Shown: positions 1 to 38,466 of the stretch, one piece after another
Layout of the letters: the number at the start of each line of letters is the position of its first letter
How positions within the stretch are numbered: position 1 is the first letter of the stretch
Notes under the pieces: generated by a model
What the model was told of the DNA's origin: nothing
The model's database searches: none
The model's input: only the letters and a program-made list of their open reading frames with translations
IMG/VR virus record: IMGVR_UViG_3300007735_000701
Span: 1-38,466 of that record
Length of the DNA stretch: 38,466 nucleotides
Strand: one strand, 5' to 3'
DNA from: a virus
Program-made: the position numbers and the translations under genes

Positions 1-92
1 GCTACGCTAACAACACCTTCTGTAAACTTACCATCAGTGTTACCGTTGTCACACCAGCCAATTGCCAGCGTTCCCTTGTTTATCTTAGCCAT
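1..92 (-). CDS. 5' end of the glycosyltransferase-like gene (duplicate by terminal overlap)
   Basis: The ATG at 92 begins MAKINKGTLAIGWCDNG and the frame runs off the left edge. It is identical to the start of the complete gene at 37703-38431, shifted by 38339 bases. It is not a second gene. It shows that the gene upstream of the glycosyltransferase in the late operon is the one at 108-485. Confidence 0.9.
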   Translation of the reverse strand, partial: MAKINKGTLAIGWCDNGNTDGKFTEGVVSV

Positions 93-127
93 TGTCCCCT
101 GCTTTCTTTATTCTGTTGGTAGTGCTA
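1..127. repeat. Terminal direct repeat (left copy) of a circular sequence
   Basis: These 127 bases recur at 38340-38466 with one difference (T at 126, C at 38465). The overlap lies inside a continuous gene, and the flanking genes form one minus-strand operon across the junction, so this is best read as an assembly overlap that closes a circular or circularly permuted genome. The length of 127 is a common maximum k-mer size in short-read assemblers, which favours an artefactual overlap over a true terminal repeat; this part is inference. Confidence 0.9.
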
Positions 128-485
128 TTTCAACCCAAGATAGAGTTGGCTCGTCCCAAGTGAAGAACTTGCCTTCTTCTACAGGATATGGTACAGGTGC
201 CTGCCACTTGGCGTCACTATCCAAAGTCCAAGAAGGATAAGGCTGAGGTGCAAAGAAGTGGTCAGCAACTGGGTCATAGGTGTAGCCAATGCCAGCATAG
301 TTCTTACGAATAGTGCCATTGTAAGATGTTTGTACCCAGCGGGTATCATCACCTAGTAAAGACTTGCAGAACATAATTCCTTTGGTCTCGTTCTCTACTC
401 CATCAAGGAGTAGTTCTTCATTAGCCACAACGATTACCTGTGTGACTACATTGTTTTCATCTAATTGTGCAAAGTGTGCCATCAT
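108..485 (-). CDS. Conserved phage tail-associated protein
   Basis: A 125-residue protein (ATG at 485, or the adjacent ATG at 482, after an AAGGAAAA ribosome site). It begins MMAHFAQLDENNVV and carries aromatic-rich stretches such as RWVQTSYNG, GIGYTYDPVADHFF and QPYPSW. This pattern recurs in small proteins encoded next to fibre genes in many marine and freshwater phages, which is my basis for a tail or fibre accessory role. No enzyme motif is visible. It is the last gene before the circle junction and is followed in the same operon by the glycosyltransferase-like gene. Role inferred from context only. Confidence 0.7.
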   Translation of the reverse strand: MMAHFAQLDENNVVTQVIVVANEELLLDGVENETKGIMFCKSLLGDDTRWVQTSYNGTIRKNYAGIGYTYDPVADHFFAPQPYPSWTLDSDAKWQAPVPYPVEEGKFFTWDEPTLSWVEIALPTE

Positions 486-493
486 TATTTTCC

Positions 494-1411
494 TTAATAA
501 GTAATTGAACCTGATGCAGTAAATTTATAAATATGATTGCTACCTGATGTTGTATAAGTTGGTGAACCTGTAGTAGATGTTGCTGCGCGTGTACCTTTAA
601 TAATTACTACACCGCTACCACCATTGCCACCTAAACGACCAGCACCAGCATTATCAGAACCAGAACCACCGCCACCAAAGTTTGCAGTTCCTGCATTTCC
701 AGCAGAACCAAAACTAGAACTTGCTCCTCCACCTTGTCCACCAACACCTTGAACAATTCCAGATGTACCATTAGATGTATAAGTACCACCAGCACCACCG
801 CCAGCATAGTAAGTAGATGTTCCAGTTATAGAAGATTGAGTTCCATTGCCACCATCACCACCCGATGCTCTACCATTAGAACCTATTGGACCAACAGAAC
901 CTTGTATACCAGAGGCTCCACCTCCACCACCACCTGCTCCGCCTGTAGTTCCTGATTGACCTGGACCACCTGACGCACCTTCACTTGGTGAATAAGAACC
1001 AGCATTACCTGTTGCGGTTGTAGATGCTGCCTGTGCAGCACCACCACCAGAACCACCAGATAATCCGCTGCCTGAACTTATACCTTCGCTTCCGCCACCA
1101 CCACCGCCAGAAGCCGAGTTGCTATTAAATGTAGAGTTGCTTCCACTGTTACCTTGTACGTTTGTTCCTGAACCACCAGCACCAACTGTAACAGTATAGG
1201 AAATTCCATTAGTTAAAGTTTGAGAAGTAAAAGAGCGCATACCTCCTCCACCACCGCCACCGCCGCCATTATCGTTAGATACATCTCCGCCACCACCCGC
1301 ACCGCCGCCTGCAACTATTATGTAGTCAACAGTTGTAGGAGGTGCATAACCAGTATTGCCTACTAGCAGCGAGCCACTTTTAATTTTGTTTTTAATACTG
1401 ATAACAGCCAT
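494..1411 (-). CDS. Glycine-rich tail fibre/adhesin, paralogue 3
   Basis: A 305-residue protein and the last of three tandem paralogues. It has a short conserved head with SLLVGNTGYAPP and TVDYIIVAGGGAGG. A long body follows in which glycine runs (GGGGGGGGG) alternate with short Ser/Thr/Asn segments. It ends with the shared tail: GSGVVII, then TGSPTYTTSGSNHIYKF and SGSITY. Glycine-rich phage adhesins, such as the S16-like gp38 tip, fold as packed polyglycine helices with variable loops that contact the host receptor; the match here is in composition and layout, not proven fold. Its start overlaps the stop of the upstream paralogue (1411). Receptor binding is inferred. Confidence 0.8.
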   Translation of the reverse strand: MAVISIKNKIKSGSLLVGNTGYAPPTTVDYIIVAGGGAGGGGDVSNDNGGGGGGGGGMRSFTSQTLTNGISYTVTVGAGGSGTNVQGNSGSNSTFNSNSASGGGGGGSEGISSGSGLSGGSGGGAAQAASTTATGNAGSYSPSEGASGGPGQSGTTGGAGGGGGGASGIQGSVGPIGSNGRASGGDGGNGTQSSITGTSTYYAGGGAGGTYTSNGTSGIVQGVGGQGGGASSSFGSAGNAGTANFGGGGSGSDNAGAGRLGGNGGSGVVIIKGTRAATSTTGSPTYTTSGSNHIYKFTASGSITY

Positions 1412-2352
1412 TAGTAAGTTATGCTCCCGCTTCCAGTAAACTTATAGATGTGGTATGAACCTGATGTAGTATATGTAGGAGAACCTGTAGTTGCAGTTGC
1501 TTGTTCCAGTGTGCGAATAATTACAACACCACTGCCACCAGCACCGCTGGCTTGACCTGCTGTGCTACTGTCTACTTGACCAGTTCCACCACCGCCACCG
1601 CCAGTGTTTGCTGTGCCAGTACCACCTGTGCCACCGCTAGAGCCAGCACCATTACCACCACCGCCAGTTCCACCAGTTCCACCACTAGCAGAACCACCTG
1701 CGTTTTCACGCCCATAACCACCGCCACCACCGCCAGCATAATTTACTGATGAGCCAGTAATAGATACGGCTATACCGTTACCACCGTTACCACCATAAGC
1801 GGATACAACACCGTTACTGCCAGCAGCACCAGCACCGCCACCACCTGCAGATGCATATGTGCTTCCACCAGAAGCACCATTACCACCAGCATAACCTTGG
1901 TTGGCAGTTCCTGAACCACCAGTAATAAGTGTGTAAGAACCACCACCACCAGAACCACCAGTTGTGGCTGCGCCACCATTAATTGCAGCACCACCAGAAC
2001 CACCAGTAGATGTAACAGTTGTAATTCCTGTTCCAGAAATAGATGAATTAGAACCAGCATTACCACGAGTATCAGAACCTGGAGTAGTTCCTCCTGCGCC
2101 AATTGTTACTGTATATGCTGTTGACCTTGTAAAAGTTAATTGAGATTCTAAAGAACCTCCACCACCTGTTGCGGTTACAGTTGAGCGCAAACCTCCCGCT
2201 CCTCCACCACCGCCAGAACCATTTGCTCCATAACCACCAGCACCACCACCTGCTACTACTAAATAATCTACAAGCAAAGGCGGTACATAATAAGCATTAC
2301 CAACAAGGAGACTGCGACTAAATACTCCAGTCTTAAGACTTCTAATAGCCAT
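1411..2352 (-). CDS. Glycine-rich tail fibre/adhesin, paralogue 2
   Basis: A 313-residue protein and the middle member of the tandem set. The head reads AIRSLKTGVFSRSLLVGN, then YYVPPLLVDYLVVAGGGAGG. The body is low-complexity glycine with loop-like insertions, and the end is GSGVVIIRT, TGSPTYTTSGSYHIYKF and TGSGSITY. Head and tail are nearly the same as in both neighbours, while the middle differs strongly. A long leucine- and valine-rich open frame on the same strand (1770-2102) is an out-of-frame by-product of the GGN repeats. Probably a host-recognition component at the tail tip. Confidence 0.8.
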   Translation of the reverse strand: MAIRSLKTGVFSRSLLVGNAYYVPPLLVDYLVVAGGGAGGYGANGSGGGGGAGGLRSTVTATGGGGSLESQLTFTRSTAYTVTIGAGGTTPGSDTRGNAGSNSSISGTGITTVTSTGGSGGAAINGGAATTGGSGGGGSYTLITGGSGTANQGYAGGNGASGGSTYASAGGGGAGAAGSNGVVSAYGGNGGNGIAVSITGSSVNYAGGGGGGYGRENAGGSASGGTGGTGGGGNGAGSSGGTGGTGTANTGGGGGGTGQVDSSTAGQASGAGGSGVVIIRTLEQATATTGSPTYTTSGSYHIYKFTGSGSITY

Positions 2353-2361
2353 TGTTACTCC

Positions 2362-3285
2362 TTAGTAAGTTATTGTTCCTGAACCTGTAAACTTGTAAAT
2401 ATGATATGAACCAGAAGTTGTATAAGTTGGTGAACCTGTAGTTGATGCTGCTGCTTGAGTAGCACGAAGTATAACTACACCACTGCCACCATTAGAAGCG
2501 TCGGGTGAAGTGCCAATACTTGCTGCTCCACCCATACCTTGATTTGCTGCATTTGTATAACCAGTTGGATTATCTCCTGCTGCTGGTGCTGAACCATAGT
2601 AACCTTGTCCACCGCGACCACCACCTGCATAGTATACAGCGGAACCAGTAATGCTATTGCTTACAGCACTGCCACCATTACCGCCTTTACCAGTAGTATT
2701 ATTTGAATTACCACCAACTCCACCAGCACCGCCACCGCCTGCGCCAGCCCAACCTCCACCAGCATTTACATAAGTGGTTAATCCACCGTTGTAACCTTGG
2801 TTTGCCGTACCAGTTCCACCTGAGTTTCCACCATCTCCACCTGCGCCACCACCAGAACCACCATTGCCTCCATTGGCATCAGATGGGCTTCCTGCATTTC
2901 CAGAGCGACCACCACGTCCACCACCAGTGGATGTAATTGTTGTTAATCCTGTTCCAGAAATAGATGAATTACCACCAGAAGTTCCAACAATATCTGCTGC
3001 AGATGCTTTTGCGCCAGCAGCACCTACTGTAATAGTATATGCAACTCCACCTGTAAGAGTAAGAGTGCTTTCTGCAGTACCACCACCGCCAGTTGGGCTT
3101 ACAGATGAACGAAGTCCACCTCCACCGCCACCACCAAGGTAGTAGGTTAAATCAGTACGCCAGCCAGAACCTCCACCACCCGCAACTACAAGATAGTCAA
3201 CAGTTGCGCTAGGGCTGTAACCTGTATTGCCAGCAAGCAAACTAGATGGAGATACTGTTCCAGTCTTAAGACTTGAAATAGACAT
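2362..3285 (-). CDS. Glycine-rich tail fibre/adhesin, paralogue 1
   Basis: A 307-residue protein and the first transcribed of the three paralogues. It starts MSISSLKTGTVSPSSLLAGN, followed by GYSPSATVDYLVVAGGGG. The body has GGGGGGGL, many GGSGG and GGAGG turns and aromatic spots (YYAGGGRGGQGYYG). The end has GSGVVILRA, TGSPTYTTSGSYHIYKF and TGSGTITY. Its ATG at 3285 overlaps the stop of the preceding gene. Conserved ends around a variable core fit a family diversified by recombination. Function as receptor-binding fibre is inferred from composition and operon position. Confidence 0.8.
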   Translation of the reverse strand: MSISSLKTGTVSPSSLLAGNTGYSPSATVDYLVVAGGGGSGWRTDLTYYLGGGGGGGLRSSVSPTGGGGTAESTLTLTGGVAYTITVGAAGAKASAADIVGTSGGNSSISGTGLTTITSTGGGRGGRSGNAGSPSDANGGNGGSGGGAGGDGGNSGGTGTANQGYNGGLTTYVNAGGGWAGAGGGGAGGVGGNSNNTTGKGGNGGSAVSNSITGSAVYYAGGGRGGQGYYGSAPAAGDNPTGYTNAANQGMGGAASIGTSPDASNGGSGVVILRATQAAASTTGSPTYTTSGSYHIYKFTGSGTITY

Positions 3286-3611
3286 TAGACCGAAGCCTCA
3301 TCTCCAAACGCCTGGAAAGCAACGTTTGCTGTAGAAGCGTAGACAGATAGTACGTCAGTTGCAGCAAGGGTTAAACCTACTGTAATGATTGTTGAGTCAG
3401 ATGCACCTACTGTAATGTCGTATCCAATGTAGTGCTTAGGGTCAATAGCAGCACCTGCTGGACGAACTGCCAGTCTAAATGTTGCAGCAGTTGCAGTCAG
3501 GTTAGCAACTGAGATGCTAGAGACTACCGCTTCCTTAGAAGCAGGTACTGTGTATAGAGTTGTTAGTGTAGTTGCTGATGGGTTCACTTGCCCAAGTACT
3601 TTCTTTGCCAT
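3285..3611 (-). CDS. Small beta-rich virion protein (tail/fibre-associated)
   Basis: A 108-residue protein with a beta-strand-like pattern: GQVNPSATTLTTLYTVPAS, VVSSISVANLTATAATFRL, HYIGYDITVGA and a closing VAFQAFGDEA. Proteins with this opening are frequent beside phage fibre genes and resemble a small jelly-roll or Ig-like module; I recognise the type but not a named family. It lies between the long Ala-rich fibre and the glycine-rich fibres, with a stop-start overlap to the latter. Likely a structural or fibre-linking protein. Confidence 0.7.
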   Translation of the reverse strand: MAKKVLGQVNPSATTLTTLYTVPASKEAVVSSISVANLTATAATFRLAVRPAGAAIDPKHYIGYDITVGASDSTIITVGLTLAATDVLSVYASTANVAFQAFGDEASV

Positions 3612-3627
3612 TGTTTATATCCTTTGC

Positions 3628-5337
3628 TTAGGCACCCATCAGCATAAATACTGACGGTGTAGGGTCGGTTACGATTGTTGACCAAGAAGCGGCTGTGCCG
3701 TTCGTGGTTAAATATTTTCCTGCATTGCCAGTCTGTGATGGAAGTGCATTAAGAGTTGTCCACTCAACGCCATCTGCTTGAGCAGAGTTGGCTGTAAGGA
3801 CTTGTCCATTAGTTCCTACTGCTTGGCGAACAAATGTTCCAGAACCAGTAGCAACAATAATATCACCCTTAGTTGTGAGGGCAGTTGCCATAGAGTTAGT
3901 AATGGTTACATCGCCAGATGTTCCTCCACCAGAGATTCCAGTTCCAGCAGTTACACCAGTAATATCTCCAGGGTTTGCTGCTGTCCACTCAAGTCCTGTG
4001 GCAGTTGCTGAGTTAACACTGAGAACATAACCATTGGTTGCTGCAACCGATAGAGGGCTAAATGCGCTAGCACCTGTACCAGCCAGTAACTGACCCTTTG
4101 CAGTAAATGATGCTGCCACTGCTGCTGCAGCAGATGCTGCACTTGTAGCAGCGCTAGCAGCGCTTGTGGCTGCTGCTGTTGCTGAAGTTGCTGCAGAGGA
4201 TGCACTTGTTGCTGCAGCACTGGCTGATGAGGCTGATGCAGTTGCTGAGGTTGCCGATGCTGTAGCAGATGATGCAGATGCTGTTGCGCTATTGGCAGAA
4301 GCCGTAGCAGATGCAGCAGCGCTTGTTGCGCTAGTTGCTGCAGCAGTTGCTGCGTTAGATGCTGTAGTTGCATACCCTGCAATTGTGGCTACTGAGTTGG
4401 CTGCAGTTGTAGCACTGGCTGCTGCACTAGTTGCACTAGTTGCCGCTGCTGTGGCAGAGGCTGCTGCTGATGTAGCAGAAGTTGCTGCTGCCGTTGCTGA
4501 ACTGGCTGAAGTTGTTGCAGATGCCGCCGCTGCAGTTGCACTTGCTGCTGCGCTAGTTGCTGACGTTGCAGCAGCGGTAGCACTTGCTGCAGCACTGGCT
4601 GCAGATGTGGCTGCTGCTGTCGCAGAACCTAGAATGCTATCTACGTAATCCTTAGGAGTAGCAGATGATGCTGACATTCCTGCAGAGGATAGACCAGTGA
4701 TAACTGGTGAACCAGAAATAGTTGGGCTAGTTAAAGTCTTGTTTGTTAGAGTCTGTACTGCTGTTGCAACTACTATCGTACCTGTTGTATTAGGCAGGGT
4801 CAGTGTGTTGTCCTGTGTAGGGTCAACTACTGTCAGGGTAGTTTCAAAGGCATCAGGTGTTGCACCCTCAAAGACGATGCTTGCGTCTACACCAGCACCT
4901 GAGATATTAGGGTTGGTGATTGTAGGGCTTGTAAGGGTCTTATTAGTCAGGGTCTGAGTGTCTGTTGTTCCAACTACAGATGAACCGTTTGAGATGCCGT
5001 GTACGCCCGTAGAAGCCTCGATATGGGTATTGGCTTCGCGGTAGTCACGACCGATAGCCATGTGGCGAACAACAGCACCAGCAGAGTGAGCTTGGGCTGA
5101 TGAACCATCAATGCCTCGGGTAATCGTAAAGGTATTGGTCGATACCGCGGTGGCATCTACAATTTCTTCGATTGCTGTATCTGGGTCGACAACAATCGTG
5201 AAGGTAGTACCAGCAGGAATAGATTGACCGCCGAGTAACGCTGTACCAGACTGGACAACCAATGTAGATGCACCAGCAGTTACCGCACTTGTTAGTGTGG
5301 TCTGCTGTGAGCGAGAGGAGTAGTTGCGTGTTGTCAT
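3628..5337 (-). CDS. Tail fibre with long Ala/Ser/Thr heptad-like repeat
   Basis: A 569-residue protein. The N-terminal 110 residues form a beta-rich head with ITRGIDGSSAQAH and GRDYREANTHIEAS, a type seen at the virion-attached end of phage fibres. Two copies of QTLTNKTLTSPTI (about 128-140 and 195-207) are typical fibre repeats. Residues about 238-410 are almost only Ala, Ser and Thr with a near-seven-residue period (units such as SAAASAT and AAATSAT), which suggests a rod-like trimeric shaft. A C-terminal module with TGVTAGTGISGGGTSGDVTI and GQVLTANSAQADGVEW follows. The repeat creates long false open frames on both strands. It probably forms the main side or tail fibre upstream of the glycine-rich adhesins. 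Confidence 0.85.
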   Translation of the reverse strand: MTTRNYSSRSQQTTLTSAVTAGASTLVVQSGTALLGGQSIPAGTTFTIVVDPDTAIEEIVDATAVSTNTFTITRGIDGSSAQAHSAGAVVRHMAIGRDYREANTHIEASTGVHGISNGSSVVGTTDTQTLTNKTLTSPTITNPNISGAGVDASIVFEGATPDAFETTLTVVDPTQDNTLTLPNTTGTIVVATAVQTLTNKTLTSPTISGSPVITGLSSAGMSASSATPKDYVDSILGSATAAATSAASAAASATAAATSATSAAASATAAAASATTSASSATAAATSATSAAASATAAATSATSAAASATTAANSVATIAGYATTASNAATAAATSATSAAASATASANSATASASSATASATSATASASSASAAATSASSAATSATAAATSAASAATSAASAAAAVAASFTAKGQLLAGTGASAFSPLSVAATNGYVLSVNSATATGLEWTAANPGDITGVTAGTGISGGGTSGDVTITNSMATALTTKGDIIVATGSGTFVRQAVGTNGQVLTANSAQADGVEWTTLNALPSQTGNAGKYLTTNGTAASWSTIVTDPTPSVFMLMGA

Positions 5338-5345
5338 TTATATTC

Positions 5346-6263
5346 CTATCGGGTGTAATGAACTCGTGGCGGATATGCGTTTTGAAGTGTTGCTACTTCC
5401 TCGTTTAAGCGTTGTGAGTAAAGTGCAAAGAGTTGCTTTGTTGCTGATGCGCTTGCACCGTAAGGGCGCTTGCCATCTGTTTCGTCCGCCTGTGGGCTAA
5501 TCTGACCTGCACGTGCTGGGTCAAGGTAAGCCAATAGTCTGTATGATGCACCAAGTATTACAATGTCTCGTGCTGATTCAGAGTATCCTGTAGTTGTTGT
5601 AAATACATCAGTATTGTTTTCCATTGCTGCAGGTGGTGTGGCATACATCACCTTAACTGTACGTCCTGGTGTAATCCAGTCATAGATAGTTACAGTCTGT
5701 GAGCCTGAGCCCCAAGTGTCAACATCTGCTAGTGGGTCAAAGTCCCAGCGCTTGATGCGAATCCATTCCTTAGAAGGACCTGTGTCCTGCCATGACATAG
5801 TGAGGATATTCTCAATTGCAAGATTTTCAAACTCATATGTATTAACTGCAGCATTGAATGTAAATGTTGTCTGCTTGATGGCAAGTAGATTAGCACCCAT
5901 TGCACGAATGGTATCGTTGATAGCCTTCTTAATTACATAGCGTGGGAAGATAGGTGAGATAGTAACTTTAGCATCAGCGGCATGTGTAGCAGCTACTGTA
6001 CCTAGATATCCACGACCGTAAGGCGCAACAGTTGCAGTGTTACCCACACGGTCGAATGAATCAACCCACATAAGTTCTTCATCAACTTCAAGAATACCCT
6101 TGCCAACATTGCTTGTATCACCCAGAGATAGGATTGTAGGTGAAGTGCTTGGTGAGGTTAGTGTATTGATAGCAGTCTTAAGATAGGTAGAGCGGTCCTG
6201 CTGGTAAGTATAACCTGAAAGGTTGATGAGAACTTCATCAATCATCTGCGATAATGTTGTCAT
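5346..6263 (-). CDS. Head-tail adaptor or tail tube-like protein
   Basis: A 305-residue protein starting MTTLSQMIDEVLINLSGY. A central beta-rich segment contains VDEELMWVDSF and GRGYLGTVAATHAADAKVTI, a pattern recurring in phage proteins that carry a small beta barrel. It is followed by FPRYVIKKAINDTIRAM. The C-terminal half has ARDIVILGASYRLLAYLDP and a final helix with LYSQRLNEEVATLQ. Its place between the head genes and the first fibre is where podoviruses encode neck or tail tube proteins. I infer a connector or adaptor role without a firm family assignment. Confidence 0.65.
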   Translation of the reverse strand: MTTLSQMIDEVLINLSGYTYQQDRSTYLKTAINTLTSPSTSPTILSLGDTSNVGKGILEVDEELMWVDSFDRVGNTATVAPYGRGYLGTVAATHAADAKVTISPIFPRYVIKKAINDTIRAMGANLLAIKQTTFTFNAAVNTYEFENLAIENILTMSWQDTGPSKEWIRIKRWDFDPLADVDTWGSGSQTVTIYDWITPGRTVKVMYATPPAAMENNTDVFTTTTGYSESARDIVILGASYRLLAYLDPARAGQISPQADETDGKRPYGASASATKQLFALYSQRLNEEVATLQNAYPPRVHYTR

Positions 6264-6529
6264 TAGATAGTCCTCAATGCTACGACGGCAGATAGCCCAG
6301 TTGTTCCAGCAAGTTCGTTACAGATTGCATTAAGCATCTTGTAGTTATTTGGCTGACGATTTGCATCAGCCTTAATATTTAGAGCAGCAATAATACCTAG
6401 TCCGCTAGTTGATGCGTAAGCATTAGCTGCACCTTGTTCAGACTTGTAAGCTGTTGGTGCTGGGTATGTCCCGCCGTTGGCTAAACGATTGAGTTCGTCA
6501 GCGAATGTGCTACCTTCTGTTCCTGGCAT
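6263..6529 (-). CDS. Small conserved phage protein, function unknown
   Basis: An 88-residue protein, MPGTEGSTFADELNRLANGG at its start, with a mid-part AYASTSGLGIIAALNIKA and an end rich in Ala and Leu. It has no Cys and no membrane segment. Its ATG overlaps the stop of the upstream basic protein and its stop overlaps the ATG of the adaptor gene, so it is translated as part of a tightly coupled series. A minor structural role is possible. Confidence 0.7.
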   Translation of the reverse strand: MPGTEGSTFADELNRLANGGTYPAPTAYKSEQGAANAYASTSGLGIIAALNIKADANRQPNNYKMLNAICNELAGTTGLSAVVALRTI

Positions 6530-6765
6530 TATCTAAACCTCGCTGCCTTCTTTGCTATTGACTTTGGTTGTTTTACAAACTGCTTACCCTTGGCATTGCC
6601 AGCGGCCTTTGCCTTATTGGTAGCAGCTTTCTCTGCTGGGCTTAATGCAGCCCATGCCTTCTCAGGCAAATATCTTTTCTTACCTTTCGATGGCGTACCA
6701 TCAGAAGTTTTCCACTTTTCTTTAGTCCACTTCTTGAGGGACTTTTGAGATTTAGCAAGTGCCAT
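6529..6765 (-). CDS. Small Lys-rich conserved phage protein
   Basis: A 78-residue, strongly basic protein. Its core reads WKTSDGTPSKGKKRYLPEKA, then LSPAEKAATNKAKAAGNAKG and KQFVKQPKSIAKKAARFR. I recognise this as a recurring small phage protein type (similar to what databases list as DUF5872; name given from memory). The high charge suggests contact with packaged DNA or host nucleic acid, which is inference. It sits inside a run of eight small genes between capsid and tail genes and shares stop-start overlaps on both sides. Confidence 0.75.
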   Translation of the reverse strand: MALAKSQKSLKKWTKEKWKTSDGTPSKGKKRYLPEKAWAALSPAEKAATNKAKAAGNAKGKQFVKQPKSIAKKAARFR

Positions 6766-6953
6766 TACTTGTAACCTCCGCCTGCCTTCTTATATTCTAC
6801 GGCAAGCAATTGTGCCTTACGTGCTGACCATTCACCAGGGTCTCCACCCTTTGCGCCTGCCTTAATCTTCTTAAACAACGAGGCACGCATAGCGGGCTTA
6901 GTATAGTTACCAGCAGCATTGACTTTAGACTTAGTCTTCTTCTTTGCTACCAT
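6765..6953 (-). CDS. Small Lys-rich conserved phage protein
   Basis: A 62-residue basic protein: Lys-rich start MVAKKKTKSKVNAAGNYTKP, then LFKKIKAGAKGGDPGEWSAR and KAQLLAVEYKKAGGGYK. The segment with GEWSARKAQLLA recurs in tiny phage proteins from several environments. No catalytic or metal site. Its first seven bases overlap the end of the upstream gene. Confidence 0.75.
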   Translation of the reverse strand: MVAKKKTKSKVNAAGNYTKPAMRASLFKKIKAGAKGGDPGEWSARKAQLLAVEYKKAGGGYK

Positions 6954-7222
6954 TTAACTTTGTCCGCCCAATATGCTGCACTCATCTTACCTTTAGAAAT
7001 GTTCTTGGCATGGCGTGCTTTGAAAGACTTGCGTCGTGCTGCATATGCTGCAGACTCACCTTTCTTTTCTGGTGAACCAGATACGCCCTGCTGACCAAAG
7101 CGAATAGTTTTGACCTTGTCTCCTTCTTTAGCCACAACAACGTGTGACTTCTTTGGGTGATTTGGTGTACGCTTAGGCTTGTTAAAGCCTGATACTCCCG
7201 CTCGCTTTAGTCTTGGGTCCAT
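6947..7222 (-). CDS. Basic conserved phage protein (DUF6321-like)
   Basis: A 91-residue basic protein starting MDPRLKRAGVSGFNKPKRTP. It contains SHVVVAKEGDKVKTIRFGQQG and a C-terminal block with SFKARHAKNISKGKMSAAYW. The block with ARHAKNI, KGKMSAAYWA and a final VKW recurs in many phage genomes; the DUF6321 label is from memory. Note that SQVVVTTGQGSTIRMG in the neighbour at 7386-7607 resembles SHVVVAKEGDKVKTIRFG here, so the two may share a small beta-hairpin module. The start overlaps the upstream stop in a TAATG junction. Confidence 0.75.
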   Translation of the reverse strand: MDPRLKRAGVSGFNKPKRTPNHPKKSHVVVAKEGDKVKTIRFGQQGVSGSPEKKGESAAYAARRKSFKARHAKNISKGKMSAAYWADKVKW

Positions 7223-7389
7223 TACTTTTTCTTCGCTTTCTTAACAGTCTTTTTTGGCTTTGACTTTCCTGCCTCAGATAATGCAATTGCAATAGCTTGC
7301 TTAGGGTTCTTAACAACTTTCTTGCTCTTTCCAGAGTGAAGTGTTCCCCGCTTAAACTCGCCCATTACTTTTTCAACTTTGCTTTTCAT
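7222..7389 (-). CDS. Short basic protein (DUF6496-like), 55 residues
   Basis: ATG at 7389, stop TAA at 7222. It reads MKSKVEKVMGEFKRGTLHSG followed by KSKKVVKNPKQAIAIALSEA and a Lys-rich tail. The motif MGEFKRGTLHSG plus VKNPKQAIAIALSEA is characteristic of a small phage and bacterial family that I recall as DUF6496. The start overlaps the upstream stop as ATGA, and the stop forms TAATG with the next start, which supports reality despite the short length. Function unknown. Confidence 0.8.
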   Translation of the reverse strand: MKSKVEKVMGEFKRGTLHSGKSKKVVKNPKQAIAIALSEAGKSKPKKTVKKAKKK

Positions 7390-7607
7390 CGGTTCTTATT
7401 ATCCTTTAACCACTTCTTAAGCATTGCATCATACTGTGCTGGTGTATAATCTTTCATTGTACCAATTCTTGCTGGCGCTGTAGGTGTAGGAGATTTCTTT
7501 CCTAAGTCACCCATACGGATTGTTGAACCCTGTCCAGTGGTTACGACAACTTGAGACTTCTTGGTAGCCTGTGGGCTAGGAGATGTCTTTGGCTTTGGTG
7601 ATGCCAT
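7386..7607 (-). CDS. Small basic phage protein, function unknown
   Basis: A 73-residue protein from the ATG at 7607; a GTG at 7613 is in frame but the ATG overlaps the upstream TAA, as elsewhere in this gene run. It starts with a Pro/Ser/Lys-rich segment (MASPKPKTSPSPQATKKSQV), then VVVTTGQGSTIRMGDLG, and ends DYTPAQYDAMLKKWLKDNKN. The middle part resembles a motif in the gene at 6947-7222. No known function. Confidence 0.7.
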   Translation of the reverse strand: MASPKPKTSPSPQATKKSQVVVTTGQGSTIRMGDLGKKSPTPTAPARIGTMKDYTPAQYDAMLKKWLKDNKNR

Positions 7608-7672
7608 TAGCACTTACACGCTTTATCTGACTTGCCACACTTGCGGCATTTACCTGGCTTACGAACTGGCAT
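7607..7672 (-). CDS. Tiny 21-residue Cys/Lys protein, coupled
   Basis: ATG at 7672, stop TAA at 7607. The product has 21 residues: a basic start MPVRKPGKC, then a CXXC at positions 9 and 12, and a final CKC. Its start follows the upstream stop directly (TAAATG) and its own stop overlaps the next ATG (TAATG), so the ORF bridges what would otherwise be the only gap in a chain of coupled genes. The four Cys (9, 12, 19, 21) could bind one zinc ion. That it is translated is inferred from this fit. Confidence 0.6.
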   Translation of the reverse strand: MPVRKPGKCRKCGKSDKACKC

Positions 7673-7855
7673 TTACTTGCCCTTCTTCTTCATTACGCCT
7701 GATACTTTCTTAAGACGTGGGTTAGTTTTAATTGCTTTCTTAGAAGCTTTACGTGCTCCTGCTGCAAGAATTGCACTGGCACGTTCTTTACTAATACCTT
7801 GCTTTTCAGCAATAGATGCTGCTGCTTTCTTAAATCCAGGATGAGCCTTCTTCAT
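7673..7855 (-). CDS. Small Lys-rich conserved phage protein
   Basis: A 60-residue basic, helical protein: MKKAHPGFKKAAASIAEKQG, then ISKERASAILAAGARKASKK and a Lys-rich end. The HPGFKKAAASIA and GISKERASAILAA pattern recurs in small proteins beside capsid genes in many tailed phages. Function unknown. Its start overlaps the upstream stop (TAATG at 7853-7857). Confidence 0.8.
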   Translation of the reverse strand: MKKAHPGFKKAAASIAEKQGISKERASAILAAGARKASKKAIKTNPRLKKVSGVMKKKGK

Positions 7856-8028
7856 TACTTCTTCTTGCCCATCTTCTTCATGACCATCTTCTTAGCGACA
7901 GCCTTCTTAGCAACCTTCTTAGCGGCCTTCTTTGGTCCGTATTCCATCATACGTTCCTTCTTGCCTTCGCCCTTTTCGTGCATCTTCATGGCTGCCATTG
8001 ACTTGTACTTCTCACCTTTTGCTGACAT
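7855..8028 (-). CDS. Very Lys-rich small protein, 57 residues
   Basis: ATG at 8028, stop TAA at 7855. It begins MSAKGEKYKSMAAMKMHEKG, continues GEGKKERMMEYGPKKA, and ends in a histone-tail-like run of KKVAKKA-type units. Roughly a third of the residues are Lys. Both ends overlap neighbouring genes in TAATG junctions. Similar tiny MKMHEKGE proteins occur in other phage genomes. DNA binding or charge neutralisation inside the capsid is a reasonable but unproven role. Confidence 0.75.
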   Translation of the reverse strand: MSAKGEKYKSMAAMKMHEKGEGKKERMMEYGPKKAAKKVAKKAVAKKMVMKKMGKKK

Positions 8029-8474
8029 TATACTTGTCCTATCTCTTTCATTACCGCTGCGGTTGATTTGTTTACGTGCTTTGCATCTGGCATTGATTCA
8101 GCGTTGTACGGCTTATTCAATACTTCGGAGGCACGTTCTGCCTCACGAATCTTCTCCATCGAAGTTCCACCAGGCTGAATGCCTTGTGCCTTCGCATTAA
8201 CATATGCAGTTAGTTCATTTTCAAAACGTTTACGTGGAGCATTTCGCTGACTATTAGCATCGCCAGTATTCATCTGAAGTCCTCTGGCTTTACAGCCAAA
8301 GCAATCAGGACCGCACTTGGTGTGGTCTATAAAAATATTGTTCTCATCAGGGAATGGTTTAGGTGATGTTGCTTCACATCCGACACACCCATAGAGTGCG
8401 GCGTATGGAATCATATCTCCATCAACTAACCTATATGCCCATTCAAGAACTTTGCTTGCATGTTCGTGTCCCAT
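8028..8474 (-). CDS. Conserved phage protein with Cys cluster
   Basis: A 148-residue protein. The N-terminal half holds a Cys set that looks like a zinc site: C30, C33, C54, C58 and C61, within YGCVGCEAT and KCGPDCFGCKARGL. The C-terminal half is helical and charged, with KRFENELTAYVNAKAQG and EKIREAERASEVL. Proteins with CFGCKARG occur near capsid genes in several actinophages and other aquatic phages. It opens the coupled run of small basic genes; its stop overlaps the next ATG at 8028. Function unknown. Confidence 0.8.
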   Translation of the reverse strand: MGHEHASKVLEWAYRLVDGDMIPYAALYGCVGCEATSPKPFPDENNIFIDHTKCGPDCFGCKARGLQMNTGDANSQRNAPRKRFENELTAYVNAKAQGIQPGGTSMEKIREAERASEVLNKPYNAESMPDAKHVNKSTAAVMKEIGQV

Positions 8475-8481
8475 ATGTCCC

Positions 8482-8751
8482 CTATATTGCTGTGAAGTTA
8501 TCCGTTGTCACTCCAACGTTTCCGTTGATTAAGTTCTCTCGAGTTGCCTCATCTACAGTATACTTGCTACCACCAAGATAAACTTCTTGGTAAGTATCTA
8601 AGTCACCATCATATGGATAGCGGACCTGACGATACTGTCCATTAACTCTGATGATACTGATTCCACGTGTTAGTTTGTAGAATGTAAAGAGTCGCTGGAC
8701 TCCTTCAAATCCTTCATCGACAGTTGGTGTCTCGAAGATATATTCTGTCAT
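8482..8751 (-). CDS. Conserved small protein downstream of capsid gene
   Basis: An 89-residue protein. I choose the ATG at 8751 because AAAGGAG lies at good distance before it; a longer frame from a GTG at 8778 would begin inside the hairpin after the capsid gene. The sequence is acidic to neutral, with GFEGVQRLFTFYKLTRGISI, RQVRYPYDGDLDTYQEVYLG and a closing DEATRENLINGNVGVT. No motif is recognised. Its position just after the major capsid gene suggests a head protein. Confidence 0.75.
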   Translation of the reverse strand: MTEYIFETPTVDEGFEGVQRLFTFYKLTRGISIIRVNGQYRQVRYPYDGDLDTYQEVYLGGSKYTVDEATRENLINGNVGVTTDNFTAI

Positions 8752-8778
8752 TGCTTCTCCTTTAGTGGACTCACCCAA

Positions 8779-8804
8779 GTGGAGAGAGTTTTATCCCTCT
8801 CCAC
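8779..8804 (-). terminator. Hairpin after the major capsid gene (partial terminator or RNA stabiliser)
   Basis: A perfect 8-bp inverted repeat GTGGAGAG / CTCTCCAC with a 10-base loop lies 16 bases past the capsid stop. On the transcribed strand the stem is followed by TTGGGTG, not by a U tract, so full termination is unlikely. It may attenuate transcription or protect the 3' end of the capsid message. Role is inference. Confidence 0.5.
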
Positions 8805-8820
8805 AAGAGTCAATTAACTA

Positions 8821-10023
8821 CTAGTTAGCAGCGATTGATGAACCTGATGTGATGCGGTATAGAGCCTCATCACGGTACACTGCGAAGCCAAGTACGCCGT
8901 ACCAACCCATTGGGCGGAAGCGCATCAACTTATCAGTTACGTTACCGATAACTACGTGTGGCTCTTCAGCTACAGCTTCTGCCATTGCCTGTGAACCGCA
9001 AACGATTGTATCGAATACGCGAGTTACTGGTGTAACTGTAACAACTGTTGTTGCTGTAACTGCAGCAGTATTTGCTGTGTCTACAGTAATTGTTGTTGTT
9101 GAACCTGATGTTGAGATAGCAGTAATCTTAGCACCTGAAGCGATACCTGTTCCTGCAATCTTATCTCCTGCTTCCGCACGAGTTGCAATGACAGATGATG
9201 AAGCAACGCCGAATGTGAATCCTGCTGATGTTCCTGCAACTGTTACTGCTGTTGTTGTCAACGCTGTCTGGTCTGCACCAGTCTTAGCGTTGTATAGACG
9301 TGGTGACTCTACGAAGAATGCACCTTCGTACTCACCGATTTCTCCAGCCCAAATCTTGCTTGCTTCTGAAGCAGACTGTGACTGTGGGTAGCGCCATCCG
9401 AGGTCGCCTGTCTCTGCACGAAGGTCGTGTGAAACCTGTGGGTGGATACCTGTCCAGTATGCGTTTCCACGACGGCCCTTGGCCTTGTTAGAACGCAACT
9501 TAGCAACAGCCTTACGGATGTCTGCTGAGTCCAGTGTATCTGCTGCATCAACGTTAGCAACAGCAGTTGCGTTGCCTCCGTAGATAACGTTTGAACCTGT
9601 GCGTAGTGTGTTCATTGCAACTACGTCGATAGAATCGGCTAGGTTGTATGCAATGATATTTGCAATTGCTGGGTCTACATCTGCTAGAGAGAAGAGTTCC
9701 AATGCACGTGTTACAAGTACAGCATTACCGTACTCGTTAAGTGTTACTGTAACAGATGTTGGTGTTGACAATGCTACTGCATCTGGGTCAACTGTCTCTG
9801 TTAGAGTTGATGTCTTTGTATCTAGGTCAACGTACTTCTGTAGAACTACAGTTGAGCCTGGGATTGCTTGCTTTGCTGGGCGCTTATCTGCGACAGAACG
9901 AATTAGGGGTTCTGAACGGAGAGCGAACTCGAGAAGGCGGTCATATGCCTTCTGTACGAGGCCTGCGCCGCCTACTGTACCGCCGAATGATGTGCTCGAC
10001 GTATCTGTATATGCGTTAGGCAT
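8821..10023 (-). CDS. Major capsid protein, HK97 fold, N4 gp56-like type
   Basis: A 400-residue protein. Early blocks AYDRLLEFALRSEPLIRSVA and IPGSTVVLQKYVDLD lead to VTVTLNEYGNAVLVTRALEL and ANIIAYNLADSIDVVAMNTL, matching the N4 gp56 family of HK97-fold capsid proteins as I know it. The C-terminal part resumes with RVFDTIVCGSQAMAEAVAEE and MGWYGVLGFAVYRDEALYRI. Between them, residues about 249-333 form a Thr/Ala/Val-rich beta insertion that looks like a surface domain. The preceding gene is a scaffold-like protein, the usual order. The ATG at 10023 is preceded by AGGAGACTAAAAGAA. Confidence 0.9.
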   Translation of the reverse strand: MPNAYTDTSSTSFGGTVGGAGLVQKAYDRLLEFALRSEPLIRSVADKRPAKQAIPGSTVVLQKYVDLDTKTSTLTETVDPDAVALSTPTSVTVTLNEYGNAVLVTRALELFSLADVDPAIANIIAYNLADSIDVVAMNTLRTGSNVIYGGNATAVANVDAADTLDSADIRKAVAKLRSNKAKGRRGNAYWTGIHPQVSHDLRAETGDLGWRYPQSQSASEASKIWAGEIGEYEGAFFVESPRLYNAKTGADQTALTTTAVTVAGTSAGFTFGVASSSVIATRAEAGDKIAGTGIASGAKITAISTSGSTTTITVDTANTAAVTATTVVTVTPVTRVFDTIVCGSQAMAEAVAEEPHVVIGNVTDKLMRFRPMGWYGVLGFAVYRDEALYRITSGSSIAAN

Positions 10024-10054
10024 TTCTTTTAGTCTCCTTGACTATGAACGGATA

Positions 10055-10528
10055 TTATTGTTGTGACTGCATCAGGGAGAGGAGTTCCTCCATAGAGCTT
10101 GCATTATCCATGCGCTGCTCTAAGTCCTGTGCTCTGTCTGGGGTTGAAGCGTTCTGAGTCATGACGTCCTGTTGGCGTAATGCCGCTAGGTTTTGTACAT
10201 CAGGCTTATCTGCTGCTTCCAAACCAAATAGTTCGCCGTTCTCATTAAGCCAGTTATTAACCGAATCTTCTGAGAAATCTCCATCTAAATCCTTAAGGAT
10301 TAGACGTGCTGCCTTTTGGTTTACACCCTTCTTTTCTAAGACTTCCTTGACGGTTCGCTCACGCTGCGACTTGGTAAATGTCTCAAGTTGCTCAGTGAGT
10401 TCCTTGATACGCTTTTCATCTGCACGCTTGGCTTTGCGTAACTTTTTAAGTAAGTCACTGCCGTCCATTTGTGCGTCTGTGTCGGTATCTTGGTCATCGT
10501 CTTCTTCGTCCCAGTAGTTGTTGCTCAT
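10055..10528 (-). CDS. Capsid scaffolding protein
   Basis: A 157-residue acidic, helical protein directly upstream of the capsid gene. It starts with an Asp/Glu-rich stretch (NNYWDEEDDDQDTDTD), continues with a charged coiled-coil segment (LLKKLRKAKRADEKRIKELT) to about residue 60, and ends in a Gln/Met-rich helix (DLEQRMDNASSMEELLSLMQ). Charge, helix content and position are those of phage scaffolding proteins, although the sequence is not close to a family I can name. The 117 bases upstream hold no gene; a weak inverted repeat (GGACC..GGCCC) is all I see there. Confidence 0.8.
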   Translation of the reverse strand: MSNNYWDEEDDDQDTDTDAQMDGSDLLKKLRKAKRADEKRIKELTEQLETFTKSQRERTVKEVLEKKGVNQKAARLILKDLDGDFSEDSVNNWLNENGELFGLEAADKPDVQNLAALRQQDVMTQNASTPDRAQDLEQRMDNASSMEELLSLMQSQQ

Positions 10529-10645
10529 AGCAACCCACCCTTCTATTCGTTGTTAGTTCGCAGGCCACAGTTCAGTTCGGGGAAACTGGCTGGCTCCTAC
10601 TATCGGTCTATTACGCTGACGGGGCCGATTGGTCCGTTCAGGATT

Positions 10646-11962
10646 CTAGAATTGTCCTACGCTTGATGTCGTAAGACTTGTTTTGTTTGTGCCTGCTGCA
10701 CCACTGAAGGTTGCAACTTCACGAGCGGTAAGTCTTTGACGCTTACGCTGTGCTGATGCAAGACTGTTAAATACTTCTTGCTCAGCTTCTGACTGACCAT
10801 AAGTATCAAGTGTCTTGCCATAGATGTCAGATAGTTTCTCAGCAGTAGGAAGGATATCGGCAATAGTCGCGTAGCCCTTCTGCGCTTCTGCTTGTGAAAC
10901 ACCCTGTGCTGCGAGTTGTTCTGCAACTCCAACACCAGCCGTTAGTCCTTGACGTCCTGCTGCTACACCAATTTCAGATGCTGCAACTTGACGTTCAATC
11001 TTCTGGAACTGCTGCTCTGGGTCAAGCACATAGGCAACAAGGTCTTGCTGACCAATGCCATAGTAGTCGCGTAGTTGCTTTATAATAGCAGGGTCAGCGT
11101 TCTGTACACGCTGGACTGCTGTAACTACGCGGTTAGAAAATTCTGTTGGAGACATATCATTAGCAATAAACTGCTGGACATATGCATCAGTATCAAACTG
11201 CTTCAAGCCGTAGGCACGAAGTACTTGACGATATCCATCCTCTAAGTTAAGGTATTCTGCTGGTTGTAATACAGCAAGTCCCTTAGCGATACGAGTCTGG
11301 TTAGCCTTAAAACGTGTCTTGTATTCTTCTGACTCTTGAAGTGCTAAAGTGATTGTAGACTCAGTTGCACCATCGATAGCCAAGTCTTTAATCTTGTTGA
11401 TAAGACTGCCTAAACCGTACTTCTGAAAGCGGTCAGTTAGAACTGCTACAATAGACTTACGCTGTTGTTCTGCCTGTTTAGCCTTCTCTGCTGCAGCAAG
11501 AGCTGCCTGCTGTGCAGCCAAATCTTGTGCACTCTTCTGTGCATTGGTCAATGTTGCAATTTGTGACTGCAGTGATTGAATCAATGCTAAGACTGCGGGG
11601 TCAGTAATATTCTGTGTATTAGCAGGAGGGTTAACAATAGGGTTAAAAGGAGGATTAATTACAGGCGTGGTTGTTGTTTTAGTTGTGACTACACGCCCAG
11701 TTCCTGGGTCAATAACAGATGTAACTCCTGGTACATTCGCATTAATCTCTGCTGCAGTTTTTGCTGCATTTACAGCAGCATCTAGTTGCGCTTGAGTCTT
11801 ACCAGTATTTCCAACTTTTTTAGTAAAGTAAGAATCCTCTATTGCCTGTGCATCTGCTGCTGCTTTTGCATCTGCATTTGCTTTTGCGGTAGCCGCATCT
11901 TGTGCTTTCTTAGCAGCGGCTGCTGCTAGTCTTGCCTTATTTGCTTCGTCTGCTGCTGCCAT
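10646..11962 (-). CDS. Internal virion-like protein, Ala/Lys-rich coiled coil
   Basis: A 438-residue protein. The first 60 residues are Ala/Lys helix (ADEANKARLAAAAAKKAQDA). A Pro/Thr linker follows (TPVINPPFNPIVNPPANTQN), then a second coiled segment with Gln/Ala repeats (about 130-170), then a globular helical part with FQKYGLGSLINKIKDLAIDG and ALQESEEYKTRFKANQTRIA. It is encoded with three other large helical proteins between portal and scaffold, where podoviruses encode proteins carried inside the capsid and ejected with DNA. Function inferred from this position. Confidence 0.65.
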   Translation of the reverse strand: MAAADEANKARLAAAAAKKAQDAATAKANADAKAAADAQAIEDSYFTKKVGNTGKTQAQLDAAVNAAKTAAEINANVPGVTSVIDPGTGRVVTTKTTTTPVINPPFNPIVNPPANTQNITDPAVLALIQSLQSQIATLTNAQKSAQDLAAQQAALAAAEKAKQAEQQRKSIVAVLTDRFQKYGLGSLINKIKDLAIDGATESTITLALQESEEYKTRFKANQTRIAKGLAVLQPAEYLNLEDGYRQVLRAYGLKQFDTDAYVQQFIANDMSPTEFSNRVVTAVQRVQNADPAIIKQLRDYYGIGQQDLVAYVLDPEQQFQKIERQVAASEIGVAAGRQGLTAGVGVAEQLAAQGVSQAEAQKGYATIADILPTAEKLSDIYGKTLDTYGQSEAEQEVFNSLASAQRKRQRLTAREVATFSGAAGTNKTSLTTSSVGQF

Positions 11963-12822
11963 TATGCAATCCCCATATCACGGAACACTTTAAGGGTTAA
12001 TGAATCAATTGTGTCTCGAGCATTGTTTGTATACTCCCACTCGGGAGTAGAACGTAATTCTTTTTCAAACTGCCAGATAGGCATTACACCTGGCTGACCA
12101 GTCTTTGGGTCGATGTACTGCAGAGCACGACGTAAACGTGTATTGTTATAGTCTACAGAGTCTGGGTCAACCTCTAGGATAGAAGCATATGAAGCTTTGT
12201 ATGCAGATGCTAATGCATCTACTGATACACCCTTGCGGATTGATTCAGCATATGATGGGTATGCACTTGCTGCAATCTCACGAATGTTTGCTTGAATATC
12301 TTCGGCTGTTGTATTTCCAATTGCTAACTCTGCAGACTGTGAATCCCAGTATGCCTTATTGAACATATTGTCAACACCGAATGCACGTGAGTATGCCTGT
12401 AGGTCAGATATGCTACCTAGTGTTTCTCCACCGTAGCCAAGAATCTTACCTGATGACTTAATTAATCTATCAAACTGGTTGTCGTCTAGACCCTGGTCGT
12501 ATGCTTGCTGTGCAAGTAGATTGAGAGTTGCATCATCAATCTTGATACCAGTAGATACTAGACGCTTCTTGGCCTGAAGTTTATACTTATCAAAAGAGTC
12601 AGCGTATACGCCTGGTTGTTCCAGCTTTAACTTGGAGCGTGTCTTTACAGCAGGGCTAAGGTTCTTATAGTAGTCAGTCTTGTATAGTGACTCGAGTGCT
12701 GCTGCAGTCTTGCCCTGCTTGAACAAAGCATAGACTGCTTGTAGTTCAGGGTATGCTGCTAAGAGCGCTTCGCTAATGCCATAGGATATAGCCGTTGCTA
12801 CACCATCATCAACTACTGCCAT
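11962..12822 (-). CDS. Internal virion-like helical protein
   Basis: A 286-residue protein with AAYPELQAVYALFKQGKTAA, TDYYKNLSPAVKTRSKLKLE and RRALQYIDPKTGQPGVMPIW, then FEKELRSTPEWEYTNNARDT. This arrangement (a YPEL entry, a TD(Y/W)YKN segment, and a closing WQFE plus NNAR block) recurs in large virion-associated proteins of other phages, sometimes fused to longer partners. Start and stop overlap or abut neighbours (1962/2822 boundaries within one base), so it is expressed with the other internal proteins. Exact role unknown. Confidence 0.65.
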   Translation of the reverse strand: MAVVDDGVATAISYGISEALLAAYPELQAVYALFKQGKTAAALESLYKTDYYKNLSPAVKTRSKLKLEQPGVYADSFDKYKLQAKKRLVSTGIKIDDATLNLLAQQAYDQGLDDNQFDRLIKSSGKILGYGGETLGSISDLQAYSRAFGVDNMFNKAYWDSQSAELAIGNTTAEDIQANIREIAASAYPSYAESIRKGVSVDALASAYKASYASILEVDPDSVDYNNTRLRRALQYIDPKTGQPGVMPIWQFEKELRSTPEWEYTNNARDTIDSLTLKVFRDMGIA

Positions 12823-13536
12823 TTATGCACCTGCTACATTCTGTGATAGCCAACCTTGAAAGTCAATACGCTTCTTGCGGTCAAACTCGTCAGGGTTCAT
12901 CACCTTTAGTTGCTCCTCAATACTTGTCTTCGCACGCTCTTGGCTGAAGCCTGGAGTTACAGTAACAACGTTTTTGCCACCAACCTTCTTTGTTGTGGTG
13001 GTTGTTCCTTCTTCAATCATGCGGTTTAACTCACCCATACGTAGTCTCTTCTGAGACTCAGTTGCTGGTTGCCCAAGTGTTTCCTGGTAGATGTTATCAA
13101 TCAACTTCTCCAGTACGATAGGGTCATACTTCTGGATAGTCTGTGTTGGTACATTTGCTGTTGCATCTGCATTTAAGCCAGATAATACATCTGCAGCAAT
13201 GGTATTAGTAAAGTCATTGTATGTCTTAGAGGCAGCAAGAGTTGTACCAAAGTCGTTGACCAGGATATCTTTAACCTTCATGCCAGTAGAAATCTGTGAC
13301 TTGCTGTAGCCTAGGCTCTTAAGAACCTTAGCAATATTAGTTAATTGAGGCTTGGTAAAACTATCAACCAGACTTGCTGTTTGCTGTGAGGATGAAGGTG
13401 CTAATTGAATGCGAGCATCTTGCAATCTATTATTGATATTAGTTGACCATGTTGATTGCACAGACGGCAATTGAGATGTCGAAGGTGTATTGGGAGTTGG
13501 CGTTAGCCCTACGTTGTCGCGCCCTACAATTGCCAT
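12823..13536 (-). CDS. Internal virion-like protein
   Basis: A 237-residue protein. The N-terminus is Pro/Ser/Thr-rich (VGLTPTPNTPSTSQLPSVQS), followed by helices with LTNIAKVLKSLGYSKSQIST and LEKLIDNIYQETLGQPATES, and a C-terminal EEQLKVMNPDEFDRKKRIDF. A central TTTTKKVGGKNVVTVTPGFS reads like a beta hairpin inserted between helices. It directly abuts its downstream neighbour and its ATG overlaps the stop of the 1594-residue gene. No enzymatic motif seen. Probably part of the ejected core. Confidence 0.6.
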   Translation of the reverse strand: MAIVGRDNVGLTPTPNTPSTSQLPSVQSTWSTNINNRLQDARIQLAPSSSQQTASLVDSFTKPQLTNIAKVLKSLGYSKSQISTGMKVKDILVNDFGTTLAASKTYNDFTNTIAADVLSGLNADATANVPTQTIQKYDPIVLEKLIDNIYQETLGQPATESQKRLRMGELNRMIEEGTTTTTKKVGGKNVVTVTPGFSQERAKTSIEEQLKVMNPDEFDRKKRIDFQGWLSQNVAGA

Positions 13537-16500
13537 TATTTTTGCTCCTCGTAAACATAGTCGAACTTATCATCTGAGAAGTAACGCTCATAGAACTTAG
13601 CGAAGTTAACGTCTTTCTTCTTCATTGTTTCCACAATTTCAGCAACGCCAGTGCGTAGGTTTGTAGCCTTCTTAGAATCAATAGTTGTACCCATAGCCTT
13701 TAGGCCATCGTATACATCATAACGTAGATTTAAGTACTCAACAATGGTAGAGAATCGTGGCTGCTTGAGTAGGTCTTTACCTAACTTCTCATCATTCAAA
13801 GCAATTGTCAACGCACGTACTGCGTCTGCTTGCTTACTAGCAGCACCACCAAAAGCATTGTTCTGCTTCTCTTCATACCATAGATTATTCTGTGTCTTCT
13901 GTGCTTCAACAAAGTCAGCCTTGTAGTTGTCAAGGATAGTCTTACCAAAGCCCTTAGTCACGTTCATACCATTGGCTGTGAGTTCATCTGTCACAATGCT
14001 AATCATCTTGTACCAGTCATCCCAGCCCTTGTTCACAATAGATGAACGGCTAGCATCTAGAGATGCACCAACGTTACGGAACTTCTCTCGTGTGCCTGGA
14101 ATGTTTGAACGCTGTAACCAAGCCTGAGCAGATGATGAGAATGCGTAGTTTGCATCATTAAATACTGCGCCTAATACATTTAGGTTGTCTTCACCGATTG
14201 CTGCTACAATATTCTTAATAACATCTGGGTTCTTCTTAGCCAATGTAACAGCAGTCTTATCTGGAATAATGCCTGATGTAGCATCAGATAGACGTGTTGT
14301 TAATAGGAAGAAGTCTGGATACTTCTGGATAAAGTTTTCTTCACCATTAACTGGGTCAGCATTACGCATCTTGTTAAGTTCATCAGCATAGAATGTGAGC
14401 GGTGTTACATAGCGTGGCTGTGTAGGTAGTAAGAATGATGATGCAAATCGAAGGATAGCAAATGATAGTGCACCATCTTCTGCAGCATCAGATAACTTTT
14501 TTAACTCAGATGCATTAGGTTGACGACCTCTTTGGTCAGCAAACTCATAACGCTTCTGTAGCAATATAATGTTTGCATCTTTATTGAACTGCTCACCACT
14601 ACGGGAAAGGATAGCCTGGAATGCTTGAGCTGAACGCTTCAATGTATTAGGCGTTAAAGGCTGTAACATGTTAGACTGCGCACCAAATGGTAGGAAGAAG
14701 TCACTAAATCGATTCTCGATATTATACTTATTGGCAACTGTATTAACAGAGAATGTAGCCAATGGACCAGCAGAGATAATAGAACCACCTGTAGGGTTCA
14801 AAGGATTGAACCAACTAGTTGGAACACGGCCTTCTGTATCAGTAAATGGCAGGTCTACTAGTAAGTATTCTGTGCCGAATGCGTCTGTTTCAACCTGTCC
14901 AATACGGCCAGGAAGCGTAGTAACCTGTGCTGCCTTAGCAATAAAGTCTGGATTCTCTAAGGCAATCTTACCATATGCACGGTACTGCTCAATTAAAGCA
15001 GGGAAGAATGCTAGAACGTAGTTAATAACACCAGCATAATTCATGTCTTTATGGAATGAGTTAAGCTTTGTACGGTATTCTCCGATAGCATACTCACGTG
15101 CTGACTTCTCAAATAGCGCCTTATCGCCATCAGTTAGTCTGCGACCCTGTACATTTGCTAATGTAACCATGTTCTGCAGCTTCTGCTGGTACTTCAAGGC
15201 GAAGTATGGGTTGTACATAAGGCGACTAGTAGGGGCTGTAGATAGCCATGCCACTGTATCCTTGAGTGTATCGCGGAACTTGCCATACGCATTGCTATTA
15301 GCAAGCATATCATCTACTGCATCTGTAAGAACAATAGGGCGTTGGTGTACATCTGGGTATAGTTTCTTCAACTCAACTAGGTTAAGTTTGTCCTCAAGGA
15401 TTAACTTACGCAGTTCAGCATTAGGTGCCCATGTATCAACTACAGTCTTTACGCGTTCGTAGACTGCATTAGCCCCTATTTCCTTGCCGAAGCGGTCAAT
15501 ATAAGAAATATTTGCTGGGTCTTTGAGCCATAAAATAACATTACTTTTCTTTTCACCAGCAAGAATCTGACGTGCTACATCATCAAAGCGAATCTTATCA
15601 TTAAGAATCTGCTCCCAAGCCTGTAGATGTTTGGCTTCATTCTCAGCAGCAACAATTGGGATGCTACCCGTACGTCCACGACGGATATTCTCAATCTCTA
15701 ATTCCTTAGAAGATGCCAGCGCTCGGCGCAGGTCATCCTTCTGTGTCAGTTGTGAACGGGAGATTGCACCGAAGCGACCAGAGAATGGTGCTGGGAAATC
15801 ATATCCGCTAACAGTAATCTTGTCACGGCCTACTGGCTTAGACTTTACGCCAGATAAAAGGGCTGCTTCTTGTCTACGCAGTTCCTCTACTGTAGCAGTA
15901 AGTTGCTTGCGCTGTTCTAATGCACGCTGAACTGTATCAGAGATTACCTTAGGTGGCTTATTAAAGTCATACTTAGCATCCTTTAGGCTGCTGTCAAGTA
16001 CACGAAGCGCCACTACACGGTCATCAATATTCTTGCGAATGTTAGCAATATTCTTTGTTGGATTACCAACGCCCTGAACCCAGTCATCAATCTTAGCAAC
16101 TGTGTTAGTATTGCGTGATAAGGCATCCATTGTTTCAATACCCAACTCCTTGAATACACCAAAGAGTGATAGGTCTCCCCATGCACGCAGTGCAGAGTCA
16201 CGGATAATGTTAATTGGATATCCAGCACGGGCTAGAGTAAAGCCACGCCATAGACCATTGAACTCATCTGCTACGAACTTAGCACCAAGTGCCATGTTCA
16301 TTGGCAGTCCTGCCTCGGCACCCATCTTCTTTGCATAGCGAGCAAATGCTTTATCTACTTCTGCTGCATCAATAATGTTAGAACCATTGGCTAACTGTGT
16401 AACAAGTACTGGGTCAGAGATAATTTCGCCTGCTTCATCAATGAAATAAGCATTATCTAATTCATTTGCTACCTTTGCTTGTGAAACAACCTTACGGTTT

Positions 16501-18320
16501 TGTTCACGATAAATCTTAATTACTTCGTCTGCAATTAGTGGCGATACGCCATGCTTAGCAGCAGAACGCTGGATAAGTGTGTCATTGAATGACTCAATGA
16601 AGTTAAACTTTTCAATCTCTGTGCGAGCATTGATAAAGTCATCCATAAATGTGCGTGCTTCTTCAGGAAATAACTGCTTACTCTGCACGGCAGAACGAAT
16701 GCCTACACGTACACGTTCAACTGCCATGATTGGCTCATTGAAGTTAACTGTTTTACGAGGTGCTTCATCAGTCATGCGCTCAATAAAACGGATTGGAACT
16801 GAAAGTGGGTTCTTCTGGTAGAAGCCTTGCACAATACTACCAACTACAGTTTCACGACCAGGAAGTTCTGTGCCTTCTAACTTGCGAGCGGCACGCTCTT
16901 TAGCAAAGTCATTGCGCAAACGCTCAGCCCATGCAAACTTAGACACTGTGCGGTCAACCATACGTGAGTCAAGTTTAAGAACATCATTAACGAATGCTAC
17001 TTCTTTACGGAGTGCACCAATCTCAGCCTCTACTGCTTCACGCTTATCTTTATATGTCTTTGACAATAGGAGCATATCATCTTTGAATTCAAAGTATACG
17101 CTATATCCATTGTCTACAGAGGCAAGTGCTGACTGATAGCGATTAAGTTCTGCCCATTTGTCAGCACGTTTTACAGCAAGTTCCTGCAATGCACCAATAT
17201 CGCCACGTCCTACGCGGAGTACAAGTCCAATAACTTCATCTGTCTGACCAGCAATTAATTGAGCACCAATTTGTCCAACTTCATTACGAAATTCTGGACG
17301 TTGGATAACTGTTGCTGCGTCATTTTCTCTATAAAACTTAAATACTGGTGTGTAAGGTGTAACTTCACCAGCAACTGTGCGCTTAATTAGGTCAACGTCT
17401 GTTAATAGACGGTCACGTACCATGTCAGGGCTAACACCCTTGAAGATTCTTGCGCTGATTCCACCCTGTTGCTGAATGATTGGATTAACAAGCGCACTAC
17501 GTGCAGCAGCACCTGCAAACTTTAGACCTAAAACGTCAGGTCCTACGTTGGCTTCTAGACCAAAGTTAAGAATACCAGAGGTAATTGCACCGATACCTTT
17601 AGTTGTATCACCTAATGTGTTCCAACCAGTAATCTTTGCAGCAAACTGTGTAGTATCTCGACCAAAGTTATAGTGCTCTTGACCAGCATCTGACTCAGAA
17701 AACTTTGCAGACTTTTGTAGTTCTTTATCAATAAAGTTAAACATTCCAGATTCAGCGACATCGCGCTCTGCTTTACCAGCAAAGGCTGCGCCAAGTCCTG
17801 CACCAGCGACTGCACCAATTGGTCCACCGACTGCAAAGCCTGCGATACCACCTGCAACACCACCAGCGAGCATTGTAAGACCAGCAAGCAGTCCCATGCC
17901 TGCGTTCTTATCTGTAACATCACGCACATATGCATAGTTAGAGCGAACATTTTTAGCACCAGCCATAAGGACTTTGCTAACTTTACCCTTACTTGCTTTA
18001 TCTGCTTCTGCTATAGCGTATGCAGATGCACCAAATGCAGCACCAAGACCAGTACCAATACCAGGAATTACGCTACCAACTGCAGCACCTGCAAGGATAC
18101 CTTGCGGCTTGCCAAGTACACTTCCAACACCTTCTAATGCTTTTAGACGTGCAGCCTCAACTGCATCGTTCCATCCACCAGGATTGTCTGGCAGGTTCTT
18201 TGCAACATCTACAGTTACGCCAAATGGTAGGCGGTTGTTCTTAACGTTAGGTGTATTATTATTTCCACCAACGCCATTAAGATATTTTTGAGTGTTGCCA
18301 ATGTATTCCCATAGGCTCAT
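13536..18320 (-). CDS. Giant internal virion/DNA-ejection protein
   Basis: A 1594-residue protein and the largest gene. Residues about 75-190 hold two glycine-zipper hydrophobic stretches (GILAGAAVGSVIPGIGTGLG, and AGGVAGGIAGFAVGGPIGAV) separated by a charged segment, suited to membrane insertion. The rest is long charged helices with a second hydrophobic spot (VINYVLAFFPALIEQYRAYG, near residue 1100). Length, position and zippers resemble the large ejection proteins of podoviruses such as T7 gp16 or the internal proteins of N4-like phages, but I see no clear lysozyme or transglycosylase active site. I infer that it lines or forms the channel by which DNA crosses the cell envelope. Confidence 0.7.
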   Translation of the reverse strand: MSLWEYIGNTQKYLNGVGGNNNTPNVKNNRLPFGVTVDVAKNLPDNPGGWNDAVEAARLKALEGVGSVLGKPQGILAGAAVGSVIPGIGTGLGAAFGASAYAIAEADKASKGKVSKVLMAGAKNVRSNYAYVRDVTDKNAGMGLLAGLTMLAGGVAGGIAGFAVGGPIGAVAGAGLGAAFAGKAERDVAESGMFNFIDKELQKSAKFSESDAGQEHYNFGRDTTQFAAKITGWNTLGDTTKGIGAITSGILNFGLEANVGPDVLGLKFAGAAARSALVNPIIQQQGGISARIFKGVSPDMVRDRLLTDVDLIKRTVAGEVTPYTPVFKFYRENDAATVIQRPEFRNEVGQIGAQLIAGQTDEVIGLVLRVGRGDIGALQELAVKRADKWAELNRYQSALASVDNGYSVYFEFKDDMLLLSKTYKDKREAVEAEIGALRKEVAFVNDVLKLDSRMVDRTVSKFAWAERLRNDFAKERAARKLEGTELPGRETVVGSIVQGFYQKNPLSVPIRFIERMTDEAPRKTVNFNEPIMAVERVRVGIRSAVQSKQLFPEEARTFMDDFINARTEIEKFNFIESFNDTLIQRSAAKHGVSPLIADEVIKIYREQNRKVVSQAKVANELDNAYFIDEAGEIISDPVLVTQLANGSNIIDAAEVDKAFARYAKKMGAEAGLPMNMALGAKFVADEFNGLWRGFTLARAGYPINIIRDSALRAWGDLSLFGVFKELGIETMDALSRNTNTVAKIDDWVQGVGNPTKNIANIRKNIDDRVVALRVLDSSLKDAKYDFNKPPKVISDTVQRALEQRKQLTATVEELRRQEAALLSGVKSKPVGRDKITVSGYDFPAPFSGRFGAISRSQLTQKDDLRRALASSKELEIENIRRGRTGSIPIVAAENEAKHLQAWEQILNDKIRFDDVARQILAGEKKSNVILWLKDPANISYIDRFGKEIGANAVYERVKTVVDTWAPNAELRKLILEDKLNLVELKKLYPDVHQRPIVLTDAVDDMLANSNAYGKFRDTLKDTVAWLSTAPTSRLMYNPYFALKYQQKLQNMVTLANVQGRRLTDGDKALFEKSAREYAIGEYRTKLNSFHKDMNYAGVINYVLAFFPALIEQYRAYGKIALENPDFIAKAAQVTTLPGRIGQVETDAFGTEYLLVDLPFTDTEGRVPTSWFNPLNPTGGSIISAGPLATFSVNTVANKYNIENRFSDFFLPFGAQSNMLQPLTPNTLKRSAQAFQAILSRSGEQFNKDANIILLQKRYEFADQRGRQPNASELKKLSDAAEDGALSFAILRFASSFLLPTQPRYVTPLTFYADELNKMRNADPVNGEENFIQKYPDFFLLTTRLSDATSGIIPDKTAVTLAKKNPDVIKNIVAAIGEDNLNVLGAVFNDANYAFSSSAQAWLQRSNIPGTREKFRNVGASLDASRSSIVNKGWDDWYKMISIVTDELTANGMNVTKGFGKTILDNYKADFVEAQKTQNNLWYEEKQNNAFGGAASKQADAVRALTIALNDEKLGKDLLKQPRFSTIVEYLNLRYDVYDGLKAMGTTIDSKKATNLRTGVAEIVETMKKKDVNFAKFYERYFSDDKFDYVYEEQK

Positions 18321-18736
18321 ATAATAGTCCTAAGATACTGAACATAGTCCTTTGTTCCCTGAGAAGAGTCAGGCTGACTAGCCCAGTATTCAAGGACTGG
18401 CATCATGGTGCGAATTTGTTCAATGTCTGGGTCAGCAGCAGGTTGTGGCAGTGAAGCCAAACCACTCATATCAGTTACTGGTTGGTCAGGTAACATTGAC
18501 TCTGCTGTAACTGGAGTAATGCCTGGAAGTTCTGGACGTGGAGCAGCAGGTATTGATGGGGCCTTTGAAGTTGGCACTGCTGTACGCTGTTCGTTAATAG
18601 CCTTGTTCTGTCCGTAAGGTAAACCTGAATAATTTAAGTCCATACGACCGCTCTGTCCGTTACCGCCCATTGGCTTAACGTTGGCTTGATTATACTGTGG
18701 GCCACCATTAGCGCCACCACGATTTTCTACAGCCAT
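18317..18736 (-). CDS. Small Pro/Gly-rich conserved phage protein
   Basis: A 139-residue protein. The first 45 residues are Gly/Asn/Gln-rich and look disordered (NRGGANGGPQYNQANVKPMG), the middle is Pro-rich, and the last 40 residues form an acidic helix (DIEQIRTMMPVLEYWASQPD). I have seen similar NRGGANGGPQYN openings beside portal genes in other aquatic phages. It could be a minor head protein. Its stop overlaps the start of the 1594-residue gene. Confidence 0.65.
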   Translation of the reverse strand: MAVENRGGANGGPQYNQANVKPMGGNGQSGRMDLNYSGLPYGQNKAINEQRTAVPTSKAPSIPAAPRPELPGITPVTAESMLPDQPVTDMSGLASLPQPAADPDIEQIRTMMPVLEYWASQPDSSQGTKDYVQYLRTII

Positions 18737-18744
18737 CGTTCCTC

Positions 18745-19290
18745 CTACTTGATTTCTTGTTCAAGAATATGAAACGGCGGTGCCGTCTCGTTGTTGTTAA
18801 GTGCTGCAATTCTCATTGCATCTAATGTACTTGCTCCTGCGTGGAGTGCGCCTACTGCGTAATCTCCACCTGAACCAATGCCATAAAATCCTGTACTATT
18901 CATACCAACTGCAAAATCAGAATCAATTTCAAATATTGTTCCGTTTATTGCAATTAATAAATTTAATTCGAACTTATCATCTGAATCATTTGATGACTTG
19001 TTTACATCAACACCAGCTTCAGTAAGTGCAGCCTTTAGTGTTGGTACGACTTTATTAATCATAAACTCGTATAAGTTTGATTTAGCCTTTACTGTGACTA
19101 GTGGAGGCGTCCACCCATGGAGTACCACTTGCAAAGCACGATAGTCACCAGCACCACTAATAATATAACTTCCACGTTCAACCGCCTTTACCATATCGGA
19201 ATGCGTGTAGACCTTGCCGCCTGCGGCAATTCGGCTATCACTAACAATGACACAGCCGTGTTCTAGTTGTACACCAACGATTGTTGTCAT
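18745..19290 (-). CDS. Proteasome beta/HslV-like Ntn-hydrolase, candidate head-associated protease
   Basis: A 181-residue protein, the size of HslV (ClpQ). After removal of Met1 it begins TTIVGVQLEHGCVIVSDSRI. In mature numbering this gives nucleophile Thr1 and the Asp17 equivalent (in SDSR). A Lys at mature position 34 (in DMVKAV) is one residue from the catalytic Lys33 of HslV. SGAGDYRAL and the late block GIGSGGDYAVGALHAGASTL parallel HslV motifs (GFAGG and AIGSGGPYA). The C-terminus is extended by about 25 residues (NNNETAPPFHILEQEIK). It sits between portal and internal-protein genes, where many phages carry their head maturation protease, and no ClpP-, S78- or U9-type protease is visible. 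The Ntn-fold call is strong; protease activity and a role in capsid maturation are inference. Confidence 0.82.
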   Translation of the reverse strand: MTTIVGVQLEHGCVIVSDSRIAAGGKVYTHSDMVKAVERGSYIISGAGDYRALQVVLHGWTPPLVTVKAKSNLYEFMINKVVPTLKAALTEAGVDVNKSSNDSDDKFELNLLIAINGTIFEIDSDFAVGMNSTGFYGIGSGGDYAVGALHAGASTLDAMRIAALNNNETAPPFHILEQEIK

Positions 19291-19304
19291 TGTCCCCTCC
19301 TAGT

Positions 19305-21071
19305 TTATCTCTTGCGAATAGTTCTTACGCTTGCCGTAGGCGTACCAGAACCACTGATGCCTGAAAGTAAACTCATAATGTCGGGTGGCCCTGCCTGAAT
19401 CTCAGGTGTAGCGCCTCCTACTGGAGCACCAGCGGGAACAGGGGACGGTTGCTCAACCGCTTGTGGGGCCCCAGCAGGAGGAACTGGTTGCGGCTGTGGC
19501 GTAAAGACTTCTTCAATGACGTCCTCTAGTGCCTGTCCCTTTTGGCGTGCCTTAATGACAGCCGCAATCTGTCGCACAACTTCAGAAGCGTCCTGGCCTT
19601 GCATTGCCATCTGTGGTATCGCTTGAGAGAGTGCAGTAATGGAACCGAGAAGCGACTGGCGCATACTCTCGATTTCAATCTTTTCTAGTTCTTGAGTTAC
19701 ATTAACTGTAAATGGAAGTTCACGCATTGCCATATCCTTGGAGATGAGTCCACCACCAAGTGCTTGCAACATAAAGATAAGACCCTGTGCAGGGTTAAGT
19801 CCTGCCAACATACCATAACGAACATCAGCAGAGTAGTCGCCCTTGATATCTTTCTTAGGTGAGTATGTGATTTCGTACGGTGAGCCAGAGTCAACACCAC
19901 GAATGGTCTTTTCTTCTGGAAAAATTAATTCATCAACTTCAAAGCAAATCTGAATTACATCGCGTAGAGCAGATGCAAAGATTGCTTGTGCTGATTTAAT
20001 CTGTGTATCAAAGGCTCCCATAAGAGCCTGAACACCTTGACCTGTAACGATTGATGCGTTGACGTTGCCCGTACGTGACTCAGGGTAGCGTGCACCAACA
20101 CGAAGTTCTTGATTGAGTAGTGTCTGCTCAGTGAATGCACCCGCTGGGATATTGAGTTCAACGCGGCGTACGCCTGCTGGGTTTGCTGTACGAATAACAG
20201 CGTCTCCACCAAGTTGCAACTCCTGAACATCCTGAGGAAGTACGATAGGAGACTGAACAGATTTTTCTGCAGCTTCCATAGCAAGCAACGCAAAGCGGTT
20301 GCGGAGAAGTTGGATGCCAAGAATATCATCAAACTGTCCACGTAGTTCATCATCGATAGATGGTTTGCGTGCTACTACAATCATCATCTTACCCAATGGA
20401 TTCTTAGCACGTGATAGTACTAGGTTATCCTTTGTAGGGATGTAGATGATAGACTGGTCTTTGTCGAAGTAGCGAATCATTTCTACTTGAGTATTCAAAT
20501 CCTGGCGGTAGCCGTGGCCACCTAGCAAGGAGTATTCATACTCAGGGAACAATGCGACTAACTCAGCCAATGACATTAGGTAGCGTTTTGCAAAGGCAAT
20601 GCAGCGTCCGTAGCGGTCGAATTCTGGGTAAGCACCCACAGGGTTTTCTAGGCGGATGCGTGGCATCTTTGCTTCCTCATCCAATTCAATAAAGAATGGG
20701 AGGAAACCGTAGGTTAGGTACCAGTCAGCACCTTGGTACATTTGTACTGACAAGTCAGAGTGTGCAAAGTAGTTAGAGGCAATACGTGTACGCTTGTCAG
20801 CAAACTGACGTGCTCTATCTGAAACAGAGTTAGCCGCAGAGCAGTTGACCGCAGGTAGTGGTGCCATAACTTCTGACAAGTCACGTGCGACAATGTCGAT
20901 GAAGTTTGCAACTACGTTAGCATCTACGCCGTCTGGAAAGAAGTCAGGATATACAGATGCAATGTTACCCTTGCGGACTGCAAGAACGTCGAGGTTGCGA
21001 CCATCGCGTTCAGCGTTGCGGAAGCGAAGGTTCTCGACTCTTGCCGCAACTTGTTCCATTGATAATGCCAT
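19305..21071 (-). CDS. Portal protein
   Basis: A 588-residue protein directly downstream of the terminase. It opens with MALSMEQVAARVENLRFRNA; the region about 105-170 reads like a portal wing (LSVQMYQGADWYLTYGFLPF, ENPVGAYPEFDRYGRCIAFA). A long helical stem lies around 250-280 (LGIQLLRNRFALLAMEAAEK), followed by ESRTGNVNASIVTGQGVQAL. The C-terminal 90 residues are Pro/Gly/Ala-rich and look flexible. Size and order (terminase, portal) fit the dodecameric portal through which DNA enters and leaves the capsid. The family is known from aquatic podovirus-like phages; the call rests on position and general pattern. Confidence 0.85.
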   Translation of the reverse strand: MALSMEQVAARVENLRFRNAERDGRNLDVLAVRKGNIASVYPDFFPDGVDANVVANFIDIVARDLSEVMAPLPAVNCSAANSVSDRARQFADKRTRIASNYFAHSDLSVQMYQGADWYLTYGFLPFFIELDEEAKMPRIRLENPVGAYPEFDRYGRCIAFAKRYLMSLAELVALFPEYEYSLLGGHGYRQDLNTQVEMIRYFDKDQSIIYIPTKDNLVLSRAKNPLGKMMIVVARKPSIDDELRGQFDDILGIQLLRNRFALLAMEAAEKSVQSPIVLPQDVQELQLGGDAVIRTANPAGVRRVELNIPAGAFTEQTLLNQELRVGARYPESRTGNVNASIVTGQGVQALMGAFDTQIKSAQAIFASALRDVIQICFEVDELIFPEEKTIRGVDSGSPYEITYSPKKDIKGDYSADVRYGMLAGLNPAQGLIFMLQALGGGLISKDMAMRELPFTVNVTQELEKIEIESMRQSLLGSITALSQAIPQMAMQGQDASEVVRQIAAVIKARQKGQALEDVIEEVFTPQPQPVPPAGAPQAVEQPSPVPAGAPVGGATPEIQAGPPDIMSLLSGISGSGTPTASVRTIRKR

Positions 21072-21079
21072 TGTTATCC

Positions 21080-22948
21080 TTATCCGTAAGTATCAACCCA
21101 TTGTTCGGCAAAAGCCTCATCAAGGTTGAGTGACATGCGTTGTTGTTTTTGTGCCCTGGTTGCCCAGCGGTTTGTTTGGTACTGACTGATTTGTGAAGAC
21201 TGTTGCATCAACTCGCGTATGCGGATGATTGCAAACCATAAAGCCATCACGCAGTCAGTTGGATTCTTAGTATCTGGTTTCCAAGTAATCAGTTGCTGTA
21301 CAAGAGACTTAAGTCCCTCAGAGCCTTCGTTGCTTGGTAGTTCGATTAAACCATTATCTTGATAGCGACCATCATGCATAGTACCGAAAAGGCTAGACAT
21401 AGATGCCACACCAAAAGATGTGTCCCACTTGTTCTTACCAGTAAAGTGTGAGTTAAGCTGACAACCATAGGTTGCGAGATAGTTACGCAGGTCAGTATCC
21501 ATAGCGTAGTACTTCTGGTGTGCGTTAATCTCAACACGAAACTCTTGCGGATGATATCTCTCGACCCATTCACGAATCAGAGCATTTTCCTTTTGAGGAG
21601 TAGGGTCTGACATATTGACGCAGTCAAGTACATAAATTTTACCATCATCGCGGTTGTAAGATACAGCCACGAACGCTGAACGTCCAGATACCGCAGGGTC
21701 AAAACCAATTACTGTGTAGGTTGAGTTGCCACTACGCGGGTGCCCTGGAGCACCTGGTTTAAGCGGTCCGCGCTTTCGCATACCGTTGACACATCCAGCA
21801 ACTGCTGTTGGCGAGAATATAGAATCGGACTGTACGTCTTCTTGCTGGTAGACCATAGCCCAAACAGATGGCGCAACCTCAGAGCGGCGCGTAAAGAGCG
21901 AGGGTCCATCCCATTTCGGATAAAGTCCATTTTCGTCAGGCTCATCAATCTCGTTCTCCTGCAGTGTGGTCTTAGGCCACAGCGTCTTCCAGTTATCAGG
22001 CTTCTCGTCAAACTGAAGTACGGCAGGCATTGCAAAGTAAGTAAAGGGTGATTTGCCACCAGACCACTGCTGAGGGTCACGGAGCATTTTGTATAGGTCA
22101 ATTGGTGCAACTCGAGTGCCAACGATAATTAATTTACCATGTCGTCCAAGACGTGTAATAACTTCTTTTTGAATCCACTCGAGCTGCTTTTCCCACTCGT
22201 GAGCGTTGGAGCCCATGACAGCGTCGTCGATTATAATTAGGTCAGCACGTGCACCGTAAATCTGGGAGCCCATACCTAGGGCTTGAACCGTAGGGTCCTT
22301 CTCGCCAGAGTCGCGGCCTGTACCTAAGTAAATCATGTCGGCAGACCATTGTGTTGAATCCGCCTTGTATCCACCGTTGGGGCCGAAGGCCACCTGTAAC
22401 TTGGTGTAGGCTGGGTGGGAAAGTCTAGTTTTAATCGCCCCAAGGAACTTGCGGGCCATACCCTGAGTCTTGGAAACAATGATGACTCGGGCGTTAGGAT
22501 TAGTCACAATCTTGTAGACGACGTAGTTAGTCGTGATGACTGTGGACTTGGCGTGCTCAGGAGGCACGTTAATCAGGACACGGTTGTCGTTGCCTGGCTC
22601 GTAGGTCATGGCTGGGTCTAACCAGCGGGGCTCGCGGCCCTCAATCAAATCTACCCAGTCAAGGTGATGCTCGAAGAGCTTTGTGTCTAGGAACTGCTCA
22701 GAGAAGTCGGGGAAGGATATATCGCCCAGTTCCTTCAAATCGGTCTTGATGCCTTTACCCTCGAGGCGAGCAGCCTCGGCGCGGGTCTTAAACTCAGGGT
22801 CAGTTGCACACCATTGGCGGTAAGCCACGTCAGAGCGTCCCACAGAGGCCATAGCCTGGGTAATAGTACTACCTTGGGCTAGTTGCTGGAGGGCTTTCTC
22901 CTGCGCTTCCTTCTTCGGGATATTCTGAATCCCAGGTTTTCTACCCAT
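21080..22948 (-). CDS. terL: Terminase large subunit with N-terminal HTH
   Basis: A 622-residue DNA-packaging motor. Residues about 15-60 form a helix-turn-helix (QGSTITQAMASVGRSDVAYR), of the kind usually found in small terminase subunits or at the start of some large ones. The ATPase shows a Walker A-like loop PPEHAKST (129-136), Walker B LIIIDDA (237-243) and coupling motif VGT (277-279). The nuclease begins at VIGFDPAVSGRSAFVA (Asp417), and later acidic residues are in FRVEINAHQKY. No separate small terminase gene is seen next to it, so the N-terminal domain may do DNA recognition. The ATG at 22948 follows a GGGGATTAACTG leader. It is the first gene of the late operon. Confidence 0.92.
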   Translation of the reverse strand: MGRKPGIQNIPKKEAQEKALQQLAQGSTITQAMASVGRSDVAYRQWCATDPEFKTRAEAARLEGKGIKTDLKELGDISFPDFSEQFLDTKLFEHHLDWVDLIEGREPRWLDPAMTYEPGNDNRVLINVPPEHAKSTVITTNYVVYKIVTNPNARVIIVSKTQGMARKFLGAIKTRLSHPAYTKLQVAFGPNGGYKADSTQWSADMIYLGTGRDSGEKDPTVQALGMGSQIYGARADLIIIDDAVMGSNAHEWEKQLEWIQKEVITRLGRHGKLIIVGTRVAPIDLYKMLRDPQQWSGGKSPFTYFAMPAVLQFDEKPDNWKTLWPKTTLQENEIDEPDENGLYPKWDGPSLFTRRSEVAPSVWAMVYQQEDVQSDSIFSPTAVAGCVNGMRKRGPLKPGAPGHPRSGNSTYTVIGFDPAVSGRSAFVAVSYNRDDGKIYVLDCVNMSDPTPQKENALIREWVERYHPQEFRVEINAHQKYYAMDTDLRNYLATYGCQLNSHFTGKNKWDTSFGVASMSSLFGTMHDGRYQDNGLIELPSNEGSEGLKSLVQQLITWKPDTKNPTDCVMALWFAIIRIRELMQQSSQISQYQTNRWATRAQKQQRMSLNLDEAFAEQWVDTYG

Positions 22949-23035
22949 CAGTTAATCCCCTAATTTACAGTCATTTAACGCTAGCCGATTAACGGCATAA
23001 TTGTCCCATATATATAATATATTATATAATATATA

Positions 23036-23089
23036 GGAGTCGCGGAGTCTTAAACGGAGCGACTCCGTATATGTATTTCTATACATATA
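23036..23089. repeat. Nested and alternative hairpins upstream of terminase
   Basis: GGAGTCGC (23036-23043) can pair with GCGACTCC (23059-23066). The overlapping segment ACGGAG-CGA-CTCCGT (23054-23068) forms a second perfect stem that excludes the first. Directly beside it TATATGTAT-TTCT-ATACATATA (23068-23089) forms a 9-bp stem. Mutually exclusive stems in the leader of the late operon are typical of attenuation-like control or an origin structure; which of these applies is not decided by sequence. Confidence 0.6.
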
Positions 23090-23152
23090 AGATAACCTGT
23101 TCAAATCGTAAAAGCGAACACATTATATCAAAATATTTTTATTTATTATAAA

Positions 23153-23168
23153 AGCCCTGGTCAGGGCT
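23153..23168 (-). terminator. Leftward rho-independent terminator-like hairpin
   Basis: AGCCCT-GGTC-AGGGCT is a GC-rich 6-bp stem. Read leftward it is followed by TTTTATAATAAAT, a usable U-rich tail. It would stop leftward transcription entering from the early control region before the terminase gene, insulating the late operon. Confidence 0.55.
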
Positions 23169-23225
23169 ATATTTAGGTATATCTGACTCTAGTGAGAGGG
23201 GGGTAATTATATAACAGAAATTTTA

Positions 23226-23247
23226 GGGGGGATACTATAATCCCCCC
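23226..23247. terminator. Strong GC hairpin, possibly terminating
   Basis: GGGGGGAT-ACTATA-ATCCCCCC is a perfect 8-bp inverted repeat. Read leftward it is followed by TAAAATTT. Together with the hairpin at 23153 it may separate early and late transcription. An additional palindrome, ACATG..CATGT, lies just to the right (23251-23270). Confidence 0.5.
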
Positions 23248-23362
23248 TCGAACATGTTTTTAATCATGTGGGGTCAAAGAATTGTCGATAAATCTACAAA
23301 GAGACAAAGAGATAAGTCGATAAGGGTATTTATGGATTAGCCGACTATCCCCCAAGACCCTA

Positions 23363-23500
23363 TTCTCAGCCGACTCTCAGTTAATTCTCAGGAAACTAGG
23401 GGGCTAATAATTCTCAGATAATTCTCAGCAAACTCTCAGACTTTACAAGGTGTGACCTGCGTCACAGTAGACTCTCAGACTTCTCTCAGGAAACTCTCAG
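23363..23500 (+). repeat. Nine YTCTCAG direct repeats in three 11-bp-spaced triplets (iteron-like)
   Basis: Copies begin at 23363, 23374, 23385; 23411, 23422, 23433; and 23472, 23483, 23494. All have the same orientation, all match TTCTCAG or CTCTCAG, and within each triplet the spacing is exactly 11 bp (7-base repeat plus 4 variable bases). Triplet gaps are 26 and 39 bp, start to start. Spacing near one helical turn places all copies of a triplet on one face of DNA, as in iterons or cooperative regulator arrays. The binding protein is unknown. Confidence 0.9.
23451..23466. promoter_or_regulatory. CRP/GlxR-type operator 1 (TGTGA-N6-TCACA)
   Basis: TGTGACCTGCGTCACA is a perfect match to the consensus of CRP-family regulators, including actinobacterial GlxR and Mycobacterium CRP. 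It lies between repeat triplets 2 and 3, centred about 110 bases before the predicted start of the promoter at 23533. Binding by a host cAMP-dependent regulator is inference. Confidence 0.6.
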
Positions 23501-23506
23501 TAAAGG

Positions 23507-23522
23507 TGTGATGTACTTCACA
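23507..23522. promoter_or_regulatory. CRP/GlxR-type operator 2 (TGTGA-N6-TCACA)
   Basis: TGTGATGTACTTCACA, extended by one more pair (GTGTGA..TCACAC), starts 56 bp after operator 1 and 10 bp before the -35 of the first early promoter; its centre is near -53. Both operators share the left flank AAGGTGTGA. A CRP-like activator or repressor here would control early transcription. Confidence 0.65.
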
Positions 23523-23532
23523 CGATTTGGAC

Positions 23533-23561
23533 TTGACACGCCTAGCCTCATGGGGTATAGT
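23533..23561 (+). promoter_or_regulatory. Early promoter P1, sigma-70 type
   Basis: TTGACA (23533-23538), a 17-bp spacer and TATAGT (23556-23561): consensus -35 and 5 of 6 at -10. It lies directly after operator 2 and the repeat triplets and points into the early block. Confidence 0.75.
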
Positions 23562-23630
23562 TCTACTTGTCATCAGATAGGGGGCAAACCCCCCAAAAGA
23601 TAACACGACACGCCCGACAAGTCGAAAGAC

Positions 23631-23659
23631 TTGACAAGTGTCCCGAAAGGTGCTAAAGT
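23631..23659 (+). promoter_or_regulatory. Early promoter P2, with palindromic -35
   Basis: TTGACA (23631-23636), a 17-bp spacer and TAAAGT (23654-23659). The -35 is embedded in ACTTGACAAGT (23629-23639), an inverted repeat around a single base. Just upstream CAAGTC-GAAA-GACTTG can form a 6-bp GNRA-loop hairpin, so the same bases may act as RNA structure when transcribed from P1. Confidence 0.6.
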
Positions 23660-23695
23660 ATCTTTCACAAGTCGAACCCCGAAAGGGAGCGTCCC

Positions 23696-23727
23696 GACTT
23701 GACAAGTCAATAAAGGTTAGATAGTCT
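23696..23727 (+). promoter_or_regulatory. Palindromic GACTTGACAAGTC site, weak promoter P3
   Basis: The 13-base palindrome G-ACTTG-A-CAAGT-C (23696-23708) contains a TTGACA (23699-23704), but the best -10 at 17 bp is only TAGTCT. It is better supported as a copy of the palindromic element than as an active promoter. A GTTAC-CTA-GTAAC inverted repeat and a CCCCGCGGGG palindrome (23749-23758) follow. Confidence 0.45.
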
Positions 23728-23787
23728 CGACTAGTTACCTAGTAACAGCCCCGCGGGGGTGGGTATCACGACACGATTTAACCTTAC

Positions 23788-23817
23788 TTGACAAGGGTGT
23801 ATAGCATAGGCTACAAT
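23788..23817 (+). promoter_or_regulatory. Early promoter P4 for the first early gene
   Basis: TTGACA (23788-23793), an 18-bp spacer and TACAAT (23812-23817). The predicted start near 23824 gives a leader of about 60 bases with a TAGGG-AGATA-CCCTA hairpin (23846-23860) before the gene at 23885. Confidence 0.65.
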
Positions 23818-23884
23818 AGGCTCACGACCTAAACACCCACTAGATTAGGGAGATACCCTATTCTAAGCATGAGAGGATAGTACC

Positions 23885-24190
23885 TTGACCTATAACCCTT
23901 ACGGGGGTTTAGGTAGCATAGTCGTAACGCCACGCAAGGTTCAGGCAACCGATAGACGCTTGGGCACACAAGGCGCACGACTAACCGATACCAAGCATGG
24001 TAAAGCGGTACGCATTAAGCGCACACGCACACGCCATGCGGTAACGACCAACCGACCAAAGGTTGAGCGTGTGCTACCGACCCTTAGCGACCAAGAGCAA
24101 GAGCGTATCGCTCGCGCCCTAGCACTAGCCGAACGCGAACGCGACTTCCGCGCCTCGCTCCCTAGCGTCCACATAGACGCGAACGATTAA
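23885..24190 (+). CDS. Unknown basic early protein
   Basis: A 101-residue protein read from a TTG at 23885, preceded at good distance by GAGAGGAT; no ATG in frame gives comparable length. It starts MTYNPYGGLGSIVVTPRKVQ, is rich in Arg and Lys (AVRIKRTRTRHAVTTNRPKV), and ends with an acidic-basic helix (SDQEQERIARALALAERERD). The second half uses more GC-rich codons (GCG, CGC) than its neighbours, which may indicate separate origin. As the first gene behind the tandem promoters it is a candidate host-takeover or DNA-binding protein. Not recognised. Confidence 0.7.
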   Translation: MTYNPYGGLGSIVVTPRKVQATDRRLGTQGARLTDTKHGKAVRIKRTRTRHAVTTNRPKVERVLPTLSDQEQERIARALALAERERDFRASLPSVHIDAND

Positions 24191-24196
24191 GAATTA

Positions 24197-24245
24197 GCCA
24201 CGCCCGACTGTGGGGGTAGGTCTAGGTTCGAGCCCTAGCGTGGCA
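24197..24245 (+). other. tRNA-like remnant: acceptor and T arm without D arm
   Basis: CTAGG-TTCGAGC-CCTAG (24222-24238) is a perfect T arm with the invariant TTCGA loop. GCCACG (24197-24202) pairs with CGTGGC (24239-24244) as a 6-bp acceptor stem. Only 19 bases lie between the acceptor strand and the T arm, too few for both D and anticodon arms; they include CGACTGT, as in many Asn-type anticodon loops, and an AGGT like a variable loop. It is not a functional canonical tRNA. Either a decayed tRNA gene or a fragment acquired from a host tRNA 3' end. Confidence 0.55.
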
Positions 24246-24249
24246 CGAC

Positions 24250-24278
24250 TTGACAAGCCGTCAAGCCTATGGTAAGAT
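24250..24278 (+). promoter_or_regulatory. Early promoter P5
   Basis: TTGACA (24250-24255), a 17-bp spacer and TAAGAT (24273-24278), immediately after the tRNA-like element. The -35 again lies in a GACTTGACAAG context. It is suitably placed for the gene at 24307, whose ribosome site GAGAGAGG lies in the short leader. Confidence 0.7.
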
Positions 24279-24306
24279 ACTCTTATCATACAGAGAGAGG
24301 TTAGAC

Positions 24307-24447
24307 ATGACACTATCAACGAGTGACATGTTCGCACTAATGATAGCCTTGCTATCGGTGAACATGGTACTATTAGTAGCGTTTCGTAGAGTCTATGTGT
24401 TAGAGCGTAGATTACGCAGATACAAAGGCTACTATGACGCACGATAA
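24307..24447 (+). CDS. Small single-pass membrane protein
   Basis: A 46-residue protein from the ATG at 24307 (GAGAGAGG upstream). A longer frame starting at a TTG inside promoter P5 is rejected. It begins MTLSTSDMFALMIALLSVNM, so residues about 8-26 form a membrane helix, followed by a strongly basic tail (RRVYVLERRLRRYKGYY). By the positive-inside rule the tail would be cytoplasmic. Early small membrane proteins often act on host functions or superinfection; no specific role can be named. Confidence 0.65.
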   Translation: MTLSTSDMFALMIALLSVNMVLLVAFRRVYVLERRLRRYKGYYDAR

Positions 24448-24622
24448 CCTATTGCTAGACCTTACAATGCGTGAGGTCGAGGTAATCCGCATGGCTCTAC
24501 GCCTACAAGAGGATACCCATAAGCGCAACGACTTCCCTAGCCTAGTGCTAGAGACTCAGACCCTGCGCTCCAAAATTGCAGACGCAATTATAGATAACGC
24601 TAAAGAATTGACAAAGGCTTAG
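24434..24622 (+). CDS. Small helical early protein
   Basis: A 62-residue protein whose ATG overlaps the end of the membrane protein gene by 14 bases; AAGG lies just upstream. It is one or two amphipathic helices (MREVEVIRMALRLQEDTHKR, then VLETQTLRSKIADAIIDNAK). No known motif. The following promoter P6 lies within its 3' end (24608-24622). Confidence 0.65.
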   Translation: MTHDNLLLDLTMREVEVIRMALRLQEDTHKRNDFPSLVLETQTLRSKIADAIIDNAKELTKA

Positions 24623-24636
24623 AGACATGCTATACT
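24608..24636 (+). promoter_or_regulatory. Early promoter P6 for the amidoligase operon
   Basis: TTGACA (24608-24613), a 17-bp spacer and TATACT (24631-24636). The best-formed promoter of the series with P1. The predicted start near 24643 gives a short leader carrying AGAGGGGG before the ATG at 24667. Confidence 0.75.
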
Positions 24637-24666
24637 ACGACTATACAACGAGAGGGGGTGAGATAC

Positions 24667-25956
24667 ATGAAAGATGATGATGAGACTATCGTATGTGATA
24701 CATGCAGTAGCACTATCGAGTCGGGTGATGAGTTAGTGCTCGATGGTACGGCATACTGTACCGAGTGCGTGTTTAGTTGCTACCAATGCAACGACATACG
24801 CGACATGGAGGATAATGTCTCAGTCGGTGGCGATTTGTGGTGCCATAACTGCGCTAGTTACTGTGAGCGTTGTGATGACGGCATGTCAAATGACGATAAT
24901 CACACAGTAGATAACGAGTCATGGTGTCAGTATTGCACAGAGAATTACGCATACTACTGCGAGAATTGCTGTGAGACATCATCAGAGAGTACAACCTATG
25001 TTAGTGATACACCATACTGTGAGTCGTGCTTCTCCGATAATTGCTACTACTGTGATGACTGTAACGACTCATACCATAACGATTACCCTTGCGAGTGTCG
25101 TGAGAGCGATAGTGTAGAGGGTAAGTGTTGTCGTGGCTTCCGCGCAAGCGGTACTATTCACGATTACTCATGCAAGCCAGCACCTATGTTTAAGGGTGTT
25201 AGCAAGCACAAGATGTATCTCGGCTTTGAGTTAGAGACAGAGATGAGAGATGTGGAACGCGCCTCGCGGTTTGCGTCTGCTAATCTCGAGGGTATTGCAT
25301 ACCTAAAGCATGACGGAAGTATTAGTAGTGGGTTCGAGATAGTAACTCACCCACATACACACCAACAGTATCGAGAGAACAGCGCGGTACTGTGGGATAC
25401 TATTAACAAGTTACGACATGAGCATAATGCTAGGTCATGGGATACAGATACCTGTGGCTTACACATACACCTAAGTCGTGACGGGTTTAGTAGTGGCGCA
25501 CACTTGCACAGGTTTATAGCCTTTGTGTACAAGAACGCCCCACAGATGATGAAGTTTGCTGGTCGCAAGACTAGGTTCGCTAGGTTCAATGATGTCTATA
25601 CCTTTGATGAGTATGACAGACCTGTGTTCTCAATCAAGCACAAGGTCGGACACCCGAACATGAACAGTAGTGAACGCTACTCAGCGGTCAATACTCAGAA
25701 CGAAAACACCATAGAATTGCGCTTCTTCAGAGGCACAATGAAAACAAGTGGTGTGTTAAGTGCCCTAGACTTAGCACAAGCCATGGTAGAATACACTAGG
25801 GAACTACGACTAGATGATGTAAAGTTAGGCGCATTATCTTGGGAGTGGTTCGCTGACTATGTAGTGTCTAACAATGGACTCTATCCCGACCTATACTCTA
25901 GGTTGGACAAGATACAATCAGTGGACATCAACAAGCGAGAATTCGCTAATGCGTAG
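24667..25956 (+). CDS. Amidoligase-like (COOH-NH2 ligase fold) protein with LIM-like zinc N-terminus
   Basis: A 429-residue protein from the ATG at 24667 (AGAGGGGG eight bases before; a GTG at 24658 is too close to it). The first 155 residues hold about 30 Cys in CXXC pairs, like repeated LIM or treble-clef zinc fingers. From about 183 on it matches the glutamine-synthetase-fold amidoligase family (Amidoligase_2): GFELETEM (186), KHDGSISSGFEIVTHP (214-229), CGLHIHLS (263-270), and ELRFFRGTM (350). These Glu and His residues are the expected metal and ATP ligands. The next gene is a class II glutamine amidotransferase, which could supply ammonia. Proposed role: ATP-dependent amide-bond formation on a protein, peptide or cell-wall precursor. 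Family call good; substrate unknown. Confidence 0.82.
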   Translation: MKDDDETIVCDTCSSTIESGDELVLDGTAYCTECVFSCYQCNDIRDMEDNVSVGGDLWCHNCASYCERCDDGMSNDDNHTVDNESWCQYCTENYAYYCENCCETSSESTTYVSDTPYCESCFSDNCYYCDDCNDSYHNDYPCECRESDSVEGKCCRGFRASGTIHDYSCKPAPMFKGVSKHKMYLGFELETEMRDVERASRFASANLEGIAYLKHDGSISSGFEIVTHPHTHQQYRENSAVLWDTINKLRHEHNARSWDTDTCGLHIHLSRDGFSSGAHLHRFIAFVYKNAPQMMKFAGRKTRFARFNDVYTFDEYDRPVFSIKHKVGHPNMNSSERYSAVNTQNENTIELRFFRGTMKTSGVLSALDLAQAMVEYTRELRLDDVKLGALSWEWFADYVVSNNGLYPDLYSRLDKIQSVDINKREFANA

Positions 25957-25968
25957 GGAGATGATACA

Positions 25969-26778
25969 ATGTGCTTACTTATAGTGTGCGAGCCAAACTC
26001 CACACCTAACAAAGCAGACCTACACGCTGGTGCGTGTAGTAATCCACATGGATTTGGATTTGCTATTCATGCTGGTGATAGGATTATCTCCGAGCGTAGC
26101 ATGTCTGCTAAGAAATCTATCAAACGCTTCTTGGAATTACGCAAGCAATTCCCTGACGGCTACGCCATGTGGCATGCACGATACGCCACTCATGGTGTTA
26201 AGAACGAACAGAACTGTCACCCATTTGTGGTTGGCGGTGATGAGCGTACTTACCTAGCACATAATGGTGTGCTTGACATAAGTATCGGCAAGTCTGACAA
26301 GCGTAGTGATACGCGTGTCTTTGCTGAGGATACACTACCTAGAATTGGTGGCGTGTCCGCACTTGATGATGATAATGTATGGATTATGGCTGAGACTTGG
26401 GCTAAGGGTAGCAAGATTGCTATCATAACATGTGACCCAGCAGCCAAGCACCCTATGTATCTACTCAATGAGTCGGCTGGTTCATGGGATAACGAAGGTA
26501 TTTGGTGGAGTAATCAAAGCCACAAGCGTAGCCTATACTCCGCACCTACCAAAGTTATGCCCATAGAACAAGACGACGAACTGTGGGACTACGCAGTAGA
26601 CTTAGACTTAGATGTCTGCCCCTACTGCGAGTCTGCCACAGATTTGCACGACAACCCATACTACTGTAACATGTGTAAGTCATGCTTTGATTGTTCAATC
26701 ATGATAGATGACTGCCTATGTTACACACCAAACAAAGATTGGCAAAGCAAACGGAGCCTTGCCGATTTCCTATACTAG
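25969..26778 (+). CDS. Class II glutamine amidotransferase with C-terminal zinc ribbon
   Basis: A 269-residue Ntn-hydrolase. The sequence starts Met-Cys, so Cys2 becomes the N-terminal nucleophile. It is followed by NPHGFGFAIH (25-34), HARYATHG (69-76, glutamine-binding Arg), the NCHPF block (82-86), the HNGVL loop (98-102) and SDTRVFAE (113-120), all in the order of the class II amidotransferase domain. The last 60 residues carry a zinc-ribbon-like Cys set (CPYCES, CNMCKSC, CSIMIDDCLC). No synthase domain is fused, so a separate acceptor enzyme is expected, and the amidoligase 12 bases upstream is the obvious one. Ribosome site GGGAGATGATACA. Ammonia transfer to that partner is inference. 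Confidence 0.88.
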   Translation: MCLLIVCEPNSTPNKADLHAGACSNPHGFGFAIHAGDRIISERSMSAKKSIKRFLELRKQFPDGYAMWHARYATHGVKNEQNCHPFVVGGDERTYLAHNGVLDISIGKSDKRSDTRVFAEDTLPRIGGVSALDDDNVWIMAETWAKGSKIAIITCDPAAKHPMYLLNESAGSWDNEGIWWSNQSHKRSLYSAPTKVMPIEQDDELWDYAVDLDLDVCPYCESATDLHDNPYYCNMCKSCFDCSIMIDDCLCYTPNKDWQSKRSLADFLY

Positions 26779-26789
26779 AGAGGTAACAA

Positions 26790-27050
26790 ATGAACGACAC
26801 AATTCTACATCTCGCTGAGGAACTACGCGTTATCGCAGACGAGATTTCATACAACGCAATTGACACATCAAGTGACTACCCAAAGCGTGGCACTATTGTG
26901 AAAGCACTACCTTCACAGACACGCTTCAAGCCTAAGTCGGTTTGGGTATCGCTAGGCAATGGCACATACAAGCACCTTACTGGTAGCAAGGGTCTCATCA
27001 CTACACATGAGCGACTCAATGGCTACACAGAAGTAGTATTCGAAGCGTAA
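26790..27050 (+). CDS. Unknown early protein of the amidoligase operon
   Basis: An 86-residue protein 11 bases after the amidotransferase, with AGAGAGG before its ATG. An N-terminal helix (HLAEELRVIADEISYNAIDT) precedes a beta-rich part with a Lys-rich strand set (RFKPKSVWVSLGNGTYKHLT) and VFEA at the end. It reads like a small SH3-like or OB-like barrel, but I do not recognise it. Confidence 0.65.
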   Translation: MNDTILHLAEELRVIADEISYNAIDTSSDYPKRGTIVKALPSQTRFKPKSVWVSLGNGTYKHLTGSKGLITTHERLNGYTEVVFEA

Positions 27051-27107
27051 TACATGTCCTGAGTATGACATTAAACTGCTCACTATTATTGACAGAGAGG
27101 ATAGACA

Positions 27108-27260
27108 ATGAGTACACTATGGAAAGCAGAACTAACTGATGAGTTAATCGCTCATCTAACCGACGACGACAAGGTACGTATACGCAGAGACCTAGACATG
27201 GCAGTCGAGGCTATCTGTAATGAGTATGAAGTAGGGAGGGAATACAAACATGAGTTATGA
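27108..27260 (+). CDS. Short acidic early protein (50 residues)
   Basis: ATG at 27108 after GAGAGGATAGACA, stop TGA at 27258-27260. The product begins MSTLWKAELTDELIAHLTDD and continues DKVRIRRDLDMAVEAICNEY. It is helical and mixed-charge. The stop overlaps the ATG of the next gene by several bases, which supports translation. Function unknown. Confidence 0.6.
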   Translation: MSTLWKAELTDELIAHLTDDDKVRIRRDLDMAVEAICNEYEVGREYKHEL

Positions 27261-27435
27261 AATTACGGAAACAAAGTATGAGTGGCAACTTGGTGACTAC
27301 CTAGTACGCACTTATGTAGGCGAGTATGGTATACACACAGAGTGGTTTAAGGGCGACTATGTGTTAGATAGTAATGATGTACCAGATACTGTAATGGCAG
27401 AGTACGAGAACCTATGTCGAGAGGAGGGGCTATGA
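27250..27435 (+). CDS. Small early protein, unknown
   Basis: A 61-residue acidic protein (MSYEITETKYEWQLGDYLVR). The aromatic-rich beta pattern with YVGEYGIHTEWFKGDYVLDS suggests a compact beta sheet, followed by a helix (VMAEYENLCREEG). ATG at 27250 overlaps the preceding gene, and GGGAGGG lies upstream. Stop overlaps the next ATG (ATGA). Confidence 0.65.
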   Translation: MSYEITETKYEWQLGDYLVRTYVGEYGIHTEWFKGDYVLDSNDVPDTVMAEYENLCREEGL

Positions 27436-27539
27436 GTTACGAGCCACCACTTGACGACGACATAGCATTAGGGTATGATGATGAAGAAGAACTCGACGAG
27501 GAATTCGACGAGATGACAGAGATAGCACTAGAGAGATAG
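27432..27539 (+). CDS. Very short acidic protein (35 residues)
   Basis: ATG at 27432 inside an ATGA overlap with the previous stop; GAGGAGGGG precedes it. The product is highly acidic: MSYEPPLDDDIALGYDDEEE and then LDEEFDEMTEIALER. DNA-mimic-like charge is notable but the length is too short for a confident role. The stop TAG is followed by the ribosome site of the WhiB gene. Confidence 0.5.
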   Translation: MSYEPPLDDDIALGYDDEEELDEEFDEMTEIALER

Positions 27540-27549
27540 GAGATAGAGT

Positions 27550-27876
27550 ATGCAAGGTCTATGTACAGGTCATGAGAACCCTGACCTATGGTTCAGCGAG
27601 TCTATTGACAGCGACGGCGACAGCGGTTATGTAAATGAGAACAGCGCAGAATACAAACAGCGTATCGCTAATGTAAAGACCGCGCTATCTATCTGCAACG
27701 CATGTCCCAGCAAGGCTGAATGCTTTGATGAGGGTATGAAGCGAGAGAATTTAGACAATGGAATTTGGGGAGGCTCTCTACCAGGCGAGCGTATCATACT
27801 TGCAGATGTTTCAATAACATGGAACAATCGTAGGCAGATGATTAACTTCGCAAACAGAGTAAGGGCAACTATCTAA
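27550..27876 (+). CDS. WhiB-family Fe-S transcription regulator
   Basis: A 108-residue protein with the WhiB signature: four Cys at 5, 49, 52 and 58 (C-X43-CXXC-X5-C, [4Fe-4S] ligands) and the turn GIWGG (71-75). A short basic end (NNRRQMINFANRVRATI) may contact DNA. Trp14 and Phe15 lie after an NPDLWF motif, as in other members. WhiB proteins are confined to actinobacteria and their phages and bind the primary sigma factor. Phage members such as TM4 WhiB can repress host whiB genes. Here it sits early, before a secreted transglycosylase. It probably redirects host or phage transcription; the direction is not shown by sequence. Confidence 0.92.
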   Translation: MQGLCTGHENPDLWFSESIDSDGDSGYVNENSAEYKQRIANVKTALSICNACPSKAECFDEGMKRENLDNGIWGGSLPGERIILADVSITWNNRRQMINFANRVRATI

Positions 27877-28268
27877 TGAAGTCAATAGCATTCTTGCTAC
27901 TCGTAGTAGTAGCCTTTCTATTAACCGATAACTCAAAGACAGCCACGGACACAACAGACAAAGGCGTGCAAGTCTCTTGGAGCATGGAAGATAGCAAGGC
28001 ATACGCTAGAGACAAACTTAAAGAGTGGCAAGATAATCAGTGGTCTTGTCTCAACAGATTGTGGGGTAAGGAATCCGCATGGAATCCTGATGCATTCAAT
28101 CCTGTTCGTGTGATGGGGAAGCACGCGGGCGGTATCCCTCAACTGTTGGGACTTGACCCTGACACACCAGCACCACGTCAGATAGAGCGTGGGCTTGACT
28201 ACATTTACTATAGATACGGCACACCATGCGACGCATGGTTACATTGGAAAAGGAATGGTAACTACTAA
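27876..28268 (+). CDS. Secreted transglycosylase-like (SLT fold) protein
   Basis: A 130-residue protein that starts MKSIAFLLLVVVAFLLTDNS, a signal peptide or anchor. The mature part resembles the short lysozyme-like transglycosylase fold: CLNRLWGKESAWNPDAFNP with catalytic Glu66, AGGIPQLLG in place of the usual A(Y/W)G(L/I)PQ block, and RQIERGLDYIYYRYGTPCDA followed by a Trp. Cys58 and Cys118 may form a disulphide. The gene overlaps the WhiB stop by one base and the next start by one base. An early, exported muralytic enzyme is unusual because the endolysin is late (35038-35505). Possible roles: wall opening, remodelling or superinfection exclusion. Confidence 0.82.
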   Translation: MKSIAFLLLVVVAFLLTDNSKTATDTTDKGVQVSWSMEDSKAYARDKLKEWQDNQWSCLNRLWGKESAWNPDAFNPVRVMGKHAGGIPQLLGLDPDTPAPRQIERGLDYIYYRYGTPCDAWLHWKRNGNY

Positions 28269-28381
28269 TGGAAGAAGAAGAAACAATTAACTGTTCTCGG
28301 TGCGAAGCACCAACGCCAGAGAGTGAGTTATTGGAATTGCTTTCATGGTGGGTATGTGGAATTTGTTATGATGACTTATAG
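28268..28381 (+). CDS. Zinc-ribbon miniprotein (37 residues)
   Basis: ATG at 28268 overlaps the preceding TAA (TAATG). The product starts MEEEETINCSRCEAPTPESE and ends WWVCGICYDDL, giving two CXXC pairs (9/12 and 30/33) as in a minimal zinc ribbon. It is one of several such proteins in this operon. Confidence 0.65.
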   Translation: MEEEETINCSRCEAPTPESELLELLSWWVCGICYDDL

Positions 28382-28393
28382 AGAGGATAAATT

Positions 28394-28618
28394 ATGGCTA
28401 AACATGTAACAGAAATGCGCCCTGATTACACTCAGGCTATGGACATACGCGGTGAACCTACACTAGTATGCCCATGCGGTTGTGAGATTTGGAATCTCAA
28501 GACAATCTTTGATGACGACGGCGAGATTGGTATGTACTTCCTTGACATGGAGTGCGCTGAGTGTGGTACACTAGCAACTGCACCAGTACCAGAAGGAACG
28601 GAGATAGAAGATGACTGA
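28394..28618 (+). CDS. Zinc-ribbon early protein
   Basis: A 74-residue protein with AGAGAGGATAAATT before the ATG. Cys occur in VCPCGCEIWNLK and MECAECGTLATAPV, a zinc-ribbon layout with an acidic loop between (FDDDGEIGMYFLDM). Similar proteins are common in actinophage genomes. Could bind RNA, DNA or RNA polymerase; not specified by sequence. Confidence 0.7.
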   Translation: MAKHVTEMRPDYTQAMDIRGEPTLVCPCGCEIWNLKTIFDDDGEIGMYFLDMECAECGTLATAPVPEGTEIEDD

Positions 28619-28757
28619 GTTTCTACATCAATTAGTAGCAAACAGAGAGCACATACAACAGGACATAGAACTTCATCGTGCATGGCGTGAAACGCTACTG
28701 CGCGAAGTTGGAATTGTTAATGACCCATGGGAGTTAGCTGAGGAAACAAATGGCTAG
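28611..28757 (+). CDS. Short helical early protein (48 residues)
   Basis: ATG at 28611 overlaps the end of the zinc-ribbon gene, stop TAG at 28755-28757. The product is one long helix: MTEFLHQLVANREHIQQDIE, then LHRAWRETLLREVGIVNDPW. No motif. The overlap with both neighbours supports it as real. Confidence 0.6.
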   Translation: MTEFLHQLVANREHIQQDIELHRAWRETLLREVGIVNDPWELAEETNG

Positions 28758-28926
28758 TTATGAATACAAATGTGAGGGTGACTCAAGCACTATTACAGTC
28801 AGCCGAGGTATGACCGAACAGGAAATCATACCTTACTGTGATAGTTGCAATGAGCCAATGGTTAGGGTGTACAGTGCACCGCCTGTCAAGTTCAATGGCA
28901 GTGGATTCTATAGTACGGGAGGATAG
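28750..28926 (+). CDS. FmdB-type zinc-ribbon protein (58 residues)
   Basis: ATG at 28750, stop TAG at 28926. It starts MASYEYKCEGD and has CDSCNEPMVRVYSAPPVKF followed by NGSGFYSTGG. The YEYKC start, the CXXC and the closing VKFNGSGFYSTGG match the FmdB/CxxC zinc-ribbon family (putative regulatory proteins), frequent in actinobacteria and their phages. One Cys of the first pair appears replaced (only C8 in the first half; C30 and C33 in the second), so the zinc site may be incomplete. Role unknown. Confidence 0.75.
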   Translation: MASYEYKCEGDSSTITVSRGMTEQEIIPYCDSCNEPMVRVYSAPPVKFNGSGFYSTGG

Positions 28927-28929
28927 CAA

Positions 28930-29148
28930 ATGGTATGTGAAGTATGCGAGAGCGGTGGTTGCTCAGCCTGTGACGTACAGTCTGAGGAACTACAGTTTGC
29001 TAGCATGAAAGAGATTGAAGAGTTCTACAATGTCAATGGGGAAGCATTGCATGTTGACCCAGCCGAGATAGACTTAGAGGGTATGATACAAGAGATGATA
29101 AATTCAGAGGTTGACTTCGACAGGGAGTTCGACCCTGATGCTGAGTGA
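28930..29148 (+). CDS. Cys-rich acidic early protein
   Basis: A 72-residue protein. Its N-terminus MVCEVCESGGCSACDVQSEE has two CXXC-type pairs (3/6 and 11/14). The rest is acidic and helical (MKEIEEFYNVNGEALHVDPA). It is the last gene of the early plus-strand block; the replication block ends 20 bases further on, converging. A short AT-rich inverted repeat (AGTTTA..TAAACT, 29153-29169) in between is a weak terminator candidate at most. Confidence 0.7.
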   Translation: MVCEVCESGGCSACDVQSEELQFASMKEIEEFYNVNGEALHVDPAEIDLEGMIQEMINSEVDFDREFDPDAE

Positions 29149-29167
29149 TACGAGTTTAACTTATAAA

Positions 29168-29881
29168 CTAATCGTTAACATCTTCGCGTTCATCATGCCA
29201 TTCGTCATGATTGCTGGAATCATAGCCCTCTACTACTTCACCTGGCTCTTCTGTTTCTGGCTCTGGAAGGTCCTTGTCTAGGAACGGACGATACCCACCC
29301 AACTTATTGACCAGACGCTTGATAGCCCTGTTACCTCTCATGCGTGCTGCGTCATCACTACCTAGTGATAAGTAATTACTTATCTCTTTGTAGTCCATAG
29401 ACTCTGCATATCGGAAGAAGAGTATCTTTCTATCCTCTTTACTTAACTTCCAATATGCGGAGTCTATCTCCATCATCATGACAGATAAGTTTCCACCCTC
29501 TGATGGCGCACTTGGTCGCCCTGGTCTACCTAAGTTTAACTTATGGGTAACACCATACTCATTACGTAACACAGCAGGAAGCAGTGCCTCTACAACATCT
29601 GCTTCATAGTAATACAAATCCGATACGTCGTAGCCGACACTCTTTGCTTTCCACTTCTGACAATAATCTAGCGCATGATTACGCAGGCTACGATAGATAA
29701 GGTTCTTTGCATCCTTATCACCTATCTTCTCCCACTCAGCTACCTTGTTAGGGTGCTTAGCAAACCACTCATACAAACTCTGCTTGATATCTTCAAGTTC
29801 AACCATGTCAAACTTGCGATGATACTCAGAGGCTACTGATGTGATTACGTATTCCCATGGCTCAATTTGTTGCCAGTTCAT
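29168..29881 (-). CDS. Sigma-like HTH protein
   Basis: A 237-residue protein. The N-terminal half has helices similar in layout to sigma region 2 (VASEYHRKFDMVELEDIKQS, and RSLRNHALDYCQKWKAKSVG). Residues about 145-195 resemble sigma region 4: YWKLSKEDRKILFFRYAESM, then DYKEISNYLSLGSDDAARMR with GNRAIKRL. The last 40 residues are a very acidic tail. Similar sigma-like proteins are coded in actinophage replication modules. It could direct middle or late transcription or act as a DNA-binding regulator. Its start overlaps the preceding gene by 20 bases. Whether it is a working sigma factor is uncertain. Confidence 0.7.
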   Translation of the reverse strand: MNWQQIEPWEYVITSVASEYHRKFDMVELEDIKQSLYEWFAKHPNKVAEWEKIGDKDAKNLIYRSLRNHALDYCQKWKAKSVGYDVSDLYYYEADVVEALLPAVLRNEYGVTHKLNLGRPGRPSAPSEGGNLSVMMMEIDSAYWKLSKEDRKILFFRYAESMDYKEISNYLSLGSDDAARMRGNRAIKRLVNKLGGYRPFLDKDLPEPETEEPGEVVEGYDSSNHDEWHDEREDVND

Positions 29882-30272
29882 CTGCCTTTGCTTTCTTGTA
29901 AAGTCGGGTTGCGGACATTAAATCATCTACTGTAATCAAATAACCTTTAGAAATATTTGGCGGTATGTTGCATGTAATCTCTCTACCAAACTCTTTGACT
30001 GCATATCTTAGCGCATCTGTTGGTACAATTAATGTGCTCTCTTCTAATACAAATGCCCAGTATGCTGCTTCAGTTACACCTAGCCCTGAAGGTGCCCAGT
30101 CCTCAATCTTCTTGAAGAAACACTCAGTCTCAATGTAAAGGTTGTTAGTCTTTGCCCACTTGCGGTCACGCTTAACCTCTACAGTACGACCACCAGTCAA
30201 CAACTCATCTACTAATTGCTCACCCTTGCGTCCGTAACCAAAGTCTAAATCAAATGATGATTTGTTAGTCAT
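29862..30272 (-). CDS. PD-(D/E)XK nuclease-like protein
   Basis: A 136-residue protein with a compact restriction-endonuclease-like core: GRKGEQLVDELL (Glu18), TVEVKRDRKW (Glu32-X-Lys34), then NLYIETECF. This E...EXK arrangement fits a PD-(D/E)XK fold; the expected Asp before the EXK is not obvious. A middle block with GLGVTEAAYWAFVLEES recurs in phage proteins near replication genes. It could be a small DNA-processing nuclease. The active site is inferred from spacing only. Confidence 0.6.
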   Translation of the reverse strand: MTNKSSFDLDFGYGRKGEQLVDELLTGGRTVEVKRDRKWAKTNNLYIETECFFKKIEDWAPSGLGVTEAAYWAFVLEESTLIVPTDALRYAVKEFGREITCNIPPNISKGYLITVDDLMSATRLYKKAKADELATN

Positions 30273-30651
30273 TGTCCCATTGCTTTCGTAGTACTAGCAA
30301 TCCAATGATTGCATAGTTAGCCATATCCTTGAAGGAATCTTCAAGTGATTCGTGCTCAGGGTTTGCACCGCTGTCTATCAAGTTGTTGATACGTGCTAAC
30401 TTATCATGCATACGTACACGTAAGCCATTAATTGCACCGCCAGGTGCTTGTGATATATTCTTTGGACCATAGTCCTTGTGCTTACTAAGTAATAAGTCAG
30501 ATAGTTCTTTGACTGTACTACTTAGGTATGTTTCGAGGTGAAGTTCTCTAGCAATAGCGGGATTGCTAAGGTTATCTTTAGCTGTCCGTCTTGCTTCTGA
30601 TACGACTCTATCTTCAATCCCAGTCCTGATACGTATTGGATAATCTGCCAT
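30265..30651 (-). CDS. DUF1599/Nmad1-type protein
   Basis: A 128-residue helical protein. The C-terminal 80 residues carry KHKDYGPKNIS, GLRVRMHDKLARINNL and DSFKDMANYAIIGLLVLRKQ, which is the pattern of the family labelled nucleotide modification associated domain 1 (DUF1599). Members occur widely in phages, often beside nucleotide or DNA metabolism genes; a nucleotide-binding or pyrophosphatase-like role has been proposed for the family. No modified-base synthesis genes are visible here. ATG at 30651; its stop overlaps the start of the next gene. Confidence 0.8.
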   Translation of the reverse strand: MADYPIRIRTGIEDRVVSEARRTAKDNLSNPAIARELHLETYLSSTVKELSDLLLSKHKDYGPKNISQAPGGAINGLRVRMHDKLARINNLIDSGANPEHESLEDSFKDMANYAIIGLLVLRKQWDND

Positions 30652-30657
30652 ATCTCT

Positions 30658-30996
30658 TCATTCTCCATCTTCGAGTAGTTGTTTAAGTTCGTCATCAATT
30701 CCTACCATGCTAGAGCCAACAATCATGTCTTCAATCACATCAAGTATTACATCAGGTTGTGTCTCTGCTGTAAACAAAGTCATATACGTATCCTGAGTGA
30801 TGCTTCGTATCTGTTCTGGCTGTTCGGCATATCTATACATACAACGTAGTAGCGAACCAATCATAAGGCGATAGCCATTAGGCAATACCAATGCTGGGTC
30901 AAACTCTTCATCATCTTCAAGGAGATGGTCGGTTGCTTCAAACACATTATCGAAGTGCTGTCCACATTCTGGACATGGGTTCAACTCATTCTTCAT
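30658..30996 (-). CDS. Small acidic protein with partial zinc finger
   Basis: A 112-residue protein beginning MKNELNPCPECGQHFDNVFE, a CXXC followed by a His further on (ATDHLLEDDEE), like a C2H2-type finger. The rest is helical and acidic with LVLPNGYRLMIGSLLRCMYR. Its start overlaps the end of the TOPRIM primase ORF. Possibly a primase partner; not recognised. Confidence 0.7.
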   Translation of the reverse strand: MKNELNPCPECGQHFDNVFEATDHLLEDDEEFDPALVLPNGYRLMIGSLLRCMYRYAEQPEQIRSITQDTYMTLFTAETQPDVILDVIEDMIVGSSMVGIDDELKQLLEDGE

Positions 30997-31624
30997 TTGT
31001 TAGTCCCATCTTTTCTTTAATGAAATGCGCACCGTACTTTGTGTATGCCGAATTAACATCTTCCCCGTCACCGAATCCCACGATAGTGACTGGTAGTTCT
31101 CTTGCCAAACTGTTTGCGAACTCTCGTCCTGGCCCGTCTCCGTCTGCGAAAACAAAGATGCGTTCGAAGTCAGCAAGTAATCGGGTGTAGTGTTTCTTCC
31201 AAGAGTTTGCTCCTGGTACTCCGACGCATGGGATTCCAACACATCGTGACATAGTAAGGGTGTCGAGTTCACCTTCGCATACTCCAATCCAATCGCCTGC
31301 TCGTTCAATATCTAATACGTTGTACATCTTTGTGTCCGCACCAACCATGCCCATATACTTTGGTTCAACTGCAGGGTTGAGTGAACGAAAACGTATGTCA
31401 ACAACACCAGACTTAGTTATGTAAGGTATGCTAAGCCTGCCTGTGTATTGTTCATGTCCAGGTTCAGGCTCCTCGACTACGCCTAATCGTGCCAACCGTG
31501 CTACCTCCAGAGTTATGCCTCTGCTTCGAAGGTAGACTTCTGCCTGATAGATGCTTTCCTGATACCGTTTGGACGCTATGCCCAAGAGTTCCTTCTGCGA
31601 ATTTTGCTGCGCCACGTATGTCAC
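30986..31624 (-). CDS. DnaG-type primase, TOPRIM part (split from zinc domain)
   Basis: A 212-residue ORF read from a GTG at 31624. It contains a helical segment (YQAEVYLRSRGITLEVARLA), RLSIPYITKSGVVDIRFRSL, and a TOPRIM core: VCEGELDTLT (Glu117) and FVFADGDGPGREFA (Asp161, Asp163), then GFGDGEDVNSAY. The zinc domain is encoded just upstream in a frame one base different, and the first about 20 codons here are the shadow of that zinc ORF. Either the two halves are separate subunits, or a +1 frameshift or a sequencing indel joins them. AAGG lies only two bases before the GTG, too close to be a good ribosome site. Confidence 0.8.
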   Translation of the reverse strand: MTYVAQQNSQKELLGIASKRYQESIYQAEVYLRSRGITLEVARLARLGVVEEPEPGHEQYTGRLSIPYITKSGVVDIRFRSLNPAVEPKYMGMVGADTKMYNVLDIERAGDWIGVCEGELDTLTMSRCVGIPCVGVPGANSWKKHYTRLLADFERIFVFADGDGPGREFANSLARELPVTIVGFGDGEDVNSAYTKYGAHFIKEKMGLTNEE

Positions 31625-31829
31625 ATCCTTCTTGTTGTGCTATGATTTGTAAACTGTTTCCTTGTACACCACATGCGAAGCATACGAATAAGTTGTCATC
31701 TAAGTTAGCAGTACCTGATTGGTGTGAGTCACCATGAAAGGGACACTTAAGGTTTGCTTGCCCATGGTCACGACGTATCACAGCACCGTAGTGCTCTAAC
31801 ACAGCCTTGATGCTGGGCAAATCATTCAC
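31464..31829 (-). CDS. DnaG-type primase, zinc-binding part
   Basis: A 121-residue ORF. The CHC2-type zinc domain is clear: CPFHGDSHQSGTANL (Cys29, His32) and FVCFACGVQGNSLQ (Cys50, Cys53), then IIAQQEGCDIRGAAKFAEGT. From about residue 84 the sequence (HSVQTVSGKHLSGRSLPSKQ and on) no longer looks like a primase; it is the shadow of the TOPRIM frame, which continues the family pattern. The expected joined protein would cross from one frame to the other around 31560-31580. Its ATG overlaps the resolvase stop. Confidence 0.8.
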   Translation of the reverse strand: MNDLPSIKAVLEHYGAVIRRDHGQANLKCPFHGDSHQSGTANLDDNLFVCFACGVQGNSLQIIAQQEGCDIRGAAKFAEGTLGHSVQTVSGKHLSGRSLPSKQRHNSGGSTVGTIRRSRGA

Positions 31830-32190
31830 CGAAAATATCTCCTAATCTAAATACTAAATACGAATCTGCTATCGACTTGCCTCTGGCTTTAATGATAAGA
31901 GCTGGAGTAACTTCTTCTTTCGATAGTCCTCGTGCTTCTGCGAAATGAACTGCTTCGAGTTGAGCTTCTTTTGTCCATCCACTAAGGTCGACTTTATTGC
32001 CAGCACCTGGGGCTTTGCATTCGACAACGCCAATGCTTCCAAGGAAGTCTTTGCGGACAACAACGTCGCCCTCATCTCGTGCACCAGTTCGAGCAAGTCG
32101 TTCAGCGTCGTATCCATTTGCTCTAAACCAGTCTCTGATATCTGATTCAAAGTTTGCACCCCTAGCCTTGTGACTCTTGCGTGTCGTCAT
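31822..32190 (-). CDS. Holliday junction resolvase (PD-(D/E)XK, archaeal Hjc-like)
   Basis: A 122-residue protein with the resolvase pattern of many actinophages: RGANFESDIRDWFRANGYDA (Glu15), RTGARDEGDVVV (Asp42), VVECKAPGAG (Glu57-X-Lys59) and a following DLSGWTKEAQLEAVHFAEAR. These give a complete E...D...EXK active site. It would cleave branched DNA formed during replication or recombination, before packaging. It overlaps its upstream neighbour by 29 bases and the primase zinc ORF by eight. Confidence 0.85.
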   Translation of the reverse strand: MTTRKSHKARGANFESDIRDWFRANGYDAERLARTGARDEGDVVVRKDFLGSIGVVECKAPGAGNKVDLSGWTKEAQLEAVHFAEARGLSKEEVTPALIIKARGKSIADSYLVFRLGDIFGE

Positions 32191-32338
32191 CTACTTCGTA
32201 TTCCTTTGGTAGTTCAAACTTATCAATGACCAAACGTAATCTATCTTCATATTCTTTAGTTAGTGCAGATACTGCATCTTGCCAACCTTCGACATATGCT
32301 TCTTGCTTCATAATCTTTAGCGTCTTTTCCATTAGCAT
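32162..32338 (-). CDS. Short helical protein between helicase and resolvase (58 residues)
   Basis: ATG at 32338 with a clear TTAAGGAG ribosome site seven bases upstream, stop TAG at 32162. The product is one charged helix: MLMEKTLKIMKQEAYVEGWQ, then DAVSALTKEYEDRLRLVIDK and an acidic end. It overlaps the resolvase start. A second ATG two codons on (32332) is possible. Could be a small helicase or resolvase accessory. Confidence 0.75.
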   Translation of the reverse strand: MLMEKTLKIMKQEAYVEGWQDAVSALTKEYEDRLRLVIDKFELPKEYEVDDDTQESQG

Positions 32339-32346
32339 TATTCTCC

Positions 32347-33129
32347 TTAAACATTCTCTGGTATATCATCAATGAACATGTACTCAGGATTGAAAGCAAC
32401 CCATGTCATGAGTCCTCCTCCTGCATCAGCTCTACCGTATCGATTCTTAACAGGTGCAACACCCATAGAAGTACCAACAACGCCGAGGGTACATATAAGA
32501 GCAGGAAGTTGAGCAACCTTACCCTGAATAGCCGAACGTGGTTGACACGGACTTCCTTGGACAGCCTCCGAAGTATGGTGTAATACAACCACAGCAGCGT
32601 TAGTCGCTCTCGCAAGGTACTTCAACTCCTTCATGATGGCACGCATTGAAGCAAACTCCTCACCACCATCGGTGGCTACGTCCATCAAGTTATCTACTAC
32701 GATTAAAGTTGGGGGACAACCCCATAGTTCTTCGAATGCTTGCACTTCTTCATCAATATCTTGAAGCGTCGGTGCTGATTCAAATGACCAGACAATGTGT
32801 GAACCTTTAGCAAGTGTTGCCTTGGTCCAACCATGGTCTGTATTCATCAATGCTTCAACATCAGTCTGTGACTTACCTGAAATCATTGAGGCTAAACGCA
32901 TAGCCATAGTGTGTGCGTTGGTATCTGCCGAGATGTAAAGTGTTGGCACCTTCATCTTTAATGCAAGTGCCAGTGCTAGTGTGGACTTTCCAACTCCAGG
33001 CGCTGCTGCGAACATCGAAACCTCAGAGCGCCTAATGATAATCTTGTTACTTTCGAATGCCTTAAAGCAACTAGGGAGCGGTTCTCCACCAATACTGGAA
33101 CGACCAACTGAGCGGACAAGTGTGCGCAT
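32347..33129 (-). CDS. RecA/DnaB-type replicative helicase ATPase
   Basis: A 260-residue single-domain ATPase. Walker A is AAAPGVGKSTLALALALK (about 41-58), then TLYISADTNAHTMAMRLASM, Walker B TLIVVDN (141-147), and AAVVVLHHTSEA with a sensor-like His pair. This is the C-terminal domain of DnaB-like or RecA-like phage helicases without the N-terminal domain. It probably unwinds DNA at the fork and works with the primase encoded further on. The in-frame TAA just before the ATG at 33129 fixes this as the longest possible start, although the ribosome site is weak (AAGAAGGG, 10 bases away). Confidence 0.82.
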   Translation of the reverse strand: MRTLVRSVGRSSIGGEPLPSCFKAFESNKIIIRRSEVSMFAAAPGVGKSTLALALALKMKVPTLYISADTNAHTMAMRLASMISGKSQTDVEALMNTDHGWTKATLAKGSHIVWSFESAPTLQDIDEEVQAFEELWGCPPTLIVVDNLMDVATDGGEEFASMRAIMKELKYLARATNAAVVVLHHTSEAVQGSPCQPRSAIQGKVAQLPALICTLGVVGTSMGVAPVKNRYGRADAGGGLMTWVAFNPEYMFIDDIPENV

Positions 33130-33213
33130 CCTTTATCATTCCCTTCTTTGTAGAAAGAACGCAGCCACTTCTGTGGTGTACGTCTGTAACTGCGTTCCTT
33201 CATCAACTTCTCT

Positions 33214-33630
33214 TTAGTTTACTGGCTTGCACTGGTCTGGAGTCCCCTGTGGGGTTGGGCATGCCCAGAAAGCGTAAGGCTTCCCACTCGCTTTGCTCAC
33301 TCCCTGTCGGAAGATTCTCGCTCCATGAATGCACGTCGGGCTCGCTGTCCCTGATGGTGTGACCGCGCTTGGTGGAGGTGTAAGTGACGGACCCTGCCCC
33401 TGGGTTGGAGCGGAGTATGTGGATTGCGTAGTGTTTGGAGTTGAAGGCGTGGTCCCCAAAGGGGCTGCATTGTACGCACCAACAACCAATCGTTGCACTG
33501 CTGCAACTTGTGTTGAGTAATCACCAATGCCTTCTAGCAATACGCTGAGTTCATCAGCAGTATTAGCACGGATATTAATCATATCCCCAGCAGGTGTCTT
33601 GTAACTAACTTGTAGTTTCCAGTCTTCCAT
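33214..33630 (-). CDS. Conserved replication-module protein with C-terminal zinc-like site
   Basis: A 138-residue protein. The N-terminal 50 residues form a small beta-alpha unit (MEDWKLQVSYKTPAGDMINI, then RANTADELSVLLEGIGDY). A disordered Pro/Ser/Thr linker follows (TPSTPNTTQSTYSAPTQGQG). The C-terminal 40 residues contain CIHGARIFRQGVSKASGKPY followed by AFWACP and DQCKPVN, a Cys/His set like the zinc ribbons found at the end of phage single-strand-binding or recombination proteins. The place beside helicase and Fe-S nuclease supports a DNA-binding function; specific family not recognised. Confidence 0.7.
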   Translation of the reverse strand: MEDWKLQVSYKTPAGDMINIRANTADELSVLLEGIGDYSTQVAAVQRLVVGAYNAAPLGTTPSTPNTTQSTYSAPTQGQGPSLTPPPSAVTPSGTASPTCIHGARIFRQGVSKASGKPYAFWACPTPQGTPDQCKPVN

Positions 33631-33633
33631 TTG

Positions 33634-34242
33634 TTATCCTATCTTCGTTGAGAACTGACAGTGTGCTGTCAATCCACATTTATATTGGCAGTTGTTTGTG
33701 TTCGGTAAAAATATTCCAGCCTTACGAGCCTTGTCAAATCCTGCAACAAGGTACTCAAGTTTATCCTCTGTGTACTGCTCGAGGCTAACAAGAGGTGACA
33801 CACCGTGCTGACGTGCCATCCAATAAGTCCCCCACTTAACATCGATACCAAAGGTCTTTAATATTCCGACCTTATAGAATCCAAGTTGAAGTGTATTGGT
33901 TGGTGTTTGCTGAGAGGTTTTCAAGTCGACGATTACAAGTTCGCCATTGACTTCAAACACCCTGTCAAGAATCATCTTGACTGGCACGCCAGCAAATTCA
34001 GGTAGCATGGCTAACTCAATCGCTGGTGCACCTTGTGGTGTCTTCCACAACTTCCAGTCAGGGTTAGCCTTACGCCAATCGATGTAAGCCTGTACCCATT
34101 GAGGGCCAGTTGCTTGCCAAAAGTTTACGTCTTCTTTCTGTGGGTTGGCTTTGGTTGCACGACCACCAACACGAGCATTGGTTAGGTCTTTGCCCTCAGA
34201 CTCAAGAGCCCAAGCCTTATTCCATAATTCGTTATTCAGCAT
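33634..34242 (-). CDS. Cas4/RecB-like Fe-S nuclease, C-terminal part
   Basis: A 202-residue ORF with the catalytic core of a PD-(D/E)XK exonuclease: AIELAMLPEF (Glu76), VKMILDRVFEVNGELVIVDL (Asp93), VDLKTS (Asp106, Lys108) and TNTLQLGFYKVG (motif with Gln119). Near the end Cys185, Cys189 and Cys195 are the usual three C-terminal ligands of a [4Fe-4S] cluster. The fourth ligand and the N-terminal helix expected in such enzymes are in the separate ORF at 34232-34423. The ATG overlaps the end of that ORF by 11 bases with no strong ribosome site. Probable role: DNA end processing in recombination. Confidence 0.8.
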   Translation of the reverse strand: MLNNELWNKAWALESEGKDLTNARVGGRATKANPQKEDVNFWQATGPQWVQAYIDWRKANPDWKLWKTPQGAPAIELAMLPEFAGVPVKMILDRVFEVNGELVIVDLKTSQQTPTNTLQLGFYKVGILKTFGIDVKWGTYWMARQHGVSPLVSLEQYTEDKLEYLVAGFDKARKAGIFLPNTNNCQYKCGLTAHCQFSTKIG

Positions 34243-34423
34243 TCTCTAAGTCCCACAATTCTGTAGCTGTATGGAAGGCGCTCCCGCCTACTGACCAGAC
34301 TGATGGTTCCTCGGGTACTTGCATGAGTCGACCAAGGTAGTACTGATAACCGCAGTCGACATAGGTACTGAACGCTGAGTAACTCACGTGTTCAGGTAAT
34401 TCGTAATCTCCAAGTTGAATCAT
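34232..34423 (-). CDS. Cas4/RecB-like Fe-S nuclease, N-terminal part
   Basis: A 63-residue protein from the ATG at 34423. It opens MIQLGDYELPEHVSYSAFST and contains YVDCGYQYYLGRLMQVPEEP and GGSAFHTATELWD, which is the first motif of AddB/Cas4/RecB-type nucleases (S-x-S-x-hydrophobic-x-x-Y-x-x-C, then G-x-x-x-H). Cys24 is the expected N-terminal cluster ligand. The rest of the enzyme lies in the next ORF, +1 in frame. A longer reading from 34465 is rejected because a promoter -10 lies within it and the mRNA probably begins at this ATG. Confidence 0.78.
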   Translation of the reverse strand: MIQLGDYELPEHVSYSAFSTYVDCGYQYYLGRLMQVPEEPSVWSVGGSAFHTATELWDLENAE

Positions 34424-34429
34424 TCTGTA

Positions 34430-34458
34430 ATCATAACACAGTAGGACATCAGTGTAAA
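34430..34458 (-). promoter_or_regulatory. Leftward promoter of the replication block, probable leaderless start
   Basis: On the minus strand TTTACA (complement of 34453-34458), a 17-bp spacer and TATGAT (complement of 34430-34435), then only six bases TACAGA before the ATG at 34423. The expected transcription start is at or within a base of the ATG, and no ribosome site exists. Leaderless transcripts are common in actinobacteria. This promoter would drive the whole 34423-29168 block. Confidence 0.7.
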
Positions 34459-34528
34459 TAAGCAACCCTAGAGTGCTTACTTACGTGGTCAGATTCTGTG
34501 TGTATAATTAAATATATATACTATATAA

Positions 34529-34548
34529 GGGAGCCTTTAAGGGCTCCC
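34529..34548. repeat. GC hairpin inside the divergent AT-rich region
   Basis: GGGAGCC-TTTAAG-GGCTCCC is a perfect 7-bp inverted repeat flanked on both sides by AT-only runs with alternating TA steps (34512-34526, 34549-34582). It lies between the leftward promoter and the rightward gene at 34594. It has no U tract on either side, so a DNA or RNA structural role (origin, operator, leader) is as likely as termination. Confidence 0.55.
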
Positions 34549-34593
34549 ATATATTATATATAATAATATATATATTATACTATAGGAGATACT

Positions 34594-34752
34594 ATGTTAG
34601 AAATTTTCTTTGGAGTATTACTGGCAGTGGCAACTCGTGATGCCTATCTAGAACTACTCAGTCGGTATCGACAGTACAAGTTCAACAAGGACTGGGAGAC
34701 TGTAAAGCAGTTAGCCGAGGACTTTGAGGCTGACGATGAGGACATTAAGTAA
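34594..34752 (+). CDS. Small membrane-anchored protein (52 residues)
   Basis: ATG at 34594 with TAGGAGATACT upstream (good ribosome site), stop TAA at 34750-34752. It starts MLEIFFGVLLAVATRDAYLE, so residues 3-15 form a short hydrophobic helix, followed by a basic part (SRYRQYKFNKDW) and an acidic end (EDFEADDEDIK). It is the only rightward gene in this part of the genome and ends at the bidirectional terminator. A role in host membrane or timing is conceivable; not recognised. Confidence 0.7.
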   Translation: MLEIFFGVLLAVATRDAYLELLSRYRQYKFNKDWETVKQLAEDFEADDEDIK

Positions 34753-34772
34753 CCTTTAGAAATGACAAAAGA

Positions 34773-34808
34773 CCCCCCAACCTAGGGTGATTACCTTAGG
34801 AAGGGGGG
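34773..34808. terminator. Strong bidirectional rho-independent terminator
   Basis: CCCCCC-AA-CCTAGGG-TGATTA-CCTTAGG-AA-GGGGGG pairs along 13 positions with one A/A internal mismatch pair region. It is followed by TTTCTTGTCT rightward and TCTTTTGTC leftward. It ends the short plus-strand gene and, from the other side, the late operon whose last gene stops at 34850. Confidence 0.85.
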
Positions 34809-34849
34809 TTTCTTGTCTCTATGGGCCTGCTAGGGCCCTTAAAAGGGTA

Positions 34850-35041
34850 TTACTTGGAGCCTTTACCGAAGTCTGTTGACTTAGGGTCTAGTGCTTTTAG
34901 GACTGGAGCAGCGATAGACGCTACGAACGCTGAGATTAGAGCCTTAGGTTCGGTTACTCCTGCTAGGTACATTGCTAGAACTGATGCAAATGCAGCGCGA
35001 AGGTAAGAATTCGCTATTGAAACCATCTTGTCTTTGTTCAT
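34850..35041 (-). CDS. Holin-like small membrane protein
   Basis: A 63-residue protein, MNKDKMVSIANSYLRAAFAS at its start, then VLAMYLAGVTEPKALISAFV and ASIAAPVLKALDP, ending in a charged tail. One or two hydrophobic helices with the SYLRAA(F/L)A start resemble small holin-like proteins beside lysis genes in several aquatic phages. It overlaps the endolysin stop by four bases and is the last gene of the late operon. Holin function is inferred from size, membrane helices and neighbour. Confidence 0.7.
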   Translation of the reverse strand: MNKDKMVSIANSYLRAAFASVLAMYLAGVTEPKALISAFVASIAAPVLKALDPKSTDFGKGSK

Positions 35042-35505
35042 TTATTCTCTTTCTTTTTTGGTAGGGGCTTTAGTTTAGTTGCAGCTAACCTGGCTGTGCC
35101 AACCGCAGAGAACTTAGGCTTGTCTAACCATGGGAACCACGGAGAGGTGTCATCCCCACAGTTATCCTTGATTGATATATGTAAATGTTTGTTATGTTTA
35201 TTGGTGCCAGTGTACGGTTTATCTCCTCGACCAGCCATCCATATTTGTCCCTTAAAAATTAGATACTTAACACGCTTGTCATTCTTGAGTTGCTCATAAA
35301 TATCATGGCAATCAATACCTTTAGCAGGGTCATGGGTTAAGTCTACACCAAAACCTGTGTTATGGTCAGAGTTGGGATTCTGATTGATATGCGCTTTCGA
35401 CGGCAGGAGTCCATCGCTGGCTTTCGTACGCGATGGTGAAATCACTGTGGCTTGTCGAAGGACAGCAATAGCGGCAGGTGTGGCTTTCTTGGCAACAGGT
35501 TTCAT
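35038..35505 (-). CDS. Endolysin, M15-type D,D/L,D-peptidase
   Basis: A 155-residue enzyme. Zinc-site motifs of the M15 peptidase family are visible: NSDHNTGFGVDL (His48, Asp55) and KHNKHLHISI (His107/His109), with a structural Cys pair possible (Cys66, Cys116). The sequence between resembles phage L-alanyl-D-glutamate peptidases of the VanY/Ply500 type. No separate wall-binding repeat is present; the Lys/Pro-rich C-terminus (LKPLPKKKENK) may help. It lies between two membrane protein genes with four-base overlaps, a lysis cassette. It would cut the peptide of peptidoglycan at the end of infection. Confidence 0.85.
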   Translation of the reverse strand: MKPVAKKATPAAIAVLRQATVISPSRTKASDGLLPSKAHINQNPNSDHNTGFGVDLTHDPAKGIDCHDIYEQLKNDKRVKYLIFKGQIWMAGRGDKPYTGTNKHNKHLHISIKDNCGDDTSPWFPWLDKPKFSAVGTARLAATKLKPLPKKKENK

Positions 35506-35714
35506 CGTTGTTCATCTCTCCCCTTTTGAATCATAATCTGGTAAAGAATTTCTACTTTCTCTTCCAGTCTAATGACTGAATCTTTTAGACTTGAGCCTGA
35601 GTTAGGCTTGAGTTCGTATAGGTAGTGCTTAACTAACCAGCGAACTGATGTAGCAAATGCAGCTACTAGTGTGCAGACGGATATGGCTAAACCTAGCCAT
35701 TGAGCAGAAGACAT
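35502..35714 (-). CDS. Membrane protein of the lysis cassette
   Basis: A 70-residue protein with one N-terminal membrane helix (QWLGLAISVCTLVAAFATSV, about 5-24) and a charged coiled-coil tail (LKDSVIRLEEKVEILYQIMI). This layout recalls small phage membrane proteins such as XhlA-like haemolysins or DUF2746-type proteins. It overlaps the endolysin start and may be a second holin or a holin regulator. Confidence 0.65.
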   Translation of the reverse strand: MSSAQWLGLAISVCTLVAAFATSVRWLVKHYLYELKPNSGSSLKDSVIRLEEKVEILYQIMIQKGRDEQR

Positions 35715-37693
35715 TATACAGTCCTAATCGTGATATCAATGACACCACCATAGCCCGTGAATCCACGGTCAGGGGGTGTGAGGCGGGTAAATGAGATTTG
35801 TTCAATGACAGCCTGGCGTGACTCACCTGTAGTTAAGTCTTGCCATGTTACAACGTCACCGTTTTCTTCGACGGCTTCTAGTTGGCCAATTCTATCGAAG
35901 GCTCTGCCTTCATAACCAACCTGTACATTGTATCGGTCTGTCTCCACGTCATAGCAATAGACGGGGAATCTCATAACTCGCTGGCGAGGAGTAGCGATAG
36001 TCGCTTTCGCCTGGTAGCCCTTCATGATTGGACCTCGTGAAGCAATGGTACCATCACGGTACAAGATAAACTTGTAAGCCAAGTACTCTTGCGCTTCTTG
36101 TGGGTTAGATGTAGTTACCTCAACTGGTGGGACAGAGACATCGTATGCTACGACGTCATACTCTGTGCCATCGGCAGTAACTGTTTCAAGGGTCATAGAC
36201 CCATACTCAAAGTCACCACGTGCAACAAGACGCTTGAAGTTCTTAGGTTCTAGTGTATTATACCGAATATACCCTGTGGTTAGGTATCCTGATGGCATCA
36301 ATTCTGATTGGTTCTCATAATATACATAACCAACTTCAGATGTTGTGGCTGCAGTGCAGAACATCAGTTGGTCTGTGCCATCAGCAAACGCACAACCAGT
36401 AGTCTGATGTCCAGATATACCTCCGAAATATAAATCGTTTGCATAAGCAAAACGCAACGGTTCAATCTCAAGACTTAAGTCGATACGGATAACACCAGGT
36501 TCTCCATCTACACCTGTCGCACACCACACATAGTGGTCACGACTAGCAAAGTCATAGCATGGCTGTGTTGTCTCAACAATAAGTGGACCATAAGATAATG
36601 AACCATCTTGGTCAGATACTGTAGCAACACGGATACCCTTGTTGGTTCCAATAATCATGTAGCCTAGATAGTAATGAATCTTATGTACTATCTCTCCAAC
36701 AGGCATTTCTGCTGCAGTAATTGCAGATGTCAATGTTGGCATTATACCAGTAGTGGATAAAGTAAATTTAATAATAGTAGATTGGATGCCATTGTATCCA
36801 GCTACATAGATGGCAGGACCTGATGCTGCAACAGATGTGTATACATGCGTGCTGGATGGATGAGTATATACAGGCGTTGGCATAAGTGTTGCAGATGGTG
36901 CAAACTCATACACTTTGTTGTCAGCACACATTACAATACGTTCTTTAACGTATTCCATAGTTGCGTTAGCAATGACTCCAACTTCATCAAACATCTTTGT
37001 GACATCTGCAGTTGATGCAGAGGTGCCAGTTAAAGGCTTCTTGTATACAGTCTTCTTAGTTGCAGTATTAGTAATCCAATATGCAAATGTACCATCATCA
37101 CAGATAGCATATACTGGCGAATCAACACCTGAGTTGTAATCAACAAAGTGTGTTACAGTTCCATCTGATGCAATCTTATCAACATCATACTCATCTTGTA
37201 ATAGTACACCAGATGTGTTGTTCCATTTAATAGAACGAATGTGTTGGTCTACTCTTAGATTACTCTTTATTTTACCAGTAGTATTGTGGCCTGCTGTAAC
37301 ATTGTTAAGTAGCGTAACTTCACCAGGTTCCCAAACATTTACACCCTTGCTGTCAGCGTAACGATAGTGAGCTGGAGAGTTAGGGGAAGTCTGAGCTGGC
37401 TCATAGAATGTTATACCGTCCCCTGCATGGAAAGACATCTGGCTACGAATCCACCAACCAGTTAGTGATTGCTCACCAGGTTCAGGTTGGTTGTCAAACT
37501 GCTCCTTCTTAAACGGTGCTGTCTGTCGGATGTATGGACGTGCATCACTGATTGCATAGATGAATGGCATACCGCCAATAGCAGTATCATATGCCACATC
37601 AGTATTTTGCCAAATTGCAGATGTAGCAACTACACCTACGTCAACAGCAATAGCTCGCGTTGCACGACCTTCGGTAATATCACGACCAGCCAC
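35714..37693 (-). CDS. Large tail protein, beta-propeller-like
   Basis: A 659-residue protein. It opens with MAGRDITEGRATRAIAVDVG and VVATSAIWQNTDVAYDTAIG, then PFIYAISDARPYIRQTAPFK and EQFDNQPEPGEQSLTGWWIR, a start that I know from minor tail proteins of actinophages. The middle (about 170-460) is a series of short beta blades, each with patterns such as AIYVAGYNGIQSTIIKF, PCYDFASRDHYVWCATGVDG and GCAFADGTDQLMFCTAAT, suggesting a beta propeller. The C-terminal 150 residues are beta-rich. It is coded directly before the lysis cassette. Host contact or sugar binding is likely but not shown. Confidence 0.75.
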   Translation of the reverse strand: MAGRDITEGRATRAIAVDVGVVATSAIWQNTDVAYDTAIGGMPFIYAISDARPYIRQTAPFKKEQFDNQPEPGEQSLTGWWIRSQMSFHAGDGITFYEPAQTSPNSPAHYRYADSKGVNVWEPGEVTLLNNVTAGHNTTGKIKSNLRVDQHIRSIKWNNTSGVLLQDEYDVDKIASDGTVTHFVDYNSGVDSPVYAICDDGTFAYWITNTATKKTVYKKPLTGTSASTADVTKMFDEVGVIANATMEYVKERIVMCADNKVYEFAPSATLMPTPVYTHPSSTHVYTSVAASGPAIYVAGYNGIQSTIIKFTLSTTGIMPTLTSAITAAEMPVGEIVHKIHYYLGYMIIGTNKGIRVATVSDQDGSLSYGPLIVETTQPCYDFASRDHYVWCATGVDGEPGVIRIDLSLEIEPLRFAYANDLYFGGISGHQTTGCAFADGTDQLMFCTAATTSEVGYVYYENQSELMPSGYLTTGYIRYNTLEPKNFKRLVARGDFEYGSMTLETVTADGTEYDVVAYDVSVPPVEVTTSNPQEAQEYLAYKFILYRDGTIASRGPIMKGYQAKATIATPRQRVMRFPVYCYDVETDRYNVQVGYEGRAFDRIGQLEAVEENGDVVTWQDLTTGESRQAVIEQISFTRLTPPDRGFTGYGGVIDITIRTV

Positions 37694-37702
37694 GTAGACT
37701 CC

Positions 37703-38431
37703 TTAGCCTTGTTGTTGTTTTTCTTGCGCCTTTTGTTTAATCATATCTAATGTCCAGTACATATCATAGTAACCAACATCTAGCGAGAATCGCTTGATAT
37801 GCTTTACTAATGCACCAGTGTGTGCATGCAGCGGGATACCCGCCTCTTGCATCTTACGGAAGAAGACAATGTCTTCACCTACATACTTGTCGCCAACATG
37901 TTCTAGTTCTGCAAACATTGATTGGTCAGGGAACTTCTCACGCATCTTAGGAATGATTGACTTATGCATCAGTACAAATCCAAAGCCTGCACTATCTACC
38001 TTGATAACTTCGTTATGTGGTAGTGGGTGTACATGCTGGATAGTCTGCTCATCTACATCAAAGAACAATGCAGGGTATGGCTTAGCCAATGTACCCTCAG
38101 TCTCCTTGGAGATGAAGTAAGTACCGCTAACGACTGGTCTGTTAATCTTATCAGCAACATCCCAAAGTTTGGCAACTACTTCCATGCTGACTACAATATC
38201 TGAGTCAATCCATAGAAGCCAGTCACTCTTAATCTGGTCAGCCCAATAGTCAAACAGAACCTGGCGTTGTCTGCCAATCTGATTGCCCTGCACTCGCATG
38301 CTATGGGTAAGTTGGATGCCGTTGTTGGAGCACTGTAGTGCTACGCTAACAACACCTTCTGTAAACTTACCATCAGTGTTACCGTTGTCACACCAGCCAA
38401 TTGCCAGCGTTCCCTTGTTTATCTTAGCCAT
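37703..38431 (-). CDS. GT-A glycosyltransferase-like protein
   Basis: A 242-residue protein. The sequence WLLWIDSDIVVSMEVVAKLW contains a DXD motif (Asp76, Asp78) after hydrophobic strand WLLWI, the nucleotide-sugar site of GT-A folds. SAGFGFVLMHKSIIPKMREK and KYVGEDIVFFRKMQEAGIPL supply the expected acceptor-side loop and the acidic ED motif. Such genes occur near fibre genes in aquatic phages. It might glycosylate virion proteins such as the Ser/Thr-rich fibres, or host surface sugars. The gene crosses the circle junction; its first 92 bases are repeated at the left edge. Confidence 0.8.
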   Translation of the reverse strand: MAKINKGTLAIGWCDNGNTDGKFTEGVVSVALQCSNNGIQLTHSMRVQGNQIGRQRQVLFDYWADQIKSDWLLWIDSDIVVSMEVVAKLWDVADKINRPVVSGTYFISKETEGTLAKPYPALFFDVDEQTIQHVHPLPHNEVIKVDSAGFGFVLMHKSIIPKMREKFPDQSMFAELEHVGDKYVGEDIVFFRKMQEAGIPLHAHTGALVKHIKRFSLDVGYYDMYWTLDMIKQKAQEKQQQG

Positions 38432-38466
38432 TGTCCCCTGCTTTCTTTATTCTGTTGGTAGTGCCA
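38340..38466. repeat. Terminal direct repeat (right copy)
   Basis: Second copy of the 127-base repeat, matching 1-127 with one mismatch (C at 38465 for T at 126). The final bases of the window correspond to the 3' part of the gene at 108-485, so gene order continues smoothly through the junction. Confidence 0.9.

Follow-up and report, generated by a model that had tools for sequence, protein, structure and literature searches.

The pho box of E. coli takes the place of the -35 element and ends 10 bp ahead of the -10 element. PhoP of Mycobacterium tuberculosis (Mtb) binds as a tandem dimer to the 7-bp direct repeats TCACAGC, which are separated by a strict 4-bp spacer, and three or four such repeats are bound more tightly than pairs (PMC4832192). 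Two residues of PhoP, Asn212 and Ser216, contact the third base of the repeat via a water molecule (PMC4832192). PhoP recruits CRP to adjacent promoter sites, and activation needs both proteins (PMC9645806). The use of a host response regulator by phage promoters has been described for cyanophages, in which the Pho boxes of P-SSM2 pstS and of genes of Synechococcus phage S-PM2d are served by host PhoB (PMC10976474).

In fresh water, few bacteria are as abundant as the acI actinobacteria, and the timing of gene expression in their phages is almost unknown. The viral DNA described here (38,466 bases, called the window below) carries an array of direct repeats upstream of its rightward early genes. 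As judged from sequence comparisons, the array is likely to be a set of sites for a host PhoP-type regulator which, together with sites for host CRP, would form the upstream control region of the main rightward early promoter.

Structure of the array and its promoter region

On one side of the array is the terminase gene, which runs leftward (21080-22948), and on the other are the early genes, which run rightward (23885-28268, + strand). It consists of nine units, each a perfect [CT]TCTCAG on the + strand, which are arranged in three triplets with unit starts 11 bp apart. Triplet 1 (23363-23391, + strand) reads TTCTCAG-CCGA-CTCTCAG-TTAA-TTCTCAG, with units starting at 23363, 23374 and 23385. 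Triplet 2 (23411-23439, + strand) reads TTCTCAG-ATAA-TTCTCAG-CAAA-CTCTCAG, with starts at 23411, 23422 and 23433, and triplet 3 (23472-23500, + strand) reads CTCTCAG-ACTT-CTCTCAG-GAAA-CTCTCAG, with starts at 23472, 23483 and 23494. The first-pass annotation of this DNA, made from the sequence alone, had reported these nine copies and their 11-bp spacing correctly. The pair YTCTCAG-N4-YTCTCAG occurs six times in the window, each time within the array, and not once in 100 dinucleotide shuffles, so that the spacing is indeed beyond what base composition would give, as had been claimed. Pairs at 11 bp are found nowhere else in the 38,466 bases; the scattering of similar triplets over the genome, which the annotation had said would count against its reading, is thus not seen in the window. 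Single copies of TCTCAG are about as frequent as expected by chance (25 against 23.2), and it is therefore the spacing, not the unit, that is special. There are no further units with one mismatch in 23300-23540. The 4-base spacers had been described as unrelated. Their length stands, but over the 246 spacers of phage arrays positions 2-4 are A-rich, with GAAA the commonest spacer.

Two perfect palindromes of the CRP type, TGTGA-N6-TCACA, are interleaved with the triplets. Palindrome A, TGTGACCTGCGTCACA (23451-23466), lies between triplets 2 and 3. Palindrome B, TGTGATGTACTTCACA (23507-23522), begins 6 bp past triplet 3 and ends 10 bp ahead of the -35 element of promoter P1 (23533-23561, + strand; TTGACA-17-TATAGT; predicted start at about 23568). 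Neither the palindromes nor P1 had been noticed before. The claim that the array lies directly upstream of the early promoters is borne out. Three more promoter-like sequences follow on the + strand: P2 (23631-23659; TTGACA-17-TAAAGT), which has counterparts at similar positions in relatives, P3 (23699-23727; TTGACA-17-TAGTCT) and P4 (23788-23817; TTGACA-18-TACAAT). Inverted repeats resembling ACTTGACAAGT are found at or near the -35 boxes of P1-P4 (23533-23820) and are possible operators of a phage repressor.

The first open reading frame past the array encodes a small basic protein (23885-24190), for which a protein scan gave no family match. The early genes further include those for an amidoligase-like protein (24658-25956), a class-II glutamine amidotransferase-like protein (25969-26778) and a WhiB-like protein (27550-27876), all on the + strand.

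The distances between successive triplets are also of interest. In the window, triplet 2 begins 26 bp (2.5 turns) after the final unit of triplet 1, and 39 bp, measured unit to unit, separate triplets 2 and 3, with the CRP-type site in between. The gaps between arrays, taken over 47 distinct inter-array sequences, cluster at 16, 25-27, 37-40, 46-47 and 56-59 bp. The distinct gap values have a best period of 10.6 bp with a half-turn phase (R = 0.55, p ~0.004; R = 0.71 with one hand-chosen gap per spacer type), which suggests that successive arrays tend to be half a turn out of phase (n+0.5 turns) and so to lie on opposite faces, an idea drawn from the very data used for its statistic. It was retested by two further scans. 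Among the new, unrelated spacers, those of 26 bp (L402, L405, L407 type) agree with it, and those of 23 bp (L401) and 54 bp (L411) are contrary. Because of the latter, placement on opposite faces is a tendency rather than a law.

The host regulator and CRP

The pair pattern was found in 124 of 395 genomes of the actinobacterial class, and a reversed control pattern in 17. In one family, the small genomes have the pair immediately ahead of a gene that encodes an OmpR/PhoB-family response regulator, and a histidine kinase gene comes next; the regulator was matched in 98 of the 121 family genomes. The published AcI-852 probe (PMC3699509) has its exact target in 12 of 19 genomes of the family that were tested and in none of 6 outgroup genomes. 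Going by this probe target, the family is acI.

In all 30 acI-family loci that were read, TTCTCAG-N4-YYCYCAG stands at the promoter of the regulator's own gene. The first unit of this host box is TTCTCAG (CTCTCAG in one locus), the second, at +11, is looser and YYCYCAG-like, and the box ends 22-96 bp ahead of the start codon used. A -10-like hexamer, NANNNT, lies exactly 10 bp past the box in 43 of 47 host sites (other offsets, 0-15). This spacing suggests that the host box replaces the -35 element, which is the geometry of a PhoB-type activator and that of the E. coli pho box. The 10-bp spacing from box to -10 belongs to the host sites; the phage arrays precede a full -35/-10 promoter. Further host sites precede an operon for a Rieske-type protein and an HtrA-type protease.

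The first-pass annotation knew of no named system with this layout. However, OmpR/PhoB-family boxes are characterised by 7-bp direct repeats separated by 4 bp (PMC4832192), the array has direct repeats of a half-site of about 7 bp at 11-bp intervals, and the motif also precedes the gene of a regulator of this family in the host genomes. The annotation's view that the units are cooperative sites of one protein is supported, the sites being predicted ones.

Among solved structures, the closest relative of the acI regulator is Mtb PhoP (290 bits), followed by PrrA (181 bits). The third base of the motif is A in the Mtb repeat TCACAGC and T in TCTCAG of the phages and acI. At the positions of Asn212 and Ser216, all the acI regulators that were read have Gly and Thr, respectively, and the remainder of the recognition helix is nearly unchanged. 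The changes in the predicted recognition helix would thus fit the change of the third base.

A Crp-family protein was found in 15 of 15 acI-family genomes. Its recognition helix, GASRETVNKALADFA (GASRETVNKALADF in all five proteins read), would match the palindromes. The helix GASRETVNKALADF resembles that of Mtb CRP. Perfect TGTGA-N6-TCACA sites are rare in host genomes (2 in 10), too few to define a CRP regulon, and the predicted binding of CRP is for this reason based on the recognition helix and on analogy.

In other actinobacteria the motif has a wider association. In genomes of the mycobacterial type (L313, L314, L315, L318) the pair is found ahead of two genes, one for an MprA-like regulator and one that is sigB-like. 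Since these genes carry related boxes too, the motif alone names no single regulator outside acI. MprA was considered as a name for the acI box and dropped; the literature gave only a different Corynebacterium consensus, TKTTAAGAAM. A scan of named genomes for the triplet gave 100 scattered matches, many of them in tandem repeats or coding DNA, and says little when taken alone, but several of the matches adjoin response-regulator genes. In three records (L173, L225, L234) a triplet is found, in nearly identical contexts, 85 bp ahead of an rbfA-like gene; one of the three is labelled as a Bifidobacterium breve MAG, a label that looks wrong.

Distribution of the arrays among phages

The nearest relatives of the window in the phage collection are the Planktophila phages LanE43AprE7 and AprF5 (E7 and F5 below). 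Both were isolated on 'Ca. Planktophila', which belongs to the acI order Nanopelagicales (PMC10202952). A search for the triplets in related phage contigs, as proposed in the first-pass annotation, found 86 stretches of the viral collection with the exact triplet pattern and 5 with the reversed control pattern. Most of the 86 form one loose protein-sharing group of 71, which includes the window; the others form a group of 9 and smaller groups, for which no shared protein was detected in the DNA compared. Phage arrays reach six units. A six-unit array with inverted copies nearby is present at 150-330 of L025, a 47.6-kb contig that has no detected protein in common with the group of the window.

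A comparison of terminase relatives, which were not selected by the YTCTCAG motif, gives a similar picture. An offset of 11 dominates the YTCTCAG spacing in these relatives, with 79 pairs, and three scrambled motifs gave none. Enough upstream DNA for comparison was available in 52 of the relatives, including the window and F5. Arrays are present in 20 of the 52, and all 20 have a CRP-type palindrome nearby, compared to 16 of the 32 that have no array (Fisher p ~1e-4, relatedness ignored; the p-values are weakened because relatives are not mutually independent). At distances of up to 300 bp from an array the density of TGTGA-N6-TCACA is 2.15 per kb; elsewhere it is 0.011. The site occupies a fixed place upstream of the -35 element: the distance from its end to TTGACW is exactly 10 bp in 17 distinct phage sequences, and the gap between array and site is 6 bp in several phages.

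In the isolates E7 and F5 the corresponding region contains CRP-type sites and no YTCTCAG pair. Relatives that keep the early promoters and lack the repeats, which the first-pass annotation had listed among the findings that would speak against its reading, do exist. Since such relatives share the promoters, the arrays form a module that is optional, not a core element. In this comparison the shared framework seems to be the CRP-promoter unit, with arrays that come and go.

Several other elements occur near the arrays of other phages. Direct repeats of GTTCAYC-N4 at 11 bp, similar to the Streptomyces PHO box, are found beside arrays nine times and nowhere else in the loci (L023 at ~3616-3720, L009 at ~11070-11110, L018, L059, L406, L401). 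Repeats of GTTAYC at 11 bp, perhaps recognised by a further response regulator, for example MtrA, are found seven times near arrays and once elsewhere, and lie downstream of the arrays in L004, L028, L061, L064, L086 and L087. SOS-like palindromes, CGAAC-N4-GTTCG, lie between or beside arrays (L020, L007, L008, L009, L049, L059) at a density of 0.40 per kb, compared to 0.008 elsewhere. Clusters of the DnaA-box-like sequence TTATCCACA lie beside arrays in a different phage subgroup (L045, L063, L070, L079, L134), where a nearby origin is conceivable. In L004, L028, L058 and L087 a TATAAT hexamer is located 11 bp past array 1 and before array 2, one base off the activator spacing of the host; it is possibly part of a second regulator-driven promoter, which has decayed in the window.

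The enrichment of SOS-like, PHO-box-like, GTTAYC and DnaA-box elements near arrays suggests that the control region is modular and makes use of several host regulators. A more general proposal, which we put forward tentatively and which may well prove wrong, is that phages of freshwater actinobacteria build enhancer-like control regions from host operators. PhoP-type arrays on opposite faces of the DNA might be combined in mix-and-match fashion with CRP-type, LexA/SOS-like and PHO-box-like (GTTCAYC-N4) elements and GTTAYC repeats, and the lytic programme might thereby combine, at a single early promoter, several signals of the stress and nutrient state of the host.

Possible roles of the array and comparison with known systems

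From the motif, its co-occurrence with CRP-type sites, the geometry of the host box and the conservation of these features, we infer the following sequence of events. Each triplet would accommodate three regulator molecules, arranged head to tail along the same face of the DNA with one molecule per 11 bp. CRP would bind between the triplets and beside the -35 element, near position -53.5 of P1. With the host kinase-regulator pair active and cAMP-CRP present, early transcription from P1 would rise, and with it the synthesis of the small proteins and of the amidoligase-like, glutamine amidotransferase-like and WhiB-like ones. The effect on early transcription is most likely activation. The inducing signal is perhaps envelope stress, which is proposed because an HtrA-type protease is among the host targets of the regulator. 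As the phage units are perfect and the second unit of the host box is usually looser, the phage should be a strong competitor for the regulator. All this suggests that, when it switches on its early genes, the virus relies on host sensors to read the state of the cell.

The same two proteins might have the opposite effect, with a complex of regulator and CRP holding the early promoters down in a stressed or starved host, so that early transcription is repressed or delayed. P1 is near consensus and would be strong unaided; it may thus need no activator, and the sites could modulate or repress. Location of the arrays 70-205 bp upstream on alternating faces would also suit a wrapped or looped complex. 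Nevertheless, repression appears rather unlikely: the host boxes have activator geometry, with the -10-like hexamer exactly 10 bp on in 43 of 47 sites, the fixed position of the CRP-type site 10 bp upstream of the -35 element resembles that of class I activation, and P1 itself is overlapped by nothing. It is improbable, too, that the nine perfect boxes, multiplied by replication, serve as a decoy that titrates the host regulator and disarms the stress response. All phage units are perfect, compared to the loose second unit of the host autoregulatory box, and arrays of up to six units occur, as might be expected of a decoy. However, a decoy needs no fixed position, yet the arrays cluster at early promoters and in several phages stand at a fixed 6-bp gap from a CRP-type site that is itself 10 bp from the -35 element.

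The first-pass annotation had proposed that the repeats are the iterons of a replication origin, an array for a phage regulator, or both. If they were iterons, a phage initiator or host DnaA would be their partner, and it is true that the repeats adjoin an AT-rich stretch (22985-23160) and that arrays lie near the TTATCCACA clusters in some other phages. However, the repeats of an iteron origin should be present wherever that type of replicon replicates, and arrays are missing from 32 of the 52 terminase relatives as well as from E7 and F5, isolates which replicate without them; F5 retains an AT-rich stretch. A cognate Rep initiator should be encoded nearby; the proteins scanned include no initiator, although a DnaB-like helicase and a primase are present. 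The cumulative GC skew, which the annotation had suggested as a check, has no sharp minimum at 23.4 kb, and the YTCTCAG unit also marks host promoters. An origin at this site is therefore very improbable. Hardly any weight can be given to a regulator encoded by the phage itself. Candidates are at hand nearby in the small basic 23885 product, the WhiB-like protein and a sigma-like protein, but the motif is a conserved box upstream of a regulator gene in host genomes, and the early and replication proteins that were scanned (the WhiB-like and sigma-like proteins, the DnaB-like helicase and the primase among them) include no response-regulator or winged-helix protein and no DNA-binding domain of the response-regulator type.

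Activation by the host PhoP-type regulator and CRP, if correct, gives a concrete link between a viral early switch and host regulators, and predicts the regulon of an uncharacterised acI two-component system. The YTCTCAG-N4 arrays also provide an easy sequence signature for acI phages. What was already known is the action of a host response regulator at cyanophage promoters (PMC10976474), the PhoP boxes and the cooperation of PhoP with CRP in mycobacteria. The actinophage case is new, and no report of such arrays in actinophages was found in the open-licence literature. New as well are the number of boxes and their perfection, the combination of these boxes with CRP-type sites at the main early promoter, the connection with an acI two-component system whose regulon is predicted, and the tendency towards opposite faces.

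The array shares with the iteron origins of plasmids and phages the direct repeats near AT-rich DNA, and differs from them in that its units mark host promoters too and that arrays are dispensable in isolated relatives. The E. coli pho box has a different sequence, CTGTCAT, and the phage arrays lie upstream of a complete -35/-10 promoter. In the cyanophages, as is predicted here, a phage promoter is equipped with boxes for a host response regulator. The cyanophage boxes are single and belong to phosphate-stress genes, whereas the window has nine perfect boxes with CRP-type sites at the main early promoter of an actinobacterial phage, and the signal, unlike that in cyanophages, is probably not phosphate. 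The closest parallel is the Mtb PhoP box, TCACAGC-N4-TCACAGC. It has the same 7-bp direct repeats with an exact 4-bp spacer, triplets are bound well, and a CRP site is close by, as at the promoters co-activated by PhoP and CRP (whiB1, icl1 and umaA). The phage version differs in the T at the third base, with a host regulator that has Gly and Thr in place of Asn212 and Ser216, and in having three triplets instead of one pair, on a phage genome.
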